DNA of 32,737 nt, taken from positions 1 to 32,737 of the forward strand of contig NZ_JADEWV010000058.1 in assembly GCF_015207455.1 (NCBI RefSeq). Direction: 5' to 3'. The DNA comes from Microcoleus sp. LEGE 07076. GTDB taxonomy: Bacteria > Cyanobacteriota > Cyanobacteriia > Cyanobacteriales > Microcoleaceae. Below the pieces are notes generated by a model, which was not told the origin of the DNA, made no database searches, and saw nothing but the letters and a program-made list of their open reading frames with translations. Positions 1-32,737 of this stretch are shown here, one piece after another (position 1 is the first letter of the stretch; each line of letters begins with the position of its first letter). Made by a program: the position numbers and the translations under genes.

Positions 1-2059
1 ATCCCATGCCCCGCAGGCGATCGACCGCCGCCTTAGCATCCGGTCTCAGAGTATCTTTTAGCCCGATTACCCCCAGCAAAACGCCCCCAGAAGCCACGTA
101 AACCGCCGTTTTGTCTTGGCAAGACCCCAAAAGTTCCGCAGCCACAGCGACACCATGCTGGCTCATCCACTCGGCATTCCCCGCGAACACCCGTCGCCCC
201 TCCACTAAAGCAGAAACCCCCAATCCCGGTTCGGTGTAGAAATCCTCAGCAGCCAGCAGCGGCAAACCTTGCTGTTGAGATTCCCGCAAAATTGCTGCGG
301 CGATGGGATGACAAGAGCCCCTTTCCACCGCCGCGGCAATTTGCAGCAGTTTTGAGTCAATTGTGGAACAGGCATCTTGCCTGTTGTCAGAAACACCATC
401 AATTGTGGAAATAGAGTCAATTGTGGAACAGGCATCTTGCCTGTTACCAGAAACACCATCAATTGTAGAAATTGTGGAACAAACATCTTGCCTGTTGCCA
501 AAATCGAAAATCGGCAAATAATCAGTGAGTGTAAGATTGCCAGTTGTCAGAGTGCCAGTCTTGTCAAAAACAACTGTATCTAATTGATGTACCCGTTCTA
601 AAACATCGCCACCGCGAATTAAAAGTCCGCGCTCCGCCCCGATACCAGAACCGACTAAAATTGCAGTTGGGGTAGCGAGTCCCAAAGCGCAAGGACAAGC
701 AATAACTAAAACTGCGATCGCCAATTTCAAACTTAACAACAAAGAAGATGGATAATGAATCATGGGTAATTGACTTCCCATATTCATTGCGCCGTGTCCC
801 ATCTCCATCACCCCGTGTCCTAAAAGCACAGAAGGCCAAAGATGAGTTCCGGCAAAATACCAAAATAGGAAAGTTAAAACCGATATCGCCATTACCCCAT
901 ATACAAAATATCCAGCGACAGTATCAGCTAAATTTTGAATCGGCGCTTTGCGAGTTTGGGCAGCTTGCACCAAAGCCACCATTTGAGCTACTGTTGTTTC
1001 TTGACCGGTGCGAGTTGCGCGCATCACAATTGCGCCGGATTTGTTGATAGTTCCGGCTGCGACTGTATCTCCTGGTTGTTTCAAAACAGGCATCGATTCG
1101 CCAGTCAACATCGATTCGTCTACTGTTGTTTTGCCTTCGCAGACTTCGCCGTCTACGGGAATTTTTTCCCCTGGTAAAACTTGCAGCCATTCTCCGACTC
1201 GGACGCGATCGGCTGGAATTTCAATGTATTGTGGATTGTAGACCGCAGATGTCGAGTTTGCAGGCAATTCTTGAGAGTCCGAATCTAAAATCGGCAGTTT
1301 AAAATCAACTAAGCGGGCTGTGGCCGGTTGCAGGCCGATTAAAGCTTGCAAAGCTGATGCAGCGCGCCGTCTGGCTTGCTGTTCGAGAGTTTTCCCCAAC
1401 AAGATAAAGCCCAGCAGCATCACTGGTTCGTCAAAAAAGCACTCCCATCCCATGCGTGGAAACAGCAGCGCCGCGTTGCTAGCTGTGTAAGCGGTGACAG
1501 CGCCTAAAGCTACTAAAGTATTCATGTTGGGTGCGTTTCGCCACAAACTGCGGCAGCCGTCAAGGATAATCGGGCGGCCAGGTAGCAGCAATGCGAGGGT
1601 GGCGAGTCCCCAGTGAAACCAAATATTGCTGAGAATTGGGGCTTTTGTGCCGAGTATGTGACCTAAACCGGATAGAATAATTAGGATTAGGGCGATCGAC
1701 AATTGATTGATTTGCTGTCGAATTTCTTGCCGCCGCCGTTCAATTGTTGCCGCTGCCGCTTCCTGCTGATTTCCACCTAAGCGAGACACAGAAGGAAATC
1801 CGTTATCAGTCAACTTTTTTGCTAAAGCTTCTGCATCGACAGCCCCCGGTTGGCACTCAACCGTTGCGACTTCTACGGCTAAGTTAACGCAAGCTGAAAT
1901 TACACCTGAATGCTGCATGAGTTGGCGTTCAACTGCTTTAGCGCAGCCGGCACATTTCATCCCGCTGACATCGAAAGTAACAAGTTCTGGCGGCGGGGAT
2001 TCTTTAACTGGGATGATTTCTGATTGATTTTCGGAGATTGTTTTGGGAACAAATTGCAT
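1..2059 (-). CDS. Heavy-metal (probably Cu+) translocating P-type ATPase, 3' end cut by window edge
   Basis: The reading frame is open from ATG at 2059 to the window edge (686 codons), so the C-terminal hinge and last membrane helices lie outside. Visible in order: an N-terminal heavy-metal-associated domain with GMKCAGC (Cys36, Cys39), membrane helices around 120-220, the actuator motif TGES at 319-322, a Met/His-rich luminal loop around 406-436, the CPC metal site (455-457, ACPCALGLATPTA), the phosphorylation motif DKTGT (Asp499) and the P1B-type SCHP motif at 582-585. CPC plus a CxxC domain indicates Cu+/Ag+ transport; in cyanobacteria the candidates are CtaA (plasma membrane) and PacS (thylakoid), and I cannot decide between them. 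Oddity: residues about 521-570, between DKTGT and the SCHP region, are encoded by three palindromic repeat copies and are not family sequence. No good Shine-Dalgarno precedes the ATG. Confidence 0.95.
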   Translation of the reverse strand, partial: MQFVPKTISENQSEIIPVKESPPPELVTFDVSGMKCAGCAKAVERQLMQHSGVISACVNLAVEVATVECQPGAVDAEALAKKLTDNGFPSVSRLGGNQQEAAAATIERRRQEIRQQINQLSIALILIILSGLGHILGTKAPILSNIWFHWGLATLALLLPGRPIILDGCRSLWRNAPNMNTLVALGAVTAYTASNAALLFPRMGWECFFDEPVMLLGFILLGKTLEQQARRRAASALQALIGLQPATARLVDFKLPILDSDSQELPANSTSAVYNPQYIEIPADRVRVGEWLQVLPGEKIPVDGEVCEGKTTVDESMLTGESMPVLKQPGDTVAAGTINKSGAIVMRATRTGQETTVAQMVALVQAAQTRKAPIQNLADTVAGYFVYGVMAISVLTFLFWYFAGTHLWPSVLLGHGVMEMGHGAMNMGSQLPMIHYPSSLLLSLKLAIAVLVIACPCALGLATPTAILVGSGIGAERGLLIRGGDVLERVHQLDTVVFDKTGTLTTGNLTLTDYLPIFDFGNRQDVCSTISTIDGVSGNRQDACSTIDSISTIDGVSDNRQDACSTIDSKLLQIAAAVERGSCHPIAAAILRESQQQGLPLLAAEDFYTEPGLGVSALVEGRRVFAGNAEWMSQHGVAVAAELLGSCQDKTAVYVASGGVLLGVIGLKDTLRPDAKAAVDRLRGMG
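356..503. repeat. Three palindromic repeat copies inside the metal ATPase gene
   Basis: Units at about 361-390, 421-450 and 473-500 share the core AACAGGCAAGATGCCTGTT (minus strand; the third copy has ACAAACATC on the plus strand). The first two lie in 60-bp units that are nearly identical. The array is in frame: in the ATPase it reads NRQDACSTIDS-like peptides, while a neighbouring frame, also open, reads TGKMPVPQ. The same core recurs in polA at 30403-30736. Confidence 0.9.
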
Positions 2060-2110
2060 GGTTTTTTTCGGTATTGATTAGAATATTTTGGTGAGAACAG
2101 AAAGAGTTTA

Positions 2111-2215
2111 ATATCAATTCCGTTACCATCGGAATTATTCATCTCTCTCTTCTCTCCCTCTGCGTCCTCTGCGTTCTCTGCGGTTAAATCATTCCGATAC
2201 AACCAGAATTGATAT
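2111..2215. repeat. MITE-like element with ATATCAATTC terminal inverted repeats
   Basis: ATATCAATTC at 2111-2120 pairs exactly with GAATTGATAT at 2206-2215, and imperfect pairing continues inward for about 29 bp (both ends reach ATCGGAAT). The interior holds the CCTCTGCGTCCTCTGCG-type sequence common in cyanobacterial genomes, which on the minus strand reads LTAENAEDAEGE. The size of 105 bp and lack of a gene fit a non-autonomous element. Confidence 0.75.
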
Positions 2216-2323
2216 AATGCACAGTTTAGACAAATGTCTATATTTTTATCATAGATAAAATTTCTGGCATCTTCCGAAAGTGTTAGTTTTTTTTAATTCT
2301 TATCTTAATTCTGAAGATTAGAC

Positions 2324-2558
2324 GGCGGTTGAAACCACATCTACACAGACACTCACGCAGTCGCCTGCGGGTTGAAGATTAGACGGTTATTGTCTTTAGT
2401 CCGCTTGGCACGGACATCGCTTGTATAGACCAATACAGTTGACTCTAGAACAATCTGACTTGCAAAAAATGCCTGTACTGCCTATAAAATTGTGAGATGG
2501 AATTGGTCAAAAAGCGTTAAGTTAACCGTATTGTTGTACAGACGCGGTTTCAACCGCC
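2324..2558. repeat. Inverted-repeat element with GGCGGTTGAAACC ends
   Basis: GGCGGTTGAAACC (2324-2336) and GGTTTCAACCGCC (2546-2558) form a perfect 13-bp inverted repeat. The left part, which continues to GGGTTGAAGATTAGACGG around 2370-2388, resembles the element at 11715-11847, so the two are members of one family. Confidence 0.7.
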
Positions 2559-2591
2559 CTCTTATATTAGTTAGTATCGAACTTTTACTTG

Positions 2592-2798
2592 ATGAATTTA
2601 GCTATGACAGAATCAGATAAATTTTATATTGTCAAACGTCCTGCTGGTAATTGCGAGATTTTGCCCATCGCCCAAATCGCACAGCAAAGCCCCACTATTA
2701 TAGAACAGTGGGGCCCTTACGATTCTGCTGAAGATGCGATCGCCCGCCGCATCGGATTAATTCGCGCCGGCAAATGTCAACCGCAATTAGGTGGTTGA
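2592..2798 (+). CDS. Small unknown protein (68 or 64 residues)
   Basis: A short acidic-to-basic protein beginning MNLAMTESDKFYIVKRP and ending GLIRAGKCQPQLGG. The internal stretch PTIIEQWGPYDSAEDAIARR looks like a folded small domain, and similar short proteins are, to my recollection, common in Oscillatoriales, but I do not know a function. The start could be ATG 2592 or, more plausibly from the MTESDKF sequence, ATG 2604; neither has a strong ribosome site. The stop TGA (2796-2798) lies inside a TGTTGAC-type heptamer array, so the last two residues (GG) abut repeat DNA. No neighbouring operon partner. Confidence 0.7.
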   Translation: MNLAMTESDKFYIVKRPAGNCEILPIAQIAQQSPTIIEQWGPYDSAEDAIARRIGLIRAGKCQPQLGG

Positions 2799-2814
2799 CT
2801 GTTGACTGTTGACT
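2794..2814. repeat. Heptamer array GTTGACT x3
   Basis: Three tandem GTTGACT units overlapping the stop codon of the preceding small gene. It belongs to the heptamer family seen at 24730-24764, 24916-25008 and 27761-27795. Confidence 0.8.
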
Positions 2815-2971
2815 ACTGACTACACTGTCATCTGCGGTTGCAAAATTCTCTTTTTTTTTCTGCAGATACAGGCAGATCAACACAGATTAACGCAGATGAA
2901 TTAGATTTATTCTGGTTGACTGTTGACCGGATTTGAGATGACTCGCCATGACGGATTGCCAAAAATAGCGA

Positions 2972-3031
2972 AGCATTCGAGTTGAAAAATCTTGGCTTTG
3001 AGCCGTAGATATTCCCTCGAATGCTTTTTTT
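2972..3031 (+). terminator. Possible terminator hairpin with large loop
   Basis: AGCATTCGAG (2972-2981) pairs perfectly with CTCGAATGCT (3016-3025) and is followed by a run of seven T on the plus strand. The 34-nt loop is long for an intrinsic terminator, so this may be a small structured RNA end. It would face transcripts from the 2592-2798 gene and lies just past the 3' end of the minus-strand protease gene. Confidence 0.4.
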
Positions 3032-3054
3032 ACATCAAAAGTTGCAGAGGTTTT

Positions 3055-4389
3055 CTACTTAGATTTAGAAGGTGCTGCACTCGGTTTAGGCGGCGCAGAA
3101 CTTGGTTTCAACTCAGCTTTGTCGTTCCCTGTTTTGCCAGTAACTTCCTTTGTCAAAACTTCCAAAGCTTTCGCGTACTGCGGATCTGCTTTCGTAGCAA
3201 TTTTATCGCGATCGCGCCTCAATTCCTGTTTTTGAGTATCGGTGAGTTCAATCACAACATCCGGTTTAATTCCCATGTGATTGATATCAGTGCCGTTGGG
3301 AGTAAAATACTTGGCAATTGTCACCGCCAAACCCGAACCATTTCCCACGCCGCGTACCGACTGCACCAAACCCTTACCAAACGTCTTTGTGCCCACCAAA
3401 ACCGCGCGTTTGTTGTCTTGCAAAGCACCGGATAGAATCTCGCTAGCACTGGCTGAACCGCCGTCTACGAGTACAACTAAGGATTTGTCAGTAATCTCTG
3501 CTTTGTTTGCAGTTTGTCGATCGGCTTCACCGACTCGATCGACCGTCGAGACGATCGTACCTTCTTTGAGCCACATCCGAGCAATTTCAATACTTCCGTA
3601 CAGCAACCCGCCTGGATTGGAACGCAAGTCTAGGATATAGCCTGTCACCTTTTTCTGTTCCAAATCCTTAATTGCCGATCGCATTTCCGATGCAGCATTC
3701 GCACTGAACTGATTTAAGCGAATATAGCCGATGTCGCCGATCGGGCTTTTCTGCACCGAATGCCGCACGGGATGAATTTCAATTTTAGCGCGTTTGAGCT
3801 TAAAATCTATTTCCTTTTTATCCCGCAAAATAGTCAGAGTCACCTCCGTATTCACCTTACCCCGAATCAAATTCACCGCTTGATTCGTATCCATCCCTTC
3901 TGTACTTTTGCCGTCAATCTTGGTAATGATATCTTTTGCCAGAATACCAGCGGTAAAAGCAGGCGTATCCTCGATCGGCGAAATCACCACCAACTTTTTA
4001 GTTTCCTCATCTTGAGTCAACTGAATCCCAACTCCTGTCAGTTCCCCAGAAGTTTCCACCTGCATATTCTTGAACTCTTGAGGATCCATAAACCGCGTGT
4101 AAGGATCATCCAACTTCTTCAGCATTTCTCGAATCGCCTTATAAGCTTCCTCATCGCTGGTATAAGTTCGGTTCAAATAATCATTCCGCACCGCTTTCCA
4201 GTCAACCTGGTTAAACGTGCCATCAACATAACTTTTGTCAATTATCTGCCAAACTTCATCAACCAATTCTTTAGGACTTCCCCGAAAAGAAGCCAGAGAT
4301 TTAGAACTGCAACCAGTGTTGACAAAAGTTACAGCAGTGAGTACAACTGCTGCTGCACTTAGAACAAGGCCTCGTTTTGTTATAACCAT
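3055..4389 (-). CDS. ctpC: C-terminal processing protease (S41 family), lipoprotein type
   Basis: A 444-residue serine protease of the Tsp/CtpA family that cleaves C-terminal tails of exported proteins. The N-terminus has a hydrophobic segment (7-22) ending in a lipobox-like VNTGC (Cys27), implying membrane anchoring. A PDZ domain spans about 110-200 (GVGIQLTQ, FTAGILAKDIITKIDG), and the protease core carries GGSASASE with the predicted nucleophile Ser314 and GTKTFGKG with Lys339, the expected 25-residue Ser-Lys spacing. The C-terminus is a Pro/Ser/Lys-rich tail. Cyanobacteria encode CtpA (D1 maturation), CtpB and CtpC. The lipoprotein-like start and SPKELVDEVWQII region fit CtpC best in my memory, but that paralogue assignment is less certain than the family. 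The ATG at 4389 is the only start preceding a proper signal sequence. Confidence 0.93.
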   Translation of the reverse strand: MVITKRGLVLSAAAVVLTAVTFVNTGCSSKSLASFRGSPKELVDEVWQIIDKSYVDGTFNQVDWKAVRNDYLNRTYTSDEEAYKAIREMLKKLDDPYTRFMDPQEFKNMQVETSGELTGVGIQLTQDEETKKLVVISPIEDTPAFTAGILAKDIITKIDGKSTEGMDTNQAVNLIRGKVNTEVTLTILRDKKEIDFKLKRAKIEIHPVRHSVQKSPIGDIGYIRLNQFSANAASEMRSAIKDLEQKKVTGYILDLRSNPGGLLYGSIEIARMWLKEGTIVSTVDRVGEADRQTANKAEITDKSLVVLVDGGSASASEILSGALQDNKRAVLVGTKTFGKGLVQSVRGVGNGSGLAVTIAKYFTPNGTDINHMGIKPDVVIELTDTQKQELRRDRDKIATKADPQYAKALEVLTKEVTGKTGNDKAELKPSSAPPKPSAAPSKSK

Positions 4390-4746
4390 TTGTGTGACGC
4401 GCCGGAGGAAAAGACTTCAGAATAATTACGCTCAATCTAACACAGGCAAAGCTTGGTCGGATTTTGGATACATATTTATTCAACTTTGCCGAGTTCTGCG
4501 GTGTCAACTTCAGACTGAAACCCTCTATCTCTCTCGTTTGTATCAAAGTCTCGATCCCCCTAAATCCCCCTTAAGAAGGGAGACTTTGAGCGTTATTGTC
4601 CCCCCTTAACAAGGACTTTGAGCGCTCTTGTCCCCCCCCTTACTAAGGGGGGTTAGGGGGGATCTCCGGGTTTAACAACAGGCATTAGGAGCGATCCTCT
4701 CCGTTGCCGTAGCCCCCGTAGGGGCGGGCTGCGCTAACGAGAGCAA
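4390..4746. other. Spacer with C/G-run repeats, no gene seen
   Basis: A 357-bp gap between ispG and the protease gene (both minus strand). It holds the CCCCCTAAATCCCCC-type element described separately and, at about 4691-4745, a palindromic GTAGCCCCCGTAGGGGC block of a sort also widespread in cyanobacterial spacers. The protease promoter should lie near 4390-4500; none is evident. Confidence 0.6.
4553..4665. repeat. CCCCCTAAATCCCCC / TTAGGGGGG inverted repeat element
   Basis: The left end carries ATCCCCCTAAATCCCCCTT and the right end AAGGGGGGTTAGGGGGGA, which pair. Between them ACTTTGAGCG is repeated directly (about 4583 and 4615), each time preceded or followed by a C-run. This is a low-complexity palindromic element typical of cyanobacterial intergenic DNA. 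Confidence 0.75.
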
Positions 4747-5967
4747 TTAAGGTTCAACCCAGCGATCGTCCGACTTAATCAAATCAATCAATTCTGCCAC
4801 ACCTTCAGACTCAGGAACCTTCTTAATTTCATCCCTACCGCGGTACAAAGAAATATAACCCGGTTGCTTCCCGACATAACCGTAATCAGCATCCGCCATT
4901 TCCCCCGGCCCGTTGACAATACAGCCCATTACAGCAATATCCAAACCCGTCAGATGCTGCGTCGCCTCTCTCACTTTGTGCAGCACTTCCTCTAAATTAA
5001 ACAAAGTGCGGCCGCAGGAAGGACAAGCGACATACTCAACCATCGTTTTCCGCAACCCCAAGGCTTGCAGAATGCTGTAGCAGACAGGAATCTCCTTTTC
5101 AGGGGCCTCTGTCAGCGAGACTCGAATCGTGTCGCCGATACCGTCAGCCAACAGCGGGGCGATACCAGCCGTGGATTTAATGCGGCCGTATTCGCCATCG
5201 CCAGCTTCGGTGACACCCAAATGCAGCGGGTAATCCATGCCCAGTTCGTCCATCCGGTACGCCATCAAGCGGTAAGCAGCAACCATCACCGGCGCGCGGG
5301 AGGCTTTCAGTGAAATCACGATGTTGCGGAAGTCGAGAGATTCGCAAATTCTAATAAATTCCAGGGCCGATTCTACCATGCCTTCGGGCGTGTCGCCGTA
5401 GGTAAACAGCATCCGTTCGGCGAGGGAACCGTGATTGACCCCGATTCGCAAAGCTTTACCTTGATCTCGCAGGGAAATCACCAGAGGTTCCAGGGTTTCG
5501 CGGATTTTTTCGCCAATTTCCGCGAATTCGGCGTCAGTGTATTCGCTTCTGTCGGCTTTCGGCTTCTCGAACACGTAAAGTCCGGGATTGATTCTCACTT
5601 TGTCTACGTGTTTTGCCACTTCCAGGGCAATTTTCATCCCGTTGTGGTGGACATCAGCAACCAGGGGCACAGCTTGGTAGGTTTCGTGCAATTTTTGCTT
5701 AATTTCAGCCAATGCTTTGGCGTGGGCCATGCTGGGCACGGTAACGCGGACGATTTCGCAGCCAATCTCGTGCAAGCGCCGAATTCCTGCCACCGATCCG
5801 TCGATGTCGAGGGTGTCTTCGTTAATCATTGATTGTACGACGACTGGGTTGCCGCCGCCGATGGTGATGCTGCCGACTTTGACGGGACGGGTTTTGCGGC
5901 GTTTGATGCTGGTGTCGAAAATCGGCTGAGGGTTTGGGGTTTTAGTTGGATTGGGGAGAGTTTGCAT
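4747..5967 (-). CDS. ispG: 4-hydroxy-3-methylbut-2-enyl diphosphate synthase (IspG/GcpE)
   Basis: The 406-residue enzyme of the MEP isoprenoid pathway converts methylerythritol cyclodiphosphate to HMBPP, using a 4Fe-4S cluster and, in cyanobacteria, photosynthetic ferredoxin as electron donor. The N-terminal TIM-barrel shows [20 protein letters not shown] and INPG motifs. The C-terminal cluster domain has Cys315 and Cys318 (CPSCGR) plus Cys349 (GCIVNGPGE) with Glu356. Length and ends match the bacterial (not plant/Plasmodium-insert) form. ATG 5967 starts a short variable leader before the conserved [10 protein letters not shown]. It stands alone, with long spacers on both sides. Confidence 0.98.
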
Positions 5968-6261
5968 AGTTGATTGGTAGAGTTTTGTTACGAAGGTCTA
6001 TAAAATTGTGTCTGCTGTTTTTTAGGTTGCCACAGAAATGACCTCTTTGGGCAAAGAGGTTTTGGGATTTAGGATTCTTAATGAGATTGCTGCGAATTTG
6101 TCGATCGAATTATGTAGGAAAAGGGCGATCGAACTAAAAGCCAACCATCACCGGGAAGGCGAACTGAAGTTGAGCCGGTGGAACTAAACCCAACCTACAA
6201 AATACAGTTAAGATAAGGGCTAGGCTGAGATAAACCTTGATATTGGTTGGCGGTGAGGAGA
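5968..6261. other. Divergent spacer between ispG and the kinase gene
   Basis: About 290 bp that must hold both promoters. It includes a perfect 9-bp hairpin, ACCTCTTTG (6041-6049) with CAAAGAGGT (6052-6060), followed by TTTT on the plus strand, which could end a short transcript or be a repeat. There is also a looser inverted pair ATGTAGG (about 6114) / CCTACA (about 6193). No reading frame is convincing. Confidence 0.5.
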
Positions 6262-7719
6262 ATGGTTTGGACACCGGGGCAGCGGTTAAATGGCGATCGG
6301 TATATCATTGAAGACAAGTTAGGTGAGGGTGGCTTTGGGGTCACGTACCTAGCACAGAAGGCGCAAAACAGGCAGCGGGTTGTGATCAAAACGCTGAAAG
6401 ATGAATTATTGAGCGATCCAGATTTTGCCCGGTATCGGGACAGATTCCGCGATGAGGCGGTAAAGCTATCTGTGTGCAGGCATCCCAATATTGTGCAAAT
6501 AGACAACTATTTCGATCATGGTAATTTGCCTTGCATTGCGATGGAATATGTGGCAGGAGAAGATTTGTGGAAATGGGTGGAAAAGCGCGGGATTCTGTCA
6601 GAAACCGAAGCTTTAAACTACATCCGCAAAGCAGGAGAAGCCGTAATAGTAGTTCACGAAAAAGGTTTGCTACATCGGGATATCAAGCCACAAAATATTA
6701 TGGTGCGAGACAATCAAGATGCAGTTTTGATTGACTTTGGTTTGGCGCGGGGTTTTATTCCCGATCGCACTCAACAAATGACTTTGGGGCTAACACATGG
6801 TTTTGCGCCTCCCGAACAGTACGGGGAAATTGGCAGATTTGCTGAGTACACAGATGTTTATGCTCTGGCGGCAACGCTATACTATCTGCTAACGAGTATA
6901 CCACCAACTGCTGCATTCTTGAGGGCTTTAAATCATCCTTTAAAGCCGCCGTTTCAGATGAATCCTAATATTAGCGATGGGGTGAATCGGGCAATTATCA
7001 AAGGGATGGAAATGGATGCGACAAAGCGCCCTCAGTCGGTTCAAAAATGGTTGGCTATGCTTCCACAACCTATAAATTTGATTTCCGCAAAAGGAGTCGA
7101 TTATGGTAAACTCGATCGGCTGTTGGCTAGCGGAGAATGGCAAGAGGCGGATCACGAAACGAAGAATAAGATGCTGGAAGCAGCAGGCAGAACAGAGGAG
7201 AGGTGGTTCAGAATTCCAGATATCTATCGATTCCCCTGTGAAGACTTACGAACTATTGACCAACTTTGGGTAAAATACAGTAACGGACGTTTCGGCTATT
7301 CGGTGCAGAAACGCATCTATGAAAGTCTGGGGGGAACCAGAGAATACGATCGGGAAATTTGGGAAGCTTTTGGCGATCGGGTAGGTTGGCGCGTGAAAAA
7401 AAGTTGGTTATTTTATCGTGATGATTTCAAATTCAACATCAAATCACCATCAGGACACCTCCCCGCAGTTAAGATTAATAGTTCGTTTTGGGTTCGAGTA
7501 TCTATGTCTGGTTGGATAGTGTTCTTTGTGTGGTTTGCGTGGTTTCAGTGGAATTCTTCTCTGATTTTCCCCCCTCTATCGGCGTTATTGGGATGGGTTT
7601 ATGTCGCAGTGATTTTTGTTTTCTCGGTAACGTCTTTAGCGGTTATTTGGGACGACTTTCTAAGATATGGTGTTAGCCACGACGATTTGTGGGCTCTTCT
7701 TTCTCAGGTCAAGTCGTAG
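6262..7719 (+). CDS. Serine/threonine protein kinase fused to a GUN4 domain and two membrane segments
   Basis: A 485-residue Hanks-type kinase. Kinase motifs: glycine loop LGEGGFGVTY (20-29), Lys43 (VVIKTL), HRDIKPQN (Asp140), DFG (158-160) and the APPE segment (182-185). Residues 279-400 match GUN4, the tetrapyrrole-binding protein that stimulates Mg-chelatase: DYGKLDRLLASGEWQEAD, FPCEDLRTIDQLWVKYSNG and FGYSVQKRIYESLGG. Two hydrophobic stretches (about 416-430 and 440-463) then suggest C-terminal anchoring with kinase and GUN4 parts on the same (cytoplasmic) side. ATG 6262 is chosen over an upstream TTG at 6247 because GAGGAG sits a few bases before it. The stop TAG (7717-7719) falls inside an inverted-repeat element. 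Substrates and ligand are unknown; tetrapyrrole-responsive phosphorylation is an inference. Confidence 0.95.
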   Translation: MVWTPGQRLNGDRYIIEDKLGEGGFGVTYLAQKAQNRQRVVIKTLKDELLSDPDFARYRDRFRDEAVKLSVCRHPNIVQIDNYFDHGNLPCIAMEYVAGEDLWKWVEKRGILSETEALNYIRKAGEAVIVVHEKGLLHRDIKPQNIMVRDNQDAVLIDFGLARGFIPDRTQQMTLGLTHGFAPPEQYGEIGRFAEYTDVYALAATLYYLLTSIPPTAAFLRALNHPLKPPFQMNPNISDGVNRAIIKGMEMDATKRPQSVQKWLAMLPQPINLISAKGVDYGKLDRLLASGEWQEADHETKNKMLEAAGRTEERWFRIPDIYRFPCEDLRTIDQLWVKYSNGRFGYSVQKRIYESLGGTREYDREIWEAFGDRVGWRVKKSWLFYRDDFKFNIKSPSGHLPAVKINSSFWVRVSMSGWIVFFVWFAWFQWNSSLIFPPLSALLGWVYVAVIFVFSVTSLAVIWDDFLRYGVSHDDLWALLSQVKS

Positions 7720-7779
7720 GGTGTGTCGCCTCGAAAAATCCTCAACAAAAATCGACAATCTCATAGCGACGCACCTTAC
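7716..7779. repeat. Inverted-repeat element GTAGGGTG..GCGACGCACCTTAC, copy A
   Basis: GTAGGGTGTGTCGC at 7716 pairs with GCGACGCACCTTAC ending at 7779 (one mismatch plus a G-T pair), with a loop containing ATCGACAATCTC. Copies B and C lie at 24634-24698 and 24815-24870. Here the element's own GTAG supplies the kinase stop codon, and its hairpin may form the mRNA 3' end. Confidence 0.75.
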
Positions 7780-7790
7780 AAACTACTTGA

Positions 7791-8006
7791 CTAAACAAAT
7801 GTTGGCCTAGTTAAATCTTCAAAATATTTTACTTTCCCCCGCATATCCTTAAATAATTCTTCAGTTGAAAGAGACTTTTCATACTGAGAAATTCTCACAA
7901 CTGGTTTAGTCCCATCCATCACTAAAATTTCTTCGCCTTCAATCTCGACAACTCGCAAAACTTCTAGTAATTGAGCGGTTAATTGACTTTTGTCTATGGT
8001 TTTCAT
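7791..8006 (-). CDS. Phd/YefM-type antitoxin, orphan
   Basis: A 71-residue protein beginning MKTIDKSQLTAQLLEVLRVVE with a GEEILVMDGTKPVVRISQY core. This is the N-terminal DNA-binding fold of Phd/YefM antitoxins (strand-helix-helix, then a conserved PVV/ARI hydrophobic strand). In the family, the C-terminal tail (here FKDMRGKVKYFEDLTRPTF) wraps and neutralises a toxin (Doc, YoeB or a PIN nuclease). No toxin gene lies downstream on the minus strand (the kinase 3' end is there), so it is orphaned or acts in trans. A truncated copy of its 3' end exists at 8825-8899. Start ATG 8006; upstream CCTATG lacks a strong ribosome site. Confidence 0.85.
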   Translation of the reverse strand: MKTIDKSQLTAQLLEVLRVVEIEGEEILVMDGTKPVVRISQYEKSLSTEELFKDMRGKVKYFEDLTRPTFV

Positions 8007-8210
8007 AGGACAATGATTGGTGTTGTGTTCAAACTCTATTATATCTTAAGACGATTCACTTAGCTAAGCGTGTCATTGCGCTACGGGAAAGCAATCGCCG
8101 AGACTTTGCTCAGTTCTCAATTAGCTGAGGTTCGCGATCGAGTAATTACTTTTTTAAGTAAATCATATTGTGTTACAATAAATCAACCTGAGTGTTAACA
8201 TCGCAAATGT

Positions 8211-8459
8211 ATGACAGCTAAAATACACATCAGCAAATTAGGTAATTCCTTGGCTTTGCCAATACCAGACTACATAGTAAAGTTTCTCAACCTTAAAGCC
8301 GAAGATTCAGTAATTTGCAGCATAGAAAATGGGAAACTGGTCATAGAGCCTGTAAATAATAAAATATCAAAGTATACCCTAGATGAATTATTGGCAGGCG
8401 AAATAGAATCTAGCGAAGAAGTCTCTTGGGGAAAACCAGAAGGAGAGGAAGTTTGGTAA
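8211..8459 (+). CDS. mazE: MazE/AbrB-type antitoxin
   Basis: An 82-residue antitoxin with the swapped-hairpin AbrB fold: the N-terminal half reads KIHISKLGNSLALPIPDYIVKFL (split here as KIHISKLGNSLALPIP then DYIVKFL), followed by LKAEDSVICSIENGKLVIEP. The acidic C-terminal tail (EELLAGEIESSEE-like, residues about 64-82) is the part that normally blocks MazF. ATG at 8211 follows an A/T-rich promoter-like region (TTGTGTTACAATAAA, about 8168). The stop codon overlaps the start region of mazF, so the two are translationally coupled and presumably autoregulated by the MazE-MazF complex. Confidence 0.92.
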   Translation: MTAKIHISKLGNSLALPIPDYIVKFLNLKAEDSVICSIENGKLVIEPVNNKISKYTLDELLAGEIESSEEVSWGKPEGEEVW

Positions 8460-8788
8460 ACTATATCCCCGAACGAGGTCATTTTATTCGCCTCAATTTT
8501 GACCCTCAAGCAGGACACGAACAAATGGGGACTAGGCCTGCACTGGTGGTGAGTCAAACTAAATTTAACCGAAAAATGGGGTTTGTGTTCGTCTGTCCCA
8601 TTAGCAACACACAACGCAAAAATCCGTTTTATGTTCCCATTCCAGAAGGTGAAGCGATAACAGGTGTAATTATGACGGATCAACTCCGTTCTTTAGATTA
8701 CCGCGCAAGGCAGGCAAGTTTTCTTAGTGAATGTCGATCAGATATAATTGAGGAAGTTTTGAGGCGAATTCAACCTATTTTGTTTTAG
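8453..8788 (+). CDS. mazF: MazF/PemK-type endoribonuclease toxin
   Basis: About 111 residues, starting (TTG)VNYIPERGHFIRLNFDPQAG and containing GTRPALVVS and VIMTDQLRSLDYRAR, the hallmark strands of MazF mRNA interferases. Conserved Arg (TRPALVV) and Thr (GVIMTDQ) active-site residues are visible. The frame is open back to TTG 8426, but family N-termini begin at VNYIP, so TTG 8453 is preferred. It is preceded by AGGAGAGG (8441-8448) and overlaps the mazE stop by 7 nt. The toxin looks intact. No ATG start is available near the conserved N-terminus, so expression may be kept low by the TTG. Confidence 0.92.
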   Translation: MVNYIPERGHFIRLNFDPQAGHEQMGTRPALVVSQTKFNRKMGFVFVCPISNTQRKNPFYVPIPEGEAITGVIMTDQLRSLDYRARQASFLSECRSDIIEEVLRRIQPILF

Positions 8789-8824
8789 AATATGACTGTT
8801 GATGAATAGTCAATCAAAGTCAAT

Positions 8825-8899
8825 CAAATGTTAGGTTAGTTAAATCTTCAAAATATTTTACTTTTCCCCGCATATCCTTAAAAAATTATTCAGTTTTTG
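8825..8899 (-). pseudogene. Truncated duplicate of the Phd-type antitoxin 3' end
   Basis: About 70 bp nearly identical to 7796-7871. Translated in the same sense it gives FKDMRGKVKYFEDLT with a changed end, and the codon before FFKDMRG has become TAA. Only the last 20-odd residues remain. The two copies are direct repeats flanking the mazEF genes. Confidence 0.85.
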
Positions 8900-8960
8900 A
8901 AGATTATAAGTTAAAAGAAGGATTCGGCGTTTTATTTCATCCGAGGGTAGAGGAATTTTG

Positions 8961-9443
8961 ATGAAAAACCTAACTCAATTAACCCAGCTTGAATTAGTGC
9001 TGCTGGAATTAGTAGCTAAAGGTCAAGGAAAGTGGAGTTGGTACGAACTCGCGAATGCACTTTCCCGTCGAGATGTACCGCGAGAACCTGACATGATGGT
9101 TGTCTTAAAAAAACTCGCTGCTGAGGGCTTTGTTAAACGATATGTAGAAACAAATTCGCCTCGCGACAGATGGGAATTGACGCCAGAAGGATCTATGGTG
9201 TTGGCAAACGCAAAAGCAGATAGTCAAAGCAGAATTATACGTTATGCAATTGCCATCCAGAAATCAGAAAGCAATTATTCTGCTTATGTTCCAGATTTAC
9301 CCGGATGCGTAGCAACAGGTACAACTATCGAGGAAGTCGAACAGCAAATTAAAGCAGCGATAGTTTTTCATTTAGAAGAGTTGCGTCAATCTGGTTCGTC
9401 TATTCCTGAAGCCAGGACTTTATGCAAATATGTTGAAGTTTAA
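8961..9443 (+). CDS. Winged-helix domain fused to a HicB-like antitoxin domain
   Basis: A 160-residue protein in two parts. Residues 1-75 look like a winged helix-turn-helix (LTQLELVLLELVAKGQGKWS, LKKLAAEGFVKRYV, DRWELTPEG). Residues 90-160 match the HicB partial RNase-H fold, with the characteristic YSAYVPDLPGCVATG and EVEQQIKAAIVFHLEELR. HicB normally neutralises the HicA RNase and carries its own C-terminal RHH or HTH; here the DNA-binding part is N-terminal and no HicA gene is adjacent. ATG 8961 follows GAGGGTAGAGGA and is preferred to TTG 8958. The 3' end overlaps the next gene by 14 nt (ATG 9430), indicating co-transcription. The role is uncertain: repressor, orphan antitoxin or both. 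Confidence 0.85.
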   Translation: MKNLTQLTQLELVLLELVAKGQGKWSWYELANALSRRDVPREPDMMVVLKKLAAEGFVKRYVETNSPRDRWELTPEGSMVLANAKADSQSRIIRYAIAIQKSESNYSAYVPDLPGCVATGTTIEEVEQQIKAAIVFHLEELRQSGSSIPEARTLCKYVEV

Positions 9444-9654
9444 CTTAGAAACCAGATTTGTAGTTTGCATTAACAATCAAGACTATCAAGCATCCTTGGA
9501 AGTGCGAAAAATTTATCGAATCATACCGGATCATCGCACTGCGGAACATCAATTAATCCGAGTTATTGATGAATCCGGCGAAGATTATTTGTATCCAGTC
9601 GCATATTTCGTGCCGATCGCATTGCCTAAAGCCGTAGCAGCAGTATTTGCATAG
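9430..9654 (+). CDS. Small unknown protein overlapping the HicB fusion gene
   Basis: A 74-residue protein (MLKFNLETRFVVCINNQDYQ ... VPIALPKAVAAVFA). The pattern of alternating hydrophobic residues around RKIYRIIPDHRTAEHQLIRVIDESGEDYLYP suggests a small beta-barrel, and similar small proteins are, to my recollection, common in cyanobacteria next to TA genes, without known function. The start ATG lies inside the 3' end of the preceding gene (14-nt overlap), implying coupled translation. The frame continues after the TAG stop into a zinc-finger sequence (see 9655-9804). Confidence 0.75.
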   Translation: MLKFNLETRFVVCINNQDYQASLEVRKIYRIIPDHRTAEHQLIRVIDESGEDYLYPVAYFVPIALPKAVAAVFA

Positions 9655-9804
9655 GATAAATTTACAATACTATCTGTAGAAAAATGCCCGATTTGCGGCG
9701 GTGAAATAGTTATCAAAGAAGTCGATACACTTTTACGGGGCGGCCATACTGCTATCTTAAAAGTATCCGCTGAAGTTTGCCTAAGCTGTGGAAAACGGTT
9801 GTAA
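9655..9804 (+). pseudogene. YgiT/MqsA-type zinc-finger remnant without a start codon
   Basis: Reads DKFTILSVEKCPICGGEIV then ILKVSAEVCLSCGKRL and a TAA stop at 9802. The two CxxC pairs (CPIC and CLSC) with intervening spacing match the YgiT-type zinc finger found in MqsA-like antitoxins. Between the TAG at 9652-9654 and the first CxxC there is no ATG, GTG or TTG in frame. It is therefore either a remnant, or formerly the C-terminal part of the 9430 protein cut off by a nonsense change, or translated from an unusual ATA. No toxin partner is adjacent. Confidence 0.65.
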
Positions 9805-9807
9805 TCT

Positions 9808-10413
9808 GTGGAAACAGTTAGGGCAGTTATTGATGCGAAAGAAGATATTTATCTGAATCCGACTAAGCGCAATTTAACGGTGCTTTTTTCGGATATTAGG
9901 AATTTCACTACTAAGTGTGAAAAGCTGCCGGCGGAAAAAATAGTGATGTATTTAAATGAGTATTTCACTGAGATGGTAGAGGTGATTTTTAGTCATGAAG
10001 GTACTGTGAATAAGTTTGTGGGAGATATGATTGTGGCAATGTTTGGGGCGCCTTCGGAGGTGGCCGATCGCGAAAAAAAGGCGATCGAAACTGCGATCGA
10101 TATGCAGCGCCGAATTAGGGGAATGTCGGTTGGTTGGATTGCGGATAATTTTCTGACAGGTATTGGCATTAGTTCGGGGGAGGTAGTTGTTGGTAATATT
10201 GGTTCGCCACAGCACATGGACTATACTGCAATTGGGGATGAGGTGAATATTGCATCTAGGTTGCAGTCTATGGCCCAGGGAGGACAAATTTTGGTTAGCG
10301 ATAGGGTTTACAGTGCTACTAAAGATATGTTTGAATTTAGGAAAATTGGCTGTGTGATAGTTAAAGGTAAAAAAAAATCTGTGGAAACTTTTGAGGTAAT
10401 TTATGGTAAATAA
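9808..10413 (+). CDS. Stand-alone class III adenylate/guanylate cyclase catalytic domain
   Basis: A 201-residue protein made almost only of the cyclase homology domain. Metal-binding Asp29 (VLFSDIRNFT) and Asp73 (NKFVGDMIVAMFG) are present, as are the substrate-region GIGISSGEVVVGNIG, the MDYTAIGDEVNIASRL segment with Asn and Arg for transition-state binding, and the C-terminal VKGKKKSVETFEV. All catalytic residues seem intact; Lys69 is consistent with ATP use. Cyanobacterial cyclases normally carry sensor domains (GAF, PAS, CHASE2, receiver) ahead of this unit; none is present. The GTG at 9808 begins only four bases after the zinc-finger stop, so it may be truncated by rearrangement. Function would be cAMP synthesis in the cytoplasm, if expressed. 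Confidence 0.88.
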   Translation: METVRAVIDAKEDIYLNPTKRNLTVLFSDIRNFTTKCEKLPAEKIVMYLNEYFTEMVEVIFSHEGTVNKFVGDMIVAMFGAPSEVADREKKAIETAIDMQRRIRGMSVGWIADNFLTGIGISSGEVVVGNIGSPQHMDYTAIGDEVNIASRLQSMAQGGQILVSDRVYSATKDMFEFRKIGCVIVKGKKKSVETFEVIYGK

Positions 10414-10467
10414 AGTTATTAGTTATTAGTTATTAGTTATTAGTTATTAGTTATTAGTTATTAGTTA
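10414..10467. repeat. Heptamer array AGTTATT x7
   Basis: Seven exact tandem copies of AGTTATT (10414-10462) plus a partial unit, beginning right after the cyclase stop codon. Confidence 0.9.
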
Positions 10468-10636
10468 GTTGGTAGGGGCGGTGCCAAGAGTGTCCGCCCT
10501 CTTAGTAGTTAGTAGTCACTAGTTATTAGTCAGTTACTGGATGGATAACCGCCATTATGTATGTTTTTTTATCCCGCTCACCTTATTGCTACGCCTCAGA
10601 TCGTGTCCGGTAAATTAGTCGTAATAAAAAATGTTT

Positions 10637-10685
10637 GTAGTGAGGTCTTTAGTCTTCAGGTTATAAGGATTAAAGTCCTCACTAC
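10637..10685. repeat. Palindromic repeat GTAGTGAGG..CCTCACTAC
   Basis: The ends GTAGTGAGG (10637) and CCTCACTAC (10677-10685) pair perfectly, and pairing extends inward to about 20 bp with four mismatches (TCTTTAGTC / ATTAAAGT). A related end, AGTCCTCACTACGAAC, is at about 14880. Confidence 0.75.
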
Positions 10686-10878
10686 CAACCAATCTTATTA
10701 TGAATAATTGACAAGGCATGATATTATTTGTTATTGATGTGCAGTTATTAATCATTAGTTATTAGTGACCAGTTATTAGTCAGATGGCTGAACAAAGAGG
10801 GAAGAATATCTAGTTTTGCACTCTGGCGTGTTTATTTGCTAAACTAGAGGTTGCGCTCTGTCAATAAACGTTAGATTT

Positions 10879-11766
10879 ATGCACAGGTTATTCACTGGGA
10901 AACTGCAGGTAGACTGTTTAACAATACCGATCGCCAATTTTCCAGCAAATCTATCGGGTACTAAAATTGTACAGCTTACTGATTTTCACTATGACGGGGT
11001 GCGGCTGTCGGAATGGTTGCTAGAAGAGGCGATTGCGGCGGCTAATGAAGCCGAACCAGACCTAATTTTTTTAACGGGGGATTTTATTACCTACGATCCT
11101 GCACCGATTCACGAGTTAGCGCAGCGATTGAAAAACTTGCAAAGTCGGATGGGAATTTACGCGGTTTTGGGGAATCATGACCACTATTGGCCGGGGGCAA
11201 AAATTGAGGTTGCTAATGCTTTGAGTAACGCAGGTATTCGGGTTTTATACAATGAAGCGATTTATCCTTTGGGGTCTGATTTGGCTTTAGTTGGGTTGGC
11301 GGATTTTTGGTCTGGCGATTTTAAGCCTGAACCTGTAATGACATCAATAAATCCGGGGATTTCTCGGATTGTATTGTCTCACAATCCTGATACTGCTGAA
11401 AAACTGCAAAAGTGGCGGATTGATTTGCAGTTTTCCGGGCACACTCACGGCGGTCAAATTGTGATTCCCGGTATCGGGCCTTTGTATGCTTGGGTGAGAA
11501 AAATTGGCTATTTAATTCCTCAACCAATCCGAAAGTGGATTCCTCTTCTGTCGGCTTGCGATAGAGTAGTTAGTCACTGGGAATGGGCTAGCGGTTTGCA
11601 TCGGGTTGGGAGTAATTTGCTGTACGTGAATCGCGGTTTGGGAACTTATGCGCCAGGGAGGCTATTTTGTCGGCCGGAGGTGTCAGTAATTACTTTGATT
11701 TGTCAAGAACAGGGGGCGGTTGAAACGGCTTCTACGCGAGACTTGCACCCGACGGGAACGGGTTGA
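10879..11766 (+). CDS. Calcineurin-like metallophosphoesterase
   Basis: A 295-residue phosphoesterase of the YaeI/YkuE type. Two-metal motifs in order: QLTDFHYD (Asp and His), LTGDFITYD, LGNHDHYW, VLSHNPD and FSGHTHGGQ. No membrane segment or signal peptide is evident; a short N-terminal strand (LQVDCLTIPI) precedes the core. Relatives hydrolyse phosphodiester or pyrophosphate bonds, including lipid-linked ones; the substrate here is unknown. The final 17 residues (AVETASTRDLHPTGTG-like) are encoded by the inverted-repeat element at 11715-11847 and are probably not ancestral; the family domain ends at about VSVITLICQ. ATG 10879 is preceded by A/T-rich DNA without a clear ribosome site. Confidence 0.92.
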   Translation: MHRLFTGKLQVDCLTIPIANFPANLSGTKIVQLTDFHYDGVRLSEWLLEEAIAAANEAEPDLIFLTGDFITYDPAPIHELAQRLKNLQSRMGIYAVLGNHDHYWPGAKIEVANALSNAGIRVLYNEAIYPLGSDLALVGLADFWSGDFKPEPVMTSINPGISRIVLSHNPDTAEKLQKWRIDLQFSGHTHGGQIVIPGIGPLYAWVRKIGYLIPQPIRKWIPLLSACDRVVSHWEWASGLHRVGSNLLYVNRGLGTYAPGRLFCRPEVSVITLICQEQGAVETASTRDLHPTGTG

Positions 11767-11847
11767 AGACTGACGGTTAAATTTAGGTTGTTTTCTTGTG
11801 TCTGCGGAGGCGGAGGATAGTTTGATTCTTGCGGAGTTTCAACCGCC
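11715..11847. repeat. Inverted-repeat element providing the 3' end of the phosphoesterase gene
   Basis: GGCGGTTGAAAC (11715-11726) pairs exactly with GTTTCAACCGCC (11836-11847). The interior carries GGGTTGAAGACTGACGG, closely related to GGGTTGAAGATTAGACGG in the element at 2324-2558. The phosphoesterase stop TGA (11764-11766) is within it. Confidence 0.75.
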
Positions 11848-11880
11848 GCCTGCATCTACGAGATTTTTGGGAAATTATTA

Positions 11881-12567
11881 TTAATTTGCTTCTCCAAAGC
11901 GATAGCCTCTACCGTAGACTGTGTTAATTAGGGTGGATTCGCCTGGGGCTTCTATTTTACGTCGCAGCAGGCGAATTTGAGCGGCTAATACGTTGCTGCT
12001 GGGTTTTTCTGTTTCACTCCACAAATATTGGTGGATTTGTTCGTGTGTTAGCAGTTGACCGGGATGGCGCATTAAGTATTCTAATAACTGGCATTCTTTT
12101 TCTGATAGGTCAATTGTCCGATCGCCCCGATAGGCTATTTGATTGTCGTAGTCTAGCTGTAAGTCTGCAACTTGTAGCCGCCCGACAGCCACTTCGGGGT
12201 CAAAAGTGGGAGGCCGGCGCAGCAGTGCACGGACTCTGGCTAGGAGTTCTCGCAGTTCAAAAGGCTTGACTAAATAGTCGTCTGCGCCTGCGTCGAGTCC
12301 TTGTACGCGATCGTCTAGGGTATCTTTGGCGGTGAGAAAGAGCACTGGTGTATTCCGTCCTTGCGATCGCAATTCTTGACAAATTGCTAGTCCGGTTTGT
12401 TTGGGCAGCATCCAATCTAAAATTAGCAAATCGTAACTTCTCTGGATTGCTAAATTCCTGCCTGTTGCTCCGTTAAATGCCACATCAACTGTATAACCTT
12501 CGCGGGTTAAAACTCGACTCAAAGGGTCAGTCAACTCAACTTCATCATCAACTAAAAGAATTCGCAT
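11881..12567 (-). CDS. rppA: OmpR/PhoB-family response regulator (RppA-like)
   Basis: A 228-residue two-component regulator: receiver domain with acidic pocket (VDDE at 6-9), phospho-acceptor Asp51 (LLILDWMLP), Thr/Lys switch residues (FLTAKD, LVKPFE), and a C-terminal winged helix (LSEKECQLLEYLMRHPGQLL; LRRKIEAPGESTLINTVYGRGYRF). It binds DNA as a phosphorylated dimer. The N-terminal sequence LLVDDEVELTDPLSRVLTREGY is, from memory, that of cyanobacterial RppA, a regulator linked to photosynthesis/redox genes; the paralogue name is tentative. RppA normally sits beside the kinase gene rppB, which is not adjacent here. Start ATG 12567. Confidence 0.93.
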   Translation of the reverse strand: MRILLVDDEVELTDPLSRVLTREGYTVDVAFNGATGRNLAIQRSYDLLILDWMLPKQTGLAICQELRSQGRNTPVLFLTAKDTLDDRVQGLDAGADDYLVKPFELRELLARVRALLRRPPTFDPEVAVGRLQVADLQLDYDNQIAYRGDRTIDLSEKECQLLEYLMRHPGQLLTHEQIHQYLWSETEKPSSNVLAAQIRLLRRKIEAPGESTLINTVYGRGYRFGEAN

Positions 12568-12612
12568 CCTGATTTAAAATTTAAGATTTTAGCTTAAGTA
12601 AACTGAATCTTG

Positions 12613-13263
12613 CTACATTTTTATCTGTGGAATACTTTCCGTTTCGGTGTAAGCGGCAGCCAACCATTCCTGGATTGCAGGCAGTGCTAAAATCGCCTCA
12701 GCATAAGCTTTTAGTTCGGCATTTAATTTGACTTCGTAGGTAACAAAACGCATGACTACGGGGGCAAACATCGCGTCAACAACTGTGAATTTTCCGAACA
12801 GCATATCGCCGCCTGTTCCGAATTTTTGGCGGCATTGGCGCCAAATGGCAAAGATGCGATCGATCTCTGCTTGGACACCAGGAGTCATTCCTTCTCCCGG
12901 ATAGCGGTTGCGGCAGTCCATCGGCATATTTTCGCGCAAATTTTGGAACCCCGCGTGCATTTCGGCGCAGATGGAACGGGCGATCGCCCTCACAGCTATA
13001 TCCGCCGGCCACAAATCATCGGCGTAGCGATCGGCGACGTACTCGCAAATTGCTAAAGATTCCCACACTTTCAGGTCGCCGTCGATTAAAACAGGCACTT
13101 TTCCCGAGGGAGAATAGCGCCGAATTTCCGCGTGGGTTGTCGGCCCGTCTAGAGGGATTCTCACTTCGGTAAACTTTAGTCCAGCTTGTTTCATCACCAG
13201 CCAAGCGCGCAGCGACCAAGAGGAATAATTTTTGTTGCCAATAACAAGTGTTAATTCTGTCAT
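12613..13263 (-). CDS. Glutathione S-transferase family protein
   Basis: A 216-residue GST. The thioredoxin-fold half begins LTLVIGNKNYSSWSLRAWL, where the Ser of SSWS occupies the usual catalytic position, and includes the cis-Pro GSH-binding segment GKVPVLIDGD and ES/LAICEYVADRY. The helical half starts at about 85 and ends with the AILALPAIQEWLAAA helix. Cytoplasmic, with a role in conjugation or thiol-redox detoxification; the exact substrate cannot be inferred. Start ATG 13263; the next minus-strand gene upstream is 100 bp away (13364-13645), so they may be co-transcribed. Confidence 0.93.
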   Translation of the reverse strand: MTELTLVIGNKNYSSWSLRAWLVMKQAGLKFTEVRIPLDGPTTHAEIRRYSPSGKVPVLIDGDLKVWESLAICEYVADRYADDLWPADIAVRAIARSICAEMHAGFQNLRENMPMDCRNRYPGEGMTPGVQAEIDRIFAIWRQCRQKFGTGGDMLFGKFTVVDAMFAPVVMRFVTYEVKLNAELKAYAEAILALPAIQEWLAAAYTETESIPQIKM

Positions 13264-13363
13264 AGTTTATCTGTGAGTTATTTGCGATCGCCCGTTCAAT
13301 TTTAAGTTTTAGAGTTTAATACATAAAGGCGCGACACAGAATGGCCTCTGCAAGCATCTTACA

Positions 13364-13645
13364 TTAACAACCTCCCAGGGTTCCGCGTTTTTCGGCAAAC
13401 TGCGATCGGGAGGTGTCATCGAACACGCTTAATTTCAACTGAGATGAGAAACCTGTGAGCCTGGGGATTCTGGGGTGGTTAGCGGTAGGTACGGCTACTG
13501 TATAATCCATTTCCTCTGCCTCTAGACCGCCGCCTGAGAGGATTTCATCTACTGTAACTTTCAGGGAATCCGGGTCTACACTGTGAAATTCTCCGTCAAA
13601 TTCTTGACTGTCTAACTCTTGAGTGTTTTCCATACTGACCGCCAT
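13364..13645 (-). CDS. Orphan 93-residue protein with C-terminal GGC
   Basis: I do not recognise this protein. The N-terminal half is strongly acidic (ENTQELDSQEFDGEFHSVDP, then VDEILSGGGLEAEEMDY), the C-terminal half is neutral to basic and Pro/Arg-containing (TANHPRIPRLTGFSSQ), and it ends KRGTLGGC with its only cysteine at the very end. There is no signal peptide or membrane segment. The acidic leader with a GGG, a short distinct tail and a terminal Cys loosely recall peptide precursors, but no maturase or transporter gene is nearby, so this is only a possibility. ATG 13645 or 13633 (MENTQEL) could be the start. It lies divergently from hisG and 100 bp upstream of the GST gene. Confidence 0.65.
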   Translation of the reverse strand: MAVSMENTQELDSQEFDGEFHSVDPDSLKVTVDEILSGGGLEAEEMDYTVAVPTANHPRIPRLTGFSSQLKLSVFDDTSRSQFAEKRGTLGGC

Positions 13646-13827
13646 TTAAAAATGTGACTCAATAAAAGCTGACTAAATATAATATATACCTAAACAAAAG
13701 ATCGAGCAATACCCAAAATTTATTTTTCGCTAGGAACTCTATGTGTTATTCTGAGTTTGGTAAAAGCTGTTTCTGCTTGTACCGCGATCGCCCCTTCCCA
13801 AATTGAGCAATTTACACAAAAATTGAC

Positions 13828-14472
13828 ATGATTACTGTTGCACTTCCCAAAGGCGGATTGTTAGGAGATAGCATTCGGCTGTTTAAATCCGTTGGATTAG
13901 ACTTCAGCGCTTTTCTCGATTCCTCTAACCGACAACTTCAAATTTATGACCCCACCGGAACTGCAAAAGCTTTGCTAGTAAGAACGCACGACGTGCCGGT
14001 TTATGTGGAATACGGTCAAGCTGATTTGGGGATTGCGGGTTATGATGTTTTGCGGGAAAAAAAACCGAAAGTTGCCAATTTAATTGATTTACAATTTGGC
14101 AAGTGCCGGCTGTCGGTGGCGGTGAAAGAATCTAGTTCTTATCGGCGAACGGTGGACTTGCCTCCTCACGGTAGAGTTGCTTCTAAGTTCGTCAACTGCG
14201 CGAGGGAATATTTTCACAATTTGAATTTGCCGGTGGAAATTGTGCCGCTTTACTGTTCTGTAGAGTTGGGGCCGATTACGGGTATGTCGGAGGCTATTGT
14301 GGATTTGGTTTCGACTGGAAAAACTTTGCGGGAAAATGGTTTGGTGGAAATTGATGTTTTGTTTGAAAGTTCTGCCTATTTAATCGGTCATCCTTTGAGT
14401 TACCGTTTGAATGCTGGCGGGGTTAATGAGTTGATTGGAAAGTTGAGAGAGCAGGTTTTGACGGCGGTTTGA
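13828..14472 (+). CDS. hisG: ATP phosphoribosyltransferase catalytic subunit, short form
   Basis: A 214-residue first enzyme of histidine biosynthesis (ATP + PRPP to phosphoribosyl-ATP). [20 protein letters not shown] at the start, the [23 protein letters not shown] hinge segment (read as [13 protein letters not shown] then [10 protein letters not shown]) and [23 protein letters not shown] near 150-172, the PRPP-binding loop, are all present. It lacks the C-terminal regulatory domain, so it is HisG-S, which needs the HisZ subunit encoded elsewhere. Start ATG 13828. No other his genes are adjacent, the usual dispersed arrangement in cyanobacteria. Confidence 0.97.
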
Positions 14473-14518
14473 GGGTCTAAAATTAGAGTTTTCTCATCAT
14501 ACATACAATCTTCAATCT

Positions 14519-14642
14519 TATACCAATTGTTAAAAGTCAAAGCAAATAGTCGGGACACGGCTATGCTGCGTCCTACTCCTCGCGCCGGACACGGCAATGC
14601 TGTGGCCCTACAGATGCTAGCATACTTTTCATAATTGGTATA
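14519..14642. mobile_element. MITE-like element, 124 bp, TATACCAATT termini
   Basis: The left end TATACCAATTGTTAAAAGT (14519-14537) and right end ACTTTTCATAATTGGTATA (14624-14642) are inverted repeats with two mismatches in 19. The interior has two related GGACACGGC(A/T)ATGCTG blocks. It has no coding capacity, which fits a non-autonomous element. No clear target duplication is visible. Confidence 0.8.
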
Positions 14643-14756
14643 GGTTCGCAGCCAGAACTTTAGTCGTTATTTGCGCTAAGAAAGAAAACTGAAGTCTTCA
14701 CTAAGAACGCGATTATTTTAGCTTAGGATCGCGAATTAAATAATTTACACCTAATT

Positions 14757-14808
14757 GTGGGAGGGGCTCTATAGCCCCTCCTGGACGGGCTATAGAGCCC
14801 ATCCCACA
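14757..14808. repeat. Large hairpin GTGGGAGGGGCTCTATAGCC / GGGCTATAGAGCCCATCCCAC
   Basis: Two 25-nt arms pair with two mismatches across a 2-nt spacer, giving a long stem of GTGGGA..CTATAG..TCCCAC type. Similar CTATAGAGCCC palindromes are common in filamentous cyanobacteria as interspersed repeats. Confidence 0.75.
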
Positions 14809-14905
14809 AGAACAATAAAAATGGTAAGTTATTTAATTCTCATTCCTTAGCTTTTATTTTCGCTCTCAAGAGAGGACTGAAGTCCTCACTACGAACTGGT
14901 TCTAT

Positions 14906-16372
14906 TTACCTCATGTCTAATCTGGTACTTGCAGGTATAAGACCTAATTTTTCTTGACATCTCTCTATATATAAACTGACTACTGTATCGGCAGGATTCT
15001 GTTCGATTAGTTGCTGAAAGTATCCCAAGGAGGCGACAAATTTTTCGGATTGCCATCCTTTAATTCCTTTGTCAAATAAAGCCTGGGTAAGCTGTTTTGC
15101 CTCTGAGTCGGGACTGGATGCGGGCCAGATTTCGTAGATTTCAATAGCTTGCTGTTTGCCGCGGGGGATTACTCGATCGATCCAGCGATAGTAATAATTG
15201 TTGGTGGGCGAATGGCTGTCGGCTGCTGTCGCGCCAGAAGTTAAAATCATAGTCTCCCCTGTTTTTGCTTCCAAGTCGCACTTTAATAATAGACTTTCTT
15301 TTGAGTTTGAGTTCAAACTTATTTTATTTAGAAATTCTCTCGCGTGAACGATCGCATTTTCGCTAACAATAATTTGGCAGCCGTATATTTTAGTTAAATT
15401 TTCTAACCGAGAAGCTGTATTTACCACATCGCCGATGACTGTAGAGTCCATCCGGCGATCGGAACCCAAAGTGCCGATCATGCCGATACCTGTGTGAATT
15501 CCTGTACCGATGTTGACTGGATATTCTAAATTGTATATGTGACGGCTGGCATTAAATTCTTGCAAACTTTCTTGCATTGCTACTGCTGCTTCGATCGCAT
15601 CCATAGCGTGAGACTTCGGCCTGTCAAATACTGCCATGATCGCATCTCCTAGGTATTTGTCAATAAACCCGCTGCAGGAGGTGATACAATCGTTCATTTT
15701 GGTAAAAAAAGCGTTCAACCATTCAAAGGTTTCGCGTGCTGCTTGAGATTCTGCGATCGCCGTAAACCCGCGAATGTCGCAAAATAGAATAGTCAGCTCT
15801 TCTTCTGTGACATTGCCCAACTGAATCGATTCTATCCCTTGAGGCGCAATTCGTCCGAGAAGCTGCTCCGGCACAAAAAGCTGAAATTTTTCAGAAATAT
15901 ATTCGGTAGCCTCCCAAGCTGCGGCGATTTGCCGTTGACTTTGCTCTTTTACCCTCTGGTTGAATTGGGAAGATTCAGCTTGCGATCGCAGTTGGCTCAA
16001 CTGCAAAACATTTTCAACTTTTGCCAGCAGCAAGCGACTGTTAAAAGGCTTGGTTAAATAATCGTCTGCCATCATTTCTAACCCTCTAAGGCGAGAGGTG
16101 TCGTCATCGAGGGCCGTCAAAAAAATCACCGGTACAGTTTGCAATGCCGTATCCTTCCGCAGGATATCGCACACATCAAAACCGTCCATCTCCGGCATCA
16201 TAATATCCAGTAAAATTAAATCAGGTTTATATGCGCGGGCGAGGGAGAGCGCTTCTGAGCCAGATAGCGCTGATACTGTGGTGTATCCTTCCAGTTTCAA
16301 TAACTCTTGGAGTAAAGTCAGATTATCTGGCTCGTCATCAACCAACATGATGCAGGGCGACTTGTTTGACAT
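14906..16372 (-). CDS. Response-regulator-linked class III adenylate cyclase
   Basis: A 488-residue protein. The receiver domain (1-125) has VDDEPD and acceptor Asp56 (DLILLDIMMPEMDGF) plus TKPF. A linker of about 60 residues precedes the cyclase domain (about 185-360) with metal Asp in LFCDIRGFTA and DKYLGDAIMAVF, GTGIHTGIGMIGTLG, and MDSTVIGDVVNTASRLENL with Asn/Arg. About 130 C-terminal residues follow, ending in a TPR-like segment (FDKGIKGWQSEKFVASLGYF). Phosphorylation of the receiver presumably controls cAMP production. The hybrid kinase gene lies 227 bp upstream on the same strand and is the obvious candidate partner. Start ATG 16372. Confidence 0.95.
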   Translation of the reverse strand: MSNKSPCIMLVDDEPDNLTLLQELLKLEGYTTVSALSGSEALSLARAYKPDLILLDIMMPEMDGFDVCDILRKDTALQTVPVIFLTALDDDTSRLRGLEMMADDYLTKPFNSRLLLAKVENVLQLSQLRSQAESSQFNQRVKEQSQRQIAAAWEATEYISEKFQLFVPEQLLGRIAPQGIESIQLGNVTEEELTILFCDIRGFTAIAESQAARETFEWLNAFFTKMNDCITSCSGFIDKYLGDAIMAVFDRPKSHAMDAIEAAVAMQESLQEFNASRHIYNLEYPVNIGTGIHTGIGMIGTLGSDRRMDSTVIGDVVNTASRLENLTKIYGCQIIVSENAIVHAREFLNKISLNSNSKESLLLKCDLEAKTGETMILTSGATAADSHSPTNNYYYRWIDRVIPRGKQQAIEIYEIWPASSPDSEAKQLTQALFDKGIKGWQSEKFVASLGYFQQLIEQNPADTVVSLYIERCQEKLGLIPASTRLDMR

Positions 16373-16599
16373 GGAATATAATACGGTACATTTAATTTAG
16401 TTCGGGATTTGCCTATGGGAATCTCAAAACCTGGTCGCTCCGTATAAGTTTTCGTTATTAAACTCGCTATTTTTCGGTGTTACCGGGTTTCTGAGACAAG
16501 GCAGATGCAACTGCTATAGATATTTATCTACTATTAAGTTTAACGTTTCTGGTTTTGACTTGTAACAAGTGACACTGCTGGAACTGTAAATAATTATTT

Positions 16600-18813
16600 T
16601 TAGCCGAGAATAGAACGAATAGTAGCGATCGCTAAATTCAGATCCAGGGGCTTGCTCAAATAACCAGAAGCGCCAGCTTCCAAACATCGATCGCGATCGC
16701 CGGTCATCGCCATCGCCGTCACCGCAATCATCGGTACCGACTCCCAGACAGGATCTGCCTTAACTCGGCGCATCAACTCAAAACCGTCAACATCGGGCAA
16801 TTGAATGTCCATCAAAATCAAATCCGGCAGCAACTCCGGCGCAGCAGAAGCGGCCAAAATTCGATCGGCCATCGCCTTCCCATCCGCTATAATCTCTACC
16901 CCGTAGCCTTCCAATTCCATCACCTCAGAAATCAACATTTGGTTAAAAGGCTGGTCTTCCACGACCAAAATCCGCTTGCTACCAATGGGCAAAGCGATCG
17001 CAGAAGCAGAGACCAACTTGGCATCCAAGGCACAATTGGCATAGGTTCCCAACTCTTGACGCATCTCCGTCAAAGGCAGCCAAACGCGGAACGAACTGCC
17101 CCGATCGCAAACAGATTGAAAAGAAACAGTCCCCCCGTGCAATTCCGCCAAACGCTTAGTCAAAGCCAAACCCAAACCAGTGCCATCGTGTCGCCTAGTC
17201 AGGGAAGAATCCACCTGTTGAAAAGGTTTAAATAGCAAGTGCCAGCGGTCTTGAGGAATGCCGATACCCGAGTCTTTCACCTCCAAACAAAAGTAAGGAG
17301 TGCTGGCATTTATCGGAGAACAATCAGGTCGGTAATCGACCTCCATTTCGCTACCGTAGGCCAGACGCCCGCTGAGTTTAACTTGTCCCTGTTCCGGCGT
17401 AAATTTGATGGCGTTGGAAAGTAAATTAATCACAATTTGTCGCACTCGCCGTTCGTCGAGCCTAACTTTAGTAATGCGGTAGTCTAGTTCTAAAGACAAA
17501 GCAATCCGTTTTTTGTCTGCGCGCGGCTGAATCATTTTCAGACAGTCTGTGGCTAATTCGTGAACGCGCACCGGCTGTAAATCTAGTTCTACTTTCCCCG
17601 CTTCAATTTTAGAAAGATCGAGAATATCGTTGATTAGCTGCAACAAGTGCTGACCGCTTTTTTCAATTAGTTCTACATAGTTGACTTGTCTATCGGTCAA
17701 CTGTCCGGCTGTTTGTCGCAGCAGCAAGTCAGAAAACCCGAGAATGCTGTTGAGAGGCGTCCGCAATTCATGGGACATTGAGGCTAAAAACTCGGATTTC
17801 AACTGAGAAGAATATTCTAATTGTTCGTTAACTTGGCGGAGGTTTTCTTGTGTCTGAGCCCGCTCGATCGCCGCCCCGAGAGTCCGACAAGCAGCCTCCA
17901 ATACTTCTTGGTGGAGGGAGGCTTGCAGTTTTTTGACATTGCGCGACTCCAGCGTCAGCACTCCGATAATCGTGCCGTCGGTAGCTGCGATCGGAAAAAT
18001 GCCCAGTTGTCCGATTCCCGGATGTCGAAATTCCGGTACGGCATTGGGATGTTGGGCATAATCCTCCACAAACAAAGGTTGACCAGTTTCCACCACTTCC
18101 CACAGCAAACCAGTGCCGTAGGGAATGCCTTTGTCAAGCAATTCTTGCATTTCGGCGGCGACTGGTTCGCCGTAACTGGCGAGAAATTGAGTAGAAACTT
18201 GGTTGAAAATCGCCGCCGCTTGCCGGTCATTTCCCTTGCCGCTAATCACTTTCACATCTCCGAAAGCAGCATTCGTCGCTTCTACCAGATAAGTGAGGGC
18301 AAACCGACCTATTTCTTGTAAACTGTGAGAGTTTTGCAGGCGTTCGGTTAAACCTAACAGAAATGTCAGCCTCCTGACTTCTGCGTTCAAGCTAGCTTGG
18401 GATTTTTGGTATACCGTAACGTCTCGAAAGGTAAACAGCCGCCCGCCGCTGTTGGTAATTGTGGCGAACACTTCCAAACAAACGGCATTGGATTGCTCGA
18501 AATAAAATGATAAACTTTCATCCTCAGATGTTTGCAGTTCTTGCTGAAACTGTTCCCACTGCTGAACGGACAAGTAACCCCGATCGACAATTTCCGCAAA
18601 CAGCAACTCGCACTTGGGTTTTGTCGCAAGCCATTCTGGGGACAGTCCCCAAGTGTCGGCCAATTTTTTATTAAACAAAACTAAGCAGTCACACGAGTCG
18701 AACAGAGCAATCGCATTGTCTACTTGGTTGAGAATCAGTTCTTGGTCTGGGCTCAACTCCTGCGAGTCTATCTCCATTTTTTTGGTTTCTGTAGCTCTTA
18801 GTTTTGTTTTCAT
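16600..18813 (-). CDS. Hybrid histidine kinase (PAS-GAF-HisKA-HATPase-receiver)
   Basis: About 737 residues. The N-terminal PAS-like region (NQVDNAIALFDSCDCLVLFN) is followed by a GAF domain (about 155-320, LTERLQNSHSLQEIGRF...TDGTIIGVLTLESRN), a HisKA dimerisation helix with [14 protein letters not shown] (phospho-His), an HATPase domain (VINLLSNAIKFTP N-box, DSGIGIP, GTGLGLALTKRL) and a C-terminal receiver (VVEDQPFNQMLI, DLILMDIQLPDVDGF, VTAMAM, LSKPLD). No membrane segment is evident, so it is cytoplasmic. ATG 18813 is used; a TTG at 18834 and ATG 18777 are alternatives and no strong ribosome site decides. The receiver suggests a multi-step relay, plausibly to the neighbouring receiver-cyclase. 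Confidence 0.95.
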   Translation of the reverse strand: MKTKLRATETKKMEIDSQELSPDQELILNQVDNAIALFDSCDCLVLFNKKLADTWGLSPEWLATKPKCELLFAEIVDRGYLSVQQWEQFQQELQTSEDESLSFYFEQSNAVCLEVFATITNSGGRLFTFRDVTVYQKSQASLNAEVRRLTFLLGLTERLQNSHSLQEIGRFALTYLVEATNAAFGDVKVISGKGNDRQAAAIFNQVSTQFLASYGEPVAAEMQELLDKGIPYGTGLLWEVVETGQPLFVEDYAQHPNAVPEFRHPGIGQLGIFPIAATDGTIIGVLTLESRNVKKLQASLHQEVLEAACRTLGAAIERAQTQENLRQVNEQLEYSSQLKSEFLASMSHELRTPLNSILGFSDLLLRQTAGQLTDRQVNYVELIEKSGQHLLQLINDILDLSKIEAGKVELDLQPVRVHELATDCLKMIQPRADKKRIALSLELDYRITKVRLDERRVRQIVINLLSNAIKFTPEQGQVKLSGRLAYGSEMEVDYRPDCSPINASTPYFCLEVKDSGIGIPQDRWHLLFKPFQQVDSSLTRRHDGTGLGLALTKRLAELHGGTVSFQSVCDRGSSFRVWLPLTEMRQELGTYANCALDAKLVSASAIALPIGSKRILVVEDQPFNQMLISEVMELEGYGVEIIADGKAMADRILAASAAPELLPDLILMDIQLPDVDGFELMRRVKADPVWESVPMIAVTAMAMTGDRDRCLEAGASGYLSKPLDLNLAIATIRSILG

Positions 18814-18834
18814 AACTGTCTGCCGATCTGCCAA

Positions 18835-19276
18835 TAGTTATTTTATAATTATTTACTTAATTTGACATAATTTTATGTTTTTTTGCAGTGAGGGCGATCG
18901 ACCGCCTTTGTGATCTGAGGCACTTGCTGCTTGCTTCCGGGCGATCGCGCGATCGACTTGGAGTGTCTCAAAGTGCGATCGTCACGCAATCACCACCGAA
19001 AGCATCATCATCCAAAAAATCTTTTTTAATAAGTAAGAATTATGTCGATTTTAATGCCATCCGATTTTAAATAATTATGCCACAAATAGTGTTGGTACGG
19101 CCCGAACCAAAAGCTCAACCAGGGAATACAGCATATTCCCGGTGTGTCGAGTACAGCAGCCGCAACAGGTCAACCAGTTTTTGAAATGCTTGGGATTGAC
19201 AAAACAAGCGTGCAGTAGCAATTATTACATCAATCATCTTGGTAGTATTCGATCGACCCGGTTTCTTAGTCTAAAT
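18835..19276. other. Spacer of unknown content, HIP1-dense, with a short open tail fragment
   Basis: The first part (18888-18990) is rich in CGATCG sites. From about 19091 to 19220 one plus-strand frame is open and reads naturally (CWYGPNQKLNQGIQHIPGVS then STAAATGQPVFEMLGIDKTS) before a TAG, but it has no upstream start or recognised homology, so it could be the 3' remnant of a lost gene. Otherwise nothing is seen. Confidence 0.4.
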
Positions 19277-19969
19277 TTAAGGATTATTTGTAGTGATGTC
19301 CAAATACTCTTGATTGTCAAGATAAGTTTTAATATTCTCCAGTATTTGACGTAGATACTCTATGACTTCATCCTTAATCTCTAAAAGCTCATCAATCGTC
19401 TTATCTCGCCCCACCTCCTCAAAAGATTTAACTCCGTGGGCTAAGTCGTTTCTATTCCTTTTAACAACTACAAGATTTTGCCCGTTCTTGGTCTTACTAA
19501 AGTCTGTTTGATATGAAAAACCGTATTTTTCGGCTATTTCTTTAATCAACCTAGCATCCACATTCCCTGAAAATAGTTCTTCGCGTTCAAATGTAGCTGT
19601 GATGATGTCTGTAGATATTTGGTTGATTTGTAAATGAATTTTCTTAGGAGAACGGTTTTTAAGATTTTGCAGAACAATTATTTTGATTTCTGGTTTGAGT
19701 TGATCGAAGGACATTGCTTGATTTTTTAACTCATCAAATATGGCTACAATCGCATTTCGCATAGTGGATTCAACTCAGTTATACAATAACAACAAGCCAT
19801 TGGCTTTTAGAGTTTTTTCCAACTCAGGATCGAGGCTTTGTATTTTGTATGTGCCAGCAGGATCGAATACAGCTAACTTCGTTGTCTGTTTTTCCAAGCT
19901 CTCCAGAAAAATGAAGTAATCATTCACCTCTTTGGCGCGTGTATTAAAGTCTAAAAATACAGTATTCAT
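19277..19969 (-). pseudogene. MAE_28990-type HEPN nuclease interrupted by one in-frame TGA
   Basis: One continuous frame of 231 codons from ATG 19969 (MNTVFLDFNTRAKEVNDYF) to the stop at 19277, broken only by TGA at 19775-19777 (LLLLYN-stop-VESTMRNAIVAIF). The C-terminal part carries KRNRNDLAHGVKSFEEVGRD, containing the Rx4H (R-N-D-L-A-H) ribonuclease motif of HEPN domains. From memory, cyanobacterial MAE_28990/MAE_18760-family HEPN proteins are about 230 residues and read through this point (LLYNLVE), so the TGA is probably a point mutation. A downstream ATG (19762) could restart translation of the C-terminal 161 residues with the Rx4H motif but without the N-terminal helices. It follows the DUF262 gene on the same strand, its usual partner. 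Confidence 0.85.
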
Positions 19970-19985
19970 GAGTGTGACATGGCAG

Positions 19986-20614
19986 TTAATTGCGGAAATA
20001 TTCAATACGCGCAACTACTTTATTTTTAAAACGGGTTGCCTCCGATTGTGTGCAGTATGTAAAATGGATTTACATTGCAATTAAAATGATTGTATCCGTT
20101 TAAATAAATCTCTTCGGACTTCCTTATTTGCAGCTTCAGTTAATTGGATCGTCCGAACTGTCTTTCGGTTGAAGTTCCTCTGGCGAGGCATGAGTAAATC
20201 ACTAAAGTTAAATCCATTTAACTGCTCTATTTTTTTGAGTCCACTTAAGGTTAATTCGTTGTTAACAAATCTCGTTAGGGTAAGAATGTGTTGTGCACCG
20301 TATACCATCTCTAAACGTGGTTCATCATTTTCATCATGACCGATATAAACAACGAATATAGAAGGTATTGGCAGCCCCCAAATTACTGATTCGATAAACT
20401 TTGATTGCCTTGCTTCATCCCAAATAAGTTCGCGTTGGTAGTTGGGAATAAACAACTTGTTAGTATCATTGTTAATTCCTTCCATATATTTTTGAACAAG
20501 TATTTCGAGTGGATAGTCTCTCGTATCGTAATTAATTTGCTTCTGCTTGTCGCGAATTTCCATTTCAGCAGCATTTCTGTCTTGAAGCGTAATTTCTTCT
20601 AGTTTCGATCGCAT
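19986..20614 (-). pseudogene. DUF262 (GmrSD-like) gene with internal deletion and altered DGxQR motif
   Basis: ATG 20614 opens a 177-residue frame (MRSKLEEITLQDR, IPNYQRELIWDEARQSKFIE, LPIPSIFVV) typical of the N-terminal DUF262 ParB-like nuclease/NTPase domain. It stops at 20081 soon after RRDLFKRI, where intact proteins continue RINTGSD. In another frame, just beyond, the sequence QSEATRFKNKVVARIEYFRN then TAA (about 20045 to 19986) matches the far C-terminus of such proteins. So the middle, perhaps about 190 codons by my memory of a 370-residue family, has been deleted with a frameshift. In addition, the conserved (V/D)DGxQR motif reads MVYGAQHIL (Tyr105 for Asp, His109 for Arg). Not functional as a full enzyme. 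Confidence 0.85.
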
Positions 20615-20817
20615 ATTTTTAAGTAACGAGAAAGTGTTGTGGATACGATCATTTTACCACAGCCCAAGGTTGATCAAGTCCTGTTCGGAGAATTTTAGTC
20701 TTGAGGCCACCGCAGTGTAAATTCTGATTTGGCTAAGATGGTACGGCCGATCGTACTTATCGAAAAAAGTGCGATCGTCAATATTGAATCAACTCAAAGC
20801 AGCAGCCAAATTACAGT

Positions 20818-21051
20818 TTATCGCCCGCTGGTGAGAGAATTGCTGGGGCAGCCCAACCCAGATAAACGGTTGCTGTCTCCACTTAAATCAAACACAACCT
20901 CAAACTTAACGTGAGGTATAGTTTGTCGCAAAAACTGAAAATGCCCGTCTGCATCTGAAGGACTGCGGAAGCGGGCGACAATCATCCATTGATGAGAAGG
21001 TAACAAACGGGCGATCGCCCAACAACACAAGCGTTCTTTGTATGTCATCAT
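20818..21051 (-). CDS. Small unknown cyanobacterial protein (77 residues)
   Basis: MMTYKERLCCWAIARLLPSH ... RFRSPSDADGHFQFLRQTIP HVKFEVVFD, then a variable tail ending SNSLTSGR. The compact basic core with the SDADGH segment and a terminal strand FEVVFD is reminiscent, from memory, of a short conserved cyanobacterial family of unknown function. ATG 21051 is chosen because GGAGA lies at an appropriate distance upstream; the longer frame to 21162 runs through a hairpin (21083-21118) and is unlikely to be coding. No neighbour suggests a role. Confidence 0.65.
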   Translation of the reverse strand: MMTYKERLCCWAIARLLPSHQWMIVARFRSPSDADGHFQFLRQTIPHVKFEVVFDLSGDSNRLSGLGCPSNSLTSGR

Positions 21052-21082
21052 AGAATTCGTCTCCATTGAATGTTGGAGCCAG

Positions 21083-21122
21083 AGCCAGCCCGGAACCTTC
21101 CACAGTAAGGGGCTGGCTTTTG
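21083..21122 (+). terminator. Hairpin AGCCAGCCC / GGGCTGGCT followed by TTTT
   Basis: AGCCAGCCC (21083-21091) pairs perfectly with GGGCTGGCT (21110-21118), followed by TTTT on the plus strand. It lies in the leader of the 20818-21051 gene on the minus strand, where it would form a 5' hairpin; as a terminator it would act on a plus-strand transcript for which no gene is seen. Confidence 0.4.
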
Positions 21123-21255
21123 ACTGTTTACAGGTCGTATTATAACACATAATGACGTACAATGATTTAAAATAACTTAAAATGAAATATTTTTATCGGT
21201 CTTAACTCAAAACAGCGTAAGATGGACTGTGTTGAGATGTTTTGCAGTGCAACGA

Positions 21256-21435
21256 ATGGCTTCACGGGGAAGAGTTACCGCATACCTACCAGAGGAGATT
21301 CAAAAAGCTCTGGAAGAATGGGCAGAAGAAGAAAGCAGATCCGTTAGCAGTTTGACAACGTACCTGCTGACTAAATCTGTTAGAGAGCGCCAAGAGCAGA
21401 AAAAGGATGAATCCCGGAGCGATCGCCCGAGTTGA
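21256..21435 (+). CDS. Ribbon-helix-helix (CopG-like) small protein, first of a tandem pair
   Basis: A 59-residue protein from ATG 21256: MASRGRVTAYLPEEIQKALE, then WAEEESRSVSSLTTYLLTKSVRERQEQKK. A beta-strand with alternating residues (RVTAYLP) followed by two helices is the RHH DNA-binding fold used by CopG/ParD/Arc-type repressors. No toxin gene is adjacent. It is clearly paralogous to the next gene. The charged tail ends in a HIP1 site (GAGCGATCGCCCG). The upstream GTG/TTG extension (from 21229) is not conserved with the paralogue and is rejected. Confidence 0.82.
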   Translation: MASRGRVTAYLPEEIQKALEEWAEEESRSVSSLTTYLLTKSVRERQEQKKDESRSDRPS

Positions 21436-21504
21436 AGACGGCGCGATGCAGAAAGGCTTTGGAGTGTAAGATTGAAGACAATTGAAGTAAAACCATGCCA
21501 GCCC

Positions 21505-21681
21505 ATGCCTTCACGTATGCGAGTCACAGTTACACTGCCAGAAGACGTTCATCAGGCCCTGTCCGAATGGGCCGAAGAAGAAGATAGAACGCTCGCAAAC
21601 CTTCTCTCCCATGTGGCAGCTAAAGCAGTCAGAGAACGCCAAGAACAGAAAAAAGATAAATCAGAAAGCGATCGCCCTTAA
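21505..21681 (+). CDS. Ribbon-helix-helix small protein, second of the tandem pair
   Basis: A 58-residue protein from ATG 21505: MPSRMRVTVTLPEDVHQALS, then EWAEEEDRTLANLLSHVAAKAVRERQEQKKDKSESDRP. It aligns along its whole length with the 21256 protein, with near-identical helix 1 end (WAEEE) and tail (VRERQEQKKD). The RHH fold is as in its neighbour; helix 2 differs most, so DNA target or partner may have diverged. The spacing of about 70 bp and same orientation fit one transcript. ATG 21505 matches the paralogue start, preferred to TTG 21472. Confidence 0.82.
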   Translation: MPSRMRVTVTLPEDVHQALSEWAEEEDRTLANLLSHVAAKAVRERQEQKKDKSESDRP

Positions 21682-21762
21682 GAACGATCGCCCGCAATCC
21701 CATCCGCGTTCATCCGCATCCATCCGCCTACATCTGCGGTAAAAAAAAAGAACCATCGCCTC

Positions 21763-21791
21763 AAAAAAATAAGGTGGGCCGCAGCCCACCC
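21763..21791 (-). terminator. Intrinsic terminator of clpB
   Basis: On the minus strand GGTGGGCTGCGGCCCACC (21773-21790) forms a tight GC stem and is followed by TTATTTTTTT, placed 10-35 bp after the clpB stop codon. Confidence 0.8.
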
Positions 21792-21799
21792 TACTCAAA

Positions 21800-24415
21800 T
21801 TATTTCGCAGTCACCAACTGGGCCGGCAGCCGTTTAAACGCCAACCTTTCATTCTCGATATCCACAAAAATCGTATCGCCATCAACAAAATCTCCTCGCA
21901 AAATACCCTTCGCCATTTGCGTTTCCAACTCGCGTTGAATTCCCCGCTTCAAAGGCCGCGCACCGTACACAGGATCGTAGCCGATTTCTGCCAAGAAGTC
22001 GATCGCCGATTCCGACAATTTTAGAGACATTTTGCGATCGGCCAACCGTTTTTCCAAACGCTTAACTTGCAACAGCACAATCTGCCGCAATTCCGTCTTA
22101 CTCAAACCGTGGAAAATAATCATCTCATCAATCCGGTTCAAGAATTCCGGGCGGAAAGTTCCCCGCATCGCCTCCATCACCCGACTCCGCATTTCCTCGT
22201 TATCTCCCGCCACATCCAAGATGTATTGAGAGCCGACATTCGATGTCATAATAATCACAGAATTCTTAAAGTCTACCGTGTGACCTTGAGCATCGGTAAC
22301 GCGGCCGTCATCCAGAATTTGCAGCATGATGTTGAAAACATCCGGGTGCGCTTTCTCAATTTCATCAAACAGAATTACGGAATAGGGACGGCGGCGCACA
22401 GCCTCAGTTAATTGTCCGCCTTCATCGTAGCCAACGTATCCCGGAGGCGCACCAATTAACCGCGAAACCGCGTGTTTCTCCATGTATTCCGACATATCAA
22501 TGCGGACGATCGCCTCTTCGGTATCAAAGAGATAAGATGCTAATGCTTTCGCCAACTCGGTTTTACCTACACCCGTGGGGCCGAGGAAGATAAAACTCGC
22601 AACCGGACGATTTGGATCGGCTAAACCCGCGCGCGATCGTTGAATAGCATCTGCAACCGCCGTCACCGCTTCATCCTGTCCGATTACCCGTTTGTGGAGC
22701 TCATCTTCCAAGTACAAAAGTTTTTGCATTTCCGATTCAACTAACTTGCTAATCGGGATTCCTGTCCACTTAGAAATAATCTCAGCAATGTCAGATTCCG
22801 TGACTTCTTCCCTGAGTAAAGTTTTACCAGTGGTTTGAGTTGCAGTCAGTTGAGCTTCGGCTTCTTGCAGTTGTTTTTGCAACTCGGTCAACTTGCTATA
22901 TTTCAACTCAGCAGCGCGGTTCAGGTCATATTTTAACTCAGCTTGTTGAATTTCAATATTCACCTTGTCCATCTGTTCTTTGATTGTTTGAATGCTACCG
23001 ATGACACCTTTTTCTGATTGCCATTGGGCGTTCAAACCGCTTTGCTGTTCCTTGAGATTGCCTAAGTCTTTTTCCAGTCTTTCCAACCGTTCGATCGAAG
23101 CTGCGTTGCTTTCTTTTTGCAGCGACAGTCTTTCCATTTCTAGCTGCAAAATCCGGCGGTCGATTTCGTCTAATTCTTCCGGCTTGGAAGTAATCTCCAT
23201 TTTAAGTTTAGCGGCAGCTTCGTCCACCAAGTCAATGGCTTTGTCGGGAAGGAAGCGATCGCTAATATATCGAGTAGACAAAGTAGCCGCAGCAACTAAA
23301 GCGCTGTCAGAAATTTTTACACCGTGGTGTACTTCGTACCGTTCCTTCAAACCCCGCAGGATCGAGACAGTATCTTCTACTGTCGGTTGGTCAACATAAA
23401 CTTGTTGAAAACGGCGTTCTAAGGCCGCATCTTTTTCGAGATACTTGCGGTATTCGTCGAGAGTTGTAGCGCCGATACAGCGCAATTCGCCCCTCGCTAA
23501 CATCGGTTTCAATAAGTTGCCGGCATCCATCGATCCTTGCGTCGCACCCGCACCGACAACGGTGTGAATTTCATCGATAAATAAGATGACTTTGCCGTTG
23601 CTGTCCATCACTTCTTTGAGCACAGCTTTTAACCGTTCTTCAAATTCTCCCCGGAATTTTGCACCCGCAATTAATGCGCCCATATCTAAGCTAATTAATT
23701 GTCTGTCTTTGAGAGATTGCGGCACGTCTCCGGTGATAATTCGCTGGGCGAGTCCTTCGGCGATCGCAGTTTTACCAACTCCCGGTTCCCCAATCAGTAC
23801 GGGGTTGTTCTTGGTGCGGCGGCTCAATATTTGAATCGTGCGGCGGATTTCGTCATCCCGTCCGATTACCGGATCGAGTTTGCCTTGACGCGCGGCTTCT
23901 GTCAAGTCTCGGCCGTATTTTTCCAGCGCTTCATATTTGCCTTCTGGATTTTGGTCTGTCACTTTGTTGTTCCCCCGGACTTGGGTAATAATATTTTTGA
24001 GCTTGGCTTCATCTAGTTTAAATTCTTGCAGCAGATTTTTGCCGAAGCGATCGTCCTTAACGTAAGCTAGTATCAGGTGTTCAACGGAAATAAATTCATC
24101 GCCGTAGTCTTTGCGATCAGCTTCAGCGCGATCGAGCAAAGTGTCGAGAGAACGGCCGAGATAAACGTTGCCGCCGCTGCTAGAGATTTTCGGTTGGCGG
24201 CTGATAAACTCATCTGTGCGATCGCGCAATTTAGCGACAGCCACTCCTGCTTTGTTAAACAAACTGCTAGCAAGTCCCGATTCTTGTTCCAGCAAAGCTT
24301 TCATCAAATGTTCGCTTTCTAGCTGCTGATGCTGGGCTGCTTTGACGATTTCTGGAGTGCGCGCCAGGGCTTCCCAGGCTTTTTCGGTAAATTGATTTGG
24401 ATTATTCGGTTGCAT
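21800..24415 (-). CDS. clpB: ClpB disaggregase (AAA+ chaperone)
   Basis: An 871-residue Hsp100 protein that works with DnaK to dissolve protein aggregates in the cytosol. N-terminal Clp-N repeats (1-145), first AAA+ domain with GEPGVGKTA and the [10 protein letters not shown] Walker B, a middle coiled-coil (about 410-530, [20 protein letters not shown] through [15 protein letters not shown]), second AAA+ domain with [34 protein letters not shown] and the FDEIEKAH Walker B, and a C-terminal domain ending [10 protein letters not shown]. The middle domain and lack of a ClpP-binding IGF loop separate it from ClpA/ClpC. ATG 24415 ([16 protein letters not shown]) matches cyanobacterial ClpB starts. 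No CIRCE heat-shock operator was found upstream. Confidence 0.98.
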
Positions 24416-24633
24416 AAATTTTAATTCCCTGCACTAAAAAAAAGAGCGATACTGTAGAGGCAAATGCTCGATCGCCCGTATAATTGTCATTGTAGGGAGT
24501 TGCGGACGGGGGACGGATCGGTGTTCCCCTATATGTAGATAGGTATTTCCCTCCTTTGTCGCAGTCCCTCGCAGCGAAAAGATCAACTTTCGGGCCTAAA
24601 AGTTGCACTTTGATGAATTACCAAGTAGTATTC

Positions 24634-24698
24634 GTAGGGTGCGTCGCGATCGAAAAGCCTTAAGGAAAGATCGAAAATCTCCGAGCGACGCACCTTAC
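24634..24698. repeat. Inverted-repeat element GTAGGGTGCGTCGC, copy B
   Basis: GTAGGGTGCGTCGC pairs with GCGACGCACCTTAC at the other end (one G-T type mismatch), with a loop containing GATCGAAAATCTCC. Same family as 7716-7779 and 24815-24870. Confidence 0.8.
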
Positions 24699-24729
24699 AT
24701 AATACTGGAAAAAACAACTCTCCATTCAC

Positions 24730-24764
24730 TGTTAACTGTTGACTGTTAACTGTTAACTGTTAAC
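24730..24764. repeat. Heptamer array TGTTAAC/TGTTGAC x5
   Basis: Five tandem heptamers: TGTTAAC, TGTTGAC, TGTTAAC, TGTTAAC, TGTTAAC. Confidence 0.9.
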
Positions 24765-24814
24765 ATCATGAGGATTGCAACCGGAATTGATATGACTGAT
24801 TAATTTTGCACCGC

Positions 24815-24870
24815 TGCGTCGCTCCGAGATTGTTGATTTTTTAAGAATTGTCGATCGCGACGCACCCTAC
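24815..24870. repeat. Inverted-repeat element GCGACGCACCCTAC, copy C (opposite orientation)
   Basis: The TGCGTCGC left end (about 24815) pairs with GCGACGCACCCTAC (24857-24870); the loop contains GAGATTGTTGAT and ATTGTCGATC. It lacks the outer GTAGGG of the other copies on the left, so it is slightly truncated. Confidence 0.75.
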
Positions 24871-24915
24871 GGCTAATGATATCAAATCCTCTCTTCATCG
24901 GAATAGTACATTCAC

Positions 24916-25008
24916 TGTTGACTGTTAACTGCCAACTGCCAACTGCCAACTGCCAACTGCCAACTGCCAACTGCCAACTGCCAACTGCCAACTGCCAACT
25001 GCCAACTG
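24916..25008. repeat. Heptamer array TGTTGAC-TGTTAAC-(TGCCAAC)x11
   Basis: In one register: TGTTGAC (24916), TGTTAAC (24923), then about eleven exact TGCCAAC units ending at 25008, only four bases from the kinase stop codon (25012-25014). TGCCAAC is TGTTAAC with TT changed to CC, suggesting a variant unit that expanded. Confidence 0.92.
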
Positions 25009-25011
25009 AAT

Positions 25012-26742
25012 TCAAGCTTGCATCACCACCCGTTCCGGGAGACTGACAATAAAAGTTGAGCCTTTCCCGTCCTCGCTTTCAACGCTAATTTCGCCGCCGA
25101 GAATTTGACACAAACGCTGGCTAATTGTCAATCCCAAACCCGTGCCTCCATACTTCTTAGTAGTCGAAGCATCAGCTTGGGTAAAAGGTTTGAATATCTG
25201 CTCTAATTGCTCGTTCGTCATGCCAATGCCAGTATCGCTGACTCGAAAAATCAAAATTTGAGAACTGTAGTTTGTACCAGAGTTACAATCCTTATTTTTG
25301 TTTTTTCTCGAAGCTTTCAATTTTTCATTTTTAATTCTTTCAACGCCGATAGTAATCACGCCTTTTTCAGTAAATTTGGCAGCGTTGCTGAGCAAGTTGA
25401 GCAGAATTTGCCGGACTTTCGGTTGGTCGGCGTACATTGTGCCGAGTTCGCCTTTGGTTTTCAGCGCTAAAGCATTGCCTTTTTTTTCTACTAGGGGTTG
25501 AGCCGTAGTTATCACTTCTTCAATCATTGTCGCTACGTCGAAGTTTTCCAAATAAAGCGTGACGTGGCCGGCTTCTATTTTGGAAATGTCGAGGATGTCG
25601 CTGATCATGTCGAGCAAATGTTTGCCTGCGGTTTGAATTTTTTCTAAGTCTGGGAGAAAGTCTTCGGAACCGGAATCTTGAGCATCTTCTTGCAGCATTT
25701 CGCTGTAGTTGATGATGGCGTTGAGGGGGGTGCGGAGTTCGTGGCTCATGTTGGCTAGAAATGCACTTTTCGAGCGGTTGGCGGCTTCGGCTGCTACTTT
25801 TGCTTCGTGCAAGTCTTCTGTATATTCTGCTACCCGCTGAATGAGTTCGTTGAGGGAAGTTGCTAGCACTCCTACTTCGTCGGAAGTAGTGACGGGTACT
25901 TGCAAATCGAAGTTGGATTCTTCTGTGACTCGCTGAGCGATCAGGGTGGTGGCTTCTAAGGGGCGGGCGATCGCCGCACTGGTGTATGCTGCAAGTATGG
26001 CTGCGATCGCGGCCGATACCAACAGAGAGCCAACGAGCACCAGAGTTCCGAGTTTTTCTGCATTCTCGTAGGTTCTAAATTCTTCGTCTGCTCGATCGCG
26101 AAAATTCTCTGCGAGTTTGGCTGAATCCTCCGAAAACTGTTGAAGTTTTAAAGCGGTTTCACCACTCACAAAATTGTTCAAGTTGCGCCCGAAAACCTGC
26201 CGCTGCTGCGGATTCAAAGCTGATAATTTCGCAGTCGCCAACAATTTTTGTACTTGTTGAAAGTATGATTCTACCGTCTTGCCGTTGACTTGACCGAACT
26301 TTTGAAGCATTTGGTAGTCTTTGGCAATTTCGGGATTTTTTGTCGGTGGCAGGGTTTGCAGTTGTTCTAGGATACCACTCATCTGAGCAACACGTGTTAG
26401 AAATTCCGAGCGTTGGCGATCGAAAATTTCCGGTTTTGTCACGCTTACCGCCAGCTCTTGCTGGTGAATTCTGACTTCCTGTACTGTATTATTAAGATTA
26501 GTCAAGATTTCTGCTTTATCTCGATCGATCGCCAGTTTTTCTCTAACTTGCTGCTTGTGATAGGATTCTACTCCCCGTCCCGCCACAGCACCCAAAATCG
26601 CAATACCAATGACCAAGGCGTATCCGCAGCCGATTTTCTGCCTGATACCCAAGCGGCCAAACAGACTTTTCAACCCTATTTGAGGAGCGTTATGCAGTTG
26701 ATTTTTCAAGGCTAAGGTTAAAGACATGGGGAATTTACTCAT
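25012..26742 (-). CDS. Membrane sensor histidine kinase with HAMP domain
   Basis: About 576 residues. A first membrane helix (about 39-58, [19 protein letters not shown]) and a second (about 233-256, [22 protein letters not shown]) bracket a 175-residue helical extracytoplasmic region of CHASE3/four-helix-bundle type. HAMP (about 258-310), a coiled coil, HisKA with [15 protein letters not shown] (phospho-His) and HATPase ([32 protein letters not shown]) follow, with no receiver domain. A basic insert [10 protein letters not shown] lies in the HATPase domain between its N and G1 boxes. ATG 26742 is preferred over GTG 26757 and ATG 26727 without a decisive ribosome site. The cognate regulator is not adjacent. 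Confidence 0.94.
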
Positions 26743-26757
26743 CACCCTTATAGGCAC

Positions 26758-27099
26758 TACCTACATTCTAATTGATGCCTGGGTGAGGGTAAATAAAGTT
26801 CTTGCTTCGGCCCGGATTTCGGCAGTTATCGGGTCTTTGCAGGGTTCCACAGCTCGATCGGCTTGACAGTTGACAGCAGTTACGATCGACCAACTATAGC
26901 GGTTGTCAACTGACTGAGGAATTGATCGATTAATCTAAAATTCTTCAATTCCCCAATTTTTCAATCTCAAATCTGTACCAGTACCCGATCGATCCGATCC
27001 TCAGTTATACAAAAAGCGAGTTATAAGTTGCAAGTTAGCAGTTAGATTCGCGATCGAAAACTCCCCTCTACTCGCAACCCAAAAATTATCGCTGTTCCT
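26758..27099. other. Spacer, no gene seen
   Basis: A 342-bp region between two minus-strand genes. It includes an imperfect inverted pair around CAGTTGACAGCAG and GTTGTCAACTG (about 26865-26912) and an A/T-rich segment; neither is strong enough to call as a regulator site. The kinase promoter should lie within it. Confidence 0.5.
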
Positions 27100-27621
27100 C
27101 TACTGGCAAAGTTTAAATTGTGCTATTTCAGCAGGAATTTTTGAAGCATTAGGTACGCTAGCAGAAGTAGGAACGAAGATTCCCATGCCGAAACTGCAAC
27201 CCTCTGCCGTCGTGCATTCCCCAGGCTTAGCAGTGATTTGATATTCGCCTTGGGATGGCGGAGTAAAAGAGATTGAAGACAGTTCACCAGTCTTTTGACT
27301 CGTACCAATTTCTTGACCGTTGGCATCCTTGAGAGTTAGGTTTAAATCCTGGCAATTGCCGTCGCAAGTGGCAACAAAAGTATACTCTGTATCTGGATGC
27401 AGCGTGGCTCTAAACGGAGATGAAACTTGCTTGCGAACTTGGCCCAGCAACGGCACAAATACTAATTTTTGACCGCTCCTAGAACGCTGGTCAACTTCTG
27501 TTTTCAAGCGACAAACAACCGTTTTTTGGCTGTCTGTCAGTTCTTGAGCGATCGCATTGCCTACAATTGCAGTACCTAGCAGCAGCGCCATACCAGAAAT
27601 AACCAGATTTTTGATCTTCAT
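27100..27621 (-). CDS. Exported protein of unknown function (173 residues)
   Basis: Begins MKIKNLVISGMALLLGTAIV with a likely Sec signal peptide cleaved after about NAIA (residue 25), giving a periplasmic or secreted protein of about 148 residues. The mature part is beta-rich with repeated hydrophobic strands (YTFVATCDGNCQDLNLTL, ISFTPPSQGEYQIT) resembling the small beta-sandwich of pre-peptidase C-terminal domains. Six cysteines (pairs near CDGNC and CTTAEGC, one near the start and one at the end) suggest disulphides. No enzymatic motif was seen. ATG 27621; the neighbours do not point to a role. Confidence 0.8.
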   Translation of the reverse strand: MKIKNLVISGMALLLGTAIVGNAIAQELTDSQKTVVCRLKTEVDQRSRSGQKLVFVPLLGQVRKQVSSPFRATLHPDTEYTFVATCDGNCQDLNLTLKDANGQEIGTSQKTGELSSISFTPPSQGEYQITAKPGECTTAEGCSFGMGIFVPTSASVPNASKIPAEIAQFKLCQ

Positions 27622-27760
27622 TGATGTCCCTTAAAGCTAATTTTGGGTGATTGCAATAGACCCCTTTTGGCGGCTGTCTATTGAGTTATCTGGAGCCTAT
27701 CACATCTGTTGCGAATTGGCCAAACAGGGAATTGGAAATTGGGAATGGGGAATGGGGAAT

Positions 27761-27795
27761 TGTTGGCTGTTGACTGTTGACTGTTGAGTGTTGAC
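27761..27795. repeat. Heptamer array TGTTGAC-type x5
   Basis: TGTTGGC, TGTTGAC, TGTTGAC, TGTTGAG, TGTTGAC in tandem, preceded by GGGAATGGGGAATGGGGAAT, another low-complexity repeat. Same heptamer family as the arrays near 2794 and 24730-25008. Confidence 0.88.
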
Positions 27796-27848
27796 TAATA
27801 ACAACTAACAATTAACAATTGCCAACTAACAACTGACTAATCACTAAA

Positions 27849-28415
27849 TCATTTCTTGCGAAACTTCCAAGCGGGAACAAACTTAGAATCTCCCCAAACG
27901 CCGCGGCGATTTTTCTTAGCTTCGGCTTCCGCTTGTTGCACAATACTTGCACTCGGACAGTTTTTTAAGTAAGGAACGTAAACCATTGCTAATCCTTCTC
28001 GAACCAAAACTTCTTGGGCAAATTTACCGTTTGGCAGACGAACTTCGCTAATTTTGCGGCCGTAGCGGTCGGTATCGGTAACGGTCAAAACAACGCGACC
28101 GCCTCCTTCTTTTACTAGCTGCTCCATTTTTTGGTATGCTTGCGTACCCCACTTAAACTGATTTTTATCTGCTGCTTTTTTGCTGTTTTTTTCAGCGTTG
28201 GTGTGGGGGACTTCCGGTGCATCTATACAGGCAAAACGCACTTTGATATCCTTCCCGTCGCTATCGCTGGCGACAAGGGTGTCGCCGTCGCTGACTCGTT
28301 TCACAGCATAATTGTTGGGCGGTAGCTTTTGCGGACATCCAGAAAGTAGGAACAGCAGAACAACTGCACTCAAGCGGGTGATTTTAGCGGCAAGGGCGAT
28401 TTTATTTGGGTTCAT
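27849..28415 (-). CDS. Thermonuclease (SNase-like) lipoprotein
   Basis: A 188-residue staphylococcal-nuclease-type enzyme with a signal peptide and lipobox LLSGC (Cys27), so it is probably membrane-attached outside the cytoplasm. The OB-fold core has VKRVSDGDTLVASD, the catalytic Arg/Asp segment VRFACIDAPEVP, and DTDRYGRKISEV with the second catalytic Arg; it ends in RRGVWGDSKFVPAWKFRKK. Ca2+-dependent DNA/RNA cleavage is expected; both Arg and acidic residues are present. It starts only 12 bp after the polA stop on the same strand, so the two are probably co-transcribed. Start ATG 28415. Confidence 0.93.
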   Translation of the reverse strand: MNPNKIALAAKITRLSAVVLLFLLSGCPQKLPPNNYAVKRVSDGDTLVASDSDGKDIKVRFACIDAPEVPHTNAEKNSKKAADKNQFKWGTQAYQKMEQLVKEGGGRVVLTVTDTDRYGRKISEVRLPNGKFAQEVLVREGLAMVYVPYLKNCPSASIVQQAEAEAKKNRRGVWGDSKFVPAWKFRKK

Positions 28416-28427
28416 AATTTTCTCTGT

Positions 28428-31400
28428 TTATTTAGTCTCCATCCAATTTTGCCCCGCGTGGATGTCAACTATTAGCGGTACGCTAAGCGGCAGAGCATTT
28501 TCCATCGCCGTTCTAATTTTCGGCTGCAATTCTTCCCATTCATCGGGAGGTACTTCAAAGATTAATTCATCGTGCACTTGCAGCAGCAGCCGCGCCTGAT
28601 AGTTTTGCAAAATTTTGTCTACCTCAATCATGGCAAGTTTAATGATATCAGCACTGGAGCCTTGAATGGGAGCGTTGGCTGCGGCGCGCAAAGATTGCGC
28701 GTCATCTCTGCTGAGAGATTTAAGTCTATCGGAGTGAATGTCTTGGGGATTGCGGCCTTTTAAGTCCAGGATGCTTTGACTCTGGAATTTTAAATAGCGG
28801 CGGCGGCCGAGTATTGTGGTAACGTATCCGAGGGCGATCGCCTCTTTTTTTACTTTCTCCAAAAATTCAAAAACCTTACTGTAACGCTCGTTAAATCGTT
28901 CAATGAATTTTTTACCGTCTGCTGAAGTTTTGCCCATCGAACGACCAAACTTAATCGCCCCCATACCATAGATTACCCCAAAATTAATCGTTTTGCCAAA
29001 CCGTCTTTCGTCCGGCGTTACTTCCTCTTTTTCAAACAACAGTTGAGCCGTCACGGTATGCACATCTCGGTTATTTTGGTAAGCTTCAATTAACACAGGT
29101 TCTTGGCTCAAATGAGCCAAAATTCGCAGCTCAATTTGAGAATAGTCAGCCGACACCATCAGCCAACCTGCTTCCGGTAAAAAAGCCTTGCGAATTTGTC
29201 GCGAAAACTCGGTGCGGATGGGAATATTTTGTAAATTTGGATTGGAAGAAGAAAGCCTGCCCGTACCAGTTGCAGCTTGGTTGAAATCTGTATGTACTCG
29301 CCCGGTATCGACACGCACTAACTGCGGCAAAGCATCGACATAAGTTGATTTCAACTTAGATAATGTTCGGTGTTCTAATAAATCGTCTACAATCGGGTGG
29401 TCTCCTTGCAATTTATCCAAAACAGCCGCGTCTGTAGAGTATCCTGTTTTGGTTTTGCGAGACTTTTTCTGAAACTCATCGGGTATTTTTTCTAACAAGA
29501 TTTCGCTGAGTTGTTTTGGGGAACCTAAATTAAACTTTCTCCCCGCTGCGGCATAAGTTTTTTCTTCTATTTCTGCTAAGCTTTTTTCTAGCTGCTGCGA
29601 AAGTGTGTTGAGATAAGCTGCATCAATGCGAATTCCGCAGTATTCCATTTCTGCTAAAATTGGTTCTAGGGGCTGTTCAACTTCCAGCAGCAACTTGTGC
29701 AAAGACTTATCTGGAAAGTTAGCTTCATCAGCTTTATCTAATTCGGTTCTCAGTTTACCTACTAACCCAAATGTGGTGTGAACATCCATGCCGCAGTAGT
29801 CAGCTACTTTGACAATGCTGATGTCAGCAATTGTTTTGTTTTTGGGTACTAATTCATTGTAACTTGTTGCGACAATACCTAAGTATTTCCTTGACAATTC
29901 GCTGAGACTGTGGCTGGTTTCTGGATTGAGTACGTAACTGGCTAGCATGGTGTCGAAGATGACTCCGGCTAGTTTGATTCCCTGACAGCGCAGGATCGAT
30001 CGATCGAATTTAGCATTTTGCAGCGCCTTGGGATAATTCTCGCTTGACAAAATCGGACGCAAAGCATTTAAAACTGTAGCTTTGTCCAAGTTTTTACCAG
30101 TTTTGTGTCCCGTGGGAATGTAAGCGACATCCTCTTCACCGGTTCCCCAACAGCAGCCAATTCCGACTAATTCGGCATCTCGCGGTTCGAGGGCGGTGGT
30201 TTCGGTATCCCACGCCACGGGTGAGGTTTTGTCGGTGAAAGTTTCCAGCAGTTGAACTAATTCGTTTAACTGTTCGGTTGTTTGAATTATTCGGGGTTTA
30301 ATGGGTAATTTGTTTGCTTGCTGGGCGGCTTTGGTGTCATCATGACTCCAAAACCACAATTCATCTGCTTCTGAACTTTCACCTGTTTGAGGTGACTTAT
30401 CTATTGTGGGGTGGGCATCTTGCCCGCCCAAAGCAACAGGCATCTTGCCTGTTCCACTGTCGGCAACAGGCATCTTGCCTGTTCCACTCTCCAGTGAATT
30501 GATTGTGGGGTGGGCATCTTGCCCGCCCAAAACAACAGGCATCTTGCCTGTTCCACTCTCCAGTGAATTGATTGTGGGGTGGGCATCTTGCCCGCCCAAA
30601 ACAACAGGCATCTTGCCTGTTCCACTCTCCAGTGAATTGATTGTGGGGTGGGCATCTTGCCCGCCCAAAACAACAGGCATCTTGCCTGTTCCACTCTCCA
30701 GTGAATTGATTGTGGGGTGGGCATCTTGCCCGCCCTTTTCTAATGGTTCTTCTACACCGCCAAACCGTTTTTGAATTTGTTTTACTTTGCTTAAAAATGT
30801 CTTGAATTCCAGTTTTTCCAGCATCGAAATCAAGGCTGATTCATCAAAACCTGTAAGTTCGCAATCCTCTAAGTTGATTTCTAAGGGAACTTCTTGGACA
30901 ATTGTCGCCAAGCGCTGAGAATGATAAGCAGCTTCTTTGCCTTCTTCTAGCTTTTTTTTGGTTGCGCCTTTAATCTCGTCTATCGCAGCATAAATGCCGT
31001 CGAGGGTGTTGTAAGCTTCTAGCAATTGCAGGGCGGTTTTATCGCCGATGCCTTTAACTCCGGGAATGTTATCGGATTTGTCGCCGCAGAGGGCTTTGTA
31101 ATCTATTACTTGTGCGGGCAAAATACCGAGTTTGGCTTTGACTTCTTCCGGGCCGTATTCTTGGGATTTGCCTTTTCCCGATCGCCTGAGTTCCTCGGTA
31201 CTCAAATATAACACGCTGATGTTTTTTTCGGTTTCTACTAATTGAAACAAATCTCGATCGCCCGTCAGGATTTTGACCTGATAACCGGCGGCGCTGGCTT
31301 TGTTGGCTAAAGTTCCCAAAACATCGTCTGCCTCGAAACCCGGAGCGGTGACTGCTGGTAAATTGAGATAGGTGAGCAGTTCTTGCAGGTTTTTGAGATC

Positions 31401-31706
31401 GGGGATAAAATCTTCGGGTGTTTCCGCACGACCGGCCTTGTAAGTTTGGTCTGCTTCGTGGCGAAAAGTGGGCGTGGCGAGGTCAAAGGCGATCGCCATG
31501 TACTGGGGATCGTGGGCGGCCATGACTTCCAGCAGCGACTTGAGAAAGCCAAAACAGACGCTGGTGGGAATGCCTGTGGTAGTTCGCAAACCTCCGTCTC
31601 GACTTTTGGCGAAGGCGAAGTAGGAGCGAAAGGCCAGGGAGTGGCCGTCAACTAGGATGAAGGTGGGAACTTGATTTGCCGACACTGACACAAATAGCGA
31701 TCGCAC
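28428..31706 (-). CDS. polA: DNA polymerase I with a repeat-encoded linker
   Basis: A 1092-residue enzyme for gap filling and primer removal. The 5' nuclease domain (about 12-300) shows ILVDGHSLAFRSYFAF, GFEADDVLG, LTGDRD and GDKSDNIPGVKGIG. The 3'-5' exonuclease domain has WDTETT (DxE), NAKFDRS and YCGMDVHTT, so proofreading residues look intact. The polymerase domain has SADYSQIELRILAHLS, RRFGKTINFGVIYG and LLQVHDELIFEVP. Residues about 324-435, between the first two domains, are five GGQDAHPTI and five GTGKMPV units encoded by palindromic repeats, making the protein over 100 residues longer than usual. No ATG precedes the conserved start; GTG 31706 is used, with GTG 31685 (VSANQVPTF) an equally plausible choice. 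Confidence 0.97.
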   Translation of the reverse strand: MRSLFVSVSANQVPTFILVDGHSLAFRSYFAFAKSRDGGLRTTTGIPTSVCFGFLKSLLEVMAAHDPQYMAIAFDLATPTFRHEADQTYKAGRAETPEDFIPDLKNLQELLTYLNLPAVTAPGFEADDVLGTLANKASAAGYQVKILTGDRDLFQLVETEKNISVLYLSTEELRRSGKGKSQEYGPEEVKAKLGILPAQVIDYKALCGDKSDNIPGVKGIGDKTALQLLEAYNTLDGIYAAIDEIKGATKKKLEEGKEAAYHSQRLATIVQEVPLEINLEDCELTGFDESALISMLEKLEFKTFLSKVKQIQKRFGGVEEPLEKGGQDAHPTINSLESGTGKMPVVLGGQDAHPTINSLESGTGKMPVVLGGQDAHPTINSLESGTGKMPVVLGGQDAHPTINSLESGTGKMPVADSGTGKMPVALGGQDAHPTIDKSPQTGESSEADELWFWSHDDTKAAQQANKLPIKPRIIQTTEQLNELVQLLETFTDKTSPVAWDTETTALEPRDAELVGIGCCWGTGEEDVAYIPTGHKTGKNLDKATVLNALRPILSSENYPKALQNAKFDRSILRCQGIKLAGVIFDTMLASYVLNPETSHSLSELSRKYLGIVATSYNELVPKNKTIADISIVKVADYCGMDVHTTFGLVGKLRTELDKADEANFPDKSLHKLLLEVEQPLEPILAEMEYCGIRIDAAYLNTLSQQLEKSLAEIEEKTYAAAGRKFNLGSPKQLSEILLEKIPDEFQKKSRKTKTGYSTDAAVLDKLQGDHPIVDDLLEHRTLSKLKSTYVDALPQLVRVDTGRVHTDFNQAATGTGRLSSSNPNLQNIPIRTEFSRQIRKAFLPEAGWLMVSADYSQIELRILAHLSQEPVLIEAYQNNRDVHTVTAQLLFEKEEVTPDERRFGKTINFGVIYGMGAIKFGRSMGKTSADGKKFIERFNERYSKVFEFLEKVKKEAIALGYVTTILGRRRYLKFQSQSILDLKGRNPQDIHSDRLKSLSRDDAQSLRAAANAPIQGSSADIIKLAMIEVDKILQNYQARLLLQVHDELIFEVPPDEWEELQPKIRTAMENALPLSVPLIVDIHAGQNWMETK
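30403..30736. repeat. In-frame palindromic repeat array inside polA
   Basis: 69-bp units start at 30502, 30571, 30640 and 30709, with an earlier start at 30403 that has an extra 30-bp half-unit. Each unit has two palindromic cores, GGGCGGGCAAGATGCCCACC-type and AACAGGCAAGATGCCTGTT, both built around GCAAGATGC. The period of 23 codons keeps the polA frame; the other strand is open too. Confidence 0.93.
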
Positions 31707-31997
31707 GAAAGTATTTTTTTATTGTAGCCAGTTGTCATGCCAGTTAAAAAAAATAACGCAACTGAAAATAAGCTCTAAACCTTTGTACAATCAGTCATTG
31801 GCAATTCTCAAATCGAAAATCTCAAATTTTTTTCAATCGGAAACTCGACTCGCCAGCAGACTTGAGAACGCTTGACGCTCGATCGCGATCGGCTGATTGT
31901 GCAGCTTGCCTGAGAATGCTAGAAGATAAGAAGTACGATTCCCGCTCGGGATAGCTTCGCTTCATGCAAATTTATCAACACCTGCCGATCGAAGCCT
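31707..31997. other. Divergent spacer between polA and the J-domain gene
   Basis: A 291-bp region with A/T-rich sequence near 31735-31830 and several CGATCG sites. It must carry promoters for both flanking genes, but no clear motif pair, hairpin or small gene was seen. Confidence 0.5.
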
Positions 31998-32737
31998 ATG
32001 GCTGATATTAATCGATGCTACGAAATCCTCGAAATAGAGCCTGGAGCTTCCTTAGAAGAAATTAAACGCGCCTACAGGGATTTAGCGTTTGTGTGGCATC
32101 CCGATAGATTGGCCCACAACGATCGCCTGCAACAAAAAGCTGAACAAAGATTAACAGAAATTAATCAAGCTTACGAAGAGTTAGTGTTGTTTCTGAGTCA
32201 GCCGGAATCGAGGTCGATCGACAAACAGTTTCAGCAGCAGCCACCACCCCCTGCGCCGCCGGAAAAGCCACTGAGAAGGCGTTCTGGAAAATCAGCCGCC
32301 AGGCATGGTTCCCAGCGCCGTCAAACCCGCCCCAAAGCCTCCTCCAAAAAATTTTCAACTCAAAACAACTCTTCAAGCAACAAACGATTTACCGCTAAAA
32401 ATCGGGAAGCGTCGCGGACAAGAAAGCCATTGGGGCGCAGCGCGGCGAGGAAAGCGCGCCCATCTCAAAACTATCTAAACCTTACCCGGAAAAACAAAAG
32501 AGAGTTTCCGACTCAATACTCCAAACCGCAGCCATCTCAAAACAGTTTAACTTTCCCTTGGGGGCCGCTGGCGATGGCCGCGGCGAGTTACGCTGTGACG
32601 GGCTGCATTTTGACGAAATCCGAGGCCCCGCTGTGGATGTGGGCTTTAATCTGGGGTGCGGATTGGCTGTGGGCCGCAATTTTGCTGGCGGAGGGTTCGG
32701 CTACGCCTAAAGTGTGGCTGGCGGCGCTGGTTTTGGC
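31998..32737 (+). CDS. J-domain protein with basic linker and membrane segments, 3' end cut by window edge
   Basis: Open from ATG 31998 to the window edge (246 codons). Residues 4-67 are a J domain (CYEILEIEPGASLEEIKRAYRDL) with the HPD motif (WHPDR, 35-39) that stimulates DnaK ATPase. A proline stretch (PPPPAPP) and a very basic, Ser/Gln-rich linker (about 92-185, many RR/KK pairs) follow. Then come hydrophobic segments (about 188-205, WGPLAMAAASYAVTGC, and 207-246, LWMWALIWGADWLWAAILL), suggesting a membrane-anchored co-chaperone with its J domain in the cytoplasm. The J domain lacks DnaJ-type zinc and substrate domains. Its client and the rest of its C-terminus are unknown. Confidence 0.9.
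   Translation, partial: MADINRCYEILEIEPGASLEEIKRAYRDLAFVWHPDRLAHNDRLQQKAEQRLTEINQAYEELVLFLSQPESRSIDKQFQQQPPPPAPPEKPLRRRSGKSAARHGSQRRQTRPKASSKKFSTQNNSSSNKRFTAKNREASRTRKPLGRSAARKARPSQNYLNLTRKNKREFPTQYSKPQPSQNSLTFPWGPLAMAAASYAVTGCILTKSEAPLWMWALIWGADWLWAAILLAEGSATPKVWLAALVL

Follow-up and report, generated by a model that had tools for sequence, protein, structure and literature searches.

REP sequences consist of a GT(A/G)G head followed by a palindrome with a non-complementary middle (PMC2817692; PMC3733652). An extragenic location is usual for them, though not required, and Table 1 of PMC3733652 includes intragenic units. In the portions of that survey used here, Di Nocera and others (2013) describe REPs lying wholly inside genes, many of them replication and repair genes, including those for DNA polymerase I and tRNA synthetases; intragenic clusters encode 43-82 amino acids in Thauera and R. 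conorii, and flexible linkers are named as sites that tolerate REPs. The intragenic CGTC repeats of R. conorii are given there as RPE-4 and RPE-6, and CGTC repeats as being without association with a transposase gene. The same portions name only GTAG-12, GTAG-15 and GTAG-16 as cyanobacterial REPs, in Anabaena, Nostoc and Cyanothece. That REPs occur inside genes, DNA polymerase I included, is already known (PMC3733652).

We analysed a window of 32,737 nucleotides from the draft genome of Microcoleus sp. LEGE 07076 (G000, 495 contigs), in which polA carries an array of such elements. Set against the GTAG super-family REPs and BIMEs that go with a REP-associated tyrosine transposase, RAYT (REPtrons), insofar as the consulted sections describe them, the Microcoleus element is alike in its head, its imperfect hairpin, its 129 copies, its head-to-head pairs and the RAYT found in relatives. 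Unlike them, it has mostly a GTGG head with an ATCTT loop, lives in Microcoleus, has no RAYT found in G000, and lies in long frames in more than half of its clusters among the matches listed. With the intragenic REPs of Di Nocera and others it shares a place inside open reading frames, DNA polymerase I among them; the 110-codon array, the tandem expansion of a two-hairpin unit, the loop inversion and the sharing of a site by several families are differences from what those sections report. Like the Rickettsia palindromic elements, it places palindromes in frame in genes of functional proteins (PMC3733652); RPE-4 and RPE-6 however are CGTC-tagged and without transposase, and RPE-1 is longer, whereas the Microcoleus element is GTGG-tagged and has a RAYT in relatives. 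Judged against the open-licence literature, four things are apparently new: the REP family found in Microcoleus together with its RAYT, an array grown to 110 codons, the inverted loop, and sites that are occupied in turn by more than one palindromic family. There, the letters of the core, GGCATCTTGCC, led to no bacterial-repeat paper by title, and we found no mention of the six encoded peptides and no cyanobacterial follow-up on REPs in replication and repair genes.

The REP array in polA

The polA gene occupies 28428-31706 on the minus strand and reads as a single uninterrupted frame for a DNA polymerase I of 1092 residues. Pfam and PDB sequence matches make the domain assignment clear; by Pfam, residues 16-289 form the 5' nuclease, 472-657 the 3'-5' exonuclease and 697-1090 the polymerase. 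Between the first two, at about residues 325-436, lies the REP array (30406-30735, minus strand), 330 bp or 110 codons long, with ten REPs, five of form B and five of form A. In an AlphaFold model made with a 21-row alignment (mean pLDDT 75.7), pLDDT is below 50 at residues 321-453 and helix and strand are absent from 315 to 454; the linker with its array is predicted to be disordered. A sequence-only reading had counted five GGQDAHPTI and five GTGKMPV units in PolA, placed between the 5' nuclease and the 3'-5' exonuclease; conceptual translation bears out both counts, and Pfam the placement.

The peptides GGQDAHPT and GTGKMPV come from the two hairpin subtypes, B and A respectively, each read in a different frame. 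These are the two main forms of the element in G000: a GTGG head is followed in form B by the arms GGTGGGC and GCCCGCC, in form A by the arms AACAGGC and GCCTGTT, both enclosing the loop ATCTT. As single-stranded DNA the B and A hairpins fold at -9.4 and -7.9 kcal/mol, with z of -4.2 to -5.2. With its GTGG head and its hairpin with a short unpaired middle, the array element is a REP sequence. The B copies lie on the plus strand at 30406-30429 (GTGG head, ATCTT loop; the minus strand reads GGQDAHPT), 30505-30528, 30574-30597, 30643-30666 and 30712-30735. The A copies lie on the minus strand at 30435-30457 (GTGG head; peptide GTGKMPV), 30465-30487, 30534-30556, 30603-30625 and 30672-30694, each with the inverted loop AAGAT. 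All ten were placed by core position.

In the repeating unit B and A are joined with their GTGG heads facing each other, as in REP dimers or BIMEs, and the array is made up of B-A pairs plus one additional A and a terminal B. The window has 12 copies of the core, where shuffled sequence would give 0.03; ten of the 12 are in the polA array (30414-30730), at spacings of 25, 30, 44, 25, 44, 25, 44, 25 and 44. Tandem Repeats Finder reports 3.9 copies of a 69-bp B-A unit at 100% match over 30464-30735. The 23-codon period proposed earlier holds for these 69-bp units, that is, for most of the array; the core spacings show that the array as a whole is not uniform. The PolA linker repeat contains GTGKMPVVLGGQDAHPT. 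Inspection by eye shows that, with a GTGG head, both A and B can be read through in all six frames without meeting a stop codon.

A second in-frame REP array, at 354-472 on the minus strand, comprises two 60-bp units with the peptide NRQDACST in the frame of a heavy-metal P-type ATPase (2-2059); its cores, at 371-381 and 431-441, fall in a stretch that matches the ATPase hydrolase domain in Pfam. Tandem Repeats Finder also reports heptamer repeats in the window (AGTTATT, ACTGTTA, AACTGCC, GGGAATT and TGTTGAC) at 10414-10467, 24728-24764, 24927-25008 and 27727-27796.

How widely is the element spread? A genome-wide search for the core, which the sequence-only reading had suggested, shows that it is dispersed, with 129 copies in G000 against two of a reversed control. 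Copies per genome range from 10 to 710 across 29 genus members, and several other genera have 30-108, so the cores are not confined to the genus. We examined 52 clusters in G000, fifty at other loci and two in the window, which hold 100 cores (100 of the 129 places are listed); a GT(A/G)G head is in place in 48 of the 52 clusters among the matches listed, and the four headless clusters (L128, L132, L139 and L171) may be chance or decayed copies. In 53 deduplicated contexts every position of the GT.G head is conserved in 44-46. In the same contexts the first four arm positions co-vary, their letters changing while pairing is kept: Watson-Crick pairs make up 66-91% against 43-55% under independence, and are in excess at each position. 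Among the 100 of 129 places listed there are at least 14 inverted pairs of minus and plus cores 41-47 bp apart.

The loop of the A hairpins in polA departs from that of the family. After a GT(A/G)G head the deduplicated loops read ATCTT 74 times and AAGAT twice at the 50 other G000 loci (among the matches listed), and 81 times against none at the loci of relatives. The G000 polA has AAGAT in all five A hairpins, whose heads are unaltered. Where relatives share its flanks, they have ATCTT and the peptide GTGILPV in place of the AAGAT and GTGKMPV of G000. The simplest explanation of these sequences is that AAGAT arose by inversion of the A-hairpin loop.

PolA linkers and RAYTs among relatives

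Matches to polA were found in all 59 genomes searched; the sequence was taken from 49, and the full linker was read in one frame for 46, polA being interrupted by a contig end or a break in the frame in the other three (G024, G010 and G026). In the 20 genomes from outside the genus the linker is 42-82 residues long (median 49); in the 26 genus members it is 70-156 (median 91). The sequence-only reading had allowed that the linker might be ancestral. The linker itself is, and the repeats are not: none of the 20 PolA linkers from outside the genus has a REP peptide. Exact REP cores are present in the polA linkers of 12 of the 26 fully read genus members and of the partly read G024, and the linkers of relatives have from zero to seven REP peptides, or unrelated dispersed repeats. 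Seven of the 29 genus members have GGATTTAACGGATGT or close variants instead, read as DLTDV peptides; this repeat is itself dispersed, with 33 copies in G010, 31 in G024 and none in G000, the three genomes searched for it. In G027 a CCCCCC...GGGGGG palindrome is present on top of REPs.

Do the linkers follow the descent of the gene? On a tree built from the conserved PolA regions of the 26 genus members and three others, with 8 of 26 inner branches unresolved, linker type requires 17 changes, hardly below the mean of 18.4 for shuffled labels, which give as low a value in 22 of 200 shuffles. The sisters G022 and G005 are 95.7% identical in the distant C part of the protein, and their linkers are unrelated. 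The linkers of G005 and G028 are 99.6% identical, as against 87-96% for the remaining gene parts compared, which points to exchange of linkers between species. The alignments indicate that PolA linkers turn over within the genus, and that at least one, that of G005 and G028, has evidently passed between species. Among the linkers compared no clean pair of empty and filled polA with insertion boundaries was obtained. In the metagenome-assembled genome G026 (L044 1400-1900, G026:C85) the polA frame breaks within a GGATTTAACGGATGT array into an N-part of 358 residues and a C-part of 731, which is either a natural split PolA or an assembly error; the arrays are not always harmless, or this assembly is wrong. 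In G010, polA is divided between two contigs at its own repeat array.

For a transposase we searched the 59 genomes with the NCBIfam REP_Tyr_transpos model (NF047646), which has matches at E <=0.001 in 53 and over the model cut-off in 41, and inspected the neighbourhoods of 32 loci, some scoring below the cut-off. In six Microcoleus/Tychonema relatives (G008, G012, G019, G021, G022 and G026) a RAYT lies among A- and B-type REPs. At all six loci there are exact cores on both sides, and on the 3' side these form an array; on the 5' side the nearest exact core is about 0.05 to 1.4 kb off, with variant copies between, which counts against the origin that we favour. The REPs at these loci include an A form with CACAGGC arms and many B copies with the loop TTCTA. 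With the G012 protein the six RAYTs share 83-100% identity, a level reached in only 6 of the 29 genus members, and G023 has a RAYT fragment. Genomes with the RAYT have a median of 288.5 cores (n=6), those without it 90 (n=23; Mann-Whitney p = 0.0012, kinship ignored). G006, with 573 cores and no cognate RAYT, also counts against our preferred explanation.

No cognate RAYT was found in the 495 contigs of the G000 draft. The REPs of G000 may on this account be orphans at present, or the RAYT may lie in an assembly gap. The two G000 matches above the NF047646 cut-off (C61 and C138) have no cores within 1.5 kb, C61 having two about 3 kb off. As G000 has no RAYT found, and G006 has 573 cores without one, mobilisation in trans is something we infer. 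Since REPs of this type surround a RAYT in related genomes, the closest relative of the polA element is the GT(A/G)G-headed REP family, and the Rickettsia-type analogue proposed in the sequence-only reading gives way to it.

As an internal control, the repeats on either side of the RAYT-type genes at L175, L176, L179, L186, L198, L199 and L200 are GTAG repeats of other kinds, among them GTAGGGTGCGCAATGCGCACC, GTAGTGAGGACTTTAGTCC and GTAGGTTGGG. The RAYT frame of G008 (L195 1552-2191) has GGQDAHP repeats ahead of the RAYT domain. General IS200-type transposases were also considered: across 29 genus members PF01797 counts do not track the cores (Spearman -0.22, p 0.26), and none of the best 12 matching loci has a core. 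HIP1, which differs in sequence from the REP, was dropped as a reading. The small dispersed repeats of Nostoc treated by Elhai and others in 2008 are said to be very small mobile repeats of cyanobacteria, a trait shared with the present element.

REPs in other genes

Thirty-two of the 52 listed G000 clusters lie in stop-to-stop frames of at least 277 residues (seven of them near the frame start, possibly upstream of the real start codon, and three, L128, L139 and L171, headless). As random positions at the same loci do so in 4632 of 8342 cases (55.5%), there is among the matches listed no sign that the REPs of G000 avoid genes. In long frames, like REPs have neighbour spacings that are multiples of three in 14 of 14 cases in G000 (among the matches listed) and 46 of 46 in relatives, and elsewhere in 3 of 9 (among the matches listed) and 13 of 44, in a test that is partly circular, as an array that breaks a gene would count as elsewhere, and in which many of the relatives' loci are orthologous.

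Pfam was run on 20 of 30 fetched REP-bearing frames and on the window's ATPase and PolA. In a DUF3326 protein (L164), an FAD oxidoreductase (L166), an NlpC/P60 protein (L170) and Lnt (L174), a conserved domain is interrupted or lengthened where the REPs lie; elsewhere, RtcB (L160) for example, the REPs are outside the domain, and the L137 frame is without a Pfam match. Compared with a solved structure, urease alpha has 29 residues in place of two precisely at three REPs, and alanyl-tRNA synthetase has a similar gap.

A search of 28 genomes gave urease alpha in 27, with a readable loop in 26 (L253-L279): 13 have one to four REP peptides, 11 have PPLTPPYQGG, and two have neither. PPLTPPYQGG is encoded by a CCCCCC...GGGGGG palindrome that, as CCCCCCTTAYCAAGGGGGG, is dispersed in 2-65 copies per genome, the reversed control being absent from 28 of 28. 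For alanyl-tRNA synthetase, 25 of the 28 genomes searched gave a match and 24 could be read (L281-L308); nine have REP or REP-like peptides, with four units in G006, six in G026 and decayed ones in G018, G027 and G011, and 15 have a short form without them. The DUF3326 protein has REPs at 12 and none at 15 of 27 readable loci. Compared in this way across genomes, the three proteins share the pattern of polA. The array in polA noted at the outset is part of a wider phenomenon, which extends beyond polA and involves several repeat families.

Origin and meaning of the array

What steps would account for the array? It is very probable, we think, that REPs were inserted in the linker through a RAYT acting in trans, were multiplied in tandem and in frame, had the loop inverted, and are nearly neutral. 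The RAYT would have copied REPs into the linker as head-to-head B-A pairs, in an ancestor, since the 69-bp unit is common to relatives. In the present lineage the B-A pair would then have been multiplied by tandem duplication, through slippage or unequal crossing over, and copies that changed the frame would have been lost, the period being a multiple of three. The five-nucleotide loop of the A hairpin may have inverted either ahead of the expansion or in its course, so that GTGILPV became GTGKMPV. Recombination in the flanking sequence could carry linker alleles from one species to another. We think it most likely that the inserts are close to neutral, because GTGG-headed A and B elements have no stop in six frames and the linker tolerates changes in length. 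In its main point, that a palindrome which the protein tolerates has expanded in frame within a flexible linker, the sequence-only reading is upheld by the linker comparison and the AlphaFold model; copy number, which it thought might vary between strains, differs between related species.

Might the linker be selected instead, its length or charge tuning PolA through the distance between 5' nuclease and polymerase, with the repeats as mere raw material? The longer linkers of the genus (median 91 residues against 49 outside) would fit, as would the reuse of the PolA and urease sites by unrelated repeat families, and PMC3733652, in the section concerned, offers the speculation that activity is altered where replication and repair genes contain REPs. 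Yet sequence and length vary widely, between sister species too, the same elements enter unrelated enzymes, and the clusters listed show neither clear avoidance of nor preference for long frames; we regard such selection as unlikely. Ten consecutive hairpins whose single units fold well could alternatively serve at the level of DNA or RNA, by binding gyrase or as hairpins of the polA mRNA, as has been proposed for REPs and BIMEs. The same site in other species holds unrelated repeats or none, with no conserved dose, and we think such a function very improbable.

Palindromic inserts in frame in essential genes are also what RPEs provide (PMC3733652), and the array might be ascribed to them or to another class of element without a RAYT. 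The GT(A/G)G head, the head-to-head pairs and the REP-flanked RAYT are however features of REPs, and an RPE would need a CGTC tag and no transposase, where the polA element has a GTGG tag and a RAYT association in relatives; of all the readings this seems to us the hardest to credit. There is finally the short-read draft: 495 contigs, units 100% identical, and a G010 polA that is broken at its own repeat array. Misassembly, already raised in the sequence-only reading, is very improbable as an explanation of the array and could bear only on exact copy number. The element itself is not an artefact, as in-frame REPs are present in the polA of G012, an assembly of six contigs, and of eleven further genus members; the exact number of units in G000 is what would be left to such an error.

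The preferred origin, REPs inserted by a RAYT and expanded in frame, would make these loci a natural system for the study of mobile hairpins that become protein. A single site can be seen in empty and filled states, occupied by different families and in changing copy number; many species of the genus have been sequenced, and relatives have a transposase that can be recognised. Are the inserts neutral passengers, or do they alter the enzymes? This becomes testable; PMC3733652, where it treats replication and repair genes that carry REPs, put the question in 2013. We tentatively entertain a broader proposal, to which we would give somewhat less than an even chance: Microcoleus may keep a set of orthologous acceptor sites (the PolA linker, the urease alpha loop, alanyl-tRNA synthetase and others) in enzymes that are essential or central. 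Mobile palindromic families would enter these sites in frame, gain and lose copies there, invert their loops and reach other species through recombination; in PolA and urease one family would take the place of another. If so, mobile hairpins would be a continuous source of fast-changing protein linkers, and an enzyme would occasionally be split into two polypeptides, as PolA may be in G026.
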